Shown: positions 1 to 64,000 of the stretch, piece after piece
Layout: every line of letters begins with the position of its first letter
How positions within the stretch are numbered: the first letter of the stretch is position 1
Assembly: GCA_001872285.1 (NCBI GenBank)
Contig: MNXU01000040.1
Span: 1-64,000 of the forward strand
Reading direction: 5' to 3'
Source: Betaproteobacteria bacterium CG2_30_68_42
Lineage (GTDB): Bacteria; Pseudomonadota; Gammaproteobacteria; Burkholderiales; Rhodocyclaceae
DNA: 64,000 nucleotides
Notes under the pieces: model-generated
The model's database searches: none
What the model was told of the DNA's origin: nothing
Seen by the model: only the letters and a program-made list of their open reading frames with translations
Made by a program: the position numbers and the translations under genes

Positions 1-324
1 TCCCGCCGGCGCCCTCGGAGGCTGCGCGCCGCGCCGCCGGCGCAGCCGCGCGGAAGGTTCGCCGGCGAGTGCCCGATCGGCATCACGCGCGTGCGGCGGA
101 ACCGACGGCAGCCTAGCCGGGGCGCGATCCTCGCCGCCCCGCGGTCCCGTGGTCCCGGATCGGTTCGCCCGGCGAGCGCACGCGACGGCCCCACGGAGCA
201 CGAACGGCGATGACGCGATCGCCCCTCGCCGCCCGCCATGTCGGCGATAATCGCGGCGGTCGGGGATTGCATCGTACGCGGGCGAGCCTCGCACGAGGTT
301 GGCCCTTAGCGGTGAATTGCCGGA
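1..324. other. Upstream flank, no gene recognised
   Basis: Very GC-rich sequence before mutS. Open frames run through it on both strands, but none encodes anything I recognise, and they look like by-products of high GC. No clear promoter or RNA was seen. The mutS promoter presumably lies here. Confidence 0.4.
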
Positions 325-2982
325 ATGGGAGCCTCGAACGACTTGCCCGGTCCGGCACCGGAAACCCATCCATCGAGGTCGCTTTCCTTGGAGCGAGAAG
401 AGCTGCAAGCGCAGGAAGGCAGGAAGGCCGGGGGTGCCGAACCGTTCGCGATTTCACGGCACACGCCGATGATGCAGCAGTACCTGGGCTTCAAGGCGCA
501 GTACCCGGACCGGCTGCTGTTCTACCGCATGGGCGACTTCTACGAGCTGTTCTACGAAGACGCCGAGCGTGCCGCCCGGCTGCTCGACATCGTGCTCACC
601 ACACGCGGGGTTTCGGCCGGGAAGCCGATCCGCATGGCCGGGGTGCCGGTGCATGCCCTCGACGCGTATCTGGCGCGCCTGCTGCGCGCGGGCGAGTCGG
701 CCGTGATCTGCGAACAGGTGGGCGATGCAGCCGCCTCGAAGGGCCTCGTGCAGCGCGCGGTCACCCGAATCGTCACGCCCGGAACGCTCACCGACGCCGG
801 ACTGCTCGACGAGAAGTCCGACAGCCTGCTCGCCGCGACTGCGCCGGGCAAGACGCGTCTCGGGTTCGCCTGGCTGAATCTCGCCGCGGGGGACTTCTGC
901 CTGAGCGAGGTCGCGCCGGGCGCGGCCGCAGACCTGCTCGCCCGGCTGCGCCCGGCGGAGTTGCTCCTTCCCGAGGGCTGGAACGGCGCACCCGAGCCGC
1001 CCTCCCCGGCCGCCCTCACGCGCCTGCCGGACTGGAAGTTCGACGCCGGCATCGCCCGGCGCGAGCTGTGCACGCACTTCGGCACGCGCGAGCTGTCCGG
1101 TTTCGGCGTCGATGCGCAGGAAGCCGCGCTCGCTGCCGCGGCCGCGCTGTTCGACTATGCGCGCGGCACCCAGTGCCGCTCGCTCGCCCACGTCACCCGG
1201 CTGCGCGTGGAGCGCGAGGACGAGACGCTGCGGCTGGACGCGGCGACCCGCCGCAACCTCGAACTCACCGAGACTTTGCGCGGCGAGCCTTCGCCCTGCC
1301 TGCTCTCGGTGCTCGACACCTGCGCGACGTCGATGGGCTCGCGCTGGCTGCGTCACGCGCTGCACCATCCGCTGCGCGATCGAGCGGTCTGCGCCGCCCG
1401 CCACGAGGCGGTGGAGGAACTGATGGAGGGCGGCGGCAACGAGGCGGTCGCGCGGGGCCTGCACGGGTTCGCGGACATCGAGCGCATCAGCGCGCGCATC
1501 GCGCTGAGGAGCGTGCGCCCGCGCGAGCTCGCCGGCCTGCGCGAGAGCCTGCGCGCGCTCGCCGGCCTGCGCGAGGCGACCGCCGCCCTCGGGTGCGCGC
1601 TGCTGCGGGATCTGCACCGCGAGCTGGGGCCGCCCCCCGGTTGTCTCGAGGAACTGGACCGGGTGCTCGCCGCGCAGCCGGCCGCCCTGCCGCGCGATGG
1701 CGGCGTCATCGCAGAGGGATGCGACGCCGAGCTCGACGCGCTGCGCGCGATCGACCGGGACTGCGGCGCCTTCCTGCTCGAGATCGAGGCGCGCGAGCGC
1801 GCGCGCACCGGCATCGCCGCACTGCGGGTCGAATACAACCGCGTCCACGGCTTCTACATCGAGGTCGGGCGCGCGCAGGCGGACAGGGTGCCGGCGGACT
1901 ACCGGCGCCGGCAGACGCTCAAGAACGCCGAGCGCTACATCACCCCGGAACTCAAGGCGTTCGAGGATCGCGCACTGTCCGCGCGCGAGCGGGCGGTGGC
2001 GCGCGAGCGCATGCTCTATGACAGACTCATCGACGCGCTGGCGCCGCACATCGCAACCCTGTCACGCATCGCACGCGCTGCCGCCACGCTCGATGCGCTC
2101 GCCGCCTTGGCCGCCGCCGCGCGCGCCTACGACTGGTGCCGGCCGCGCTTCACCGAGGAGCGAGCGATCCGCATCGAGGCCGGACGCCATCCCGTGGTCG
2201 AGCATCAGGTCCGCGACTTCGTCCCGAACGGCATCGAACTGTCGGCGGCACGCGCGGCCCTCGTCATCACCGGCCCGAACATGGGCGGCAAGTCGACCTG
2301 GATGCGGCAGATCGCGCTGATCGTGCTGCTCGCGCACACGGGCAGCTTCGTGCCGGCGCGCTCGGCGACGCTGGGTCCGGTCGACGCGATCTTCACCCGC
2401 ATCGGCGCCGCCGACGATCTGGCCGCCGGCCGATCCACCTTCATGGTCGAGATGACGGAAGCCGCCGCGATCCTCAACCAGGCGACCCGCGACAGTCTGG
2501 TGCTGATGGACGAGATCGGGCGCGGCACCTCGACCTTCGACGGCATGGCGCTCGCCGGCGCGATCCTGCGGCACCTCGCCCTCACCTGCGGCTGCTTCAC
2601 CCTGTTCTCGACCCACTACTTCGAGCTCACCCGGCTGGGCGAGGAACTGCCGAACTGCGCGAACGTTCACCTCGATGCGGTGGAGCATGCCGGCAGCATC
2701 GTCTTCCTGCACGCGGTGGAAGACGGCCCGGCGAGCCAGAGCTACGGCATCGAGGTCGCGGCGCTCGCCGGCATCCCGGCCCCGGTGATCCGCGAGGCGA
2801 AGCGCCGCCTGCGCGAACTGGAGGACCGCGCGGTCGCGTTCCAGCCCGACCTGTTCGCGGCCGCGCCCGAACCGCCGCCCCCGCACCCCGCGATCGATGC
2901 GCTCACCGCCATCGACCCGGATGCACTCTCGCCGCGCGAGGCGCTGGAAACGCTCTACCTGATCAGGAAACTGATCAGGTAG
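325..2982 (+). CDS. mutS: DNA mismatch repair ATPase MutS
   Basis: MutS recognises base mismatches and small loops and, with ATP, recruits MutL. The mismatch-probing motif GDFYELF is present, with the Phe-Xaa-Glu wedge at F72-Y73-E74. Walker A (GPNMGGKS) lies near residue 650 and is followed by STFMVEM, the Walker B stretch [10 protein letters not shown] and the STHYFELT motif. The 885 residues span the full family architecture. The first conserved block (TPMMQQYL) begins only near residue 47, so the N-terminus is longer than usual. No other in-frame ATG lies between 325 and the tandem ATGs at 469/472, so a rarer start codon in between cannot be excluded. It is the only plus-strand gene in the first 20 kb. 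Confidence 0.97.
2958..2979 (+). terminator. Hairpin with GAAA loop overlapping the mutS 3' end
   Basis: CCTGATCAG and CTGATCAGG form a perfect 9-bp stem closed by a GAAA tetraloop. The hairpin encodes the last residues (LIRKLIR) and ends right before the TAG stop. No U-run follows, so it may stabilise the 3' end rather than terminate transcription. Confidence 0.35.
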
Positions 2983-2993
2983 AAGGGGAACAA

Positions 2994-3113
2994 GGGGTCA
3001 GGTCTTGACATCACGGTTTCTTGTGAAGAGCGATCGTCGTGATTTCATGACCTGACCCCACCATTTGCGTGATGTCAAGACCTGACCCCACCGTTCCCTG
3101 ACCCCACCGTTCC
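2994..3113. repeat. REP-like inverted repeat element, locus 1
   Basis: GGGGTCAGGTCTTGACATC plus AC at 2994-3014 is perfectly inverted at 3069-3089, giving 21-bp arms around a 54-nt centre. A shorter right-arm copy (ACCTGACCCCACC) sits at 3050-3062. CCTGACCCCACCGTTCC is repeated in tandem at 3081-3097 and 3097-3113 with a 16-bp period. The core recurs near 21.8 kb and 44.3 kb. It fills the space between mutS and the convergent EF-G-like gene. It resembles the REP/BIME or MITE class of short mobile repeats; no transposase is present here. Confidence 0.75.
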
Positions 3114-3116
3114 CGT

Positions 3117-5165
3117 TCAGTCCTCTTCCTTGCGGCGATACTGCGCGGCGAGCTGGGTCTGGACCTGGGGCGGCACCGGTGCGTAGTGAGAGAACTCGAT
3201 CTGGTACGCGCCCGCGCCGCCGGTGACCGACTTCAGCCGCGAAGCGTAGTCGCCCAGCTCCGAGAGCGGCACCTGCCCGGTGATGCTGATCGCATCGGAG
3301 GCGGCGTCGGTTCCCGTCACCTGTCCGCGCCGGCCCGACAGGTCGGAGGCGAGGTCCCCGACATAGGCCTCGGGCGTGTTGATGTCGATGTTGACGATCG
3401 GCTCCAGCACGATCGGCCCGGCGGCGAGCACCGCCTCGATCACGGCCTTGCGCCCGGCGGTGATGAAGGCGATCTCCTTGCCGTCGACCGGGTGGCTCTT
3501 GCCGTCATAGACCGTGACCCGGACGTCATGCACCGGATAGCCCGCGATGACCCCCTCGTCGAGCGCCGCGCGCACACCCTTCTCCACCGCCGGCATGAAC
3601 ACGCTGGGGATCACGCCGCCCTTGACCGCATCGACGAACTCGAAGCCTTCGCCACGGCTGCGTGGCTCGACACGCAGGTAGACCTCGCCGAACTGCCCGG
3701 CGCCGCCGGTCTGTTTCTTGTGCCGGCAGTGGCCCTCGCTCCCGCGCGTGATCGTCTCGCGGTAGGGCACCCGCGGCGGAGCGGTCGTCACCTCCAGCTT
3801 GTACTGGTTCGCCATCTTCTCCAGCTTGCCGCGCAGGTGCAGCTCGCCCAGCCCGCGGATGACGGTCTCGTGGGTGGTGGGGTGGCGCTCGACCTCGAAG
3901 CACGGGTCTTCGATCTCCAGCTTGTGCAGCACCTCGAAGATGCGCTGTTCGTCGCCCTTGCGTTTCGGCTCGACCGCGAGCCCGTGCATCGGCCTGGGAA
4001 ATGCCAGCGGCCGCAGGTGTACGGTGTCGGCTTCGTGCGAGTCGTGCAGCACGGCGTCGAATTCCACCTCTTCCACCTTGGCGACCGCGCCGATGTCGCC
4101 GGGCACCAGCGCCTCGGTCTCGACGTAGTCCTTGCCCTGCAGCAGATACAGGTGCGCCACCCGGAACGGCCGCTTGCCGTCGCCGACGAAGAGCTGCGCG
4201 TCCTTGCGCACCGTGCCCTGGTGGACGCGGAAGATGCCGAGCTTGCCCACGTAGGGGTCGACCACGATCTTGAACACATGGGCGAGCACATGCGCGGAGG
4301 CGTCCGGTTTGGCGTGGAAGGCCTCGGCATCCGCGGCACCGGGTTCGCCGCGATAGAAGGGCGGAGGATTTCCCTCGGCAGGGCTGGGCACGAGCCGGTC
4401 GATGATCTCCAGCAGTTCGGCCACGCCGGCGCCGTTCTTCGCCGAGGCGAAGCACACCGGCACCAGATGGCCCTCGCGCAGCGCCTTCTCGAACGGACCG
4501 TGGAGCTGCTCGGGCGAGATTTCCTCGCCCTGCTCGAGGTACAGCGCCATGAGATCGTCATCGACCTCGACCACCTGATCGACCAGCGCCGAGTGCGCCT
4601 CGCGCACCGACGAGAAATCCGCCTCGCCCTCCGGACGGAAGAAGCAATCGACCACGGCCCGGCCCGCTTGGGAGGGCAGGTTGATCGGCAGGCACTCGCG
4701 TCCGAACGCTTCCTGCACGGAGCGCAGCACGGCGGCCGGATCGACGTTTTCCGCGTCGATCTTGTTGATGATCACCATCCGGCACAGGCCGCGCGCTGCC
4801 GCCCACTTCATCATCCGCCGCGTCGACAGCTCGATGCCGTTCTGCGCGTTGACGACGATCGCCGCCATGTCGACCGCCGCCAGCGCGCCGACCGACTGTC
4901 CGGCGAGATCGGGGTATCCCGGCGTGTCGACCAGATGGACGTCGACACCCTCGTGCGAGAAGTGAACCAGGGAGGAGTTCAGCGAATGCCCGGCCGCCTT
5001 CTCCAGCGGGTCGAAGTCGCACACCGTGGTGCCGCGCTCGACGCTGCCCATCGCCTTGATCGCGCCGGCCCTGAACAGCAGCGCTTCGGCGAGCGTGGTC
5101 TTGCCTGCGCCGGCGTGGCCGACCAGAGCCAGGGTACGGATGGACTCGCTAGCATGAACGGGCAT
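3117..5165 (-). CDS. EF-G-like translational GTPase (FusA2 type)
   Basis: A 682-residue homologue of elongation factor G. The GTPase motifs are intact: P-loop GHAGAGKTT near residues 16-24, DTPGYPDL (G3) and NKID (G4). Domains II-V follow, ending in a normal EF-G C-terminus. It lacks the ribosomal-operon context of canonical fusA, and many bacteria carry such a second, divergent EF-G-like copy of uncertain role. The frame is open 82 codons further upstream, but that part overlaps the slyD-like gene. The ATG at 5165 has an AAGGAGGAG ribosome-binding site and starts the conserved sequence, so I use it. Whether it can act in translocation cannot be read from sequence alone. Confidence 0.85.
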   Translation of the reverse strand: MPVHASESIRTLALVGHAGAGKTTLAEALLFRAGAIKAMGSVERGTTVCDFDPLEKAAGHSLNSSLVHFSHEGVDVHLVDTPGYPDLAGQSVGALAAVDMAAIVVNAQNGIELSTRRMMKWAAARGLCRMVIINKIDAENVDPAAVLRSVQEAFGRECLPINLPSQAGRAVVDCFFRPEGEADFSSVREAHSALVDQVVEVDDDLMALYLEQGEEISPEQLHGPFEKALREGHLVPVCFASAKNGAGVAELLEIIDRLVPSPAEGNPPPFYRGEPGAADAEAFHAKPDASAHVLAHVFKIVVDPYVGKLGIFRVHQGTVRKDAQLFVGDGKRPFRVAHLYLLQGKDYVETEALVPGDIGAVAKVEEVEFDAVLHDSHEADTVHLRPLAFPRPMHGLAVEPKRKGDEQRIFEVLHKLEIEDPCFEVERHPTTHETVIRGLGELHLRGKLEKMANQYKLEVTTAPPRVPYRETITRGSEGHCRHKKQTGGAGQFGEVYLRVEPRSRGEGFEFVDAVKGGVIPSVFMPAVEKGVRAALDEGVIAGYPVHDVRVTVYDGKSHPVDGKEIAFITAGRKAVIEAVLAAGPIVLEPIVNIDINTPEAYVGDLASDLSGRRGQVTGTDAASDAISITGQVPLSELGDYASRLKSVTGGAGAYQIEFSHYAPVPPQVQTQLAAQYRRKEED

Positions 5166-5286
5166 GGGGGCTTCTCCTCCTTGTCGGATCCTGTCGGTAT
5201 TCGCGGGGATGCGGTCACCGGACGGGCTGCGGAGACAACAGCAGATCCAGCGGTTTCGTCCGGCTCCGTGCGTTGCGATTCGGCGG

Positions 5287-5766
5287 TCAGTGTTGGTGGG
5301 CGTGCGCGCCATGCACGTGGCCGTGGGCGAGTTCTTCCTCGCTCGCCGCGCGCACGTCGGTGACGACGCATTCGAACACCAGCGGCACGCCGGCGAGCGG
5401 ATGGTTGCCATCCACCACGACCTTGTCCTCGCTGATCTCGGTGATCGTGTAGAGGCGTTCCTCGTCCTGACCTTCGCCGACGCGCTCGAACTGCATGCCG
5501 GCCTCGACGTTCTCGGGAAACGCCGACAGCGGCTCGATCGTCACCAGCGAAGCGTCGTATTCGCCGAAGGCTTCGTCCGGCTGAAGCTTCAGCTCGAGCT
5601 GGGCGCCGACCGGCTTGCCCTCCAGCGCTTCCTCGATGCGCGGAAAGATGCCACCGAAGCCGCCGTGCAGGTAGACGAGAGGCTCGCCGCCCTCGTCAAT
5701 CGGATTGCCGTCCGGATCCGACACCCGGTACTTCAGGCTGACGACCGTTTTTTTCGCGATGTCCAT
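5287..5766 (-). CDS. slyD: FKBP-type peptidyl-prolyl isomerase, SlyD-like
   Basis: A 159-residue protein with the SlyD layout: FKBP strands interrupted by an insert-in-flap chaperone domain in the middle, and a C-terminal His-rich tail (GHVHGAHAHQH) expected to bind nickel or other metals. The family catalyses proline cis/trans isomerisation and acts as a cytosolic chaperone. An AGGAAG ribosome-binding site precedes the ATG. Its 5' end overlaps the 3' end of the upstream peroxiredoxin gene by 71 bp in another frame, so the two are probably co-transcribed. The specific paralogue (SlyD versus FkpB) is less certain than the fold. Confidence 0.88.
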   Translation of the reverse strand: MDIAKKTVVSLKYRVSDPDGNPIDEGGEPLVYLHGGFGGIFPRIEEALEGKPVGAQLELKLQPDEAFGEYDASLVTIEPLSAFPENVEAGMQFERVGEGQDEERLYTITEISEDKVVVDGNHPLAGVPLVFECVVTDVRAASEEELAHGHVHGAHAHQH

Positions 5767-6241
5767 GGGCTTCCTGCCGATCCAGTTGTTTCACCAGTTC
5801 CAGCACCTCGGCGGCGTGACCGCGCGGCACGACCCCGTAGAGCGCATGGCGCAGAATGCCCTTCCGGTCGATGACGAAGGTCGAGCGGAGGATGCCCATC
5901 CGCTTGACCCCGTCCACCTCGCGCGATTGCCACACCCGGTAGTGCCGGCACACTTCGCCTTCGCTGTCCGAGAGCAGGCGCACCGACAGGCCGTGCCGGT
6001 CGCGGAACTCGGCATGGGTGAAGCAGTCGTCGCGCGAGACGCCGACGACGATGCAGTGATGACGGCGGAATTCGTCCTCGTGATCGCTGAATTCCGCGGC
6101 CTCGATCGTGCCGCCCGGCGTGTCGTCCTTGGGGTAGAAGAAGAGAACGACGTTCTTGCCGCGTACGCCGGCGAGATCGAACGTTTCCATGTCGGCGTCC
6201 GGCAGCGTGAAAGCAGGGGCGGGTGATCCAGCCTGCAGCAT
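5696..6241 (-). CDS. Peroxiredoxin-like (BCP/AhpC-TSA) protein lacking the peroxidatic Cys
   Basis: A thioredoxin-fold protein of the bacterioferritin comigratory protein type, about 181 residues. The signature normally reads TPGCT, the Cys being the peroxidatic residue that attacks hydroperoxides. Here it is TPGGT (FYPKDDTPGGTIEA), with a GGC Gly codon. Three other cysteines remain, in HHC, RDDC and EVC. The rest of the fold (ends of strands, STFVIDRKG) is well conserved, so this is not general decay. A GAGGAGGACAC ribosome-binding site precedes the ATG. The C-terminal 20 or so residues are read across the start of the slyD-like gene. It may be catalytically dead, use another Cys, or have a non-peroxidase role. 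Confidence 0.85.
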   Translation of the reverse strand: MLQAGSPAPAFTLPDADMETFDLAGVRGKNVVLFFYPKDDTPGGTIEAAEFSDHEDEFRRHHCIVVGVSRDDCFTHAEFRDRHGLSVRLLSDSEGEVCRHYRVWQSREVDGVKRMGILRSTFVIDRKGILRHALYGVVPRGHAAEVLELVKQLDRQEAHGHREKNGRQPEVPGVGSGRQSD

Positions 6242-6370
6242 GTGTCCTCCTCGACGTCCCGGATTCTAACCCAGCACACGGGGTGTCGAACGCGAGAGCG
6301 CGCATCTTCCGGTGAGGCCGTGTTCAAGTCAAGCGGGATGGCGCGCTGCGAGGCGGTGCGCCGGTGCGGA

Positions 6371-6787
6371 TTATTTGATCCGGACGAGATGCGGGTGTGG
6401 CGGCTCGGGTTCGGACTCCGGTTCGGGCTGCGGCTCGGGCTGCGGTTCGCTGCCGGAGGACGGCTGCGGCGCGCCAGGGGACGCCAGGACTTCGAACGCC
6501 ATGCCCTGGCCGTTCTCGCGCGCGTAGATCGCGGCGATGCGGTCGACCGGAATCGAGATCGCATGCGCGACTCCGCCGAAGCGGGCGGAGAAGCCGACGA
6601 GATCGTTGCCCATCGAGAGGGCGTGCGCGGCTTCGGCTCCGATGTTCAGGACGATCCGGCCGTCGCTCACGTGCTCGCGGGGAACGCGGGTGCGTTCATC
6701 GACGCTCACCTCGATGTAGGGCGTGAAGCCCTGATCGACGCACCACTCGAAGATGGCGCGCAGCAGATAGGGCCGGACGGAGTCCAC
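6371..6787 (-). CDS. sspB: ClpXP protease specificity-enhancing factor SspB
   Basis: SspB binds ssrA-tagged proteins and hands them to ClpXP. The family opening RPYLLRAIFEWC is present, followed by the ssrA-binding beta fold (RIVLNIG, GNDLVGFSARFGG). A flexible tail rich in Pro/Glu/Ser ends in HLVRIK, which matches the ClpX-binding tail motif of SspB. I place the start at GTG 6787, just before the conserved sequence; upstream in-frame codons would overlap sspA. It lies 29 bp downstream of sspA, the usual proteobacterial arrangement. Length is about 138 residues, typical of the family. Confidence 0.9.
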   Translation of the reverse strand: MDSVRPYLLRAIFEWCVDQGFTPYIEVSVDERTRVPREHVSDGRIVLNIGAEAAHALSMGNDLVGFSARFGGVAHAISIPVDRIAAIYARENGQGMAFEVLASPGAPQPSSGSEPQPEPQPEPESEPEPPHPHLVRIK

Positions 6788-6816
6788 AGCGCGCGGCGCG
6801 AACCGGAGCGCGGCGC

Positions 6817-7413
6817 TCAGCGCCGCATTACCTTCTCGGAAGGCGTCAGCGCGTCGATGAAACCCTGCCGGCTGAAAATTCGTTCGGCATATTTCATGAG
6901 CGGCGCCGCGCTCTTGGGCAGTTCGATGCCGTAGTACTCCAGCCGCCACAGCAGCGGCGCGATCGCGACATCGAGCATGGAGAACTCCTCCGCGAGCATG
7001 TACTTCTGCTTGGCGAAGATCGGTGCGAGCTCGATGAGCCGGTCGCGCACATGCATGCGCAGCTTGTCCGCGGCCTTCAGGTTCTTCTCCAGGCCGATGA
7101 CATGCGAGAACAGCTCCTGCTCGAAAGTGAAGAGGAGCTGGCGCGCGCGGGCCCGCATGATCGGGTCCGGCGGCATGAGCTGCGGGTGGGGGAAGCGCTC
7201 GTCGATGTATTCGTTGATGATGTTCGATTCGTAGAGCACGAGGTCGCGATCGACCAGCACCGGAACCCGGTTGTACGGGTTGATGACCGCGATGTCCTCG
7301 GGCTTGTTGAGCATGTCGACGTCGATGACCTGGAAGTCCATGCCCTTCTCATAAAGGACAATCCGGCAGCGATGGCTGAACGGATCGGTCGTCCCCGAGT
7401 ACAGATTCATCAT
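6817..7413 (-). CDS. sspA: Stringent starvation protein A, GST-fold
   Basis: A glutathione-S-transferase-fold protein that associates with RNA polymerase in enterobacteria and affects stress and acid-tolerance genes. The N-terminal thioredoxin-like domain (MMNLYSGTTDPFSHRCRIVL) is followed by YNRVPVLVDRD, YESNIINEYIDERFPHP and an all-helical C-terminal domain ending in ALTPSEKVMRR. The start is one of two adjacent ATGs at 7413/7410. Upstream frame extension overlaps petC and has no family similarity. About 198 residues, the normal length. It sits between petC and sspB, as in many betaproteobacteria, and is probably read through from the petABC promoter. Confidence 0.93.
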   Translation of the reverse strand: MMNLYSGTTDPFSHRCRIVLYEKGMDFQVIDVDMLNKPEDIAVINPYNRVPVLVDRDLVLYESNIINEYIDERFPHPQLMPPDPIMRARARQLLFTFEQELFSHVIGLEKNLKAADKLRMHVRDRLIELAPIFAKQKYMLAEEFSMLDVAIAPLLWRLEYYGIELPKSAAPLMKYAERIFSRQGFIDALTPSEKVMRR

Positions 7414-7514
7414 GGTGTTGCCACCCCAGGAGTAATCGCTGTCGCGCACCACACGGCGCACGCGCGGGGAGACCTCTCGATGCCCCATCAGTTGCACCAC
7501 CTTGGCCACGTTGT

Positions 7515-8378
7515 TCAGTGAACGTCCTTCCAGTATTCGCGCTTCAGCGCATAGCTCAGCACCGCGAGCACGCCGAGCGCGATGAGCACATAGATGCCGA
7601 GCTGCTTGCGCCACCCGGCAACCGGCTCGCCCATGAACACCAGGAAGCCCACCAGATCGGCGACCGCGGCATCGTACTCGGCCTGGTCGAGCTTCCCGCC
7701 CCTGGCCGGCCCGAAGTCGGTCCTGGCTCCCTCGCCGTGATCCGCCCCGGCGAGCGGCTCGACCTTTTCGGTGCGGCGTCCCTCCTCGTCGTACGTGGCG
7801 ACGACCTTCTCGTATCCGGTCGGCCCCTTGCCCGACCTCGCTCGAACTTGCTCGACCTGAAAGCTGCGTCCGCCCTGGAGCTCCCAGAGCACGTGCGGCA
7901 TGCCGACGTTGGCGAATACCGAATTGTTCCAGCCGGTCGGGCGCGACTCGTCGCGGTAGAAGCCGCGCAGATAGGTGTACAACCAGTCCGCGCCGCTGCC
8001 GAACTCGGAGGCGCGCGCGCGCGCGATGATCGACAGATCCGGCGGAGCGGCGCCGAACCAGCGCTTCGCCTCCTCGCGCCGCAGGGCGGTCCTCATCGGC
8101 TCGCCGGTCTTGTCGGCGGTGAACAGCAGGCTGCCCTTGATCTGTTCCTCCGTGAGGCCGATGTCGCGCAGCCGGTTGTAGCGCATGAAGCTCGCGCCGT
8201 GGCAGTTCAGGCAGTAGTTGATGAACAGCTTGGCGCCGTGCTGAAGCGCTGCCGTATCCCCGCTCCGGTCGGGAGCCCGGTCGAGATGCAGTTCGGCGCC
8301 CGCGGCCAGCACACCGAGCGGCGCGAGTGCGGTGGCGCAGACGACGGCCCGGAACGTTCGCATGGCGGTCGCCTTCAT
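7515..8378 (-). CDS. petC: Ubiquinol-cytochrome c reductase, cytochrome c1
   Basis: The c-type haem subunit of the bc1 complex, passing electrons from the Rieske protein to cytochrome c. A signal peptide at the N-terminus ends near VLAAGAELH. The haem-attachment motif CLNCH is present. NVGMPHVLWELQG carries the probable axial Met. One transmembrane anchor (LGIYVLIALGVLAVLSYAL) near the C-terminus is followed by KREYWKDVH on the cytoplasmic side. The ATG overlaps the petB stop (ATGA), giving translational coupling; a GTG two codons upstream is an alternative. Confidence 0.96.
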   Translation of the reverse strand: MKATAMRTFRAVVCATALAPLGVLAAGAELHLDRAPDRSGDTAALQHGAKLFINYCLNCHGASFMRYNRLRDIGLTEEQIKGSLLFTADKTGEPMRTALRREEAKRWFGAAPPDLSIIARARASEFGSGADWLYTYLRGFYRDESRPTGWNNSVFANVGMPHVLWELQGGRSFQVEQVRARSGKGPTGYEKVVATYDEEGRRTEKVEPLAGADHGEGARTDFGPARGGKLDQAEYDAAVADLVGFLVFMGEPVAGWRKQLGIYVLIALGVLAVLSYALKREYWKDVH

Positions 8379-9679
8379 TTCCACCTCACCCGTTCCGGTT
8401 CGGGCGTGCAGCGGTCGAGGCGGCTATAGATGGGCATCAGCAGGAAGAACAGGAAGTACAGAACGGTGCACACCTGGGCGACGATCGTACGTCCCGGCGT
8501 CGGTGGCAACATGCCGAGGTAACCCAGGATCAGGAACGCCACCACGAAGATCGCCAGCGCGCCCTTGTACAGCGGGCCGCGGTAGCGGATCGACTTCACC
8601 GGGCTCCTGTCCAGCCAGGGCAGGAAGAAGAACGCCATCACCCCCAGGCCCATGAAGATGACGCCCCAGAGCTTCGCATCGACCCAGAAGAAGTTCACCG
8701 TGTTGGCGCGCAGGATCGAGTAGAACGGCGTGAAGTACCAGACCGGTGCGATGTGCTGCGGGGTCACCAGCGGGTCGGCCGGGATGAAGTTGTTGAACTC
8801 GAGGAAGTAGCCTCCGAGCTCGGGCGCGAAGAACACGATGATCGAGAAAAAGATCAGGAACACCATGACGCCGAAGATGTCCTTCACCGTGTAATAGGGA
8901 TGGAAGGGGATGCCGTCGAGCGGGATGCCGCGCTCGTCCTTCTTCTTCTTGATCTCGATGCCGTCCGGGTTGTTGGAACCGACTTCGTGCAGGGCAGCCA
9001 CATGGACGGCCACGATGCCGATCAGCACCAGCGGGATGGCGACGACATGGAAGGAGAACATCCGGTTGAGCGTCGCGTCGCCCACCACGTAGTCGCCCCG
9101 GATCCACACCGTGAGCTCCGGCCCGATGAGCGGGATGGCCGAGAACAGGTTGATGATCACCTGCGCGCCCCAGTACGACATCTGGCCCCAGGGCAGCAGG
9201 TAGCCGGCGAAGGCTTCCGCCATCAGGCACAGGTAGATGAACACGCCGAAGATCCAGATCAGCTCGCGCGGCTTGCGGTAGGAACCGTAGAGCAGGGCGC
9301 GGAACATGTGCAGATACACGGCGATGAAGAAGGCCGACGCCCCGGTCGAGTGCAGGTAGCGGATCAGCCAGCCCCACGGCACGTCGCGCATGATGTACTC
9401 GACCGCGGCGAAGGCGACCGGCACCCCCGCGCTGTTCAGCGAGGCATCCGGCTTGTAGTGCATGGTCAGGAAGATGCCGGTGACGAGCTGCAGCACCAGG
9501 ACCAGGAACGCCAGCGAACCGAAGTAATACCAGAAGTTGAAATTCTTCGGCGCGTAGTACTCGGAGAGATGCGCCCGCCACGTCGAGGTCAGCGGGAAGC
9601 GCGCATCCACCCACTCCGTCAGGTCGCCGAGGCGGCTGCCGTCGGACTTGTATTTCTGGTAGTTCGCTGCGCCAGCCAT
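8375..9679 (-). CDS. petB: Ubiquinol-cytochrome c reductase, cytochrome b
   Basis: The membrane core of the bc1 complex, carrying both b haems and the quinol-oxidising and quinone-reducing sites. It is a full-length 434-residue cytochrome b with multiple hydrophobic helices. The haem-ligand helices are visible in LHSTGASAFFIAVYLHMFR and in SFHVVAIPLVLIGIVAVHV. GYLLPWGQMSYWGAQV and the Qo-site neighbourhood PxWYF (PVWYFTPFYSIL) are present. It starts 4 nt after petA and overlaps petC, so the three form one operon. No split into b6 and subunit IV. Confidence 0.97.
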   Translation of the reverse strand: MAGAANYQKYKSDGSRLGDLTEWVDARFPLTSTWRAHLSEYYAPKNFNFWYYFGSLAFLVLVLQLVTGIFLTMHYKPDASLNSAGVPVAFAAVEYIMRDVPWGWLIRYLHSTGASAFFIAVYLHMFRALLYGSYRKPRELIWIFGVFIYLCLMAEAFAGYLLPWGQMSYWGAQVIINLFSAIPLIGPELTVWIRGDYVVGDATLNRMFSFHVVAIPLVLIGIVAVHVAALHEVGSNNPDGIEIKKKKDERGIPLDGIPFHPYYTVKDIFGVMVFLIFFSIIVFFAPELGGYFLEFNNFIPADPLVTPQHIAPVWYFTPFYSILRANTVNFFWVDAKLWGVIFMGLGVMAFFFLPWLDRSPVKSIRYRGPLYKGALAIFVVAFLILGYLGMLPPTPGRTIVAQVCTVLYFLFFLLMPIYSRLDRCTPEPERVRWK

Positions 9680-9683
9680 CGCG

Positions 9684-10280
9684 TTACACCGCCTTCTTGT
9701 CGCTGCCGATCACGATCCGGCTGTCCGAAAGGTACATGTGCGGCGGCACCTCGAGGTTGTCGGGTGCCGGCTTGTTCTTGTAGACGCGGCCGGCCAGATC
9801 GAAGGTCGAACCGTGGCAGGGACACAGGAAGCCTCCCGGCCAGTCCGCCTCGACGCCCGACTCCGCGCCAGGTTTCAATTTCTCGGTCGGCGAGCAGCCA
9901 AGGTGGGTGCAGATGCCCACCACCACCAGAAACTCCGGCTTGATCGAGCGATGCGGGTTTTTCGCGTATTTCGGCTGCATGTCACGCCGCGACTCGGGAT
10001 CGGCGACACGGTCCTCGATTCTCCTCAGCCCCGCGATCATCTCGGGAGTGCGATGGACGATCCAGACCGGTTTACCCCGCCATTCCGCCACCATCATCTG
10101 GCCCGGGCCCAGTTTGCCGATGTCCACCTCGACCGGCGCACCGGCCGCCTTCGCGCGCTCCGACGGCGCCATGCTCGCGACGAACGGCACCACCGTCGCG
10201 ACCGTCGCGACCCCACCGGCGGCGGCGGTCGCGACCAGCAGCCGCCGGCGCCCGCAATCGAGTTCCTCGTCGATGCTCAC
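9684..10280 (-). CDS. petA: Ubiquinol-cytochrome c reductase, Rieske iron-sulfur subunit
   Basis: The [2Fe-2S] subunit of the bc1 complex. Cluster motifs CTHLGC and CPCHGS supply two Cys and two His ligands plus the disulfide pair. The N-terminus is a twin-arginine-type signal anchor: CGRRRLLVATAAAGG followed by a hydrophobic stretch. I choose GTG 10280, which begins a short polar segment before the RRR motif and follows a GGGAAAG site. The frame remains open 20 codons upstream, but that segment covers the promoter. About 198 residues. Confidence 0.94.
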   Translation of the reverse strand: MSIDEELDCGRRRLLVATAAAGGVATVATVVPFVASMAPSERAKAAGAPVEVDIGKLGPGQMMVAEWRGKPVWIVHRTPEMIAGLRRIEDRVADPESRRDMQPKYAKNPHRSIKPEFLVVVGICTHLGCSPTEKLKPGAESGVEADWPGGFLCPCHGSTFDLAGRVYKNKPAPDNLEVPPHMYLSDSRIVIGSDKKAV

Positions 10281-10310
10281 TTCTTTCCCGCCATTTGAAA
10301 AATGTGGCGA

Positions 10311-10340
10311 ATTATACGGAACAACGTCCCGACACCACAA
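10311..10340 (-). promoter_or_regulatory. Probable sigma70 promoter of petABC-sspAB
   Basis: Read on the minus strand, TTGTGG (10335-10340) and a perfect TATAAT (10311-10316) are separated by 18 nt. The predicted start lies about 25 nt before the petA GTG. It is the only clear promoter upstream of the five-gene run. Confidence 0.65.
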
Positions 10341-10465
10341 CTTTTCGTGGTCAGGCCGATGATTCGAAACGATTTTGTGCCATTGCGCCGATCCCGCGCC
10401 CGCCCCGCCTCCCGATCACCGGGCAGAGGCGATCGCTCCCGGGCGATTTGCACCACCGGGGCGCA

Positions 10466-11065
10466 TCAAGCACCTTCCAGCGGCCGGCGCTCGATCAGCG
10501 CCTGGGCGATGGTGCCGATGTCGGTGTGCTCGAGCTCGCCGCCCACGGGCAGCCCGCGCGCGATGCGGCTCACCTTCAGCCCGCGCAGCCGCAGCAGTTC
10601 CCCGAGATAATGGGCGGTGGCCTCGCCTTCGTTGGTGAAGTTGGTCGCCAGGATCACTTCGCTCACCACGCCGTCGCAGGCGCGCGCGAGCAGCCGCTCG
10701 AGATTGAGCTCGCGCGGACCCACCCCCTCCAAAGGCGAGATGCGGCCCATGATGGCGTAATACAGCCCGTTGTAGGCGTGGGTCTGCTCCATCATGTTGA
10801 GGTCGGCCGGCGTCTCCACCACGCACAACTGGGTCGCATCGCGCCTACCCGAGGCGCAGCGCTCGCAGACCCCGCCTTCCGTGAACGTGTTACAGCGCTC
10901 GCAGTGGTGCAGTCCTTCGAGCGCACGGACGAGCGCACGAGCGAGCCGGGACGCACCGGCGCGTTCCCGCTGCATCAGGTAGTAGGCCATGCGCTGCGCC
11001 GATCTCGGCCCCACGCCCGGCAGGCAGCGCAGCGCCTCGATGAGCTCGTCGAGGAGCGAAGGCAT
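10466..11065 (-). CDS. recR: Recombination mediator protein RecR
   Basis: RecR works with RecO (and RecF) to load RecA at gaps. An N-terminal helix-hairpin-helix ([16 protein letters not shown]) is followed by a C4 zinc finger ([16 protein letters not shown]) and a Toprim domain beginning [10 protein letters not shown], with the acidic residues and [11 protein letters not shown]. It ends at residue 199, the usual length. It lies 23 bp downstream of ybaB in the conserved dnaX-ybaB-recR operon. Confidence 0.97.
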
Positions 11066-11088
11066 GGATCGGCGCGCGCCGTCGTCCC

Positions 11089-11412
11089 TCAGAACGGCAG
11101 ATTCAGTCCACCGGGAAGTCCCAGCCCGCTGGCGAGCCCTCCCATCTTCGCCTGCACGGTCGCCTCGACCTTGCGCACCGCATCGTTGATCGCCGCGGCC
11201 ACGAGATCCTCCAGCATTTCCCTGTCGTCGCCGACGAGCGAGGGATCGATGGCGACGCGGCGCACGTCGTACTTGCAGGTCATCGTCACCTTCACCAGGC
11301 CGGCACCGGATACGCCCTCGACCTCGACGCTCGCAAGCTCCTCCTGCATCTTCTTCATCGTCTGCTGCATCTGCTGGGCCTGCTTCATCAGGCCCGCCAA
11401 CTGCTGTTTCAT
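11089..11412 (-). CDS. ybaB: Nucleoid-associated protein, YbaB/EbfC family
   Basis: A small DNA-binding protein that forms dimers shaped like tweezers. The 107 residues show the family pattern: a long N-terminal amphipathic helix rich in Met/Gln/Lys ([20 protein letters not shown]), a central beta sheet ([20 protein letters not shown]), and a C-terminal helix followed by a Gly-rich tail. Its ATG overlaps the dnaX stop codon (ATGA), so translation is coupled. The frame is open further upstream only because it runs through dnaX. Confidence 0.94.
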
Positions 11413-13013
11413 CGTCCTGGACTCCTCGGTGTTTCGATGGGTTTGATCGTCGATTCCGGCAGCGTCGCGTCGAACACGTCGATCACCTCGCGCACGAAGC
11501 CGTCCTGCTCGAGCGCCTCGAGCGCCCTCGCCTGCCGGTCGCGCCGCTGCCTGCTGCGCCGCTCGGCCGGCGTCTCGGCTTGCGGTTCGCCCAGCTCGAT
11601 CTCGAGTTCGAGCGGCCGGCCGAAATGGGCACGAAGCCGGGCGCGCAGCTTCTCGCGCACCGAGTCGTTGATGGCGAGCGAGCGGTGAGCGGGCGCGAGC
11701 CGCAGCCGCACCGCAGCCGCACCGAGTTCGACCAGCGCGCAATGCCGCGCCAGTTCGCGCACCATGCCGCCGAGTTCGAGACGCTCGACCAACTCATGCC
11801 ACGGGCATTCCGTGGACGCTGCCGCAGCGCCCACGGGAGCTCCTGCGGCCGCCCGCGCGCCGGCCGCAGCCGGCGCGGCTGCCGCGGCCGGCTTCGATTC
11901 GCAGGTCGCCACGATGGCGCTTCCCTGGGGCGTCTCGGGCCGGAACGCGAACAGCCGCATCAGGGTCATGACGAAGCCCGCGGCATCGTCGGGCGCGAGC
12001 GGCAGGTCGCCGCGCCCCTGGATGACGATCTGGTAGGCGAGCTGGAGGAATTCGGCGTCGAAACGCGCGCCATACGGCACGAGGCGGGCGCGCTCGCCGG
12101 CATCGGCGATGGCCTCGGGCGCGAGCGCGGCGAGCGCGATCCGGTGCAGCAGGCTCGCCAGATCCTGGAGCGCGGAATCGAACGAGAGGCTACGCTCCTC
12201 GACCGCGCGCGCCACCGCCAGCATCCCGGGCAGGTCTCCGGCCGCGAGCGCGTCCAGCACGGCGTACAGGTGATCCTCGCCGACGGCTCCCAGCATGTCG
12301 CGCACGTCGGCCTCGGCGAGTCTGCCCGCACCGTGCGCGATGGCCTGGTCGAGCAGCGAAAGCGCATCGCGCATGCTGCCGCAGGCCGCCTTCGCGAGAT
12401 GGGCGAGCGCGCCCGCCTCGCAGGCCACGCCCTCCGCCTCCAGGATGCCGGCGAGATGGGTCGCGATCGCGCTCTGCGACATCTGTTTGAGGTTGAACTG
12501 GAGGCAGCGGGAGAGCACCGTCACCGGAATCTTCTGGGGGTCGGTGGTCGCGAGGATGAACTTGATGTGCTCGGGCGGCTCTTCGAGCGTCTTCAGCATG
12601 GCGTTGAAGGCCGCCGTCGAGAGCATGTGAACCTCGTCGATCACATAGACCTTGAAGCGGCCGCGGGTCGGCGCATAGGCGGCGTTGTCGAGCAGCGCCC
12701 GCATCTCGTCGACGCGGGTGTTGGTGGCGGCATCGACTTCGAGCAGATCGACGAAGCGCCCGCCGTCGATCTCGCGGCAGGAGGAGCATTCCCCGCACGG
12801 CCGGGAAGACACGCCCCGCTCGCAGTTCAGCGCCTTGGCGAGGATGCGGGCGAGCGTGGTCTTGCCCACGCCGCGGGTTCCGGTGAAGAGATAGGCGTGA
12901 TGCAGCCGACCGCTGTCGAGCGCATGGGTCAGCGCACGCACCACATGCTCCTGGCCGACCAGGGTCTCGAAACTCTTCGGCCGCCACTTGCGGGCCAGGG
13001 CTTGGTAGCTCAT
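11409..13013 (-). CDS. dnaX: DNA polymerase III subunits gamma/tau
   Basis: The clamp-loader ATPase of the replicative polymerase. Walker A ([16 protein letters not shown]), a zinc module ([16 protein letters not shown]), Walker [12 protein letters not shown], and the SRC motif of AAA+ clamp loaders are all intact. Domain III is followed by an Ala/Gly/Pro-rich linker near residues 375-400 and a tau-like C-terminal domain. At 534 residues it is shorter than E. coli tau. I see no strong A-rich slippery heptamer that would yield a shorter gamma, although I did not search it computationally. First gene of dnaX-ybaB-recR, directly downstream of the SRP RNA. Confidence 0.96.
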
Positions 13014-13027
13014 CGGGAAAGGGAAAT

Positions 13028-13128
13028 GGGTGGCGAGCCTGACCCCGGCACTTGCAGGAAGCGGCTATGGCTGCTTCCTTCCGGACCTGACCAGGTTTGC
13101 CACGCTGCAATGCGGGGAGACCCGCCAC
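13028..13128 (-). ncRNA. ffs: Signal recognition particle 4.5S RNA
   Basis: Read on the minus strand, the universally conserved SRP domain IV core is present: CAGGTCCGGAAGGAAGCAGC with flanking CCTGGT. The outer sequences GGCGGGTCTCCC and GGCTCGCCACCC pair to close the rod-shaped hairpin. The size of about 100 nt fits the small bacterial SRP RNA. It lies between the aor operon and dnaX, the usual ffs-dnaX neighbourhood. Ends are estimated to within a few nt. Confidence 0.93.
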
Positions 13129-13133
13129 GGCGC

Positions 13134-13139
13134 ATTCTA
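13134..13139 (-). promoter_or_regulatory. -10 box of the ffs promoter
   Basis: TAGAAT on the minus strand lies 5-6 nt before the predicted 5' end of the SRP RNA. No good -35 hexamer was recognised; any -35 would fall inside the 3' end of the last aor gene. Confidence 0.5.
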
Positions 13140-13157
13140 CCACCGCGCCTTCCGGGA

Positions 13158-13454
13158 TCACCCCCCGCCGCGCCGGAAATTGACCTCCCAGCGCGCGAGC
13201 CAGCGGCGGCGTTCGTCCTCCGCGAAGCCGCGCAGTTCCAGCGCGACGCGATGCCTCGGCAGCCGCATCGCACCCAGGACGAGATCATCCAGCGGCTCGA
13301 TGCGCGCCGTCCAGCTCCGCTGCGCATCGCCCGAGCCCCAGGCCAGCGGCCCGAGCCGGGCCGGCGCACAGCCGGTCGCGCCCGGCAGGATGCGCTCGAA
13401 TTCTTCGCGCGAGATCGTCATCTCCCACGCGAGGCGGCTGAGCGCTTCAGCCAC
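13158..13454 (-). CDS. Small conserved protein at the end of the aor operon (AorE-like position)
   Basis: A protein of about 98 residues with a repeated strand-helix look (MTISREEFERILPG, WTARIEPLDDLVLGAM, PRHRVALELRGF, FAEDERRRWLARWEVNFRRGGG) and a Gly-rich C-terminus. I do not recognise an enzymatic motif. Its position after the MoaD-like gene matches the fifth gene of the aorABCDE operons described in Aromatoleum, so it is probably a maturation or cofactor accessory protein; this rests on context. GTG 13454 overlaps the preceding stop; ATG 13421 (87 residues) is the alternative start. Confidence 0.6.
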   Translation of the reverse strand: MAEALSRLAWEMTISREEFERILPGATGCAPARLGPLAWGSGDAQRSWTARIEPLDDLVLGAMRLPRHRVALELRGFAEDERRRWLARWEVNFRRGGG

Positions 13455-13701
13455 CCGCGATCGGCGGCCAGATCGCGACCACGTCGCCCTCGCCGAGCAT
13501 GCGCGCGGCGCGCTCGGCGGGCGCGACATACAGGCCGTTGACCAGCACCAGATGGGTGAGCCGCTCGGGAAGGTTGAAGCGCCCGACCAGTTCCGTGAGG
13601 CGCGTACCTTCGGGCAGATCGAGCTCCAGCGCACTGCCGGCGCGCGCGGCATCGGGCAGATAATCGGACAGGGCCGCATAGAGCTTCAGCGTGACCTTCA
13701 T
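13447..13701 (-). CDS. MoaD/ThiS-family ubiquitin-like sulfur carrier
   Basis: An 84-residue beta-grasp protein ending in IAGG. The C-terminal Gly-Gly is the site that is adenylated and thiocarboxylated in MoaD. Other family marks are the N-terminal strand MKVTLKLYAALSDYLP and the VLVNGLYV and LGEGDVVAIWPPIAGG strands. Placed 19 bp after the FAD subunit of the aldehyde oxidoreductase. It probably supplies sulfur for the dithiolenes of the tungstopterin cofactor of that enzyme, as a dedicated MoaD paralogue; this is inferred from context. The next gene overlaps its stop. Confidence 0.85.
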   Translation of the reverse strand: MKVTLKLYAALSDYLPDAARAGSALELDLPEGTRLTELVGRFNLPERLTHLVLVNGLYVAPAERAARMLGEGDVVAIWPPIAGG

Positions 13702-13720
13702 GACGCCCGCGGCCCTCAGC

Positions 13721-14989
13721 TCATCGCGCCCGCGCCCCCCGCCAGAGCGCCTCCGGCTGGGAAGACGCGAGCCAGGCATCCATGGCGAGCGCCGGGTTGC
13801 GCAGCAGGCGTTCCTTCCACGCGCCCAGGCGCGTGTGCGCGCGCACGAGGCCATGCAGCACGCCGATGTGTTCGGTGTGCCCGATACTGGTCGCACCGAT
13901 CAGCACGTCGTCCTGAAACTGAAGGCTCAGATAGTGCCAGGCGCCCTCGTCCGCGAGCTCGACCGACTCGCCCCCCGGTGCGCCCTGCCACTGGCCGAAG
14001 GACGCGGAGACGAGCCCCAGCGTGTCGAGCACGTTGATCGCGAGCGCGCCGGCCGAGCGCGCTTCGCGCCCGGCCATGTTGAGTGCGGCGATGCGTCCCT
14101 GCTCGACCGCGTTGGGCTGGATCGCGTTCAGCGTCCGCTCGCCCGTGGCGAAGTCCGCCGCCTCGGCCACGTCGCCTGCGGCATGAACGCCCGCGACGTC
14201 GGTCCGCATGCGCTCATCCACGAGCACGCCACGCGCGGTCGCGATCCCGCTGCCGGCGAGAAATCCGATGTTCGGCTGCACGCCCGCGGCGAGAATCACG
14301 AGATCCGCCGGAGCCGTCGCGCCGGTCGAGAGCTTCACCGCCAGAGCCGCGCCGGAACTCGCGATCGACTCGACGGCTGCGCCGGTGTGCACCTTCACAC
14401 CCTTGCTTTCGCACCACTTGCGGATCATGCCGCCGGCCTTGCCCGTCATCATGCGCGGCACCATGCGGTCGCCCATTTCGACCACGGTGAGATCGACCCC
14501 GCGCGCGGCGAGCGCTTCCAGCACGATGCAGCCGATGAAACCGGCGCCGATCTGCACCACCCGTGCCCCGCGCACGGCGCGCGCGGCGATGCTGCGCGCA
14601 TCATCGAGCGTCCAGCAGGTGTGTACCCCGGGGGCGTCGATGCCCGGGATCGGCGGCCGCACCGGATGCGATCCGGTGGCGATCAGGAGGCGGTCGTAGC
14701 CGCCCTGCGTGCCGCCCGCGAAGCGCAGCCGCTTCGCCGCCGCATCGAGCGCCTCGACACGGGAGTGCACCAGCCGGATTCCGAGCCGATCGAAATGCGC
14801 GGGATCCTTGCGCAGGCGGGTGCCCGCTTCGTCGATGCCGCCCGCCAGCAGGTAGGGGATCGCCATGCGTGAATACGGCGGGGACGGCTCGTCTCCCACC
14901 AGATCGATCGCCGCATCGGGATCCAGTTTGCGCAGCGTCTCGGCCGCGACGACGCCGGCCGGGCCGTTGCCGATGATCACGTGCTTCAT
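13721..14989 (-). CDS. aorC: FAD-dependent oxidoreductase subunit of aldehyde oxidoreductase (AorC-like)
   Basis: A two-dinucleotide-binding-domain flavoprotein of 422 residues. The N-terminal FAD motif (VIIGNGPAGVVAAETLRKL), the second NAD(P)H-type Rossmann motif (VVQIGAGFIGCIVLEAL) near the middle, and GVHAAGDVAEA before the C-terminal FAD contact are visible. In the Aromatoleum-type enzyme the FAD subunit exchanges electrons with NAD+, relayed through the ferredoxin-like subunit. A GAGGACTCCGG ribosome-binding site precedes the ATG. The gene lies 72 bp downstream of the tungsten subunit. Confidence 0.85.
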   Translation of the reverse strand: MKHVIIGNGPAGVVAAETLRKLDPDAAIDLVGDEPSPPYSRMAIPYLLAGGIDEAGTRLRKDPAHFDRLGIRLVHSRVEALDAAAKRLRFAGGTQGGYDRLLIATGSHPVRPPIPGIDAPGVHTCWTLDDARSIAARAVRGARVVQIGAGFIGCIVLEALAARGVDLTVVEMGDRMVPRMMTGKAGGMIRKWCESKGVKVHTGAAVESIASSGAALAVKLSTGATAPADLVILAAGVQPNIGFLAGSGIATARGVLVDERMRTDVAGVHAAGDVAEAADFATGERTLNAIQPNAVEQGRIAALNMAGREARSAGALAINVLDTLGLVSASFGQWQGAPGGESVELADEGAWHYLSLQFQDDVLIGATSIGHTEHIGVLHGLVRAHTRLGAWKERLLRNPALAMDAWLASSQPEALWRGARAR

Positions 14990-15061
14990 CCGGAGTCCTC
15001 CGAAATGCGTGAGGCGCGGGGAGCACGCGCCCCCCGCGCCCCGCGGGCCTGTGCTAGCGAA

Positions 15062-16909
15062 TCACAGACCCAGCCGCTGCAATGTCTCCGCGGTGGGCAC
15101 GCCCTGCGGCGTCCATCCGCGCACCCGGTAATACACCGGCAGCATCTTGTCGATGCCATTGACAAGCCCCTTGGCCGGTCCCGTCTTCGCGGGTTCAGTC
15201 TTGAGCCGCCTGGGCAGGTCATCGTCCTTTGCGGTGAACCCGGCGGCCAGGTTGAACTGGCGTTCGAGGTTCCAGATCCGCTCGCCCATCTTCTCCAGCT
15301 TCTCGAGCGACCAGTCGCCCTCGCAGGCGGCCTGCAGTTGCGGCGCCAGATCGGCCATCGTCCAGGCGAAGGTGGTAAACACGCACACGCCGGCGGAATC
15401 GAACACCGAGGTCGCGTCCTGGAACGCCTTGACCAGCTCGGGCTTGCCCTCGGTCGCGAGAGGATCGGTCTTCACCGGCACGCCGAGAATCTCCGAAGCG
15501 ACCGTGTAGCTGCGCAGGTGACAGGCCCCGCGATTCGAGGTCGCGTAGGTCAGGCCCATGCCCTGGATGCCGCGCGGATCGTAGGCCGGGAATTCCTGGC
15601 TCTTGACCGTCATCGACAGCTCAGGATGGCCGTACTTCTCGCACAGCCTCCTCGAACCCTGCCCGACTTCGCGCCCGAAGCCCTCGCCGCGCACGGTGAT
15701 CTCGGCCAGGTGGGCCAGCGCCTTCGCCGAGCCGAACGGCGCCTCGATGCCGATCTGTTCCTTCGTGAGCACGCCCATCTCGTAGAGCTCCATCACCGCA
15801 CCCACCGTCGCGCCGAACGAGATCGGATCGATGCCGTCCTCGTTGCAGAGGATGTTGGCATAAGTGAGGGCTTCCAGGTCCTCGACGCCGTTGGCGCAGC
15901 CAAGCGCCCACGCGGCCTCGTACTCGAGCCCGCCGGTCGCGCCCCAGTACTCGGGCCGGTTGGCCACCGTGAAGTGGGTCTCGTCCATCTTCGAGATGCG
16001 CCCGCACGCGATGGTGCAGCCGAAGCAGGCGGCATTGGTCACCAGATTGGCCTTGCCGTCGGTCGGGCGCTTCTCCCGCATCGCTTCGGCAGAGATCTTG
16101 CGCGCGCCCTCGAACTGCACGTCGCGCGAATTGCGCGTGGGCAGCGCACCGACCTCGTTGATCACGTTCATCAGCACCTGGGTGCCATAGGTCGGCAGCC
16201 CCTGCCCGGTGACCGCGTTGTCGGCGAGAATCTTCTTCTTCTCGGCGGTGACCTTCATGAATTCCTTCGGGTTGGCGATGCCCGTCACGCCCCGGGTTCC
16301 GCGTACCGCGATCGCCTTCAGGTTCTTGGAACCCGCCACCGCGCCCACCCCGGAGCGGCCCGCCGCCCGGTGCAGGTCATTCACGACGCAGGCGAACAGC
16401 ACCCGGTTCTCGCCGGCGCGCCCGATCGATGACACGCGCATGAGCGGATCCTGATGGCCCTTCTTGAGCAGCTCCTCGGTCTGCCACACGGTCTTGCCCC
16501 ACAGGTGCGCGGCATCGCGCAGCTCGGCCGTATCGTCCTGGATCAGCAGATAGACCGGCTTGGGCGAGACGCCCTCGAAGATGACCATGTCCCAGCCCGC
16601 CATCTTCAGCTCGGCGCCGAAGTATCCGCCCGAATTCGAGCAGGCGATCGCGCCGGTGAGCGGCCCCTTGGTGATCACCGAGTAGCGCCCGCCGGTGGAA
16701 GCCATGGTGCCGGTGAGCGGACCGGTGGCCCAGATGATCTTGTTGTCGGGTCCGAGCGGATCGCATTTCGGATCGATCTCGGAGGCCAGATACTTCGTGG
16801 CGAGACCGCGCTGGCCGAGATACTGCGCGGCCCACTCCATGTTGAGCGGCTCGGCCGCGCAGGTGCCCTTGGTCAGATTGACGCGCAATACCTTTCGTGC
16901 CCATCCCAT
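15062..16909 (-). CDS. aorB: Tungsten-containing aldehyde:ferredoxin oxidoreductase, large subunit
   Basis: Oxidises aldehydes to carboxylic acids, or reduces acids in reverse, at a bis-tungstopterin centre. The 615 residues match the AOR family from end to end: N-terminal pterin-binding domain (ATGPLTGTMASTGGRYSV), [4Fe-4S] cysteines C295-x2-C298-x3-C302 and a fourth candidate, C509 (SAGVCVFTTF), near the position in the archaeal enzyme. The pterin-contact region GACHLRSYTV is also present. I start at ATG 16909, which has a strong GGAGGAGGAAG site; a longer open frame runs back over the ferredoxin gene. Tungsten rather than molybdenum is inferred from family membership. Confidence 0.95.
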   Translation of the reverse strand: MGWARKVLRVNLTKGTCAAEPLNMEWAAQYLGQRGLATKYLASEIDPKCDPLGPDNKIIWATGPLTGTMASTGGRYSVITKGPLTGAIACSNSGGYFGAELKMAGWDMVIFEGVSPKPVYLLIQDDTAELRDAAHLWGKTVWQTEELLKKGHQDPLMRVSSIGRAGENRVLFACVVNDLHRAAGRSGVGAVAGSKNLKAIAVRGTRGVTGIANPKEFMKVTAEKKKILADNAVTGQGLPTYGTQVLMNVINEVGALPTRNSRDVQFEGARKISAEAMREKRPTDGKANLVTNAACFGCTIACGRISKMDETHFTVANRPEYWGATGGLEYEAAWALGCANGVEDLEALTYANILCNEDGIDPISFGATVGAVMELYEMGVLTKEQIGIEAPFGSAKALAHLAEITVRGEGFGREVGQGSRRLCEKYGHPELSMTVKSQEFPAYDPRGIQGMGLTYATSNRGACHLRSYTVASEILGVPVKTDPLATEGKPELVKAFQDATSVFDSAGVCVFTTFAWTMADLAPQLQAACEGDWSLEKLEKMGERIWNLERQFNLAAGFTAKDDDLPRRLKTEPAKTGPAKGLVNGIDKMLPVYYRVRGWTPQGVPTAETLQRLGL

Positions 16910-16926
16910 GATTCTTCCTCCTCCGC

Positions 16927-17400
16927 TCAGGCCGCCGGTTGAACGCTGGTCTTCTCCGCCCACTGCCGCATGCGGTCGAGGCCGGTCCAGTTGGCGTCGA
17001 TGTAGGTGATCGCCCCGGTCGGACAGGCCGCCGCGCAGGCCGGATCGCCGCCGCACAGGTCGCACTTCTGCACCTTGCCGCTTTCGGCCACGTAGTTGAT
17101 GGTGCCGAACGGGCACGCGATGGTGCACACCTTGCAGCCGACGCAGACGTTCTCGAGCACGATCTTGGCGCCCGTGGCCCGATCGATGCGGATCGCCTCC
17201 ACCGGGCAGGCGTGCAGGCACCAGGCCTCGTCGCACTGGGTGCAGGTATAGGGCACCTTGCGCCCGGCATGCTCGAAGTCGAACACCTTGATGCGCGAGC
17301 GCGACGGATTGAACATCGCGTAATTCTCGAACGAACACGCCATCTCGCACTGACGGCAGCCGGTACACTTGGCCGCATCGATGTGAAGGGATTTCTGCAT
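16927..17400 (-). CDS. aorA: Polyferredoxin-like electron-transfer subunit of aldehyde oxidoreductase (AorA-like)
   Basis: A 157-residue protein of the DMSO-reductase-type four-cluster ferredoxin family. Four Cys groups are visible: CTGCRQCEMAC, CTQCDEAWCLHAC, CVGCKVCTIAC and CDLCGGDPACAAAC, for up to four [4Fe-4S] clusters. It would carry electrons between the tungsten subunit and the FAD subunit. First gene of the operon; GAGGAGGAAAGG precedes the ATG, and the tungsten subunit follows after 17 bp. No signal peptide, so cytoplasmic. Confidence 0.92.
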   Translation of the reverse strand: MQKSLHIDAAKCTGCRQCEMACSFENYAMFNPSRSRIKVFDFEHAGRKVPYTCTQCDEAWCLHACPVEAIRIDRATGAKIVLENVCVGCKVCTIACPFGTINYVAESGKVQKCDLCGGDPACAAACPTGAITYIDANWTGLDRMRQWAEKTSVQPAA

Positions 17401-17494
17401 CGCCTTTCCTCCTCGTTTGCCATGTCACCGCGGATTGCGCCGCCCGGGCGCCGGGGGTCGCTCAAACCATGCAGGCTTCAACGGACCCGCGTGC

Positions 17495-17500
17495 AGTATA
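17495..17500 (-). promoter_or_regulatory. Candidate -10 box for the aor operon
   Basis: TATACT on the minus strand, about 95 nt before the aorA ATG and just after the tatD stop. No convincing -35 hexamer was seen, which could mean activator dependence or a non-sigma70 promoter. Confidence 0.35.
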
Positions 17501-17520
17501 GCGGCCTCGCAGGTGGGCGG

Positions 17521-18369
17521 CTATCCCGATTCGGCATCCCGGTGCGGGCCGCGTGCGCGCGGCGGCCGGGCTCGATGCGCCGGGGCAAGCGCGTCGATCG
17601 CAGGGCCGAGTCGGGGCAGCACCGCGCGCGCGTTCGCCGTCGTGCGGGCTGCGATTTCCTCGATCGGCACGCCACGAAGCGCGGCGAGCATGCCCGCGAT
17701 GCGCGCGAGATGGCCGGGCACGTTGCGCGAGTGTGCCGCCCACGCCGGCGCCATGTCCGGCGCATCGGTCTCCAGCACGATGGCATCGAGTGGAAGCCGC
17801 GCCGCGAGATCCCGCAGGCGCCTCGCGCGCTCGTAGGTCATGGCCCCGCCGAATCCGAGCCGGAAGCCCAGGCGGATGAATTCGTTGGCCTGCTGCATGC
17901 TGCCGTTGAAGGCGTGGGCGATTCCGCCGGCGCCGCCGATCCGGCGCAGGTGCTTGAGCACCGTATCCTGCGCCTTGCGCAGATGCAGCAGCACCGGCAG
18001 ACCGAACTCGCGCGCGAGCCGCAACTGCTCGGCGAAGAACCGCTCCTGGAGCGCGCGGTCGCATCCCTCGACGTAGAAATCGAGCCCGATCTCGCCCACC
18101 GCAACCGCTCCTCCCGCGCGAAGCGCGCCGGCGAGCGCATCGAGCGCCTCCTCGCCCGCGGCCTCCACGTACAGCGGATGGATGCCGAACGCGGAAACGC
18201 AACGCGGCTCGGCCGCAGCGAGCGCGCGCACGGCATCGAAGCACCCGGCCTCAACCGCCGGCACCACCATCAGCGCGACGCCAGCCGAAACCGCTTCCGC
18301 GATGACGCCGCTGCGGTCGGCGGCGAATTCCGCCGCGTCGAGATGGCAGTGGGTATCGATGAGCTGCAT
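17521..18369 (-). CDS. tatD: TatD-family metal-dependent deoxyribonuclease
   Basis: A TIM-barrel metal hydrolase acting as a 3'-5' exonuclease or DNA-repair nuclease. The metal-binding motif THCHLD opens the protein. GIHPLYV, GEIGLDFY, LPVLLHLRKA, GIAHAFNGS and VLETDAPDM carry the remaining His, Glu and Asp ligands expected of the family. The C-terminal extension beyond residue 260 is Arg/Pro/Ala-rich and poorly conserved. Which TatD paralogue it is cannot be told. It is transcribed away from the tRNA-Ser gene. Confidence 0.92.
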   Translation of the reverse strand: MQLIDTHCHLDAAEFAADRSGVIAEAVSAGVALMVVPAVEAGCFDAVRALAAAEPRCVSAFGIHPLYVEAAGEEALDALAGALRAGGAVAVGEIGLDFYVEGCDRALQERFFAEQLRLAREFGLPVLLHLRKAQDTVLKHLRRIGGAGGIAHAFNGSMQQANEFIRLGFRLGFGGAMTYERARRLRDLAARLPLDAIVLETDAPDMAPAWAAHSRNVPGHLARIAGMLAALRGVPIEEIAARTTANARAVLPRLGPAIDALAPAHRARPPRARGPHRDAESG

Positions 18370-18474
18370 GGCCTCGACCCGGGATTCGGCGTCTGCGCGC
18401 CTCCGGCAGGTGAGCGAGCGCCCTGAGGGACGCGAGTCCGGAGCGGGATGCCGACCGCGCTTCGCTGCGGGCGG

Positions 18475-18565
18475 CGGAGAGAGAGGGATTCGAACCCTCG
18501 ATACAGGTTTTGGCCCGTATACTCCCTTAGCAGGGGAGCGCCTTCGACCACTCGGCCATCTCTCC
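18475..18565 (-). tRNA. tRNA-Ser (anticodon GCU)
   Basis: On the minus strand GGAGAGA (5') pairs with TCTCTCC (3') to form the acceptor stem. The anticodon loop CTGCTAA, closed by CTCCC/GGGAG, gives anticodon GCU, reading AGC and AGU. A long variable arm (TATACGGGCCAAAACCTGTA) is typical of serine tRNAs, and GGTTCGAATCC forms the T arm. Length about 91 nt. The 3' CCA is not encoded. It lies 38 bp downstream of lysC, a common betaproteobacterial arrangement. Confidence 0.97.
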
Positions 18566-18568
18566 GGT

Positions 18569-18591
18569 CGGGCGGCGATGATAACCGCCCG
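18569..18591 (-). terminator. Hairpin between lysC and tRNA-Ser
   Basis: CGGGCGG and CCGCCCG form a 7-bp stem around a 9-nt loop. There is no T-run, so it may be a weak terminator or processing signal between lysC and the tRNA. Confidence 0.35.
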
Positions 18592-18603
18592 GCGCGGCGA
18601 GCG

Positions 18604-19842
18604 TCAAACCGCCTGCGGGGGCTGGTCGAGTTCGAATGCCCGGTGCAGCACCCGCACCGCCAGTTCCAGGTATTTCTCGTCGATCACGACCGAGATCTTG
18701 ATCTCGGAGGTGGAGATCATCTGGATGTTGATCCCCTCCTCGGCCAGGGTGCGGAACATGCGGCTGGCGATGCCCACGTGCGAGAGCATGCCGACGCCGA
18801 CGATCGACACTTTCGCGATCCGGTTGTCCCCGGTGACCTCGCGCGCACCGATGTGCTCCTTCACCTGCTCCCGGAGAATCGCCATCGCTGCCGCGTAGTC
18901 ATTGCGATTCACGGTGAAGGAGAAATCGGTGGTCGCGTCGTGGCCGATGTTCTGGATGATCATGTCCACGCCGATGTTCGCATCCGAGATCGGCCCGAGG
19001 ATCTGATAGGCGATGCCCGGACGATCGGGCACGCCGATCACGGTGAGCTTGGCCTCGTCGCGGCTGAACGCGATGCCGGAGATGATTGCTTGCTCCATCC
19101 TGGTGTCTTCCTCGTAAGTGATCAGGGTTCCCTCGCCCCGCTCCTCGAAACTCGAGAGCACGCGAAGCTTCACCTTGTACTTCCCCGCGAACTCGACCGA
19201 GCGGATCTGCAGCACCTTCGAGCCCAGGCTCGCCATCTCGAGCATCTCCTCGAAAGTGATCGTGGAGAGCCTGCGCGCCTCGGGCACGATGCGCGGATCG
19301 GTGGTGTAGACGCCATCGACGTCGGTGTAGATCTGGCACTCGTCCGCCCCGAGTGCTGCGGCGAGGGCGACCGCCGAGGTGTCGGAGCCGCCCCGGCCCA
19401 GGGTCGTGATGTTGCCCTCGGCATCGACACCCTGGAATCCGGCGACGACGACGATGGTGCCCTTGTCGAGTTCGGCCCGGATCGTCTCCTCGTCGATGGA
19501 GACGATGCGCGCCTTGGTGAATGCGGTGTCGGTGAGGATCCTGACCTGCGCACCCGTGAAACTGCGCGCCGGGCAGCCCAGCTCCTTGAGCGCGATGGCG
19601 AGCAGCCCGATCGTCACCTGCTCGCCGGTCGAGGCGATGACATCCAGTTCGCGCGGCTCCGGATCGGCGGACAGCTCGCGGGCGAGTCCGATCAGACGGT
19701 TGGTCTCGCCGCTCATGGCCGAGACGACCACCACCACCTGGTCGCCCGCCGCGTGGAAGCGCGCGACCCTGCCGGCGACGTTGCGGATGCGCTCGGTCGT
19801 TCCCACCGAGGTGCCGCCGTACTTCTGGACGATCAATGCCAT
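18604..19842 (-). CDS. lysC: Aspartate kinase
   Basis: Phosphorylates aspartate, the first step toward lysine, threonine, methionine and diaminopimelate. The kinase domain has KYGGTSVG, FQGVDAEG, LGRGGSDTSAVALA and YTDVDGVYTTDPR. Two ACT domains follow from about residue 265 (ISGIAFSRDEAKLTVIGVPD and IAKVSIVGVGMLSHVGIAS), implying feedback control by lysine and/or threonine. It is monofunctional, with no homoserine dehydrogenase domain, and 412 residues from the ATG beginning MALIVQKYGG. An internal start giving a separate small subunit, as in some Gram-positives, was not assessed. Confidence 0.97.
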   Translation of the reverse strand: MALIVQKYGGTSVGTTERIRNVAGRVARFHAAGDQVVVVVSAMSGETNRLIGLARELSADPEPRELDVIASTGEQVTIGLLAIALKELGCPARSFTGAQVRILTDTAFTKARIVSIDEETIRAELDKGTIVVVAGFQGVDAEGNITTLGRGGSDTSAVALAAALGADECQIYTDVDGVYTTDPRIVPEARRLSTITFEEMLEMASLGSKVLQIRSVEFAGKYKVKLRVLSSFEERGEGTLITYEEDTRMEQAIISGIAFSRDEAKLTVIGVPDRPGIAYQILGPISDANIGVDMIIQNIGHDATTDFSFTVNRNDYAAAMAILREQVKEHIGAREVTGDNRIAKVSIVGVGMLSHVGIASRMFRTLAEEGINIQMISTSEIKISVVIDEKYLELAVRVLHRAFELDQPPQAV

Positions 19843-19955
19843 CTGCGTGAATTCGGGACGGGGAAATGCCGCCATTCTATTCCAGCCGGCGCTGCGCCGC
19901 GGCTCGCCGCGAAACCCGGATCGCGCAGCCGCGGCCGAAGCGGTGCACCCGTCGA

Positions 19956-19985
19956 TTGTATGTAATCAGAATAATGCCTTATACT
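19956..19985 (+). promoter_or_regulatory. Probable promoter of the XRE-type regulator
   Basis: TTGTAT (19956-19961) and TATACT (19980-19985) are spaced by 18 nt, about 70 nt before the ATG. The local stretch is noticeably AT-richer than its surroundings. Confidence 0.55.
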
Positions 19986-20055
19986 TCGATCGCATCGTCC
20001 GGAACCGGGCGCATGCACGCGGACTTGCCTTTCAACCCCTGAACGAGGACAGACC

Positions 20056-20346
20056 ATGAAGACTGCCGAAAAGATCGACGCCCGCGAAATCCGGCGCAAG
20101 CTCGGGATGAACCAGTCTCAGTTCTGGTCGAGCATCGGTGTGACCCAGAGTGGCGGTTCCCGCTACGAGAGCGGTCGCAGCATGCCGCGGCCGGTGCAGG
20201 CGCTGCTGCGCCTGGTCCATATCGAGGGAGTGGACATCAACAAGATCCGGCGCGAGGATTACGAAGTGATCGAATATCTCAAGGCGAGCGACCCGGAACT
20301 GTTCAAGTCGCTCAAGAAGCAGGCCCGGGCGAAGCCCAGGAAGTGA
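20056..20346 (+). CDS. XRE-family helix-turn-helix DNA-binding protein
   Basis: A 96-residue protein with one HTH: RRKLGMNQSQFWSSIGVTQS followed by the recognition region GGSRYESGRSMPRPVQALLRL, the Cro/CI-like pattern. The C-terminal third is charged (LKASDPELFKSLKKQARAKPRK) and lacks a dimerisation domain I can name. GAGGACAG precedes the ATG. It is convergent with the radical SAM gene, whose stop lies 12 bp away. Target genes are unknown; a self-regulated housekeeping repressor is one possibility. Confidence 0.8.
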   Translation: MKTAEKIDAREIRRKLGMNQSQFWSSIGVTQSGGSRYESGRSMPRPVQALLRLVHIEGVDINKIRREDYEVIEYLKASDPELFKSLKKQARAKPRK

Positions 20347-20358
20347 GCTTTTCCGCAA

Positions 20359-21195
20359 TCAGGGGCTGACGCGTACTCTCAGCCCCGTTTCGCGGATGCG
20401 CCCCGCGATCGCGTCGAGTTCGCCCGCCGGCAGGGCGGACAGCCTGGGGGCTTCGGGCTGCATCGAGGGGCGCGCCAGACCGTAGAGCAGCACTCCCTGC
20501 AATCGTTCGATCCCGGCAGTACGCAACAGCGTGAGGTATTCGTCGATTTCCCGTGACTGCGGACCCGCGCCATCCAGCCTGAACACGCAGCTCTGCACCC
20601 AGGTGCGGCACAGGCTCGCGCAGCGGGCCAGCCTGCGTGCAACCGCCTGAGGGGAAAGGCGCGTGTCGTTGATCCGCCGAAAACCCGCCGCACTGCCGGC
20701 GTCCACCTTGAACCACACCTCGCCATCCAGCTCGCCCAGGGTTCGGATGCCGCGCGAGACCGGCGCGCGCTCGACCAGGCTCCCGTTGGTGATGAGCCGG
20801 ATCTGGACATCCCGAAGCGCCGGTCGTTCGGCCCGCATCCGGCCCAGCAGTTCGACCACCTGCGGGAACTCGGACGCAGTGGTCGGCTCTCCATTTCCCG
20901 AAATCGCGAGATCCGCCACCCTGCGCATGTCCCGCGCGACGCCGGTGAAGATCGACTCGTCCTCAGCGAGCCGGCTGAGGAAGCCTCGCAACTCGTCTTC
21001 GAGCCGGTCCATTTCGATTTCCGGTGCGCGCCCGCGTGTCAGGCCGGGGACCTGGCAATAGATGCAGCGCCAGTTGCACGCGTTGTTCGGGTTGAGGTTG
21101 ATCCCGATCGAGATTCCCTGCGCGCGCCGGGACAGCACTGGGTAGACGTAACGCAGGCCCGCGGCTGCGCGGTCGTGATCGGCGATGGTCAGCAC
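20359..21195 (-). CDS. Radical SAM protein (COG0731-like)
   Basis: A 278-residue radical S-adenosylmethionine enzyme. The cluster motif CNWRCIYC (CxxxCxxC) follows GISIGINLNPNN. The glycine-rich SAM contact is seen in ISGNGEPT, and VQIRLITNGS is the next barrel strand. The C-terminal barrel half is present, but no auxiliary Cys cluster is obvious, so a QueE, MoaA or SPASM-type assignment is not supported. A GTG start at 21195 precedes the first strand. Divergently transcribed from queD, with an 89-bp gap holding a TAGAAT box on the queD side. Substrate unknown. Confidence 0.85.
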   Translation of the reverse strand: MLTIADHDRAAAGLRYVYPVLSRRAQGISIGINLNPNNACNWRCIYCQVPGLTRGRAPEIEMDRLEDELRGFLSRLAEDESIFTGVARDMRRVADLAISGNGEPTTASEFPQVVELLGRMRAERPALRDVQIRLITNGSLVERAPVSRGIRTLGELDGEVWFKVDAGSAAGFRRINDTRLSPQAVARRLARCASLCRTWVQSCVFRLDGAGPQSREIDEYLTLLRTAGIERLQGVLLYGLARPSMQPEAPRLSALPAGELDAIAGRIRETGLRVRVSP

Positions 21196-21284
21196 GCGGC
21201 GCCCCGCGCCTGAGGCGGGCTGCTAGAATCATCGCGCAGCCATTCCGTCGCCTTCATCGTCCCGCGCTCCCTCGCCCACCGCAC

Positions 21285-21737
21285 ATGCGCATCACCCGCC
21301 GCCTGGAGTTCGATGCCGGCCACAGGATTCCGGATCACCTGAGCCGATGCCGCCACCTGCACGGCCACCGCTATGCCATCGAGATCACCCTTTCGGGCGC
21401 GGTGGAGATCGGCACCCATACGCCCCGCGAAGGCATGGTGATGGATTTCGCAGAGGTCAAGGCACTCGCGTGGCGACACCTCGTGGAGAAATGGGATCAC
21501 GCTTTTCTCGTGTACAGGGACGACCTCGAACTGGTGGCGCTGCTCGCCAGGCTTCCAGACCACAGGACCGTGCTCCTGGATGTCGTGCCCACCGTCGAGA
21601 ACCTGGCGTCGGTCGCCTTCGCAATCCTAGACGAGGTCTATCGGGACCGCTACGGAAAGGAGCTCAGACTCGAACGCATCCGGCTGTACGAGACTCCGAA
21701 CTGCTGGGCGGACGCGCACAAGGGGGTCAGGTCTTGA
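21285..21737 (+). CDS. queD: 6-carboxytetrahydropterin synthase QueD / PTPS family
   Basis: Converts dihydroneopterin triphosphate to 6-carboxy-tetrahydropterin for queuosine and other 7-deazaguanines, or acts as a pyruvoyl-tetrahydropterin synthase. Zinc ligands H13, H26 and H28 are seen in FDAGH and HLHGH. The active-site Cys is C22 in SRCRHLHGH. GMVMDFAEVK, WDHAFLV and VPTVENLA are the family's other blocks, and ETPNCWADA closes the fold. The last few codons and the TGA stop are read from the inserted repeat, so the original C-terminus was probably different. Only queD of the queuosine pathway is seen here; the neighbouring radical SAM gene is not a clear queE. Confidence 0.92.
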   Translation: MRITRRLEFDAGHRIPDHLSRCRHLHGHRYAIEITLSGAVEIGTHTPREGMVMDFAEVKALAWRHLVEKWDHAFLVYRDDLELVALLARLPDHRTVLLDVVPTVENLASVAFAILDEVYRDRYGKELRLERIRLYETPNCWADAHKGVRS

Positions 21738-21873
21738 CATCGCGCATCGGTGGCTCGCTCGGATATCCTGCTCGATCCCGTTTCCCTTCACGCGCGGACA
21801 TAAGGGTCAGGTCTTGACATCGCGCATCGGTGGCTCGCTCGGATATCCTGCTCGATCCCGTTTCCCTTCACGC
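21724..21873. repeat. 70-bp perfect tandem duplication headed by the REP-like motif, locus 2
   Basis: The 70 bp from GGGTCAGGTCTTGACATC to CTTCACGC occurs twice (21724-21793 and 21804-21873) with 10 nt between and no mismatch. Each copy starts with the left arm of the element found at 3.0 and 44.3 kb but lacks the inverted right arm. The first copy supplies the queD stop, and the second supplies the stop of the opposing DUF4863 gene. Confidence 0.85.
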
Positions 21874-22338
21874 CGCCCGGGTGAATTCTATCGCGCCTCC
21901 CGGCAGCAGGTAGAGCACCAGCGCCCTGCCTCCGCTCACGGTCGGGAAATGCGCGCTGCCCGGCGGGTAGACGAGCCAGCCCCCGCCGTGTCCGTCGAAT
22001 TGCGCCCGGGCATCGATCGGCAGGATCAGGTCGGCTTCGCCGTTCGGATGGCGGTGATGGGGCCCGCGCACGTCGTTCATGTCGACCACGTCGACGCTCA
22101 GACCGTGGGTCGCCGCGCCGGGCTTGAGGACGCGGCCGTAGCGGATCCCGCCTGCCTCGCGGTTGCACATCCAGCCCGCGGCGATCGCTTCCTGGCAGGC
22201 CGAGAACATCTGCGCGAACCACGCAGAGCCGGCGCCGAAGTCGAGATCGAGGCGCGCCTGGAGCGCCGCATCGAAGGGCTGCCCGCCGGCGATTTCGGTC
22301 ACCGGCGCCAGCACCACGGAGAACTCGTCGGGGGTCAT
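21868..22338 (-). CDS. DUF4863 family protein (4-hydroxylaminobenzoate lyase-like)
   Basis: A 156-residue protein resembling the DUF4863 family, whose characterised members, as I recall, include 4-hydroxylaminobenzoate lyase of nitrobenzoate catabolism. The C-terminal half looks like a cupin: RGPHHRHPNGEADLILPI, WLVYPPGSAHFPTVSGGRALVLYLLPGG. The Hx-motif His residues (HHRH, later H) could bind metal. Operonic with the following alpha/beta hydrolase, 13 bp upstream in transcription. AAAGGAGAG precedes the ATG. The stop codon lies inside the 70-bp repeat. Substrate is inferred only from family memory, so treat the enzyme name as tentative. Confidence 0.65.
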   Translation of the reverse strand: MTPDEFSVVLAPVTEIAGGQPFDAALQARLDLDFGAGSAWFAQMFSACQEAIAAGWMCNREAGGIRYGRVLKPGAATHGLSVDVVDMNDVRGPHHRHPNGEADLILPIDARAQFDGHGGGWLVYPPGSAHFPTVSGGRALVLYLLPGGAIEFTRAA

Positions 22339-22351
22339 GGCATCTCTCCTT

Positions 22352-23230
22352 TCATCGTCCGATCAGGAAGCGCCGCACCGGGGCGATCTGCGCCTCGTCG
22401 AGCAGCATCGGGGCGTGCCCCACGCCCGCGATTTCGGCCAGTTCGGCGCGCGGTCCGCGCCGGGTCATTTCGAGCGCGGTCGCGTGCGTGAGCAGGTCGG
22501 AATGCTCCCCGCGCAGAAGCAGCGTGGGCACGCGGATGGCATCGTAGAGCGGCCACAGGTCGAAGTCCTCGCCGGAGCGCACCATCGCCTCGCGGAATGG
22601 CACCGCGATGGCCGGATCGTAGGCCATCCGGTAGCCACCGTCCGGGAGCGCGCGCAGCGCATGCACGGTGAGGTGCCGCCACTGCCCGTCCGAGAGCTTC
22701 CCGAACGGGGCCGACACCATCCGCACATAGCCTTCGGCTTCGTCGACCGACGCGAAGCGCGGCGCGTTCCCGACGTACTGGGCGATGCGGCCGAGCGACT
22801 GCGCGGTGATCAGCGGGCCCACGTCGTTGAGCACCAGCCGCGTGATCGGCGCGCCGGGCTGCGCGGCGATCAGCATCCCGATCAGCCCGCCCATCGAGGT
22901 GCCCACCCAGTGCACCTCCTCGACGTCGAGCCGCGCGATCAGGGTGATGATGTCCGCGGCATAGACCGGGAGCACGTAGTCTTCGGCGGCCGCGAGCCAT
23001 TCGCTGCGCCCGCGCCCGATGACATCGGGGCACACGACCCGGTACTCGGCAGCGAGCGCGCGTGCCAGGAAATCGAAATCCCGGCCGTTGCGGGTCAGGC
23101 CATGCACGCAGATCAGCACCCTGGGGCAACGCGCATCGCCCCACTCCACGTAGGCCATGCGGTGCAGTCCGTGCGGTCCCATGCACCGCACCGAGCGCTC
23201 CCGCATCGGAATCTCCCCGTTCTTTTCCAT
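22352..23230 (-). CDS. Alpha/beta hydrolase
   Basis: A 292-residue serine hydrolase fold. The oxyanion-hole strand ICVHGLTRNG, the nucleophile elbow GTSMGG (Ser), a catalytic Asp candidate in LLRGEHSDLLT, and the catalytic His in VGHAPML occur in the right order. A cap region lies between the elbow and the Asp. GGAGAAACG precedes the ATG. Its transcript continues into the DUF4863 gene, suggesting a joint catabolic role on an aromatic or ester substrate. The substrate cannot be read from sequence. Confidence 0.88.
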   Translation of the reverse strand: MEKNGEIPMRERSVRCMGPHGLHRMAYVEWGDARCPRVLICVHGLTRNGRDFDFLARALAAEYRVVCPDVIGRGRSEWLAAAEDYVLPVYAADIITLIARLDVEEVHWVGTSMGGLIGMLIAAQPGAPITRLVLNDVGPLITAQSLGRIAQYVGNAPRFASVDEAEGYVRMVSAPFGKLSDGQWRHLTVHALRALPDGGYRMAYDPAIAVPFREAMVRSGEDFDLWPLYDAIRVPTLLLRGEHSDLLTHATALEMTRRGPRAELAEIAGVGHAPMLLDEAQIAPVRRFLIGR

Positions 23231-23279
23231 CGTTTCTCCGCCCGATGATCGAGCCTCGAAGTGTAGCAGCGCCTGCCGC

Positions 23280-25625
23280 CTAGGAGCCGTGCCAGTAACG
23301 CCGGTGTTTCCCGCGCGCGGTCTCGATCCGCATGCCCGCGGCGCCGAGCCGCAGCGTGACCGCGCCGTCGCGATCGGTGCGCAGCACCCGTTCGGCCCGA
23401 TCCAGGTAACGCCGGAGCACCTCGGGATGCGGGTGATGGAAGCGGTTGCGGTAACCGAGCGGGATCACCACGGTGCGCGCCCCCACCGCGTCCAGAAACT
23501 GCGCAGTGGAGGACGAACGGCTGCCGTGATGCGGCGCCACCAGGACGTCGGCACGCAGCCGCTGCGCCCCGCGCGCGAGCAGTTCGGTCTCCGAGCGCGC
23601 TTCGATGTCCGCGCTGAGCAGCACGCTCGCGCCCGCCGCCTCGATCCTGAGCACGCAGCTCATCGCGTTCGTGCGCGGACGCGGGCGCCCATAGTCCTCC
23701 GCCGCCGGATGCAGCACCTCGAATGCGACCCCGTTCCAGTTCCAGCGGCTGCCGGCCGTACAGACGAAATTGCGCGGCGTGGCCGCGCGCAGCGGATCGT
23801 CCGCGGGCAGCGAGGACAGGAACCAGTCGGCGGGAATCGACTCGAGCACGGCAGCCGCGCCGCCGGAGTGATCGTTGTCGCGATGGCTGATGATCAGGGC
23901 GCCCAGGCGGCGCACGCCGATGGCGTCCAGGTAGGGCACGATCACCCGGTTGCCGCTGTTCGCGTCCCGGGAGTAGGCCGGCCCGGTGTCATAGACGAGG
24001 TCATGGCTGCGGGTCTGGACATGCACCGCCAGCCCGTGGCCGACATCGAGCACGGTGACGGCCGCCTCGCCCTCTGCGGGGCGCGGCGGGCTCACGGTCG
24101 CGAGCGGCAGCAGCAGGACGATCCCGGTGGCGCGCGCCGGCACCCCGCGCGGCAACAGCAGCACCGCACATCCGGCCAGCCCGAGCGCGACCGCCCAGGG
24201 GGGCGGAGCGGCCTGCTGCCACATCGCGATCGGCAGCCCTGCCATCCATTCGAGCGCCGCCATCAGGGCGGAGAGCACGGCGTGGTCGACGAGCAGCAAC
24301 ACGTCGAATGGCAGCACCGCGGCGGCGAGCGCGAGCGGCGCGACGATGAAGCTCACGATCGGAATCGCCAGCGCATTGGCGAGCGGGGAAATCAGCGAGA
24401 ACTGCCCGAACAGCGCGAGCAGGGCCGGAAGCAGCCCGACCGTCACCGCCCACTGCGCGGCGCCCCACTGCGCGAGCCAGTGTCGGGGCGCGATGCGGCC
24501 GGCGCCGATAAAGAACAGCGCCGAGACCGCACCGAAGGACAGCCAGAATCCGGCCGAAGTCACCGCCCAGGGATCGATCAGCAGCACGAGCGCGAGCGCA
24601 AGCGCGAGCACCCGGCTCGCAGCGAGGCTGCGGCGCATCAACAAGGCCGCGGCGACGACGCTCAGCATGTAGAGCGTGCGCTGGGCCGGCACCCCGAAGC
24701 CGGACAGGAGCGCATAGGCAGCCGCCCCCAGCCAGCCTCCGACCGCCGCCGCCTGCTGGGCGGGAACCGCCAGTGCGAGGCACGGTACGCGCCGCCAGAC
24801 GAATCCGACCAGCACATAGACGAGCGCACCCAGCATCGTCACATGCAGGCCCGAGATCGACATCAGGTGCGTGGTGCCGGTACGCCGGAACACCTGCCAC
24901 AGATCCGGATCGATGGCGCGCTGGTCGCCGAGCGCGAGCGCGATCAGCACACCGGCATACTCGGCTTCCGGCAGTGCCTGCCGGAATCGTTCCCGCACCA
25001 CCTCGCGCATCCGCTCGATCGCGAGTCCCGGCCGGGCGACGAAGGTCTCGATGCGCCGGTTGTCGGGGCGGGTGCGCACATAGCCGGTCGCCCGGAGGTT
25101 GCGCTCGAACAGCCAGGCCTCGTAGTCGAAGCCATGGGGATTGGCGTTGCCGTGCGGGCGCTTCAGGCGCACCGTGAGCGCCCAGCGGCTGCCGGCATGC
25201 ACGCCCTGCAAGGCGTGCCATTGCTCTTCGCGCCAGCCACGGTACCAGGCGAGCGACAGGCGTTCGGGCACGCGGGCCTCGGCCGCCTCGACTTCGAATT
25301 CGAACCGCAGCCCGCGCTCGAATTCCTGCGGCAGTCCGGCGATCACCCCGACGATGCGCAGATCGCGGCCCTCGTTTCCCTCGGGCAACGCATCGGCCAG
25401 GCGTTCCTGGGCGCGCAGGCCCGCCCACGCCAGTCCCAGGCACAGGCCGGCGAGCGCCAGCAGGGCCGCGCGCGGCCCGCCGGCGCGTGCGCGGAGCACG
25501 GCGGCGAGAAGCAGCACGACAGTCCCCGCGAGTGTCGCGGCCCCCACGCTCTCCTGCGCGGGCAGCGCCGGCAGGAGCTGGACGATCCAGATTCCGGTGG
25601 CAAGCGCGAGGATCAGGATGCGCAT
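23280..25625 (-). CDS. comEC: DNA internalisation competence protein ComEC/Rec2
   Basis: The inner-membrane channel for single-stranded DNA uptake in natural transformation. It has 781 residues in three parts. First, an N-terminal hydrophobic region with the DUF4131-type soluble domain. Second, the polytopic Competence core with LISISGLHVTMLGA-like sequence (THLMSISGLHVTMLGA) and GFGVPAQRTLYML. Third, a C-terminal metallo-beta-lactamase domain (VLDVGHGLAV, ISHRDNDHSGG, VAPHHGSRSS). The beta-lactamase metal motif HxxxDH is present, as in nuclease-active ComEC. Full length, so the transformation channel is probably functional, although other com genes are not in the window. Confidence 0.95.
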   Translation of the reverse strand: MRILILALATGIWIVQLLPALPAQESVGAATLAGTVVLLLAAVLRARAGGPRAALLALAGLCLGLAWAGLRAQERLADALPEGNEGRDLRIVGVIAGLPQEFERGLRFEFEVEAAEARVPERLSLAWYRGWREEQWHALQGVHAGSRWALTVRLKRPHGNANPHGFDYEAWLFERNLRATGYVRTRPDNRRIETFVARPGLAIERMREVVRERFRQALPEAEYAGVLIALALGDQRAIDPDLWQVFRRTGTTHLMSISGLHVTMLGALVYVLVGFVWRRVPCLALAVPAQQAAAVGGWLGAAAYALLSGFGVPAQRTLYMLSVVAAALLMRRSLAASRVLALALALVLLIDPWAVTSAGFWLSFGAVSALFFIGAGRIAPRHWLAQWGAAQWAVTVGLLPALLALFGQFSLISPLANALAIPIVSFIVAPLALAAAVLPFDVLLLVDHAVLSALMAALEWMAGLPIAMWQQAAPPPWAVALGLAGCAVLLLPRGVPARATGIVLLLPLATVSPPRPAEGEAAVTVLDVGHGLAVHVQTRSHDLVYDTGPAYSRDANSGNRVIVPYLDAIGVRRLGALIISHRDNDHSGGAAAVLESIPADWFLSSLPADDPLRAATPRNFVCTAGSRWNWNGVAFEVLHPAAEDYGRPRPRTNAMSCVLRIEAAGASVLLSADIEARSETELLARGAQRLRADVLVAPHHGSRSSSTAQFLDAVGARTVVIPLGYRNRFHHPHPEVLRRYLDRAERVLRTDRDGAVTLRLGAAGMRIETARGKHRRYWHGS

Positions 25626-25672
25626 GCCGGCCGCCCGCGTCCTGCGCCGGCGGCGAAGCGCATGCGCCGCGG

Positions 25673-25678
25673 TAGAAT
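25673..25678 (+). promoter_or_regulatory. Candidate -10 box upstream of the DUF2062 gene
   Basis: TAGAAT about 25 nt before the ATG at 25703, in the 77-bp divergent gap with comEC. No matching -35 hexamer recognised. Confidence 0.35.
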
Positions 25679-25702
25679 CGACTCACATCCCCGCCCGAGT
25701 CC

Positions 25703-26239
25703 ATGCGAACGCTTCTGCGCAAGTTTCTCCCGGACCACGAAAAGATCCGCGCGAACCGGTGGCTGGCCCTGTTCGGCAACACCCTGCTCCACCCGCGCCT
25801 GTGGCACATCAACCGTCACTCGACCGCGGGGGCCATCGCCGTCGGGCTGTTCTGCGGGCTGATCCCCGGCCCGCTGCAGATGCTGGGCGCGGCGATCGCC
25901 TGCATCGTGCTGCGGGTCAATCTTCCGCTCGCGCTCGTCACCACGCTCTACACCAACCCGCTCACCATCGTGCCCTTGTATTTCGCGGCCTACGAGCTGG
26001 GCCGCCTGGTGATCCCCGCATCCGGCAACTTCATCGCGCCCCCGGACTTCGATCTGGCGAACTTTTCGCAGTGGGCCCAGGCGATCCTCGCCTGGAGTGG
26101 CGGCCTCGGCAAGCCTCTCGCGCTCGGCGTGCTGATGCTGGCGAGCCTCCTCGCCGCCCTCGGCTATTTCTCGACGAGGATGATCTACCGCTGGTACCTG
26201 GTGCGCGCCTGGCATCATCGCAGCGCGCGCCGCGGTTGA
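25703..26239 (+). CDS. DUF2062 domain membrane protein
   Basis: A 178-residue protein with the DUF2062 pattern: a basic N-terminus (RKFLPDHEKIRANRWL), HPRLWHINRHSTAGAIAVGLFCGLIPGP leading into hydrophobic segments, and the conserved YTNPLTIVPLYFAAYELG. Three or four membrane helices are likely. The function of the family is unknown. It is divergent from comEC and convergent with lolD, a common neighbourhood in betaproteobacteria. Confidence 0.88.
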   Translation: MRTLLRKFLPDHEKIRANRWLALFGNTLLHPRLWHINRHSTAGAIAVGLFCGLIPGPLQMLGAAIACIVLRVNLPLALVTTLYTNPLTIVPLYFAAYELGRLVIPASGNFIAPPDFDLANFSQWAQAILAWSGGLGKPLALGVLMLASLLAALGYFSTRMIYRWYLVRAWHHRSARRG

Positions 26240-26291
26240 GGTGGCGCGCCGGCTCGCAAGACGCTTCCTGCCCGCGTGCGCAGACGCTCGC

Positions 26292-27004
<713 letters not shown>

Positions 27005-27008
<4 letters not shown>

Positions 27009-28246
27009 TCGTACCTCAGCGCATCGGCCGGGTTGACACGCGCCGCGCGCCAGCTCGGGTACAGCGTCGCCGCGAGCGTGAGCGCGAACGACAGCCCGGT
27101 GATGACGGCGACATCCGGCCACTGCACCTCGGAGGGCAGCCTGCTGATGAAATACACTTCCTTGGTCCACAGCGTGGTCCCGGTCGCCCGCTCGATCAGC
27201 GGCACCACGACCTCCAGGTTGTTCGCCAGCACGAGACCCAGCCCGACCCCGGCGATGAGCCCGATCATGCCGATCAGCGCGCCCTGGATCACGAAGACGG
27301 TCATCACGCTGGCGGGGCTCGCGCCGAGCGTGCGCAGGATCGCGATGTCCGCCTCCTTGTCGGTCACCGCCATGATGAGCGTCGAGACGATGTTGAAGGC
27401 CGCCACCGCCACGATCAGGGACAGGATGATGAACATCATGTTCTTCTCGATCGCCACCGCGCGGAAGAAGTTCGCATGGCTGCGGCTCCAGTCCGCCACA
27501 TGCAGTCCGGGCGCGATCAGGCGCGCGAGCTCGGGCGCGATGCGCGGGGCCGCGAACAGGTCGTCGAGCTTCACGCGCACCCCGCTCACCGCATCGCCCA
27601 TCCGGTAGAGCGTCTGCGCGTCGCGCAGGTGGATCAGCGCGAGCCCGGCGTCATATTCGTACATCCCCGATTCGAACACCGCGAGCACCCGGAACTGCTT
27701 CAGGCGCGGCACCACCGCGGCCGGCGTCACCAGCCCCTGGGGGGCGATCAGCGTCACCTTCTCGCCCGAAAGCACGCCCAGTGCCCGCGCCAGTTCCGAG
27801 CCCAGCACGATGCCGAACTCGCCCGGCCGCAGCGCATCGAGACGCGCTCCCCGCATATAGCGGCTGAAATCCGCCACCTGCTCCTCGCGCTCGGGAAGCA
27901 CGCCGCGCACCAGCGTCCCGCGCACGCCCTGATCGAAGGCGAGCATCCCCTGTGCGGAGACATAGGGCGCGGTGGCGAGAACGCGCGGATGCCTCGCGAG
28001 GCTCGCGGCCACGTCCTCCCAGCGATCCAGATCCCCTCCCGGCGCCGAGACCTCGGCGTGCGAGGCGACCCCGAGGATGCGCTGCCGCAGCTCGGTCTGG
28101 AAGCCGTTCATCACCGAGAGCACGACGATCAGCGCTGCGATTCCCAGCGCGATGCCCGCCATCGAGATCGCCGAGATGAACGAGATGAAGTGGTTGCGCC
28201 GCTTCGCGCGGGTGTAGCGCAACCCGATCGTCAGCTCGTAGGTCAT
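27005..28246 (-). CDS. lolC: Lipoprotein-releasing system permease LolC/LolE
   Basis: Inner-membrane permease of the Lol exporter, 413 residues with the MacB/FtsX architecture: TM1 ([25 protein letters not shown]) near the N-terminus, a large periplasmic domain, and three C-terminal TM helices. The TM1 to periplasm transition [15 protein letters not shown] is the lipoprotein-handling region of LolC/E. One gene is present instead of the enterobacterial lolC plus lolE pair, so a homodimeric (LolF-like) exporter is likely. Confidence 0.93.
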
Positions 28247-28290
28247 GGGGCCGCCATGCTACACTGAGTCACGCTTCCGACGCGCGCCTC

Positions 28291-29319
28291 ATGCGACTCA
28301 CGCTGGTCATTCCGGGGCTGATCTGGCCGCCGTCTCCCGAGCAACATCCCGCACGAGACATCCGCCTGCCCGGCCTCGCCCGGATGCTCGGTCGCGCCGA
28401 CCCGTGCCGCAGTCCTGCTTCCGATCTCCACCAGTGGCTCGCCGCGGCCTGCGGTCTCGACGCGGAACCGCCCTGGGCATCGCTGAGGCTCGCAGGATCG
28501 GGGCTCGATCCCGGCGATGCGGTGTGGATGTGCGCGGATCCGGTGCACCTGCGGCTGCTGCGCGAGTGCTTCGTGCTCGCCGACGACGACGAGCTCGCTG
28601 TCGATGCCGGGGAGGCCGCCGCGATCCTGGAGACGCTCAACCGCGAATTCGCTCCCGCGCTGGAGTTCGTCGCCAGCGCTCCCGCGCACTGGCATCTGCG
28701 GCTCGGGGAAATCCCGCGCCTGCAAACTCAGCCGTTGTCGCGCGCGGTCGGGCGCCGCCCCGACGCCCTGCTGCCGCAGGGGCCGGACGCCGCGGCGTGG
28801 ATGCGCCGGCTCAACGACATCCAGGTCCTGCTCCACGATCACCCGGTCAATGAACGGCGCGAGGCAGCCGGGCGGGCGGCCATCAACAGCCTCTGGTTCT
28901 GGGGATGCGGCCGATCCCCGCGCGCCGTCCGCCGTCCCGCGGCGGTGATCGCTTCGGCCGAAGCCATCGCGCGCGGGCTCGCGGCGGCATCGGGTGCGCG
29001 CGCGATCGCGCTGCCGGCCTCGGCTGCGGATCTGCCGCTCGACGGGGCCGAAGATCTGCTGGTCATCCTCGATGCGCTGCACGCGCCCGCCCTCCACCGC
29101 GACGAGGCGCGCTGGCGAAGCCGGCTCGGCGAGATCGGACGCGACTGGATCGAGCCGCTGGAGGCTGCCGCGCGCAGGGGTCGGATTTCGCCCCTCGCGC
29201 TGGCCGCGCCCGGCGATGCCGGAGGCATCGAACTCGAATACGGGCGCGCGCAAGGCTGGAAGCTGTGGCGCGCGCCGGTGCCGCTCTGCGCGCTCGATCT
29301 TTCGCGCGAGGCCGCGTGA
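28291..29319 (+). CDS. RpfE-type conserved protein (PGM-like fold suspected)
   Basis: A 342-residue cytosolic protein usually found just before recJ in betaproteobacteria and annotated as RpfE-type regulatory or phosphoglycerate-mutase-like. Visible blocks are VIPGLIWPP at the N-terminus, WMCADPVHLRLLRECFVLAD, LNDIQVLLHDHPVNERREAAG, NSLWFWGCGRSP and a C-terminal hydrophobic strand set. The Asp/His-rich pieces could form a metallophosphatase-like site, but I cannot assign a reaction. TACACT at 28260-28265 may be its -10 box. Its stop overlaps the recJ start, so the two are translationally coupled. Confidence 0.8.
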   Translation: MRLTLVIPGLIWPPSPEQHPARDIRLPGLARMLGRADPCRSPASDLHQWLAAACGLDAEPPWASLRLAGSGLDPGDAVWMCADPVHLRLLRECFVLADDDELAVDAGEAAAILETLNREFAPALEFVASAPAHWHLRLGEIPRLQTQPLSRAVGRRPDALLPQGPDAAAWMRRLNDIQVLLHDHPVNERREAAGRAAINSLWFWGCGRSPRAVRRPAAVIASAEAIARGLAAASGARAIALPASAADLPLDGAEDLLVILDALHAPALHRDEARWRSRLGEIGRDWIEPLEAAARRGRISPLALAAPGDAGGIELEYGRAQGWKLWRAPVPLCALDLSREAA

Positions 29320-31007
29320 GCGCGATCCTGAGCCGGCGCGTGCCTGAGCGCAGCCGTTTCGCGCTCGAGTCGGCGGGCGTGCACCCGCTGCTCGCGCGGC
29401 TGTACGCCGGCCGCGGCATACAGAGCACGCAGGAACTCGACTACAGCATCAAAGCCCTGCTGCACTACGACCGGCTCAAGGGCATCGATGCCGCCGCGGC
29501 GCTGCTCGCCGACGCCATCGAGCGCCGCCGGCCGCTGCTCGTCGTCGCCGACTACGACTGCGACGGCGCCACCGCCTGCGCGGTCGCGGTGCGCGGTCTG
29601 CGCGCGCTCGGCGCGCAGGTGGACTACCTGGTTCCGAACCGGATGACGGACGGATACGGGCTGACTCCGGAACTGGTGCGCCTCGCACTCGAACGGCATC
29701 CGCAGATCCTCATCACCGTCGATAACGGCATCGCCAGTCTCGAAGGCGTGGCCGAAGCGCGCCGGGTTGGCCTGGCCACCCTCGTCACCGACCACCACCT
29801 GCCGGCGGCGAGTCTCCCCGAGGCCGATGCCATCGTCGATCCCAACCAGCCCGGCTGCGCCTTTCCGAGCAAGAACCTCGCAGGCGTCGGCGTGATGTTC
29901 TACGTGCTGACCGCCACACGCGCCGAACTGCGCCGGCGCGGCGCCTTCGCCGCCCGGGCCGAACCGCGGCTTGCCGGGCTGCTCGACCTCGTGGCGCTGG
30001 GCACCGTCGCCGACGTGGTGCGGCTGGACCACAACAACCGGCTGCTGGTCGCGCAGGGGCTCGCGCGCATCCGCAGCGGCGACTGCCAGCCCGGCGTGCG
30101 TGCGCTGCTTCGGGTGGCAGGACGCGATCCGGCGTGTGCGACGCACTTCGATCTGGGGTTCGCCGCCGGACCGCGCCTGAACGCCGCCGGACGCCTGGCC
30201 GACATGAGTCTCGGCATCGAATGTCTCGTGAGCGCGGACAGCGCTCGGGTGCTGAACATCGCGGCCGAGCTCGACCAGCTCAACCGCGAGCGGCGCGCGA
30301 TTGAGGCCGGCATGCAGGAGCAGGCGAACGCCATGCTGGAGCGCCTGACATGCGGAGAGCGCGTCGCCTACACGCTGTTCGATCCCGCGTGGCATCCCGG
30401 CGTGATCGGCCTGCTCGCCTCGCGCATCAAGGAGCGCACGCATCGCCCGGTGATCGCCTTCGCCCGCGCCGAGGGCGGCGAGCTGCGCGGCTCCGGGCGA
30501 TCGATCGGAGGCTTCCACCTGCGCGATGCGCTCGACGCCGTCGCCAAGCGCGCCCCGTCGCTGCTGCGGCGCTTCGGCGGCCACGCCGCGGCGGCCGGCG
30601 TGACCATCCGCGAGGCCGATCTGGAACGATTCACGCAGGCGTTCGAGGACGAGGCTGCGCGAGCGCTCGGGCCGGAGGAACTGCGCACGCGGATCGAGAC
30701 CGATGGTGCCCTGGAGGGCGGCCACTATTCGCTCGGCATCGTCGCGATGATCGAGCGCGAGGTCTGGGGCCAGGGCTTCGCGGCGCCGCTGTTCGACGGC
30801 GAGTTCGACGTCGACAGCCAGCGCCTGGTCGCGGAGCGTCATCTCAAGCTCAGGCTGCGGGCCGCAGGCTCGCGCTTCGACGCGATCTTCTTCAACCGCG
30901 CCGAGGCCGCGCCCGAACGGCTGCGCGCGGCGTTCCGGCTCGCCGCCAACGAGTACAACGGGCTCGCCGGCCTGCAGCTCCTGCTCGAGCACATCGAGCC
31001 GGCCTGA
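29316..31007 (+). CDS. recJ: Single-stranded-DNA-specific exonuclease RecJ
   Basis: A 5'-3' exonuclease of DNA repair and mismatch repair. DHH-family metal motifs run in order: VADYDCDGATA, ITVDNGI, TDHHLP (the DHH), LVALGTVADVV. DHHA1 follows with GSGRSIGGFHLRDAL and RFGGHAAAAGVTI, then the C-terminal OB domain. GTG 29316 overlaps the previous stop (GTGA). The longer frame upstream is inside the RpfE-type gene and is rejected. 563 residues, standard length. Confidence 0.96.
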   Translation: MSAILSRRVPERSRFALESAGVHPLLARLYAGRGIQSTQELDYSIKALLHYDRLKGIDAAAALLADAIERRRPLLVVADYDCDGATACAVAVRGLRALGAQVDYLVPNRMTDGYGLTPELVRLALERHPQILITVDNGIASLEGVAEARRVGLATLVTDHHLPAASLPEADAIVDPNQPGCAFPSKNLAGVGVMFYVLTATRAELRRRGAFAARAEPRLAGLLDLVALGTVADVVRLDHNNRLLVAQGLARIRSGDCQPGVRALLRVAGRDPACATHFDLGFAAGPRLNAAGRLADMSLGIECLVSADSARVLNIAAELDQLNRERRAIEAGMQEQANAMLERLTCGERVAYTLFDPAWHPGVIGLLASRIKERTHRPVIAFARAEGGELRGSGRSIGGFHLRDALDAVAKRAPSLLRRFGGHAAAAGVTIREADLERFTQAFEDEAARALGPEELRTRIETDGALEGGHYSLGIVAMIEREVWGQGFAAPLFDGEFDVDSQRLVAERHLKLRLRAAGSRFDAIFFNRAEAAPERLRAAFRLAANEYNGLAGLQLLLEHIEPA

Positions 31008-31025
31008 TGCGCGCAGGGGCTACGG

Positions 31026-31031
31026 TATAAT
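31026..31031 (+). promoter_or_regulatory. -10 box upstream of prfB
   Basis: A perfect TATAAT, 29 nt before the prfB ATG, in the 53-bp gap after recJ. No -35 hexamer at the expected spacing stood out. Confidence 0.5.
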
Positions 31032-31060
31032 CGCCGCATTCCCCGCCCGGAGCACGATTC

Positions 31061-32165
31061 ATGGAAGCCGAACGCATCAACGCCATCGCCAACCGCCTCG
31101 CCGATCTCGACGAACGCGCGCGCGACCTGCGGAGGTTTCTTTGACTACGAGGGCAAACGCGCGCGGCTGGAGGAAGTAAGCCGGACGCTGGAAGATCCCG
31201 CCGTGTGGGGCGATGCCGCGAAGGCGCAGGCGCTCGGGCGCGACAAGAAGGCGATGGAGGCCGTGGTCGGGGGGCTCGATGCGATCGGCCGCCGCCTAGC
31301 GGAGTCCTCCGAGCTGCTCGCGCTGGCGCGCGCCGAGCGGGACGATGAAACCCTGGAGGCGGTCGGCCACGATCTCGAAGCGCTCGAGCAGGAAGTGGCT
31401 GGAATGGAGTTCCGGCGCATGTTCTCCAACCCGCTCGATGCCGGCAACTGCTTCGTCGACATCCAGGCCGGCGCCGGCGGCACCGAGGCCCAGGACTGGG
31501 CCTCGATGCTGCTGCGGATGTATCTGCGCTACTGCGAGCGCAAGGGCTTCGCGGTGGAGTTCCTCGAGGAGTCCGAGGGCGAGGTCGCGGGGATCAAGAC
31601 CGCCTCCGTCAAGGTCAGCGGCGACCATGCCTACGGCATCCTGCGCACCGAGACCGGCATCCACCGCCTGGTGCGCAAGTCGCCGTTCGACTCCAATGCC
31701 CGCCGCCATACCAGCTTCGCCAGCGTTTTCGTCTATCCGGAGGTCGACGAGTCGATCGCAATCGAGATCAATCCAGCCGAGCTGCGCGTCGATACCTATC
31801 GCGCCTCCGGCGCCGGCGGCCAGCACATCAACAAGACCGACTCGGCGGTGCGCATCACGCACCTGCCGACCGGCATCGTCGTGCAGTGCCAGAACGACCG
31901 CTCGCAGCACCGCAACCGGGCCGAGGCGATGGCGATGCTGAAGTCGCGCCTGTACGAATTCGAGCTGCGCAAGCGCCAGGCCGAGCAGCAGAAGCTCGAG
32001 GATTCCAAGACCGACATCGGCTGGGGCCACCAGATCCGCTCCTACGTGCTCGACCAGTCGCGCATCAAGGATCTGCGCACCAACGTCGAGATCGGCAATA
32101 CCCAGGCCGTGCTCGATGGCGATCTCGATCCCTTCATCCAGGCGAGTCTGAAACAGGGCGCATGA
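31061..32165 (+). CDS. prfB: Peptide chain release factor 2, with programmed +1 frameshift
   Basis: RF2 terminates at UAA and UGA. The first frame runs 26 codons to CGGAGG-TTT-CTT-TGA-C, where an internal Shine-Dalgarno-like CGGAGG, the slippery CTT and an in-frame UGA (31142-31144) make the classic autoregulatory frameshift site. After +1 slippage the reading resumes GAC TAC GAG (from 31143) and continues to the TGA at 32165. The product is about 367 residues, the E. coli size. The [15 protein letters not shown] block carries the GGQ catalytic motif, and [16 protein letters not shown] carries SPF, the RF2 stop-codon recognition tripeptide. The stop overlaps ATGA at 32162. Confidence 0.98.
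31131..31145 (+). promoter_or_regulatory. prfB recoding site
   Basis: GGAGGTTTCTTTGAC: an SD-like stimulator three bases before the CTT P-site codon, then UGA followed by C, a weak stop context. RF2 shortage promotes slippage, RF2 abundance causes termination; this is the known autogenous control in the family. Confidence 0.95.
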
Positions 32166-32185
32166 AGCACGCAGAGGGCCCACCC

Positions 32186-33688
<1,503 letters not shown>

Positions 33689-33863
33689 GCGGCGGCGAGG
33701 CGGCAGGCGCGTAAGGCTTCTGGCCTGGAAGCCGACCATTGCGCCGACCGGTGCTGCTCGCGCAAGCGGCGAGCGAAGGTGTAATCATTTGTCAGCGCGG
33801 TCAGCGGCCCGACCGGTGGCGCGTTGATCGCGTGAGTTCGTGTCAACGAGAGGAGAAGAAGCG

Positions 33864-34637
33864 ATGGAAACGGCGACACCCCGTGCAAGGCTGCATCCGG
33901 CCCTTTGGGTCGCCGCGGTATCGGTGACTGCCCTGAGCATCGCAGGCATCGGTGCGATCTTCGGCTGGATTCCTGCCGGCGGCGCGGCGCACGCCTCGAT
34001 CGAGGCACCCGCGCCTGCGGCTGCCGTGATCGAGCAGCAGCAGGAGACCGCGGAATCGCCGCGCGTCGCCGAGCCGAAGGCGAGACTCGAATCCGAAGCG
34101 GGCGCCGTGCCGAAGGCGAGGCTCAAGCGAAAGACAGGCGTCCAATCCGGACCGCCGGTCGTACTGGCATCCACACCCGCGAAGGCCGAGCCCGGCCGCG
34201 AGCCGGTGCCCGCGCCGGTCGAAGCACAGCCCGCCACCCCGGTGCATACGGAACCGGTGGTGCTCGCGCAGGCGCCGGAAGCGGCGCCGGTGAGACGTTC
34301 CTGCGCCGAGTGCGGAGCGGTCGAATCGGTCCGCGAGATCAAGCAGCAGGGTGAAGGCAGCGGACTGGGCGCGGTCGCCGGCGGCGTGCTCGGCGGACTG
34401 CTCGGGCATCAGATCGGCAAGGGCCGCGGCAACACCGTCGCGACCGTGGCCGGCGCGGTGGGCGGCGCGGTCGCCGGCCACCAGGTCGAGCGCACCGTCA
34501 AGAGCGTGAGCCGCCACGAGATCACCGTGCGCATGGACGACGGCAGCCTGCGCACCGTGAGCGTGGAAGGCGCCGCAGTCTGGCGCACGGGCGAGCGCGT
34601 GAGAGTGGTCGACGGCAAGCTGTTCGCGGACAACTGA
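33864..34637 (+). CDS. Glycine-zipper 2TM-domain envelope protein
   Basis: 257 residues: a membrane-spanning segment near residues 14-38 (ALWVAAVSVTALSIAGIGAIF), a long Ala/Pro/Glu-rich spacer, then SCAECGAVESVREIKQQGEGSGLG, which begins the Rickettsia 17-kDa/SlyB-like domain. This includes the glycine zipper AVAGGVLGGLLGHQIGKGRG and GAVGGAVAGHQVER, followed by a small beta domain. Such proteins sit in the cell envelope. AGAGGAGAAG precedes the ATG. The function of this variant is not known. Confidence 0.82.
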   Translation: METATPRARLHPALWVAAVSVTALSIAGIGAIFGWIPAGGAAHASIEAPAPAAAVIEQQQETAESPRVAEPKARLESEAGAVPKARLKRKTGVQSGPPVVLASTPAKAEPGREPVPAPVEAQPATPVHTEPVVLAQAPEAAPVRRSCAECGAVESVREIKQQGEGSGLGAVAGGVLGGLLGHQIGKGRGNTVATVAGAVGGAVAGHQVERTVKSVSRHEITVRMDDGSLRTVSVEGAAVWRTGERVRVVDGKLFADN

Positions 34638-34655
34638 GGCTGATCTCGCACTCCC

Positions 34656-34681
34656 GGTGAGCCGCCCGCGGGCGGCTCACC
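34656..34681. terminator. 26-bp perfect palindrome between convergent genes
   Basis: GGTGAGCCGCCCG is followed directly by its exact inverse. The palindrome begins 19 nt after the glycine-zipper gene and contains the gltX stop codon. No T-run on either side, so it may act as a bidirectional hairpin terminator of the intrinsic or processing type, or as a protein-binding site. Confidence 0.5.
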
Positions 34682-36074
34682 GGCGCGCCTGGAGCAGGTG
34701 GCGGTCGAGCCGGCCCAGGGTCGCCTCGCGCCCGAAGGCTTCGAGCAGCAGCTCGATCGAGGGCGTCTGCGGCTGCCCCATGAGGATCACCCGCAGCGGA
34801 ATCGCGACCTGCGGGAACTTGAGGCGGTGGGCGGCGACGACTTCCTTCAAGCTGCGGCTCAGGTCCTCCCGCTGCCAGGCGCACGCCGCGAGCCGCTCGC
34901 GCAGCGCCTCCAGCGCAGCCAGGGCGGACGCATCGAGATGTTTCTCCAGGAGCGCCGAGTCCGGCTCCGGGTCGATGAAGAACGGCTCCACCGCGTCGGC
35001 CAGTTCCTGCACCGTGCTCACCCGTTCCCGGTAGAGGCCGGCCGCGGCCTCCAGGCGGAGGCGCTCGCGCGCAATCCCGCGCTCGGCGAGGAAGCGATCG
35101 ACTTCGTTGGCGAGCCGCTGCACCGTCGCAGTCTTGAGATAGTGCTGATTGATCCAGTCCAGCTTCTTCGGATCGAATTGCGCCGCCGAGCGGCTGATGC
35201 GGGCGAGATCGAAGCACTCGACGAAGTGTTCGCGCGAGAAGATCTCCTCGTCGCCATGGGACCAGCCCAGCCGCGCCAGGTAATTCACCAGCGCTTCGGG
35301 CAGGTAGCCTTCCTCCTTGTACTGCATGACGCTCACCGCCCCGTGGCGCTTGGACAGGCGCTCGCCGTCGGCCCCCAGGATCATCGGCACGTGGGCGTAT
35401 TTCGGCAGCGGCGCGCCGAGGGCGTGCAGGATGTTGATCTGCCGCGGCGTGTTGTTCACGTGGTCGTCGCCGCGGATGATGTGGGTCATCTCCATGTCGA
35501 GGTCATCGACCACGACGCCGAAGTTGTAGGTCGGCACGCCGTCGGCACGCATCAGCACCAGGTCGTCGAGCTCGGCGTTGGCGATCTCGATGCGGCCCTT
35601 GACCAGATCGTCCCAGACGACGCTGCCCGTGTCCGGGGTGCGGAAGCGCAGCACGGGGCGCCGGCCTGCCGGCGGCGTGCGGTCGCGCGCGTTCTCCGGC
35701 CGCCAGCGCCCGTCGTAGCGCGGCTTCTCGCGTCGTGCGCGCTGCGCCGCGCGCAACGCCTCCAGCTCCTCGCGGCTCGCATAGCACCAGTAGGCATGGC
35801 CCGCACGCAGCAGATCTTCGGCGACCGCGCGATAGCGGTCGAGACGCTTCATCTGGAAGAACGGCCCCTCGTCCCAGTCAAGTCCGAGCCATTTCATGCC
35901 GTCGAGGATGGCCTGGATCGAGGCCTCGGTCGAGCGCTCCAGGTCGGTGTCCTCGATGCGCAGGATGAAGCGTCCCCCGTGCCTGCGGGCATAGGCCCAG
36001 GAGAACAGCGCCGTGCGGGCGCCGCCGATGTGGAGGTAGCCGGTGGGGCTGGGTGCGAAACGGGTGCGGATCAT
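34677..36074 (-). CDS. gltX: Glutamyl-tRNA synthetase
   Basis: Class I synthetase charging tRNA-Glu. The HIGH-type motif is PSPTGYLHIGGARTALF, and the KMSKS-type loop is GERLSKRHGAV. The catalytic core is followed by the C-terminal anticodon-binding helical domain, ending near residue 465. The start is ATG 36074 at MIRTRFAPSPTG. A longer open frame continues 34 codons upstream without family similarity. Confidence 0.97.
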   Translation of the reverse strand: MIRTRFAPSPTGYLHIGGARTALFSWAYARRHGGRFILRIEDTDLERSTEASIQAILDGMKWLGLDWDEGPFFQMKRLDRYRAVAEDLLRAGHAYWCYASREELEALRAAQRARREKPRYDGRWRPENARDRTPPAGRRPVLRFRTPDTGSVVWDDLVKGRIEIANAELDDLVLMRADGVPTYNFGVVVDDLDMEMTHIIRGDDHVNNTPRQINILHALGAPLPKYAHVPMILGADGERLSKRHGAVSVMQYKEEGYLPEALVNYLARLGWSHGDEEIFSREHFVECFDLARISRSAAQFDPKKLDWINQHYLKTATVQRLANEVDRFLAERGIARERLRLEAAAGLYRERVSTVQELADAVEPFFIDPEPDSALLEKHLDASALAALEALRERLAACAWQREDLSRSLKEVVAAHRLKFPQVAIPLRVILMGQPQTPSIELLLEAFGREATLGRLDRHLLQARR

Positions 36075-36144
36075 GGTTGAGCGATGGTATGCGATTCGTG
36101 ACCGCAACGCCATCGCACCCCTCGCGCCGCAGGCGCGCACCGGT

Positions 36145-38136
36145 TCATTCGCCGAACAGGTGGCAATGTACGACATGGGTCGGCGAGAGCCGGGTCTCGC
36201 CGGGATAGCGCAGGCGGCATGCCTCGGTCGCCTTCGGGCAGCGCGGATGGAAATGGCAGCCCTCCGGGGGATGGGCAGGAGACGGAATCTCGCCGCGCAC
36301 CTCGATCGCGCGGCCCATGCCGGCGGGATCGGGCCGCAGGACCGCCGAGAGCAGCGCCTGGGTGTAGGGATGGGCGGGCGCAGCCAGCACCTCGTCCGCG
36401 CTGCCCGCCTCGACGATGCGCCCGAGGTACATCACCGCCACCTCGTGCGCGAGATACTCCACCACCGCGATGTTGTGGGTGATGAACAGGTAGGACAGGC
36501 GCATGCGCTCCTGAAGATCGCGGAGCAGGTTCAGGATCTGGGCCTGCACCGAGACGTCGAGCGCGCTGGTCGGCTCGTCGCAAATCAGCAGCCGCGGGGT
36601 GACCGCGAGCGCGCGCGCGATCGCGATGCGCTGGCGCTGCCCGCCGGAAAATTCGTGCGGATAGCGCTCCGTCATCCCCGCATCGAGCCCCACCGCGGAC
36701 AGCAGCTCGCCGGTACGCTCGCGGGCTGCGCGGTCCCCCGCCGCCTCGATGCCCTCGGCGATGATCTCGCCCACCGGCAGCCGCGGATTGAGCGAGGCGT
36801 ACGGGTCCTGGAAGATCATCTGCATGCCGGCGCGCGCGCGCTTGAGTGCGCCGCCTTCGAGCCCATCGAGCGCGTTGTCGTCGAAGCGCACGCGGCCCGC
36901 GGTCGGCCGGATCAGGCGCAGGATCGCCTTCCCCGCCGTCGTCTTGCCGCAGCCTGACTCGCCGACCAGGGCCAGCGTGCGTCCCGCCGGGATGGCGAGC
37001 GAGACGCCGTCGACCGCGCGGACATGGCCGACGGTGCGCTTGAGGAGCCCGCGCCGGATCGGGAAATGCACCCGCAGGCCGTCCACCTCGAGCAGCGGCG
37101 CGTGCGCCTCCCGGGACAGCACCGCTTCGCCACGCGCGGGCCGCGCGCGGCTGCGGGCGGGCGTCATACCCGCCGCATACAGATGGCAGCGCACGAGCTG
37201 CCCGTCGTCCGCGGGATGCCATCCGGGTCGTTCGACCTTGCAGCGCTCGAGGGCGAAATCGCAGCGCGGCGCGAAGCGGCAGCCTTCGAACGCGGCGGTG
37301 AGCGAGGGCACCGTGCCGCGGATGGTGGCGAGCGGCACACCGCGCATGCGCGGGCGCGGCAGGGCCTCGAACAGCCCCCGCGAATACGGGTGACGCGGGG
37401 CCTTGTAGAACGCGTCGCGGGGCGCCGTCTCGACCAGCTCGCCGGCATACATCACGCCGACCCGGTGCGCGAGCCGCGCCACCACACCGAGGTCGTGGGT
37501 GATGAGCAGGATCGCCATCCCGCGGCCAGCCTGGAGCGCGGCCAGCAGGTCCAGCACCTGCGCCTGGATGGTCACGTCGAGCGCGGTGGTGGGCTCGTCG
37601 GCGATGAGCAGCCGCGGCTCGCCGGCGAGCGCGATGGCCGTCATCACCCGCTGTTTCATGCCGCCGGAGAGCTGGAACGGGAATTCGCCGAGACGCCGCT
37701 CGGCATCGCCCAGCCCGACCGCAGCGAGCAGCTCGGCCGCTTTCTGGCGCGCCTGCCGCCCGCGCAGGCCGGCGTGGCGGTCGAGCACCTCGGCGATCTG
37801 GGTGTAGACCGTGAGCACCGGGTTGAGACTGGTCGAGGGCTCCTGGAAGATCATCGCGATGCGTCCGCCCCGCACCTCACGCATCTCGGCCTCGGTGAGC
37901 GCGAGCAGATCCTCGCCCTCGAGCGCGACCCGCCCGGCACTGATCCTTGCGGCCTCCGGCAGCAGCCGCAGCAGGGACAGCGCGGTCATCGACTTGCCGC
38001 AGCCCGACTCCCCGAGCAGCGCGAAGGTCGTTCCCGCCTCGACCGAAAAGGACAGCTCATCGACCGCCCGCAGCGCACCGGCAGGCGTGTCGATGACGGT
38101 GGAAAGTCCGGTGACCTCGAGCAGGCTGCGGTCCAT
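36145..38136 (-). CDS. yejF: Peptide ABC transporter, fused double ATP-binding protein (YejF-like)
   Basis: Two complete ABC cassettes in one 663-residue chain. Cassette 1 has Walker A GESGCGKS, signature LSGGMKQR and Walker [15 protein letters not shown]. Cassette 2 has [24 protein letters not shown] and [14 protein letters not shown]. Each is followed by the oligopeptide-transporter C-terminal extension with Cys-rich P-x-C motifs ([12 protein letters not shown] and [13 protein letters not shown]). The fusion is characteristic of YejF of microcin C and peptide importers. 7 bp downstream of yejE. Starts at ATG 38136. Confidence 0.94.
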
Positions 38137-38143
38137 GCGAGGC

Positions 38144-39568
38144 TCAGCCGGCCGGGAGGCGGCGCCGGGCGCGCCCCACCAGGCGCGGATCGAACGCGTC
38201 GCGCACCGCGTCCGCAACCAGGTTGGCGGAGAGCACGAGCGCGAACATGAATACGAAGGCCGCGGCCAGCGACCACCACACGACCGGCTCGCGCGACAGT
38301 TCCAGGCGCGCCGCGTTGATCATCGTGCCGAAGCTGTAGGTGTTGGGATCGACCCCGATGCCGACATAGGAGAGCACCGCCTCGGCGAGCACCAGGCCGG
38401 AGAAGTCCATCACCATCGCGATCATCACCAGGTGCATCAGGTTGGGCAACACGTGGCGCGCCAGGATGCGCGGCGTGGGCACACCGAAGGCGCGCGCCGC
38501 CTCGACGTACTCGAGTTCGCGCAGCTTGAGCGTCTCGCCGCGCAGCAGCCGGCACAGTCCGGTCCAGCTCGTGACGCCGAGGATCGCGCACAGCGCGAGC
38601 AACCGCGCATCGGCGCGCTCGGCCGCGCTCTGGAACCACTGCGGATGCGTGTCGATCAGCACCTGCATCATCAGCACCGAGGCGGCGATGAGCAGCACGC
38701 CGGGGATCGAGTTCAGCGTGGTGTAGAGATACTGGATCAGGTCGTCGATCCAACCGCCGAGGTAGCCGGCGAGGATGCCCAGAACGACCGCGAAGGGCAG
38801 CATGACGAGCGTGGTCAGGGTGCCGATCACCAGCGCGGTTCGGATGCTCTTGAGCGCAGCCAGCAGCACATCCTGGCCGACCTTGTCGGTGCCCAGCACA
38901 TGGTACTGGCCGGAGAGGAACGCGACCGGAAACGCGACGAGCAGCACCACCCCGGCGGCCGCGAGCACCGCATTCCACGCGACCGCGGTCTGGCCGCTCC
39001 AGATCCGCCACCAGGCCGCGGACGGACTGCACGCTTGGGCACGCGCGAGGCGGCGCACGACCGCGGCGGCGAGCAGCAGCCAGAGCGCGAAGCCGGCCGC
39101 CACGCCCTCGACCGCGCGAAACACGACATCGGCAGCGCGCGCGCCGGGACGCTTCAGATGGCTGCCGCCGTAGCGCAGCCGCGGGGTGTCCCGGAACTGC
39201 CTGCCGCCGGGCCCCTCGAGGGTTTCCTTCGCGTAGAGGTGGGTGGCGAAGGGCGCGGAGTAGGTCTTCTCGCCGCGGCTGCGCAGGCCCGCGACGAGCC
39301 GGTCGAGCAGGCTCACCACCTCGGCCGCGGGAACCCCCACGCCTGCGCCCGGCGCGTCCAGCCTCGGCCGGTAATGGATCGAATCGGCGAGCCCGATCAC
39401 GACGAAGCACGCGAGCACCACCGCGGCCGCCATCCCCGGCCGGCTCTCCGCGACCCGCCGCCAGGCATCGCGCATCAGCCGATTGCGCCGGCCGGCCCAG
39501 GCAAGCGCGACCGAGCCCGCGAGCAGCAGCCCGATCAGCGCATCGGTCCACAGGACGACGGGCATCAT
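38144..39568 (-). CDS. yejE: Peptide ABC transporter permease YejE
   Basis: An inner-membrane permease of 474 residues with the Opp/Dpp-type EAA-loop region (ELEYVEAARAFGVPTPRILARHVLPN). An N-terminal TM is followed by an unusually long periplasmic region containing GEKTYSAPFATHLYAKETLEG, typical of YejE. The remaining helices hold the importer core. Its ATG overlaps the yejB stop (ATGATG). Confidence 0.93.
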   Translation of the reverse strand: MMPVVLWTDALIGLLLAGSVALAWAGRRNRLMRDAWRRVAESRPGMAAAVVLACFVVIGLADSIHYRPRLDAPGAGVGVPAAEVVSLLDRLVAGLRSRGEKTYSAPFATHLYAKETLEGPGGRQFRDTPRLRYGGSHLKRPGARAADVVFRAVEGVAAGFALWLLLAAAVVRRLARAQACSPSAAWWRIWSGQTAVAWNAVLAAAGVVLLVAFPVAFLSGQYHVLGTDKVGQDVLLAALKSIRTALVIGTLTTLVMLPFAVVLGILAGYLGGWIDDLIQYLYTTLNSIPGVLLIAASVLMMQVLIDTHPQWFQSAAERADARLLALCAILGVTSWTGLCRLLRGETLKLRELEYVEAARAFGVPTPRILARHVLPNLMHLVMIAMVMDFSGLVLAEAVLSYVGIGVDPNTYSFGTMINAARLELSREPVVWWSLAAAFVFMFALVLSANLVADAVRDAFDPRLVGRARRRLPAG

Positions 39569-40542
39569 TCGAAGCGGATGCGCGGATCGACCAGCGTGTA
39601 GGAGATGTCGGTCAGGATCAGGCCGACGATGTAGAGCACCGAGCCGAGGAAGACCATCGCGCGCACGATTGCGAAGTCCTGGGCGTTGATGGCGTCGATC
39701 GTGTAGCTGCCGAGCCCCGGGATGCCGAAGAAGGACTCGGCGATCAGGCTGCCCATGAACAGCAGCGGGATCACCACGACCGCCCCGGTGAGGATCGGGA
39801 TCAGGGCGTTGCGCAGCACATGCCGAAACAGCACGGCGGTCTCCGCGAGCCCCTTCGCACGTGCGGTGCGCACATAGTCCCGGCCGATCTCCTCGAGGAA
39901 GATGGTGCGGTACCAGCGGGTGTTGGCGCCGATGTTGCCGATGACCCCGACCACCACCGGCAGCAACAGGAAGCGCACGACGTCGATGCCCTCGCCATAG
40001 CCCGAGATCGGCACCAGCCGCCAGAGCTTGGAGACCACGAACTGGCCGCCGATGATGTAGAACAGGCTCGAGATCGACATCATCGCCACGCACAGGATGA
40101 CGCCCCAAACGTCGAGCCAGGTGCCGCGGAACAGCACCTGGAACAGCGCGAGCGAAACGGTCACATAGAGCCCGAGAACAAACACCGGGAGCGCCAGCGC
40201 GAGGCTGGGCACCATGCGGTTGCGGATCTGCCAGGAGATGTCGTCGCCGTTGTCCGAGCGGCCGAAGTCGAAGGCGAACAGCCGCACCGACTTCTCGAAG
40301 AAGATGGTGTCGGTGAGCGCGCGCACCCCCTGGCTGCGTTCGTTGTAGACGAGCGGCTTGTCGTAGCCGCGCTCCGCCTTCCACTTGACGATCGCCTCCG
40401 GGGTGACGCGCTTGATGCCCAGTTGCATGCGCGCCATGTCGTCTGGTGTATTGACGACGAAGAACAGCGTGAAGGTGAGCAGGTTCACCCCGATCAGGAT
40501 CGGAATCGCATAGAGAACGCGGCGGACGATGTAGGCCAGCAT
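39565..40542 (-). CDS. yejB: Peptide ABC transporter permease YejB
   Basis: The first permease of the Yej importer, 325 residues. The N-terminal TM IVRRVLYAIPILIGVNLLTFTLF starts an OppB-like fold. A periplasmic loop follows with RVTPEAIVKWKAERGYDKPL. The EAA loop is seen in VRTARAKGLAETAVLFRHVLRNA. It starts 4 nt after yejA, in one four-gene operon yejA-yejB-yejE-yejF. Confidence 0.94.
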   Translation of the reverse strand: MLAYIVRRVLYAIPILIGVNLLTFTLFFVVNTPDDMARMQLGIKRVTPEAIVKWKAERGYDKPLVYNERSQGVRALTDTIFFEKSVRLFAFDFGRSDNGDDISWQIRNRMVPSLALALPVFVLGLYVTVSLALFQVLFRGTWLDVWGVILCVAMMSISSLFYIIGGQFVVSKLWRLVPISGYGEGIDVVRFLLLPVVVGVIGNIGANTRWYRTIFLEEIGRDYVRTARAKGLAETAVLFRHVLRNALIPILTGAVVVIPLLFMGSLIAESFFGIPGLGSYTIDAINAQDFAIVRAMVFLGSVLYIVGLILTDISYTLVDPRIRFE

Positions 40543-40546
40543 GCGC

Positions 40547-42712
40547 TCAGGCTCCGGCCGAAGCCCGGCGCCGTTCGCGCCGCCGATAGCTCAGAGCCGC
40601 GGGGATGGCCGGCGCCGCCACGAGCAGCGCCAGGCCGGCGAGCGGCCACCACAGCGGCAGGTTCCACTCGGCGCGCCGGCGCGCGCGCAGTTGCGCGTCG
40701 ATGCGCTGGTACTTGAGCCGGTTGCGCGCCATCTGGTTCGGCTTCACGTTGGCCATCCATGCATGAAGCAATCCGAAATCCTTGGGAAAATAGCCGAACG
40801 ACCACGGCGCATCCTCGTGCAGGATCGCCACCATCCGGTCGATGAGCGCCTGGCGCTCGGCGCCGTTCGGCAGGTTCTTCATTCTCTCGAACAGGCGATC
40901 GAACTCGGGGTTGGAATAATTCGCCGCATTCTCGCCCTGGAAGCGCGCCCGGCTCTGCGTGCTCTGGAACAGGAACAGGAAGTTCTCCGGGTCGGGATAG
41001 TCCGCGTTCCATCCCCACACGAAGATCTGCGCGGCGCCCTTGCGCACCTTTTCCTGGAAGCGGTTGTAGTCGGTGCCGCGCACCTCGAGCTGGATGCCGA
41101 GCTTGGCGAACTGCTTGCGGAACCAGTCGAAGCGCGACTTGTCCCCGGGGCCGCGATCGGTGGTGTCCAGGTAGAGCACGAGCGGCACGCCGCTGCGCGC
41201 ATCCCGTCCGTCCGGATAGCCGGCCTGCACGAGCAGCCGCCTCGCTTCGGCGATGTCCTTGCGCCGCGGCCCGCCCGGCGCCCAGTCGTAAATGGTCGAA
41301 TCGAGCCCGGCCTGCCCCTCGCGGTGGCCGAAGATGCCGGGCGGGATCGGCCCCTGCGCCGCGATTCCGCGGCCGTTGGCGAAGATCGAGATGAACTCCT
41401 CCCAGTCGATCGCGATGCCGATCGCCCGGCGCAGCTTGCGCGAGCGCTCGTCCGCGCCGCCGACCACCGGGTCGAGCCAGTTGAAGGCGAGATAGCGCAC
41501 GGCGGTCGCCACCGTGGTCTCCAGCCGGATTCCCTGCTGCGCCATCTCCGGGCTGATCGTGCTTTCGCCGCCGGCGCCGACCTGCACCGCCTGGTCGAAA
41601 CTGTCCGACGAGATGCCGGATGAATCGTAATAGCCCTGCAGGAACTTGTTCCAGTACGGGATCGCTTCCTTCTCGCGCGAGAACACCGCCTTGTCGATGA
41701 AGGGGATGCGACGCCCGGCATCGGCGAGCAGCCCCGCTGCGGCGTCCTGCGGCTCACCCTCGGCGGGATAGCGCTCGTCGCGGTAATTCGGATTGCGCTC
41801 GAGCACGATGCGCGCGTTGGGATCGTTTCGGGTCAGCATGTAGGGGCCGGTGCCCACCGGATACCAGTCCAGCGTCAGGTTCTTCTCGGCCATGCCCGGC
41901 TGGCCGTAGAAACGATCGGCCTCCGGCGGCACCGGCGCGAAGAAGCTCATCGCCAGCCAGTAGGCGAACTGCGCATAGCGCCCGCGGATGCGGATGCGAT
42001 AGGTATGGCGATCGACCAGCTCGACGCCAGCGAGCGGGAAGGCGTCGAGATCGAGCCAGGCTTTCGGGCGGCCGGCCGCCCGCAGCTTCTCGTCGGCCTG
42101 CCTGAGCGCGGCGGCCAGTTCCTTCAGCCCGACCACGTACTCGCTCATCAGTCCGAAGATCGGAGAATGCAGGCGCGGATGGGCGAGCCGCTTGATCTGA
42201 TACACGTAGTCCGCGGCCACCAGCTCGCGCGTTCCCGTGTAGGCGAAGTCGCGCAGCTCGTGGACATCGCGCAGCGCCTGCGCGTCGAGCCTCTCGTAGC
42301 GCAGCCGCCCCGCCCCGTCGCGCGCAAACGCCGGGTGCGGCTGATACAAAATCCCCGGCCGGATGCGGATCTCATACACGCTGAAGGCGAGCTCGGGCGC
42401 GTCCGCGCCGACCCGGTTGCCCCCGGCATCGAGGAAATACGGCTCCGGCATCGCGCGGGCGGTGAGCGGCACCAGCGTATAGGGTCGCTTCAGGTAGTGG
42501 TACTGGAGCGGCGGCTCGTAGATCTGGGCGTTGAACTCGGCCTCGTCCTCGCTGTAGGACTGCACCGGGTCGAGATGCTTGGGCCGCTCGGTGAATCCGG
42601 CATAGAGGATGTTGGCCGCGTTCTCGGAGGCGGGATAGGGATCGTTCCAGGCCCGGCCGCAGCCCGCGAGCGCCAGGCCGATCGCGACCATCCACATCCA
42701 TCGCGCGCGCAT
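40547..42712 (-). CDS. yejA: Peptide ABC transporter substrate-binding lipoprotein (YejA-like) with extra C-terminal TM
   Basis: A 721-residue extracytoplasmic solute-binding protein of family 5 (DppA/OppA type). The signal peptide ends in the lipobox LALAGC, so the mature protein is a lipoprotein. The SBP core runs from ERPKHLDPVQSYSEDEAEF to PWSFGYFPKDFG. The C-terminus adds a hydrophobic helix, LPLWWPLAGLALLVAAPAIP, followed by Arg-rich RRRERRR, which would place a second anchor in the inner membrane. E. coli YejA, about 600 residues, is a soluble periplasmic protein. Ligands of the family include peptides and microcin C-like compounds. Confidence 0.92.
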   Translation of the reverse strand: MRARWMWMVAIGLALAGCGRAWNDPYPASENAANILYAGFTERPKHLDPVQSYSEDEAEFNAQIYEPPLQYHYLKRPYTLVPLTARAMPEPYFLDAGGNRVGADAPELAFSVYEIRIRPGILYQPHPAFARDGAGRLRYERLDAQALRDVHELRDFAYTGTRELVAADYVYQIKRLAHPRLHSPIFGLMSEYVVGLKELAAALRQADEKLRAAGRPKAWLDLDAFPLAGVELVDRHTYRIRIRGRYAQFAYWLAMSFFAPVPPEADRFYGQPGMAEKNLTLDWYPVGTGPYMLTRNDPNARIVLERNPNYRDERYPAEGEPQDAAAGLLADAGRRIPFIDKAVFSREKEAIPYWNKFLQGYYDSSGISSDSFDQAVQVGAGGESTISPEMAQQGIRLETTVATAVRYLAFNWLDPVVGGADERSRKLRRAIGIAIDWEEFISIFANGRGIAAQGPIPPGIFGHREGQAGLDSTIYDWAPGGPRRKDIAEARRLLVQAGYPDGRDARSGVPLVLYLDTTDRGPGDKSRFDWFRKQFAKLGIQLEVRGTDYNRFQEKVRKGAAQIFVWGWNADYPDPENFLFLFQSTQSRARFQGENAANYSNPEFDRLFERMKNLPNGAERQALIDRMVAILHEDAPWSFGYFPKDFGLLHAWMANVKPNQMARNRLKYQRIDAQLRARRRAEWNLPLWWPLAGLALLVAAPAIPAALSYRRRERRRASAGA

Positions 42713-42774
42713 GGGCGCAGTTTATCAGGCACCCGGCGGGCGCGAGCACCCCCAGCGGGTGAAGGGCTTTCCGC

Positions 42775-42780
42775 TATAAT
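42775..42780 (+). promoter_or_regulatory. -10 box upstream of fabI
   Basis: A perfect TATAAT, 27 nt before the fabI ATG, in the divergent gap between yejA and fabI. No matching -35 recognised. Confidence 0.5.
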
Positions 42781-42806
42781 CCGCGCCTCCTTTCCCTGGA
42801 GTCGAC

Positions 42807-43604
42807 ATGGCCCTTCTCGCCGGCAAACGCGTCCTGATCACCGGCCTGCTGAGCAACCGCTCCATCGCCTACGGCGTTGCCCAGGCCGCGCACCGCGAAG
42901 GCGCGCAGCTCGCCTTCACCTACCAGAACGAGCGTATTCGGGAACGCGTCGCCGAGCTGGCGGCCGACTTCGGCAGCAGCCTGCTGTTCCCGTGTGACGT
43001 TTCTTCCGACGACGAGATCGTCGCGCTCTTCGAGGCCCTGCGCGGCCACTGGGACGGACTCGACGGCCTCGTGCATTCGATCGCCTACGCCCCGCGCGAG
43101 GCACTCGCCGGAGACTTCCTGGAGACGCTCTCGCGCGAGGCCTTCCGCATCTCCCAGGACGTGAGCGCCTACAGCTTCCCCGCGCTGGCGAAGGCGGCCC
43201 TGCCGATGATGGCGGGACGGCCCGCGGCGCTGGTCACTCTCACCTACCTGGGCGCGGTGCGCACCATGCCGAACTACAACGTCATGGGAATGGCGAAGGC
43301 GAGCCTGGAGGCCGCGGTCCGCTACCTGGCTGTCAGCCTCGGCCCGAAGGGCATCCGCGCCAACGCGGTCTCCGCCGGGCCGATCAAGACGCTCGCCGCG
43401 GCCGGCATCGGCAACTTCGCCCACCTGCTCGCCTACAACGAGAAGCACGCTCCCCTGCGCCGCAACGTCACCATCGAGGAAGTCGGCAACGCGGTGGCCT
43501 TCCTGCTCTCGGATCTGGCCAGCGGCATCACCGGCGAGATCCTCTACGTGGACGGCGGATTCAACACCACCGCGCTCGGCAACGCGGAAGCCGCGAGTTC
43601 GTAG
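42807..43604 (+). CDS. fabI: Enoyl-ACP reductase (NADH), FabI
   Basis: Last reduction of each fatty-acid elongation cycle and the target of triclosan in many bacteria. 265-residue short-chain dehydrogenase. N-terminal [13 protein letters not shown] replaces the usual GxxxGx[11 protein letters not shown] follows. The FabI catalytic spacing is Tyr-x6-Lys in [28 protein letters not shown] and [12 protein letters not shown] end the fold. CTGGAG precedes the ATG. Transcribed divergently from the Yej operon. Confidence 0.96.
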
Positions 43605-43862
43605 CTCCGGCGGCGGACAATCCCGCCCATTTGCCAGGCCGTCGCAGCTCGAACCGGGACGACGCGTCGGTCGATTGACACCATCGGAGGCTGCGAGTAG
43701 CGTCGATCGCGCGCTGCCGCAGGCAGCGGTGCGCCGCGCCCGCTCGCCTCGGCGCCGCCTCTCCGGGAGGGCCGCGAACGCCCACAATGCCATGGCGTTT
43801 TCCACGATCGCGAAAACGATCGGCGGTTCCCGACGCCCATTCTTGCGAGAAGGAGGAGCCTC
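43605..43862 (+). other. Intergenic spacer before bacteriohemerythrin
   Basis: 258 bp without a gene. A consensus TTGACA lies at 43675-43680, and TAGCGT sits 17 nt downstream as a weak -10. This could be the promoter of the hemerythrin gene, leaving a leader of about 155 nt. AGAAGGAGGAG at its end is a strong ribosome-binding site. Confidence 0.4.
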
Positions 43863-44264
43863 GTGAAAGAACTGGCCTGGAGTGACATCCTGAGTGTCTC
43901 GGTCGAGGAGATCGACGAGGATCATCGCAAGCTGTTGCACATCTTCAATATCCTCAATCACGCCGTGGCGGACAGGGAATCCGCGGAATATGTGGCGGCG
44001 GTTCTCGATGAGCTGATCAATTGCACGGTCTGGCACTTCAGTCATGAAGAGCGGCTGATGCTGAAGTACGGCTACGGCGGGACGGAGGAGCACAAGGCGC
44101 AACACCGGAGATTGCTCGACAGCGTCAGGGAGCTGCAGAAGGGGATCCTCCAGGCACAGGGAAGAGTGTCCGATGAGGACATCGAGTTCCTGGAACGTTG
44201 GCTGGCCGAGCACATCCTCACCGCAGACATGAGACTCGGTTCTTATCTTTCCCGGGCGATGTAG
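43863..44264 (+). CDS. Bacteriohemerythrin
   Basis: A 133-residue oxygen-binding four-helix protein with a non-haem di-iron site. All seven expected ligands are present: H21, H58, E62, H77, H81, H117 and D122 (WHFSHEE, EHKAQH, EHILTAD). Starts with GTG 43863 after a strong AGAAGGAGGAG site. Single-domain, so probably an oxygen buffer or carrier rather than a signalling sensor. The stop is followed within 30 bp by the REP-like repeat of locus 3. Confidence 0.93.
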   Translation: MKELAWSDILSVSVEEIDEDHRKLLHIFNILNHAVADRESAEYVAAVLDELINCTVWHFSHEERLMLKYGYGGTEEHKAQHRRLLDSVRELQKGILQAQGRVSDEDIEFLERWLAEHILTADMRLGSYLSRAM

Positions 44265-44293
44265 GCATGTGACGTCCGGGGAACAAGGAACAA

Positions 44294-44376
44294 GGGGTCA
44301 GGTCTTGACATCACGTCTTTCCATTCCAAGTCGAACAAGCCTGTGCGGCGGAAGCCCGATGTCAAGACCTGACCCC
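44294..44376. repeat. REP-like inverted repeat element, locus 3
   Basis: GGGGTCAGGTCTTGACATC (44294-44312) and its perfect inverse (44358-44376) enclose 45 nt. A short tandem GAACAAG just before it (44281-44294) recalls the GGGGAACAAGG that precedes locus 1. Sits between hemerythrin and the convergent ppiD gene. Confidence 0.8.
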
Positions 44377-44418
44377 CATAACTTTCGATGAGCTCCTCCG
44401 CGCCGCTCGCAATGCCCG

Positions 44419-46320
44419 TCAGCGCTCCTTCGCTTCGAGCGCGCTCTGGTTGATCTCGACCGTGTAGCGGTCGCGCAGTGTCGCGAGGTAGGCGGCGACA
44501 TCGGCCTCGGCGGTAGCACGCGCGATGTTTTTGCGCAGCGCCTCCACCTTCGCGGGCTCGGGCGCTTCCCCTGGGCGCGCGGCGAGCACCTTGTAGATGG
44601 CATAGCCGCCTCCCGGCAGCGCGCCACCCGCGTAGGCAGGCATGCGTTTGGCCGCGACCCGGAACACGGCACGCACGCCTTCCTGCGAGATCGAGGCATC
44701 GGGCAGGCGTTGGACCGCGCGCGCCGGCTGCCAGTCGAGCGCGACGTTCTCTCCCTTCGCGAGCCGGGCGAGCGCCGCCGCCCCCTCGTTCGTCGCGAGC
44801 TTCGCGGCCTCCTCCTGCACGTAGCGGCGTTCGAGTTCGGCACGCACGCTCTCGAACGGGCGCAAGCCGGCCGGCCTGTGCTCCAGCACGCGCGCCGAGA
44901 CGAGCGTATTGGGCGCCACTTCGACCGCCTCGGTGTTGCGCCGGTTCGTGATCGAGTCCTCCGAGAACAGCGACTCGACGAGGCGCGGGTTGGCGAGCTC
45001 GCCCGCGGCGGGCGGCGCGCCGCGCACGACCCAGTCCGACTGCCTGATCTCGAGCTTGAACTTCTCTGCGGCCGGCTTCAGGCTGTCGGCCTGCTCATAG
45101 ACGATGTTGCTGAAGTTCTCCGCGAGCTGCGCCATCTGGCGGCCCGCGGCCTGTTGCCGCAGTTCGCGCAGGATGTCCTCGCGCACTTCCTCGAACTTCT
45201 TGCCTCCGCCGCCCTGGATGCCGGTGAGCCGGATGATGTGGAAGCCGAAATCCGATTGCACGAGGCCGCTCGTCTCGCCCTCCTTCAGCGAGAAGACGGC
45301 GTCCTCGAACGGCTTGACCATCGCGCCGCGCGCGAAGAAGCCGAGGTCGCCGCCGCTCGCCGCCGAGCCCTGATCCTGCGAGCGGCTGCGCGCGAGCGAG
45401 GCGAATGCATCGGGCCTGGCGCGGACCTGCTTCAGGATTTCCTCCGCGGCCGCGCGCGCCTTCTCGATCTCGGCCGCGGGCGCGTCCTTCGCCGCCGCGA
45501 TCAGGATGTGACTCGCCCGGCGCTGCTCGGGCTGGGTGTAGCGATCCTTCTGCCCGTCGTACCAGGCCTTCGCCTCCTCCTCGGGCACATTCACCTGCGC
45601 GGCCACCGATGCGGCGCTCAGCACGACATACTCCGCCCTCACCTCCTCGGGAGTCTCGAACGATTTGCGGTTTGCCTCGTAGTACTTGCGCAGCGCCTCC
45701 TCGGTCGGCTCGACGCGGGAGGCGAACCGTTCCGGCTTGAACAGGGCTTCGCTCACCTCGCGCGTCTCGGCCTCCAGCGCGAGCCAGCGCGCGACCTCGG
45801 AGCGCGTGGCGAAACCGCCCTCGGCGAGCGCCGCCAGGATCTGCTGCACGAGCAGATCCTGGCGCAGGCTCTGTTCGAAGCCGGCTTCGGTCATGCCCTG
45901 CGCACGCAATAGCTCCTCGTAACGTGCGCGCGAGAACTGGCCGTCGGCCTGGAGCTGCGGGATCGAGGCGATGTACGCCCGCAACTCCTCGTCGCTGACC
46001 CTCAGGTGGCTGTCGAAGGCCTGCAGAAGCAGCAGGCGCTGGTTGATCATGGTCTCGAGCACGGCACGGCGCGCTTCGGGGCGATCGAGCATCGCCGGCG
46101 AGAACTCCTTGCCGAGGGCGGCACGCAGCCGGTCCTGCTGCTCCCGCAGGGTGCGGCTGAAGTCCACCGCGCCGATCTTGGTGCTGCCGACCTTGGCGAC
46201 GTCGGTGCCGCCGCCGATGAAGCCCACGTAGGACTCGACGCCCCAGAAGGCGAACGGCAGGATGATCAGCGCCAGGATGATCTGGACGACGCGCTTGCTG
46301 CTGCGGATGGAATCGAACAT
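44419..46320 (-). CDS. ppiD: Peptidyl-prolyl isomerase PpiD (SurA-N/parvulin type)
   Basis: An inner-membrane-anchored periplasmic chaperone. A TM helix at residues 13-31 (VQIILALIILPFAFWGVE) is followed by the SurA N-like domain, then a parvulin domain starting QRRASHILIAAA and including GGDLGFFARGAMVKPFEDAVFSLKEGE and FGFHIIRLTGI. A C-terminal SurA-like helical part completes the 633 residues. Family members assist outer-membrane protein folding near SecYEG. In many betaproteobacteria ppiD lies co-directional with and upstream of fabI; here it faces fabI from the far side of the hemerythrin gene and the repeat. Confidence 0.94.
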   Translation of the reverse strand: MFDSIRSSKRVVQIILALIILPFAFWGVESYVGFIGGGTDVAKVGSTKIGAVDFSRTLREQQDRLRAALGKEFSPAMLDRPEARRAVLETMINQRLLLLQAFDSHLRVSDEELRAYIASIPQLQADGQFSRARYEELLRAQGMTEAGFEQSLRQDLLVQQILAALAEGGFATRSEVARWLALEAETREVSEALFKPERFASRVEPTEEALRKYYEANRKSFETPEEVRAEYVVLSAASVAAQVNVPEEEAKAWYDGQKDRYTQPEQRRASHILIAAAKDAPAAEIEKARAAAEEILKQVRARPDAFASLARSRSQDQGSAASGGDLGFFARGAMVKPFEDAVFSLKEGETSGLVQSDFGFHIIRLTGIQGGGGKKFEEVREDILRELRQQAAGRQMAQLAENFSNIVYEQADSLKPAAEKFKLEIRQSDWVVRGAPPAAGELANPRLVESLFSEDSITNRRNTEAVEVAPNTLVSARVLEHRPAGLRPFESVRAELERRYVQEEAAKLATNEGAAALARLAKGENVALDWQPARAVQRLPDASISQEGVRAVFRVAAKRMPAYAGGALPGGGYAIYKVLAARPGEAPEPAKVEALRKNIARATAEADVAAYLATLRDRYTVEINQSALEAKER

Positions 46321-46401
46321 GTTTTCGGACGGGTTTTCGGGAAGGTTGCGCCGCAGCCCCTGCCGGCACGATGGGCGCGATCCTATCAGAGGAAGGGTCG
46401 T

Positions 46402-46956
46402 CTACGGCGCACCTTCGGGCAGTCGCGCCGGCTCCGCTGCGCGGATGGCGCAGATGCGCTGGATCACCGCGCGCTTCGGCGACCCGACCTCGCCCTGCTC
46501 GAAGGCGACCACGGCAAGCCGTCCCGACACGCGCTCCAGCAGTTCGCCCGGCTCGAGCAGGAACTCCGGATTCGCGGGCCGGCCGTAGCGCTCGTTGCCG
46601 CGCATGAAGGTTTCATACAGCAGCACGCCGCCCGGCGCGATCGCATCGAGCAGCGGGCCGAACAACGGGCGATGCAGGTAGTTGGTCACCACGACGCAAT
46701 CGAATGCGCGCCCGGCGAACGGCCACGGGCCGGCTTCGAGATCGGCCGCGAGGGCGCGGATCCGCTCGATGCCCGCCAGCGCGGCAACCGATCCGGCGTC
46801 GCGGTCCACCGCCTCCACCGCATGGCCGCGCGCGGCCAGCCAGCGCGCGTGCCGGCCCGCGCCACAGGCCAGATCGAGCACCGATCCGCCGGCGCGCACG
46901 AGCGGCGCGAATCGCTTCACCCACGCCGAGACTTCGATCGGCAGCGTATGACACAT
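46402..46956 (-). CDS. Class I SAM-dependent methyltransferase
   Basis: A 184-residue Rossmann methyltransferase. Motif I is VLDLACGAGRHARWLAARGH, followed by AVDRDAGS (acidic loop), RALAADLE, and motif IV FDCVVVTNYLHRPL. GGVLLYETFMRGNERYGRPANPEFLLEPGEL closes the family pattern, resembling the small tellurite-resistance TehB-like group. ATG 46956 has GGAGGTG about 9 nt upstream. Substrate not known. Divergent from tctC. Confidence 0.88.
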   Translation of the reverse strand: MCHTLPIEVSAWVKRFAPLVRAGGSVLDLACGAGRHARWLAARGHAVEAVDRDAGSVAALAGIERIRALAADLEAGPWPFAGRAFDCVVVTNYLHRPLFGPLLDAIAPGGVLLYETFMRGNERYGRPANPEFLLEPGELLERVSGRLAVVAFEQGEVGSPKRAVIQRICAIRAAEPARLPEGAP

Positions 46957-47075
46957 GGGACTGCACACCTCCGGAATTGCGAGACGCGATTGTAGCGCCT
47001 GCACCGGCGTGGTTTTGCGGCGTGCTCCGCCCACGCGTATGATGTCGCCCGCATCCGACCCCGGGAGGAACCTTC

Positions 47076-48059
47076 ATGGAGCGCATCCTTCGCAGCCTCG
47101 CCACGGCACTGCTCGCGGCGGCCGTCGTCCAGTCCTCGTTCGCGGCCGAGTTCAAGCCCGCCAAACCCGAATGCGTCGCCGGAGCGAAGCCGGGCGGCGG
47201 CTTCGACCTCACCTGCCGGCTCGCGGCGCAGGCGCTACACGACTTCAAGCTCATCACCGAGCCGATGCGCGTGACCTATCTGCCCGGAGGCATCGGCGCG
47301 GTGGCCTACAACACCATGATCACCCAGCGCGCCGAAGACGCCAATGCCATCGTCGCGTTTTCCGCCGGCTCCTCGCTCAACATCGCGCAGGGCAAGTTCG
47401 GCAAGTACGACGAGAACGCCGTGCGCTGGCTCGCCGTGATCGGCACCGACTTCGGCGCGATCATGGTGCGCAAGGACTCACCCTACCAGTCGCTCAAGGA
47501 GCTGATGACCGCGCTCAAGGCCGACGCGTCCAAGGTGGTCTTCGGCGCCGGCGGCACCATCGGCAGCCAGGACTGGATGAAGGCCGCGATGATCGCCAAG
47601 CAGGCCGGCGTCGATCCCAAGGGCATGCGCTACGTCGCCTTCGAGGGCGGCGGCGCGGCGATCACCGCGCTGCTCGGCGGCCACGTGCAGGCGGTGTCGG
47701 GCGATGCCTCGGAGTCGATCGGACAAATGGAAGGCGGCGCGATCCGGGTGCTGGCGGTGCTCTCCGAGCGGCGCCTGCCGGGCAAGCTCGCCGCGGTGCC
47801 CACCGCGCGCGAGCAGGGCTACGACGTGGTGTGGCCGACCTACCGCGGGTTCTACCTCGCGCCCAAGGTCACCGACGAGCAGTACAAGGTCTGGGTGAGC
47901 CTGTTCGACCGCATGCTGGCGAATCCGGCCTACGCGAAGCTGCGCGAGGAGCGCGGCCTGTTCGAGTTCGCGAAGACCGGCAAGGATGCCGATGCGTTCG
48001 TGAAGAAGAGCGTCGCCGGGTACCGGGATCTCGCACGCGAAGCCGGACTGCTGAAGTAG
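47076..48059 (+). CDS. tctC: Tripartite tricarboxylate transporter substrate-binding protein (TctC)
   Basis: A periplasmic binding protein of the TTT family, 327 residues with a signal peptide (LATALLAAAVVQSSFA, then AEF). The tight ligand-pocket block GAKPGGGFDLTCRLAAQALHD and VVFGAGGTIGSQD are typical of TctC proteins. It captures a carboxylic acid for TctAB. A GGGAGG site precedes the ATG. It starts a four-gene plus-strand operon. Confidence 0.92.
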   Translation: MERILRSLATALLAAAVVQSSFAAEFKPAKPECVAGAKPGGGFDLTCRLAAQALHDFKLITEPMRVTYLPGGIGAVAYNTMITQRAEDANAIVAFSAGSSLNIAQGKFGKYDENAVRWLAVIGTDFGAIMVRKDSPYQSLKELMTALKADASKVVFGAGGTIGSQDWMKAAMIAKQAGVDPKGMRYVAFEGGGAAITALLGGHVQAVSGDASESIGQMEGGAIRVLAVLSERRLPGKLAAVPTAREQGYDVVWPTYRGFYLAPKVTDEQYKVWVSLFDRMLANPAYAKLREERGLFEFAKTGKDADAFVKKSVAGYRDLAREAGLLK

Positions 48060-48069
48060 CGCGTCTGCC

Positions 48070-48504
48070 GTGAGCGACCGGCTGGCCGCCCTGCTGCTCG
48101 TCGTCGCGGCGGCGGCCTACGGCGCCGCGGCATGGCACCTCGAGGTTCCCTTCGCCTACGAGCCGGTGGGGCCGCGTGCCTTCCCGCTCATGATCGCCGC
48201 GCTCGTCGCGCTGGCCGCGGCTGCGCTGGCCGCGCAGCCCGACCCGGAACCGCACTGGCCCAGCCCGGCGTTGCTCGCCCGCTCGGCACTCGTGGTGGGC
48301 ACGCTGGCGCTCTACGCCGCACTGTTTTCCGCGCTCGGCTTTCCGCTGTCCACGGCTGCGGCCACGCTCGTGCTCGGCCGCACCTTCGGCGCCGGCTGGA
48401 CGAAGTGCGCCGCGGGAGGTCTCGGGCTCGGGCTCGGGCTCTACCTGCTGTTCGACCGCGTGCTCGATGTCACGCTTCCGCTCGGCCCGCTGTCACCGGG
48501 ATGA
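48070..48504 (+). CDS. tctB: Tripartite tricarboxylate transporter small membrane subunit (TctB)
   Basis: A 144-residue protein with four hydrophobic segments (LAALLLVVAAAAYGAAAWHLE; AFPLMIAALVALAAAALAA; ALVVGTLALYAALFSALGFPL; AAGGLGLGLGLYLLF), the TctB topology. The GTG start lies 10 bp after tctC. Sequence conservation in this subunit is weak, so the call leans on topology and position. Confidence 0.88.
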   Translation: MSDRLAALLLVVAAAAYGAAAWHLEVPFAYEPVGPRAFPLMIAALVALAAAALAAQPDPEPHWPSPALLARSALVVGTLALYAALFSALGFPLSTAAATLVLGRTFGAGWTKCAAGGLGLGLGLYLLFDRVLDVTLPLGPLSPG

Positions 48505-49991
48505 GCACCCTCGCCCAGCTCTCGCACGGACTCGCGCTCGCGGTCACGCCCCTCAATCTGGGGCTCGCCGCGCTCGGCAGCTTTCTCGGCACCCTGATCG
48601 GGGCGCTGCCCGGCCTGGGCCCGATCAACGGCGTGGCGATCCTGCTGCCGATCGCCTACGCCATCAAGCTGCCCGCGGCGAGCGCGCTCATCCTGCTCGC
48701 GGCGGTGTATTACGGCTGCGAATATGGCGGCCGCATCTCCGCGATCCTGCTCAACGTGCCGGGAGACGCCGGCGCGATCATGACCGGCCTGGACGGCCAT
48801 CCGCTCGCGCTCAAGGGGATGGCCGGGCCGGCGCTCTCGCTCTCGGGCTGGAGTTCGTTCGTCGGCGCGATCGTCGCCTTCCTCGGCATCGTGGCTCTGG
48901 GTCCGCTGCTCGCGCGCTGGGCGCTGCTGTTCGGGCCGGCGGAGTACTTCGCTCTGATGGTGTTCGCCTTCGCCTGCCTGACCTCGATGGTGGGACGCAA
49001 TCCTGTCAAGACCCTGCTCGGCGGCTGCCTGGGGCTCGCGCTCGCGACCGTGGGCGTGGATGCCGGCACCGGGGTCTATCGCTACACCTTCGACGACGTG
49101 CATCTGTCGGACGGCATCCCTTTCCTCGTGGTCGTGATCGGCCTGTTCAGCGTGAGCGAGATCCTGATGCTGCTCGAGCAGACCGCTGCCGGGCAGGCGA
49201 TGATGCGGGTGTCGGGCCGCTTGCTGTTTACCCTCGCGGAGATGCGCGCGACCTGGTGGACGACGCTGCGCGCGAGCGTGACCGGCTTCCTCATCGGCGT
49301 GCTGCCCGGCACCGGCGCCTCGATCGCGAGCGCGGTGAGTTACATGACCGAGAAGCGCCTGCTCGACCGCGAAGGCACGTTCGGCAAGGGTGACCTGCGC
49401 GGGCTCGCGGCGCCCGAAGCCGCCAACAACGCGGCGGCCGGAGGCGCGCTGGTGCCGATGCTGACCCTGGGCGTTCCGGGCAGCGGCACCACCGCGATCC
49501 TGCTCGGAGCCCTCACCCTGTACGACATTCAGCCCGGCCCGCTCTTGTTCACGCAACAGCCCGACCTGGTGTGGAGCCTGATCGCCTCCATGCTGATCGC
49601 GAACGTCATGCTGCTGGTGATGAACCTTCCGCTGGTGGGGATCTTCGTGCGGCTGCTCCGGATTCCGTACTGGCTGCTGGTGCCGGGGATCGCGGCGATC
49701 AGCTTCATCGGGGTGTATTCGGTGCATGGCACCACGTTCGACCTGCTGCTCATGACCGGCCTCGGCGTACTGGCCTGGGTCCTGCGCAAGTTCGATGTGC
49801 CGCTGGCGCCGGTGATCCTCGGCTTCGTGCTCGGCGACATCATGGAGCAGGAGCTGCGCCGCGCGCTGTCGATCTCGGGCGGAGACTGGCGCATCCTCGT
49901 GCACAGCCCGGTCTCGATCGCGCTGTGGGCACTCGCCACAGGGATGGCGTTCGCGCCCGCCCTTCTGCGCCGGCTGCGGGGAAGGCCCTGA
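48501..49991 (+). CDS. tctA: Tripartite tricarboxylate transporter large membrane subunit (TctA)
   Basis: A large multi-pass permease of 496 residues. Conserved TctA blocks: [72 protein letters not shown] and [44 protein letters not shown]. Its ATG overlaps the tctB stop. Transports a carboxylate delivered by TctC using an ion gradient. Confidence 0.95.
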
Positions 49992-50013
49992 AACGCGCGA
50001 GCGGCGACCGGTC

Positions 50014-51063
50014 GTGACCGGCCTCGCGCACCTGCCCGGCGCGCCCGGGATCGCACTCTCGCTCGCGCTCGGGCTCGCGGGCGGAGCGCTGGCGAGCCTC
50101 GCCCACGTTCCGCTGCCGTGGCTGGTGGGGCCGATGCTGACGATGGCGGCGGCGCGCCTCGCGCATGTGCCGGTGCGCCCGCCGCCGGGCGGGCGCCAGG
50201 CCGGCCAGCTTGCGATCGGCGTCGCGCTCGGCCTGTACTTCACCCCCGAGGTCGGGCGCGAGGTGCTCGCTGACGGGCACTGGATGCTGTTCGCCGGAGC
50301 CGCCGCCATTCTCGTCGGTTACCTTTCGGGGCGCGTGCTGGCGCGGCTTTCCGGAGTCGATGTCGCGACAGCGTTCTTCTCCAGCGTGCCCGGCGGCGCC
50401 TCGGAGATGGCGGTGCTCGCCGAGCGCTTCGGCGCCTCGGTGCCGCATGTCGCCATCGCGCACTCGATGCGCATCCTGCTGGTGGTGCTGATCGTGCCGG
50501 GCACGCTCACCGCGCTCGGCGTGCGCGGCGAGGACGCCTACGCCGGCGCCGCCGCGGGCGAATCCCTGGCCGGACTGACCCTGCTCGCGGGGCTCGCCGC
50601 GTGCGGGGCCTGGGCGCTGCGGCGCACCGGGCTGCCCAATGCCTGGGTGCTCGGCCCCCTCGTGGTGGCGATCGGGATGACTCTCGCGGAACTGCATCTT
50701 TCCTCGGCGCCGCACTGGTTCACCGCGACTGGCCAGATGCTCATCGGGATCGCGCTCGGCAGCCGTTTCGACCCCGACTTCCTGCGCGCGGCGCCCCGCT
50801 ACGGCCTCGCGCTCGCCGCCAGCATCGCGGTGGCCCTCGCACTGTCCGCGGCTGCCGGACTGGGAGTGGCGTGGCTCGCCCGCCTGCGGCCGGCCGCGAT
50901 GGTGCTCGCCGCCGCCCCCGGGGGGATCGCCGAAATGTGCATCACCGCCCAGGTGCTGAAGCTGGGCGTGCCGCTCGTCACCGCCTTCCACGTCACCCGC
51001 TTCGTGATGGTGGTGACGCTCACCGGTCCGCTCTACCGCCACGCACTGCGCGGGGGCGGCTGA
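50014..51063 (+). CDS. AbrB-family membrane protein (putative permease)
   Basis: A 349-residue protein with two repeats of a hydrophobic AbrB-duplication domain; FFSSVPGGASEMAVLAERFGA in the first repeat is mirrored by AAAPGGIAEMCITAQVLKLG in the second. About ten TM helices. Often called ammonia monooxygenase/AbrB regulator in databases, but it is an integral membrane protein with no AbrB DNA-binding fold. It starts with GTG 22 bp after tctA, suggesting it is an extra component of the carboxylate transport system. Confidence 0.85.
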   Translation: MTGLAHLPGAPGIALSLALGLAGGALASLAHVPLPWLVGPMLTMAAARLAHVPVRPPPGGRQAGQLAIGVALGLYFTPEVGREVLADGHWMLFAGAAAILVGYLSGRVLARLSGVDVATAFFSSVPGGASEMAVLAERFGASVPHVAIAHSMRILLVVLIVPGTLTALGVRGEDAYAGAAAGESLAGLTLLAGLAACGAWALRRTGLPNAWVLGPLVVAIGMTLAELHLSSAPHWFTATGQMLIGIALGSRFDPDFLRAAPRYGLALAASIAVALALSAAAGLGVAWLARLRPAAMVLAAAPGGIAEMCITAQVLKLGVPLVTAFHVTRFVMVVTLTGPLYRHALRGGG

Positions 51064-51067
51064 GACC

Positions 51068-52657
51068 TCACTCGACGATGGTCTGCGACTGCTCGCGCAG
51101 GTACTGCGGGAGGTAGTAGAACGAGCCGGCGGCCTTGCCGGTGCTGCCGGAAGCCTTCCAGCCGCCGAAGGGCTGGAAGCCCGGCCACGCCCCGGTGGTG
51201 GCGCCCTGCGGGCGATTGACGTAGGTGACGCCGGCCTCGATGCGCTGGAGAAACTGCTGCGTTTCCTCGCGGTTGCCGTAGAAGCCCGCGGTGAGGCCGT
51301 AATCGACATCGTTCGCGCGCCGGATCGCCTCGTCCAGCGAATCGACCTCCCCCACCAGCGCGATCGGCAGGAACAGCTCCTGGCGCCATAACGCGTGGTC
51401 GAATGGCAGCTCGGCGAGCGTCGGCGCACAGTACAGGCCGGCCTCGAGCGCTTTCCCGCCGAGCCGCTCGCCGCCGCAGAGGATGCGTCCGGCATTGCGC
51501 AGCTCGGCGCAGATGCGCTCGTAGCGTTCGCATGCGCGCTCGTTCGCGACCGGCCCCATCCAGTTCTCCTTCGCCGTCGGATCGCCCACCCGGATCGCAG
51601 CGGTGAGCTCCACGAGCCTCGCCCGCAGCGCTTCTGCCGCCGGACGCTCGACGAAGACCCGCGAGCAGGCGGAGCACTTCTGTCCCTGGAGTCCGAATGC
51701 CGACCGCATGATGCCGAGCGCAGCGCGCTCGATGTCGCCGTTGCGGCTGACGATGGCGGCGTTCTTCCCGCCCATCTCCGCGATGCACGGGCGCGCATGA
51801 GTGCCGAGCGCGAAGGCGCGCTGGAGCTCCATGCCGACTTCATGCGAGCCGGTGAAGGTGATCCCCGCGATCGAGGGATGCGCGACCAGCGCTGCGCCCG
51901 CGCCTGCCCCTGCTCCGGTCACGTAGTTGAAGCTGCCCGCCGGCAGCCCCGCATCGCGCAGGGCCTCGGCGAACAGGCGCACGCCCCAGGGCGTGTCGCT
52001 CGCGGGCTTGAACACCACGGTGTTGCCGGCGGTGAGCGCCGCCCCGATCGGGCCGGCGGTGAGCGCCACGGGGAAGTTGAACGGCGAGATCACCGCCCAC
52101 ACGCCCCAGGGCTTGAGCACGCTGCGGTTGCGGCTGATGTAGCCCTTGAGCGGGTCGTTCGGCAGGGCGCGGTCGAAGCCGTTGTGCTCCTCCATCTGGT
52201 CGCAGTACCAGAGCATCAGGTCGGCCGACTCCTGCACCTCGCCGATCGCTTCCATGCGGTTCTTCCCGACTTCGAGGGCGACCGCCGCCGCGATGTCGAA
52301 GACGCGCTCCTCGACGAGCTGCGCCGCCTTGCGCAGGAGCTTGACGCGCTCGCGCCAGGGCAGCCCCGCCCACGCCGGGAAGGCGCGCCGGGCCGCGGCG
52401 ACCGCCTGCCCGACGGCCTCCTCCCCGGCGTCCTGGAACACCCCGATCGTCCAGTCGCGGTCAATGGGGCTTCGCCGCTCGAACTTCTTCTGCGAGCGGA
52501 CCTCGGCGCCGTCGATGATCATGGCATGTTCGGCGCCGAGACGGGCGCGTGCGCGCGCGAGCGCGCCCTCGAACTTGCCGTGCAGTTCCGGAGGCGGATC
52601 GAACATGGTGCCGTAGGTGAGCTTGAAGCCGCCGTGCTTCGCGTTGCCGCCGTTCAT
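51068..52657 (-). CDS. Aldehyde dehydrogenase, delta-1-pyrroline-5-carboxylate dehydrogenase type
   Basis: A 529-residue NAD-dependent aldehyde dehydrogenase. The catalytic Cys lies in FGLQGQKCSACSR and the general-base Glu in AEMGGKNAAIV. ISPFNFPVALTAGPIGAALTAGNTVVFKPA is the NAD-binding loop. The overall style (LTYGTMFDPPPE, KKFERRSPIDRDWTIGVFQDA) is that of single-domain P5C dehydrogenases converting glutamate semialdehyde to glutamate, but other aldehydes are possible. Start at ATG 52657; GGGAGCG sits upstream. Divergent from the acyl-CoA synthetase remnant and convergent with the AbrB-family gene. Confidence 0.87.
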   Translation of the reverse strand: MNGGNAKHGGFKLTYGTMFDPPPELHGKFEGALARARARLGAEHAMIIDGAEVRSQKKFERRSPIDRDWTIGVFQDAGEEAVGQAVAAARRAFPAWAGLPWRERVKLLRKAAQLVEERVFDIAAAVALEVGKNRMEAIGEVQESADLMLWYCDQMEEHNGFDRALPNDPLKGYISRNRSVLKPWGVWAVISPFNFPVALTAGPIGAALTAGNTVVFKPASDTPWGVRLFAEALRDAGLPAGSFNYVTGAGAGAGAALVAHPSIAGITFTGSHEVGMELQRAFALGTHARPCIAEMGGKNAAIVSRNGDIERAALGIMRSAFGLQGQKCSACSRVFVERPAAEALRARLVELTAAIRVGDPTAKENWMGPVANERACERYERICAELRNAGRILCGGERLGGKALEAGLYCAPTLAELPFDHALWRQELFLPIALVGEVDSLDEAIRRANDVDYGLTAGFYGNREETQQFLQRIEAGVTYVNRPQGATTGAWPGFQPFGGWKASGSTGKAAGSFYYLPQYLREQSQTIVE

Positions 52658-52687
52658 CGCATTCGCTCCCGGAAGTCTTCCGCTACC

Positions 52688-52807
52688 ATTGTATCGTCCC
52701 GCCCGGCGAACCATCTGCGGCATGTGACGCGCCACCGCCCGCGTGCCCGGAACCCGGTACGATGCGCGAGCTTTCTCACGGGAGGATTTGGTGCACCGCA
52801 GTATAAT
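52688..52807. promoter_or_regulatory. Divergent promoter region (ALDH / acyl-CoA synthetase remnant)
   Basis: A 219-bp intergenic region with a perfect TATAAT on the plus strand (52802-52807), about 70 nt before the remnant's ATG. A minus-strand TACAAT (52688-52693) lies about 31 nt before the aldehyde dehydrogenase ATG. Neither has a strong -35. Confidence 0.4.
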
Positions 52808-52876
52808 GCAATCCATCCAACGCCTGCGCCGCGGCGGCACCTCTCAAGAGGGGGCGGCCAAAGCGGCCTGCGCACC

Positions 52877-54398
52877 ATGACCGGAAGTCACTACCTCGCT
52901 CCGCTGTTCGCGCCGAAGTCAGTCGCCGTGATCGGAGCGAGCGAACGCCCGGAGTCGATCGGCGCCGTCCTCATGCGCAACCTCCTGGAGACGCCCTACG
53001 CCGGCAGGCTGTTCGCCGTCGATCCCGCGCACCGCGAGGTCTTTGGGCTTCCCTGCTTCCCCTCGGTGGAGGAGATCCCGCAGCGGCTCGACCTCGCGGT
53101 GATCGCGACCCCCGCGCCCACCGTCCCGGGCATCATCGAATCCTGCGCGCGGGCCGGAGTCCGGGCGGCGGTGGTGCTCTCGGCCGGCTTTTCGGAAGCC
53201 GGCGCGCGCGGCGAGCAGCTCGAGCGGGCGCTGATCGAGAACGTCCGCCGCCACCGCATCCGGCTCCTCGGCCCCAACTGCCTGGGCGTGATGCGCCCCG
53301 AGATCGGTCTGAACGCGACCTTCGCGCACAGCGGCGCGACTCCGGGCTCGATCGCGCTGATCTCGCAGTCCGGCGCGCTATGCTCGGCGATCCTCGACTG
53401 GGCGCGGCCGAACAACGTTGGCTTCTCCACCGTCATCTCGCTCGGCAGCTCGGGGGACCTGGACTTCGGCGAGATCCTCGACTACCTGGTGAACGATCCG
53501 AAGACCGAAAGCATCTTTCTCTACATCGAGGGCATCCGCCACGCGCGCCGCTTCGTAAGCGCGTTGCGGGCCGCCGCGCGCGGTGATCGAGGTCGCCTCG
53601 GGAAGCGACAAGCCGCTGGTGACCTGCTGGATGGGGGAGGCGCGCGTGCGCGAGGTGCGCGCCCTGTTCAAGAACGCCGGCATACCGACGTTCCGCACCC
53701 CGGAGCCGGCAGTCGAGCTGTTCTCCCACATCTCCGCCTACTATCGCAACCAGCGCCTGCTGATGCAGACGCCGGCGCCGCTGTCGCATCTCGCGAGCCC
53801 CAACGTGGAGAGCGCACGCCTGGTCATCGAGACCGCACTCGCCGAACGGCGCAGCGTGCTCACCGAAATGGAATCGAAGGCGCTGCTCGCGGCCTTCCGC
53901 ATCCCGATCGCGAGCACCGTGGTGGCCCGCTCGGTCACCGAGGCGATGGTGCTCGCCGAGGAGATCGGCCTGCCGTTGGCGATGAAGATCGACTCGCCCC
54001 AGATCACCCACAAGAGCGACTCCGGCGGCGTGAGGCTGAACCTCACCACGCTCCAGTCGGTGCGCTCGGCCTACCAGGACGTCCTCGACGAGGTCCGCCG
54101 CAACCGGCCCGATGCCTCGGTCAACGGAGTCGCGATCGAACCGATGATCCTCAAACCGAACGGGCGCGAGTTCGCCGTGGTGGTGGCCGACGAATGGGCG
54201 CACCGCGGCATCGCGCGCAGGCTCATGGGCCTGCTGATCGAGACGGCACGCGCCAAGGGCCTCAAGTACATGAACGGCGAATTCCTCTCGAGCAACGCGC
54301 GCATGCTCAAGTTCGTGGCCGACCTCGGCTTCGTGCTCTCGAAGAGCAGCGACGATCCCACGGTGGCGAGCGGCGTGCTCGCGCTGCAGGAAGGCTGA
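52877..54398 (+). pseudogene. Decayed acetyl/acyl-CoA synthetase (ADP-forming)/GNAT fusion gene
   Basis: The intact family is about 900 residues: CoA-binding Rossmann domain, succinyl-CoA-ligase-like domain, ATP-grasp and a C-terminal GNAT acetyltransferase (Pat-like). Here frame 1 carries SVAVIGASERPESIGAVLMRN through YIEGIRHARRFVSALRAAAR (about 235 residues). At about 53581 it shifts by +1 to VIEVASGSDKPLVTCWMGEA; the roughly 130 residues normally between are missing. The second frame continues through ITHKSDSGGVRLNL and PNGREFAV. There it joins VVADEWAHRGIARRLM, which is the middle of the GNAT domain, skipping the rest of ATP-grasp and the GNAT N-terminus (about 270 residues). The catalytic domains are incomplete, so the gene is almost certainly non-functional. 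GAGGGGGCGG upstream is its old ribosome-binding site. Confidence 0.85.
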
Positions 54399-54753
54399 CG
54401 GCCGCTCACCGATTTGCCGCACACGTAGATCCGCATGGCCAGCATGCGATCCAGCGACGTGACGATGGGTGCTTCCTGACCGGCGATCAGCAGATTCGCC
54501 AGGGACTCGACGGGGATGCGCAAGGATTTGGCATCAGCGATGATGCCATCCGTGCCCGCTGCGCCGCGTTCTGCCGCAGCTCGAATCGGCGAGAGCAGCG
54601 GTATGACCCCGTTCATCGGCAAGGTCCGGTATTCGTGGTGCGAGGGGGAGCGCGACCTTGTGCATCGCGGACACCGCGCTGAGCGCGGGATCGGACTTGC
54701 CGCAGTGCCGAGCATCCGCCGCCGCGCGGCCACTATCCGAACCACCTGACGAG
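54399..54753. other. Non-coding scar between the pseudogene and the enolase-like cassette
   Basis: 355 bp without a recognisable gene. On the minus strand a stretch reading IPLLSPIRAAAERG, IPVESLANLLIAGQEAPIV and RMLAMRIYVCGK has a protein-like composition but no start, neighbours or family I recognise. It may be the tail of a lost gene. This is the likely left edge of an inserted segment. Confidence 0.35.
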
Positions 54754-56067
54754 TCAGCGGCCTGCGGACGCCGGCGCCTTCGGCCGATTGCAGCCGAACA
54801 CCGCGGCACCGGCGAATCGCGCCCGCCCGCCCAGGCGCTCCTCGATGCGTAGTGCCTCGTTCCACTTGGCCATCCGCTCGCCGCGAGCGAACGCGCCGAC
54901 CTTGATCTGCCCCGCCTGCCAGCCGATCGCCAGATGCACGATCGTCGTGTCCTCGGTCTCGCCCGAGCGCGCCGACACGATGCCGGCGTAGCCCACCGAC
55001 TGCGCCGCCTGCCAGGCCCGCAGCGTCTCGGTGAGCGTGCCGCGCTGGTTCGGCTTGAGCAGCACCGTGTTGGCCGCACCGATCGCCGCGGCTTGTCGCA
55101 CCAGCGGCGCGTGCGACACCAGCAGGTCGTCGCCGACGATCTGCAGCCGGTGCCCGGCGGCTTGGGTGAAGCGCGCGAAGGCCTGCGCGTCGTCTTCGGC
55201 CAACGGGTCTTCGATCGAGACGATCGGGTAGCGGTCGATCCAGCGCAGCAGCAGTTCGATCAAGGCGTCGGAATCGAGCTGCCGCGACTCCAGCGCCAGC
55301 GTGTAGCGACCCTGGCGTCCGAACTCGGAGGCGGCCACGTCGAGGGCGATCGCCACCTGCCCACCGGGTACGAAACCGGCGCGCTCGATGGCCGTCACGA
55401 GCGTTTCGAGCGCCTGCTCGTTGGTGGCGAAGTCAGGCCACCAACCGCCTTCGTCGGCAACGCCGAAACGCGAGCCGCGCTGCTGCATCAACACACCGGC
55501 ACAGCGATAGACCTCCGCGCTCCACTCGATGGCCTGGCCGAAGTCGCGCGCGCCGGGGCAGACGACCATGAAGTCCTGGATATCGATGCGACGGCCGGCA
55601 TGCGCGCCGCCGCCGAAGATCTGAATCTGCGGCAGCGGCAGCATGGTGGCATCGGGCCCACCCAGGTACCGGTACAGCGGCAGGTGCAGCGACGCCGCCG
55701 CCGCATGCGCCGCGGCCATCGACACCGCGAGCGTCGCATTGGCGCCGAGCCGCGTCTTGGCCGGCGTGGCATCGAGGTCGATCAGCCGCTGGTCCAGCCC
55801 GGCCTGGTCGTCGGCAGCGCAGCCGATCACGACGCGCGCGATCTCGCCATTGACGTTTCCCACGGCACCCAGCACATCCAGCCCACCGAAGCGTGCCGTC
55901 GAATCGCGCAGATCGAGCGCCTCGCGCGTGCCCCTGGACGCACCCGCCGGAACGATCGCGCGACCGATCGAGTCGTCCTGCAGCGACACCTCGGCCTCGA
56001 CCGTCGGCCGGCCGCGGCTGTCCCACACGCGCCGGGCGTGGACCGACCGGATGGCGCGACCATTCAT
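54754..56067 (-). CDS. Enolase-superfamily paralogue with altered active-site residues
   Basis: A 437-residue homologue of enolase along its full length: DSRGRPTVEAEV, GASRGTREAL, DEGGWWPDF (E206), ALDVAASEF (D243), SIEDPLAEDD (E286), VGDDLLVSH (D313), LLKPNQRGTLTET (K338), GQIKVGA (K389). Two residues conserved in true enolases differ. The His in the SHRSGETED motif is Ala366 (SARSGETED). The Glu of the DIQEF motif is Asp165 (DIQDF). The metal ligands and the general-base Lys remain, so dehydration of a different 2-phospho acid is plausible. It overlaps the upstream kinase gene by ATGA. Its role in glycolysis is unlikely; related enolase-like enzymes occur in phosphonate and natural-product pathways. 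Confidence 0.85.
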   Translation of the reverse strand: MNGRAIRSVHARRVWDSRGRPTVEAEVSLQDDSIGRAIVPAGASRGTREALDLRDSTARFGGLDVLGAVGNVNGEIARVVIGCAADDQAGLDQRLIDLDATPAKTRLGANATLAVSMAAAHAAAASLHLPLYRYLGGPDATMLPLPQIQIFGGGAHAGRRIDIQDFMVVCPGARDFGQAIEWSAEVYRCAGVLMQQRGSRFGVADEGGWWPDFATNEQALETLVTAIERAGFVPGGQVAIALDVAASEFGRQGRYTLALESRQLDSDALIELLLRWIDRYPIVSIEDPLAEDDAQAFARFTQAAGHRLQIVGDDLLVSHAPLVRQAAAIGAANTVLLKPNQRGTLTETLRAWQAAQSVGYAGIVSARSGETEDTTIVHLAIGWQAGQIKVGAFARGERMAKWNEALRIEERLGGRARFAGAAVFGCNRPKAPASAGR

Positions 56068-57086
56068 GGTCCGAGTTCCTCGCGCCATGCCGCTGCGACC
56101 TGCTGCAGCCGTTCGACCGGCCGGCGCAGCAGCGAGCGCGCCACTTGCCGCACCGCATCGCGCCCGGCGTCCTCGGTGATGTACTCGACAGGAGACTTGC
56201 CGTCGACGCGCGCGAGCAGGAGGCCCGGCAGCAGCGCCGCTGCGCGGCGCTCCAGTGCATCGCGCGGTTCCCAGTCCGCCGCCTGCAGGTAGCCTTCCGA
56301 CAGCGCGTCGAAAGCGGCCAGAAAGGCTGCGGTCGCCGGCACATTCCACAGGCACTTGAGCAGCAGGTGATTGAGGCAGAACGCGAGGTCGAACGCCGGG
56401 TCGCCCCAACACGCGCATTCGGCGTCCAGCAGCACCGGCCCCCGCGGCCCGACGAGGATGTTCTTCGGGCTGACATCCCCATGCACGAGCGCCACGGCAT
56501 GGGCCTGCGTCACCGCCACCAGCCGCAGCAGCGCCGACGCCAGATCGGCATGGCGCCGGGCGGTGGCCACCAGGTAGGGCTCGAGGCGGATGTCGTGGAA
56601 GATCGCGCCAGCGTCGAATTGCGCCGCCAGATCGACGCGCGCCGCCGAGTAGGCATGGATTCGCGCCACGGTGCGGCCCAGCGTGCGAGCGAGCGCCGGG
56701 TCGGCGTTTCCATCGCGCAGGGCATGCTTCCACAGCAGGTAGTCGGGCGGCGGCAGGTAGCCCATCACGAGCACGCCGAGCCCGGGATGCTGGCCGAACA
56801 GCTCCGGTGCGCAGCCCGGGACAGCCTGGTTCGCAACGCGCATCCAGCGCGCTTCGTAGACGTTGCGCTCGATCGGCGCCCACCAATCGGCGAGCACGCG
56901 CAGCTTCGGCAGCGCGCGCTTGACGCACACCGGTCCACGGCAGGTATCGACCCGCCAGATGTCGGACGACACGCCCCCGGCGAGCGGCATTCCGGTCATT
57001 CGGCCGGACCCGGCAAGACCCAGTTCGCGCAAGGCCTGGGCGAACCCGCCGGGGACCGAACGCGACGCGTCAGGCCGCGCCGCCAT
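56064..57086 (-). CDS. APH/choline-kinase-fold phosphotransferase
   Basis: A 340-residue small-molecule kinase. ATP-lobe elements lead to the Brenner motif HGDVSPKNILVG (D204, N209) and the metal-binding Asp in PVLLDAECACWGDPAFDLAFCL (D221). The family phosphorylates hydroxyl groups of sugars, aminoglycosides, choline or homoserine. No aminoglycoside-resistance context. It starts within the 3' end of the ketopantoate-reductase-like gene (17-bp overlap) and ends on the enolase-like start, so all three are translated together. A role in making the phospho-acid substrate of the enolase-like enzyme is an inference from this coupling. Confidence 0.82.
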   Translation of the reverse strand: MAARPDASRSVPGGFAQALRELGLAGSGRMTGMPLAGGVSSDIWRVDTCRGPVCVKRALPKLRVLADWWAPIERNVYEARWMRVANQAVPGCAPELFGQHPGLGVLVMGYLPPPDYLLWKHALRDGNADPALARTLGRTVARIHAYSAARVDLAAQFDAGAIFHDIRLEPYLVATARRHADLASALLRLVAVTQAHAVALVHGDVSPKNILVGPRGPVLLDAECACWGDPAFDLAFCLNHLLLKCLWNVPATAAFLAAFDALSEGYLQAADWEPRDALERRAAALLPGLLLARVDGKSPVEYITEDAGRDAVRQVARSLLRRPVERLQQVAAAWREELGP

Positions 57087-58023
57087 AACCGGCTTCGATC
57101 AGTTTGACCAGCGCATGCAGCGTCTGATTGACCGGGGTGGCGACCCCCCGCTCGCGCCCGCGCCGGGCCACGAATCCGTTCAAGTGGTCGATCTCGGTTG
57201 GCTTGCGCCGGGCCATGTCCTGCGCCGTCGACGAGAACTGATCGGGCATCGCGACGGCGATTCGTTCCATCGCCTCGAGTGACGGTCCGAGCGGCAGCGC
57301 CACATGCTCGGCAGCAGCGAGCGCCACCACTTCGCGCACGATCGCGTGCTGCAGCGCGCGCACCGCCGGCAGCGCGGCCAGTCGCGCGTAGTTGGCCTGC
57401 GCGAGGCCGGAGATCGCGTTGTAGGCGCAGTTCACCATAAGCTTCGACCACAGCTCGGCCGTCACGTCGTCGGCGATGCGCACCGGCACCGCGGCGCCGG
57501 CGAAGAACTCGACCAGCGCCTGTAGCCGGCGGGCCAGCGCCGGGTCGCGCGAGGCTGCCGCGTCGATCGCGCCGATGACCAGGTTGCCGCCACCGTGGTG
57601 CCGCACGCAGCCCGGCTGCGGCATCGCGGTGGCCACGTACACCACCGCGGGAACGACGCTCTGGCGAACGTATTGCGCGATCATCGCGGCGTTCTCTACC
57701 CCGTTCTGCAGGCTCAGCACGAGCGCGCCGGCGTCCAGGTGCGGTGCAAGTTCGCGCGCCACCGCGTCGGTGTCGGAAGACTTGACGCAGAACAGCACCA
57801 GGTCGGCGCCGCGCGCCGCCGCCAGGTCGACGCTCGCCGCGACGCGAACCACCTCCATGCGACCGGCCATCTCGAGCCGCAGGCCGTCGCGTTCGATGGC
57901 CTGCACATGCGCGCGGCGTCCGATCAGCGTCACCCGACGGCCCGCGCGTGCGAGCAGGGCGCCATAGTAGCTGCCGACGGCGCCCGCGCCGACCACGGCA
58001 ACCGAATGGAACGATTCGCTCAT
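57070..58023 (-). CDS. 2-dehydropantoate 2-reductase-like oxidoreductase (PanE/ApbA family)
   Basis: A 317-residue NAD(P)H-dependent reductase. The N-terminal dinucleotide motif is VGAGAVGSYYGALLARAG, followed by FCVKSSDTDAV and LQNGVENAAMI, the family hinge. The C-terminal domain has ELWSKLMVNCAYNAISGL, with the conserved Lys and Asn of PanE, and RKPTEIDHLNGFV. In this cassette it may reduce a 2-keto acid other than ketopantoate. No other pantothenate gene is nearby. Start at ATG 58023; the ribosome-binding site is weak. Confidence 0.85.
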   Translation of the reverse strand: MSESFHSVAVVGAGAVGSYYGALLARAGRRVTLIGRRAHVQAIERDGLRLEMAGRMEVVRVAASVDLAAARGADLVLFCVKSSDTDAVARELAPHLDAGALVLSLQNGVENAAMIAQYVRQSVVPAVVYVATAMPQPGCVRHHGGGNLVIGAIDAAASRDPALARRLQALVEFFAGAAVPVRIADDVTAELWSKLMVNCAYNAISGLAQANYARLAALPAVRALQHAIVREVVALAAAEHVALPLGPSLEAMERIAVAMPDQFSSTAQDMARRKPTEIDHLNGFVARRGRERGVATPVNQTLHALVKLIEAGYGGAA

Positions 58024-58042
58024 CGGCCGGTTCGGGCCACCC

Positions 58043-58216
58043 TCAGGCAGCGTCCACCGAGCGCAGGAAGGCGTCGATGGCGCCGGTATGGGCAGCGGCA
58101 GTGCCGACTCGCGCGTTGACCTCGCCATGCGACAAGTCCTGCGGCAGCACGCCGCGAATGCAAGGCTTGCTCCCCATCACGACGCTGTCGAAGGGTATGC
58201 GATCGAGGTTCTTCAT
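58043..58216 (-). CDS. Chimeric small ORF with a DUF433 N-terminus
   Basis: 57 codons, starting MKNLDRIPFDSVVMGSKPCI, which is the start of DUF433-family (VapB-type antitoxin-like) proteins: the LDRI..D..VMGGKPCIRG signature. After about residue 22 the sequence departs from the family (VLPQDLSHGEVNARVGTAAA and so on) and stops after 57 residues. The tail has no Arg/Glu DNA-binding helices expected of DUF433. GGCGAG precedes the ATG, and TATACT lies upstream. Likely a truncated host gene fused to incoming DNA at the right edge of the enolase-like cassette. Whether it is translated is unknown. Confidence 0.6.
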   Translation of the reverse strand: MKNLDRIPFDSVVMGSKPCIRGVLPQDLSHGEVNARVGTAAAHTGAIDAFLRSVDAA

Positions 58217-58252
58217 CTCGCCGTCCGCCTTTGTCGAAACCGGTTCATGGCA

Positions 58253-58258
58253 AGTATA
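58253..58258 (-). promoter_or_regulatory. -10 box upstream of the DUF433 remnant and enolase-like cassette
   Basis: TATACT on the minus strand, about 37 nt before the chimeric ORF. If active it would now drive the three-gene cassette. Confidence 0.45.
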
Positions 58259-58365
58259 CCCGGCCGCTTTCGACGCAACGTTCCCGAAACCGCTGGCGCC
58301 GGACCGTTGTCAGTGGCGGGCCGCGGGGCGAGAATGGCGGCATCCAGCCACGCGGAGCCACCACC

Positions 58366-59142
58366 ATGACGAATCCCGCCGAGCCCCCGGCACGAACCGC
58401 AGCCGATGCGCCTGCACCGGGCAATCCGCTTTACCGCCGCCCGGTCGCGATCGATCGCGGCAGGCACCAGGACCTTCGCATCGCGCGACTCGCCCGGTTC
58501 GACTTCAGCGCCGGCGCACAGTCGGTGCCGGTGACCGCGAGCGAGTTCAAGGAGGCGCACAAGGAGTTCCCGCTCGTGTTCCTGCGACCCGGCGAAGGCC
58601 GGATCGTGCCGGCCGTACTGCTGGGGCTGCGCGCCGCGGAGAACCTGTTCGTCGGCGCGCGCGGCGAATGGCTGGCGCGCTACCTGCCGGCCTTCATCCG
58701 CCGCTACCCGTTCATCTTCGCCGAGGGCGCGGGCGGGCGCCTGGCCCTGTGCTTCGACGAGGCCTGGGAGGGCGTGGGCGCAGCCGATGGCGAGCGGCTG
58801 TTCGAGAACGGTGCCGAGACCCCCTACCTCAAGGGCATGCTCGACTTCATGTCCGCCTATCAGGGCGAGTTCCTCGCCACCGAACGTTTCTGCAGGCAGC
58901 TCGATGAACTCGGGCTGTTCACACCGATGTCCGCAGCCGCCGAGCTGAAGACCGGGCAGAAATTCGTCGTGCAGAACGTCCTGGTCGTCGACGAGGCGAA
59001 ATTCAAGGCGCTCGACGCGGCGGTGGCGAGCCGCATGTTCCAGTCCGGAGAACTCGGGCTGGTCTATGCACATCTGATGTCGCTGTCCAACCTGGGGCGG
59101 CTGATCGACCTGCTCGCACCCCGGCTCGCGGCGCTGCAGTGA
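58366..59142 (+). CDS. SapC family protein
   Basis: A 258-residue protein of the SapC type, a family of unknown biochemical role named from S-layer-linked genes. Blocks: NPLYRRPVAIDRGRHQDLRI, ASEFKEAHKEFPLVFLRP, LGLRAAENLFVGARGEWLARYLPAFIRRYPF, and the closing FVVQNVLVVDEAKFKALD. No signal peptide or membrane helix was seen. GCGGAG precedes the ATG. Its stop overlaps the start of the glycosylase gene (GTGA). Confidence 0.82.
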   Translation: MTNPAEPPARTAADAPAPGNPLYRRPVAIDRGRHQDLRIARLARFDFSAGAQSVPVTASEFKEAHKEFPLVFLRPGEGRIVPAVLLGLRAAENLFVGARGEWLARYLPAFIRRYPFIFAEGAGGRLALCFDEAWEGVGAADGERLFENGAETPYLKGMLDFMSAYQGEFLATERFCRQLDELGLFTPMSAAAELKTGQKFVVQNVLVVDEAKFKALDAAVASRMFQSGELGLVYAHLMSLSNLGRLIDLLAPRLAALQ

Positions 59143-59717
59143 CTCCCCGGAAGCCCGGCCGCTGTGCCTGGGCGCTCGCCGACCCGCTGCTCGCCGCCTA
59201 CCACGACGCCGAGTGGGGCGTAGCGGTGCATGACGACCGCCGCCTGTTCGAGTTCCTGGTGCTGGAGGGCGCGCAGGCGGGCCTTTCCTGGCTCACCATC
59301 CTGCGCAGGCGCGAGGGCTACCGGCGTGCGTTCGCGAACTTCGATCCTGAGCGCGTCGCGCGCTTCGGCGAGCGCGACCGGGCGCGCCTTCTCGCCGATC
59401 CGGGCATCGTCCGCAACCGCGCCAAGATCGGCTCGGCGATCGCCAACGCGCGGGCCTTTCTCGCCATCCGGGAGGAATTCGGCTCCTTCGACGCCTACCA
59501 GTGGCGCTTCGTCGATGGCGCGCCGATCCGCAATCGCTGGGCCGAAGCGGCGCAGATTCCGGCGAGCACGCCGCAGTCCGATGCGATGAGCCGCGACCTC
59601 CGGCGCCGCGGCTTCAGCTTCGTCGGCCCCACCATCTGCTATGCCCACATGCAGGCGGTCGGCATGGTCAATGACCACGTCATCGACTGCTTCCGCCACG
59701 CGCAGCTGGCCCGCTGA
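59139..59717 (+). CDS. tag: DNA-3-methyladenine glycosylase I
   Basis: Excises 3-methyladenine from alkylated DNA. The family's opening RCAWALADPLLAAYHDAEWG is present, including the N-terminal zinc Cys and His. LEGAQAGLSWLTILRRREGYR, SFVGPTICYAHMQAVGMVNDH and HVIDCFRH supply the substrate pocket and the second zinc pair. 192 residues, normal length. GTG start coupled to sapC. Confidence 0.95.
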   Translation: MTPRKPGRCAWALADPLLAAYHDAEWGVAVHDDRRLFEFLVLEGAQAGLSWLTILRRREGYRRAFANFDPERVARFGERDRARLLADPGIVRNRAKIGSAIANARAFLAIREEFGSFDAYQWRFVDGAPIRNRWAEAAQIPASTPQSDAMSRDLRRRGFSFVGPTICYAHMQAVGMVNDHVIDCFRHAQLAR

Positions 59718-59724
59718 GCCGCGC

Positions 59725-60789
59725 TCACAGGCGCAGCGCGCCGGCGTAGCCGGTCAGCTCGAGATGGCCGCGGCCCAGTTCGCGGCCGCCCTCGTAGGCG
59801 CGCACCGCGCCTTCCCAGTAGAAACCGCCGGTGCTTCGGCGTGCGTCGACCTCCTGGTCGTCCATCAGCGGGCGCAGCTCCACGCTGTGGTCCGGAACGC
59901 GGAGCATCATCCCGATGGGATACTCCGCGAGGCTGCGCGCAGAGCGCCACAGGCGCAGGGGCTCGAAGGCGAGCTCGCCGGGATCGAGCGCACGCGACGC
60001 CCCGCCCGGCGCGCGCAGCGTTCCCCCGGCCCACAGGGTCCTGCCGTCGCTCCCGCGCAGGCGAAACGCCATCCAGGCCGATCCGTCCGCCAGATTCAGT
60101 CCGACCCAGTCCCAGCCCACCGCGCCACCCGAGAGCAGCTCGCTCGACCATTCGTGATCGAGCCATGCGAGACCCGACACGCCGGCGCTTCGGCCGGCGC
60201 GGGCGACCGAGCCGCTCACGCGCAACTGCGGCTCGCTGTAGTAGTAGCTGGCCGCGCGCGGATCGATTCCCTTGCGGCTGTAACCCGCTTCCCCCTGCGG
60301 CAGGATCTCCTGGCTGCGGGCGAGCTGGAGTTCCAGTGCGAAAGTCCCGGCGTCTGCGCGCGCGCGGTAGCCGTCCGCGGTCTGATCGAGCGACCAGTCG
60401 CCGATCCACACGCCGGTGCGCTCCCGTCGCGCCCCGGCCAGCTCGAAACCGGCGCGCGCGCTGCGCTCCGCGGTGAGCAGGCGGTGCTCGCGGGGATCGG
60501 CCAGCGCGGCGTGCGCGAACAGGATCTCGCGCGGCGCGAACCGGCTCGGATTGTCGCCGGCAATGCCCGGGGCGACCCGGAAGAAGGTGATCTGGAAGCC
60601 GTTCGGCGCGCCGGCGGCGGAATCGATCCAGCCGGTCACGTACCACCACTCGATGCGGAAATCGGGATGCGCACCCTGGTCGCGCGGGAAGACGAGCGGA
60701 ATGCCCGGCCGAACCGCTGCGAAATGCGCCGCCCGCGCGAGCCGGACGGCGGCGGCCAACGACAGGCACAGGAAAGCGCGGCGGCGCAT
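59725..60789 (-). CDS. CrtC/AttH-like lipocalin-fold protein
   Basis: A 354-residue protein with an N-terminal signal sequence (RRRAFLCLSLAAAVRLARA). It belongs to the carotenoid 1,2-hydratase/hydroxyneurosporene-synthase-like (AttH) fold: FPRDQGAHPDFRIEWWYVTGW, FQITFFR, HAALADPREHRLLTAERSAR, YYYSEPQLRVSG, GLAWLDHEWSSELL, and the C-terminal Trp-rich beta strands. Most such proteins are not carotenoid enzymes. It lies 5 bp downstream of the FtsX-like permease, so it probably acts with that exporter on a lipophilic substrate. This last point is inferred from the operon. Confidence 0.85.
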   Translation of the reverse strand: MRRRAFLCLSLAAAVRLARAAHFAAVRPGIPLVFPRDQGAHPDFRIEWWYVTGWIDSAAGAPNGFQITFFRVAPGIAGDNPSRFAPREILFAHAALADPREHRLLTAERSARAGFELAGARRERTGVWIGDWSLDQTADGYRARADAGTFALELQLARSQEILPQGEAGYSRKGIDPRAASYYYSEPQLRVSGSVARAGRSAGVSGLAWLDHEWSSELLSGGAVGWDWVGLNLADGSAWMAFRLRGSDGRTLWAGGTLRAPGGASRALDPGELAFEPLRLWRSARSLAEYPIGMMLRVPDHSVELRPLMDDQEVDARRSTGGFYWEGAVRAYEGGRELGRGHLELTGYAGALRL

Positions 60790-60794
60790 CTTCC

Positions 60795-63284
60795 TCACCA
60801 GTCTTCCCGCACCGCGCGCACCGCATCGACGTTCATCGCGCCTCGTCCGGCGAGCACCGCGGCCGCGGCTGCGAGCACCGCCGTTGCAAGGGCAAAGGCG
60901 AGCAGCGGAGCCAATGGCATCGTCATTGCAAGGCTCCAGTGGAAGGACTGGCGGTTGACCACCTGCACCAGCACGACGCTCATCACTGCGCCCGCGACGA
61001 GTCCGGCGCCGACGCCGAGCACCGCGACCGCCGCCCCTTCCAGCGCCAGCATGCGGCCGATCTGCGCGCGCGACATGCCGAGGTGGCGCAGCATCCCGAA
61101 CTCGCGCCGGCGCAGCACGGCGAGCGAGGCGAAGCTCGCCGCGACCGCCGCCAGCGCGATCAGCACCGCCGCCGCTTCCATGCCGTAGGTGACCGCGAAG
61201 GTGCGGTCGAAGATCGCCAGGCTGCGCGCGCGTACCGCGCCGGACTCCGAGATCTCGACCGGCTCGCTCCCGGCGAACGCCGCGCGCAGTGCGCGGGCGA
61301 ATTCCGCGGCCGGCACGCCGGGCGCGAGCCAGATCTCGGCCACGCTCGCCCGCCGGTCGCCGGTGATCCGGCGGTAGACGTCCGCCTCCATCGCAGCCGC
61401 ACCGTGGCTGCGCGCGTAGTCGCGCCAGATGCCGGCGACCACGAATTCGTGCTCCGCGCCCGCGAGCGGAATCCGCACCCGCTGCCCGATCCGCCAGCCG
61501 TACAGATCCGGGATCGCCTCCGAGACCCACACCCCGGGAACCCCTTCCGGGAGCGCGGCGGCACGCGCGAGAAGCGGCAGGGAATGCGCGGGATCCTCGC
61601 GCGCGATCAGCGCCAGCTCGGGCCGGCCGGCCTCGATCAGCACTCCGGCATTGCGCACGAAGCGCACGCGGCCCGCCCCCGCGACGGACGCGATCGTTCG
61701 TTGCGCGGCTTCGTCGAGATGGCCGGTCTGCCCGGGGACCGAGGCGCGCACATAGACGTCGGCCGGCAGCACCTCGGCGAGCCAGTTCTCCACCGACTGC
61801 CGGAAGGACGCCACCATGATCGCCATCGCCACCACCAGCGCGACGGCCGCGAGGACGCCGGATGCGGCGAGCTGTGCCTGCCCGGGCGCCGCACGCAGTT
61901 GCGCGAACGCCAGCATCGTCTGCGCGCGAACGCCTTCGGGCAATGCGGCGAAGACGTGAAACGCGAGCCACGGCAGCAGGCCGAGCGCGCCGAGCAGCAG
62001 GAACAGGATCGAGACGTAGCCGAACACCGGCAGTTCGCCCACCGGCGGCGCGAAAGCGATCGCGACACCGCAGGCAACCATCGCCACGGCAGGCAGCGCA
62101 CGCGGCCTGCGGTTCGCCTCGCGCCCCACATCCCCGGCCTTGAGCGCGGCTGCGCTCGACGCGAGTGCTGCGGCGCGCGCGGGAACGAAGGCGCCGAGCG
62201 TCGCAGCGCCGACGCCGAGCGCGACGAATGCCGCCGCCGATGGCGCATCCGGCACGAGCGCCGGCCGGCTGCCCGCGAAGAAGCCTGCACCGAGATCTCC
62301 GCCGAACCAGGCGATCGCCGCCCCCGCCCCGGCGTAGCCGATCGCCACTCCGAGCACCCCGCCGGCGAGCCCGATCGCCGCGCCTTCCGCGCTCAGCCAG
62401 GCGACGATCTCGCGTGGGGTCATGCCCGCCGCGCGCAGGAAGGCCAGCTCGCCGCGCCTGCGCGACACCGCGAGCGCCTGCACGCACAGCACCAACAGCG
62501 CGCCGGTGAGCAGGGCGATCATCGCCAGCATGTTGAGATTGACCCGGTAGGCCCGCGAGAGTGCCGCCTGGCGCTCCTCGGCGGCCAGCGGTGGCGCCAC
62601 CGAGAGGCCCGCGGGCAGCAGGGCGCGCACCCGTTCCTGCGCCTGCCCCACGCTCGTGCCGGGAGCGAGCTCGATGCCGATGGCGGTCAGGATTCCCAGC
62701 CGGTCGAAGCGCCACTGCGCGGCGGCGATGTCCATGAGTGCGAGCCGCTGCCCGGCGGGCAGGCCCTCCAGCACGCCCGCGACGCGAAGCTCCCGCCGCG
62801 CGAGACCGGACTGCACGGCGAGGCGCCCGCCTGCGGCGAGCCCGAGCCAGTCTGCCGCCGCGCGGCTGAGGATGACCGCATCGGGATCGAGCAGGGCGAA
62901 CCGGTCTCCGGCCCCCGCGCGCGCCGCCATCGTGCCCGCCGGGCTCCCGGCCTGGAAGATGTCGATGCCGACCAGCCGGAGCGCGTCCGTCCTGCCCGCG
63001 AGTTTCGCTTCGAGCTCGATCCTGGGACTTGCCCGCCCGACGCCCGGCAGGTGGCCCAGTACGCCATAGAGCCGCTCGTCGAAACCCTCGCGGGGGCCGC
63101 GCACCTCGAGGTCGGCCGCACCCGAGACGGTGCGCATGCCGCGCGCGAATTCGCCGAGTGCCGAACGGTTGATCCCCTCGACCGCCACGCCCAGCGCGAC
63201 CCCCAGCGCGATGGCGAAAATGCACAGCAGGCTGCCGCCCGCATGGCTGCGCAGCCGGCCGAAGAAGTAGATCGCCGCGCTCAT
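60795..63284 (-). CDS. ABC transporter permease, FtsX/MacB family (two permease units)
   Basis: 829 residues with two FtsX-like permease units. The N-terminal TM (GGSLLCIFAIALGVALGVAVEG) is followed by a large periplasmic domain and three TMs, then a further TM set and second periplasmic domain, ending with three TMs in the C-terminal unit (AVLIALAAVAASFASLAVL onward). This duplicated layout resembles YbbP/LolCE-type exporters. The ATG overlaps the stop of the ATPase gene. Confidence 0.9.
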   Translation of the reverse strand: MSAAIYFFGRLRSHAGGSLLCIFAIALGVALGVAVEGINRSALGEFARGMRTVSGAADLEVRGPREGFDERLYGVLGHLPGVGRASPRIELEAKLAGRTDALRLVGIDIFQAGSPAGTMAARAGAGDRFALLDPDAVILSRAAADWLGLAAGGRLAVQSGLARRELRVAGVLEGLPAGQRLALMDIAAAQWRFDRLGILTAIGIELAPGTSVGQAQERVRALLPAGLSVAPPLAAEERQAALSRAYRVNLNMLAMIALLTGALLVLCVQALAVSRRRGELAFLRAAGMTPREIVAWLSAEGAAIGLAGGVLGVAIGYAGAGAAIAWFGGDLGAGFFAGSRPALVPDAPSAAAFVALGVGAATLGAFVPARAAALASSAAALKAGDVGREANRRPRALPAVAMVACGVAIAFAPPVGELPVFGYVSILFLLLGALGLLPWLAFHVFAALPEGVRAQTMLAFAQLRAAPGQAQLAASGVLAAVALVVAMAIMVASFRQSVENWLAEVLPADVYVRASVPGQTGHLDEAAQRTIASVAGAGRVRFVRNAGVLIEAGRPELALIAREDPAHSLPLLARAAALPEGVPGVWVSEAIPDLYGWRIGQRVRIPLAGAEHEFVVAGIWRDYARSHGAAAMEADVYRRITGDRRASVAEIWLAPGVPAAEFARALRAAFAGSEPVEISESGAVRARSLAIFDRTFAVTYGMEAAAVLIALAAVAASFASLAVLRRREFGMLRHLGMSRAQIGRMLALEGAAVAVLGVGAGLVAGAVMSVVLVQVVNRQSFHWSLAMTMPLAPLLAFALATAVLAAAAAVLAGRGAMNVDAVRAVREDW

Positions 63285-63994
63285 GCGGGCGCTGCGGCCG
63301 ACCACAGGCGGGAGTCGCGCAGAACGAGAACGCGGTCGGCGCTCGCGGCGGCGAGTGGGGAGTGGGTGACCAGCAGGCCCATCGCACCCTGGCTCCTGAT
63401 CTGCGAGCGCAGCAGCTCGATCACGCGTGCAGCGTTCGCGGGATCGAGATTCCCAGTCGGCTCGTCGGCCAGCACCAGGCCGGGGCGTAGCGCGAGCGCG
63501 CGGGCGATCGCCACCCGCTGCAGCTCGCCTCCCGAGAGTTCGCGCGGAGCGCTGTGTGCCCGCCCGCCCAGCCCGACCGCCTCCAGCATTTCCGCCACCC
63601 GGACATCGATCGCCGCGCGGCTCCATCCGTTGAGCACCAGCGGCAGGGCGACGTTGCGCCCGACGCTCACGTGCGGCAGGACGTGGAAGGCCTGGAAGAC
63701 GAAGCCCATGCGGGCGCGCCGCAGCCGCGTGCGCGCGTCCTCGTCGAGCGCGGTGACCTCGACACCGTCGAGCTCGATCGTCCCCCCCTGGGATCGCTCC
63801 AGCCCGGCGACGAGGTTGAGCAGCGTCGACTTGCCGACCCCCGACTCCCCCATGATCGCGACATATTCGCCGTCGGCCAGTTCGAGATCGAGTCCGCGCA
63901 TCAGCGCGCGCGAGCCGGAATCGATGGCGTAGCAGAGGTCGCGGATGCGAAGCACGGGGCGGATCGGGTGCAATGCCTGCCGGAAACGGCGCAA
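63281..63994 (-). CDS. ABC transporter ATP-binding protein, LolD/MacB type
   Basis: A 237-residue ATPase: Walker A GESGVGKST, Q-loop FVFQAFHVLPHVSV, signature LSGGELQR, Walker [14 protein letters not shown]-loop LVTHS. The frame remains open to the window edge and the first candidate codon is TTG 63994, with no ribosome-binding site visible, so the true start may lie just outside. It forms an operon with the FtsX-like permease and the CrtC/AttH-like protein, together an envelope lipid or lipoprotein exporter. Confidence 0.9.
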   Translation of the reverse strand: MRRFRQALHPIRPVLRIRDLCYAIDSGSRALMRGLDLELADGEYVAIMGESGVGKSTLLNLVAGLERSQGGTIELDGVEVTALDEDARTRLRRARMGFVFQAFHVLPHVSVGRNVALPLVLNGWSRAAIDVRVAEMLEAVGLGGRAHSAPRELSGGELQRVAIARALALRPGLVLADEPTGNLDPANAARVIELLRSQIRSQGAMGLLVTHSPLAAASADRVLVLRDSRLWSAAAPA

Positions 63995-64000
63995 AGATAC

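Follow-up and report, generated by a model that had tools for sequence, protein, structure and literature searches.

Chimeric open reading frames (ORFs) made by deletion have been described in decaying bacterial DNA, for example in Rickettsia. A literature search for deletion-made chimeric ORFs in Rickettsia returned no paper of this kind. Among the gene families that meet at the locus described here, DUF433 (PF04255, COG2442) proteins are antitoxin-like; passages of two papers describe PIN-COG2442 pairs as toxin-antitoxin loci (PMC3834315, PMC2701414), and the former reports that a DUF433 (COG2442) antitoxin activates its own operon. Our literature search found no paper treating DUF433 together with DUF5615. 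A further paper contends that numerous presumed pseudogenes of bacteria are in fact genuine genes (PMC11017572), a point that counts against interpreting a short ORF as decay.

We analyzed a 64,000-nucleotide stretch of DNA (the window) and confirmed in it a 57-codon ORF with an ATG start on the minus strand. This ORF consists of 22 codons of a DUF433 gene followed by 35 codons and the stop of a hydrolase gene, and the two meet at 58150/58151. It is very probably a scar of ordinary gene decay, left by a deletion that fused the remnants of two genes and kept the frame by chance, and not the edge of a cassette. The ORF and its parts are as follows.

58043..58216 (-): chimeric ORF, 57 aa; both parts fused only here among 395 genomes of the family
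58151..58216 (-): start of a former DUF433 gene (22 codons), from a profile match and 74% identity to G147, a DUF433 gene by Pfam
58043..58150 (-): end of a former BD-FAE-type alpha/beta hydrolase gene (35 codons plus stop), from a profile match; family named from L004
58253..58258 (-): TATACT, putative -10-like box left from the DUF433 gene (weakly supported), 42 nt upstream of the ATG

All six reading frames of the window were searched with a DUF433 profile built on 19 sequences of the same bacterial family, which represent 18 genes because one occurs twice. The single significant match was to residues 1-23 of the chimeric ORF (E 5.7e-5; next best 0.63), and the first 22 residues scored 21.9 bits against the profile when the best of 5000 shuffles reached 11.4. 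The initial annotation had described a short ORF with a DUF433-like start, which is present, and a truncated DUF433 gene, which is borne out. The closest single match, in genome G147, shares 74% identity across these residues and is a whole DUF433 gene (Pfam, E 1.2e-22) with a DUF5615 (PIN-like) gene immediately downstream, whereas the next gene downstream of the remnant is panE and no PIN-like partner adjoins it. The ORF holds no complete 56-position DUF433 (PF04255) domain above the Pfam cut-off, nor does its own genome hold any DUF433 match above it. The N-terminal signature RIT.....GG[KR]PCIRG can be recognized in the ORF, but P, S and S replace the conserved residues at three places. Directly observed in this way, 3 of 10 conserved columns are broken (20 DUF433 proteins compared), in a set that was picked by motif, so that the conservation of some retained columns is in part a result of that choice and two of the columns counted as conserved were favored; among the broken ones, the T and the P lie outside the selection pattern and the second G position allowed several letters.

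The frame had been thought to switch to unrelated sequence after the DUF433 start. Instead, from residue 23 onward it encodes the C-terminus of an alpha/beta hydrolase: a profile of 27 orthologs, run against the six frames of the window, gave one significant match, to residues 23-56 (E 1.2e-8; next best E 3.5). This half carries the C-terminal catalytic-His motif and the stop, and the His column is kept, while 4 of 9 conserved columns are visibly broken (27 hydrolases compared). The parent hydrolase is full length in relatives, the G007 copy being a 317-residue BD-FAE/Abhydrolase_3 protein. In the window's six frames the tail alone was found, with neither the nucleophile region nor the rest of the fold, and a search of the own genome at E <= 1e-10 detected no intact copy, just a 34% relative over residues 62-213 of the G007 protein. 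With one significant match for each of the two profiles, the ORF is therefore a fusion of both genes joined at 58150/58151, an identity and a join that are seen directly, and each of the two different parent genes is intact elsewhere. Pfam and NCBIfam assign no family to the 57-residue ORF because mere fragments remain.

One alignment, to G007, spans ORF residues 5-57, as though the entire ORF were a hydrolase tail. We rejected this possibility: the 27-sequence profile starts at residue 23, and residues 1-23 match DUF433 at 74% identity. The extension of the G007 alignment past residue 23 towards the ORF start is read as a chance alignment, because a gap is needed there and the DUF433 match is much better.

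When the whole ORF was searched against 395 genomes of the same family (E <= 0.001), matches were found at 36 places in 34 genomes, its own included. Besides its own place, 3 lie on the DUF433 end (residues 1-23, 1-44 and 2-24) and 32 on the hydrolase end, 31 of which start at residues 17-23 and one, in G007, at residue 5. A plasmid search gave 13 records, every one at E 0.08 or worse and mostly DUF433 genes matching the first part of the ORF. The search of the family genomes bears on whether the 57-residue product could be a functional new small protein born of the fusion, as the frame open from the ATG and the -10 box upstream would allow. That is very unlikely, as the fusion is absent from all other genomes among the 395, neither half contains a whole domain, and conserved positions of both are lost.

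The surroundings of the ORF comprise an intact operon on the same strand and several further genes or gene remains.

52877..54398 (+): acetate-CoA ligase/ATP-grasp/GNAT gene broken into three pieces by two internal gaps, from comparison with an intact relative
54395..54595 (-): C-terminal fragment of narH (nitrate reductase beta); Nitr_red_bet_C, E 2.1e-17
54754..56028 (-): second enolase of the genome; Pfam/NCBIfam and relatives
56064..57086 (-): APH-family kinase; Pfam and relatives
57070..58023 (-): panE-family reductase, intact, first operon gene after the chimeric ORF; Pfam/NCBIfam, 76% to L053
58366..59142 (+): sapC; Pfam SapC, E 1.6e-66
59139..59717 (+): tag (3-methyladenine DNA glycosylase), right synteny anchor; Pfam E 1.7e-82 and synteny

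The start of panE lies 19 bases past the hydrolase stop. The order panE-APH-enolase recurs at 39 of the 80 panE loci kept from 446 relatives found; the other loci comprise 2 with one partner, ending ~1.1 kb on, 3 without room and 36 without partners. Separately, the operon at 54754-58023 (-) might encode a pathway that converts a keto acid into phosphoenolpyruvate by way of a reductase, a sugar-acid kinase and an enolase.

The site near 58150 had been put forward as the junction of an insertion, with a host DUF433 gene fused to the incoming segment and sapC as the host flank. A tag match was present in 143 of 199 genomes, and at 16 of 29 tag loci the ligase/GNAT gene, on the same strand as tag, ends <1 kb before it. 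GNAT and tag are 4.7 kb apart in the window, and between them lie the narH fragment, the three operon genes, the chimeric ORF and sapC. At none of 29 sapC loci does tag adjoin sapC, and sapC occurs in none of the 29 tag loci (flanks of at most ~1.5 kb each side). Between GNAT and tag, DNA was thus probably gained or rearranged, and on the right this material is bounded by tag (59.14 kb), past sapC, rather than at 58.15 kb. Because the 4.7-kb stretch includes sapC, sapC is no host flank and 58150 no edge. Two former genes do join there, but the neighbor of the DUF433 piece is the end of another ordinary gene with its stop, not an incoming segment. In the window sapC overlaps the start of tag, a pairing unique to it among these loci. 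In G048, a hydrolase gene and a sapC lie ~6 kb apart on the same contig, presumably by chance.

Insertion of a panE-APH-enolase cassette into a host DUF433 gene, with 58150 as the right-hand junction, would fit both the extra DNA that parts GNAT from tag here and the variable surroundings of the operon in other genomes (gene lists, five loci). It would also call for operon sequence at the junction, whereas the DUF433 piece abuts the hydrolase C-terminus. Moreover, among the 80 panE loci, of which some include little flanking DNA, none has a hydrolase or DUF433 match, and no terminal repeats were found in 52800-59800, which holds just imperfect short repeats. No uninterrupted (empty) DUF433 site was seen in the loci examined, the 41 genomes compared including no other species of the genus. 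We consider such an insertion improbable.

A decay scar is in keeping with other gene remains observed within 6 kb of the chimeric ORF, beyond the intact operon: the narH fragment and the gapped ligase/GNAT gene. Aligned to an intact relative, the three pieces of the latter correspond to its residues 3-237, 398-597 and 822-895; the first piece is out of frame with the second and third, one of the gaps shifting the frame. A full-length 42% relative lies on contig C21 of the same genome. At the gap sites, relatives carry short words common to the left and the right edge (GCGAG in L223). Apart from the narH fragment, the genome has no Nitr_red_bet_C match at E <= 1, and it has apparently lost nitrate reductase beta. 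We scanned 30 other ORFs of the window, and 28 have Pfam matches at 1e-5, most over near-whole domains (2 have none); judged within the window, decay therefore seems local. These remains also bear on whether the join is an assembly artefact, a concern in a draft genome of 95 contigs. Such an error is highly improbable, since conserved residues are lost in both halves, as in old remains, and decay shows separately in the narH fragment and the split ligase/GNAT gene.

We propose that the ancestor carried, on the minus strand, an antitoxin-like DUF433 gene and then a hydrolase gene nearer panE. A deletion would have taken most of the DUF433 gene, any DNA between and all of the hydrolase gene save its last 35 codons, and the remnants would have been joined in frame by chance. 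We infer one deletion instead of another form of end joining, possibly guided by short repeats; deletion is the simplest reading, and other kinds of end joining are possible too. In no genome among the loci examined, several of which include little flanking DNA, do DUF433 and hydrolase genes lie side by side, and the ancestral order is unproven for this reason.

Upstream of the ORF, the "usable promoter" of the initial annotation was upheld in its -10 box (TATACT) and not by a sigma-70 scan of 58000-58450, which called no minus-strand promoter pair and whose one match faces sapC. The two closest DUF433 genes have similar boxes before their starts (G147, TATACT at 37 nt; G355, TATAAT at 36 nt), and 8 of 20 DUF433 upstream regions (19 distinct) contain a box matching at 5 or more of its 6 positions, versus 7% of shuffles, a weak comparison. 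The old DUF433 promoter had also been said to face the cassette: the upstream region does point at panE-APH-enolase, and the promoter itself is suggested by the -10 box. The DUF433 promoter region may now read into these three genes. That the deletion placed panE, the kinase and the enolase downstream of a promoter that once served a DUF433 antitoxin-like operon, its regulator now lost, is a tentative idea that we hold to be rather unlikely. If true, a metabolic operon would have been rewired through the loss of a toxin-antitoxin-like pair.

Altogether, the locus calls for caution, as a short ORF may combine a credible start, a -10 box and half of a known domain and yet be the fossil of two dead genes. 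Such remnants record past rearrangement, and here the promoter of a vanished antitoxin-like gene may have passed to a metabolic operon.

Compared with DUF433 (PF04255, COG2442) proteins, the ORF is alike in its first 22-23 residues, and the two closest genes have a -10-like box about as far from the start; unlike these proteins, it lacks everything past residue 23 and the PIN-like neighbor. With BD-FAE/Abhydrolase_3 hydrolases (PF20434, PF07859), it shares the C-terminal SHGE-N stretch, to near the end, but keeps the last 35 codons only. It also resembles the chimeric ORFs that deletion makes in decaying bacterial DNA, with which it has in common the joined unrelated fragments, the lost conserved positions and the remains nearby, the sole difference being that its frame is still open from ATG to stop.
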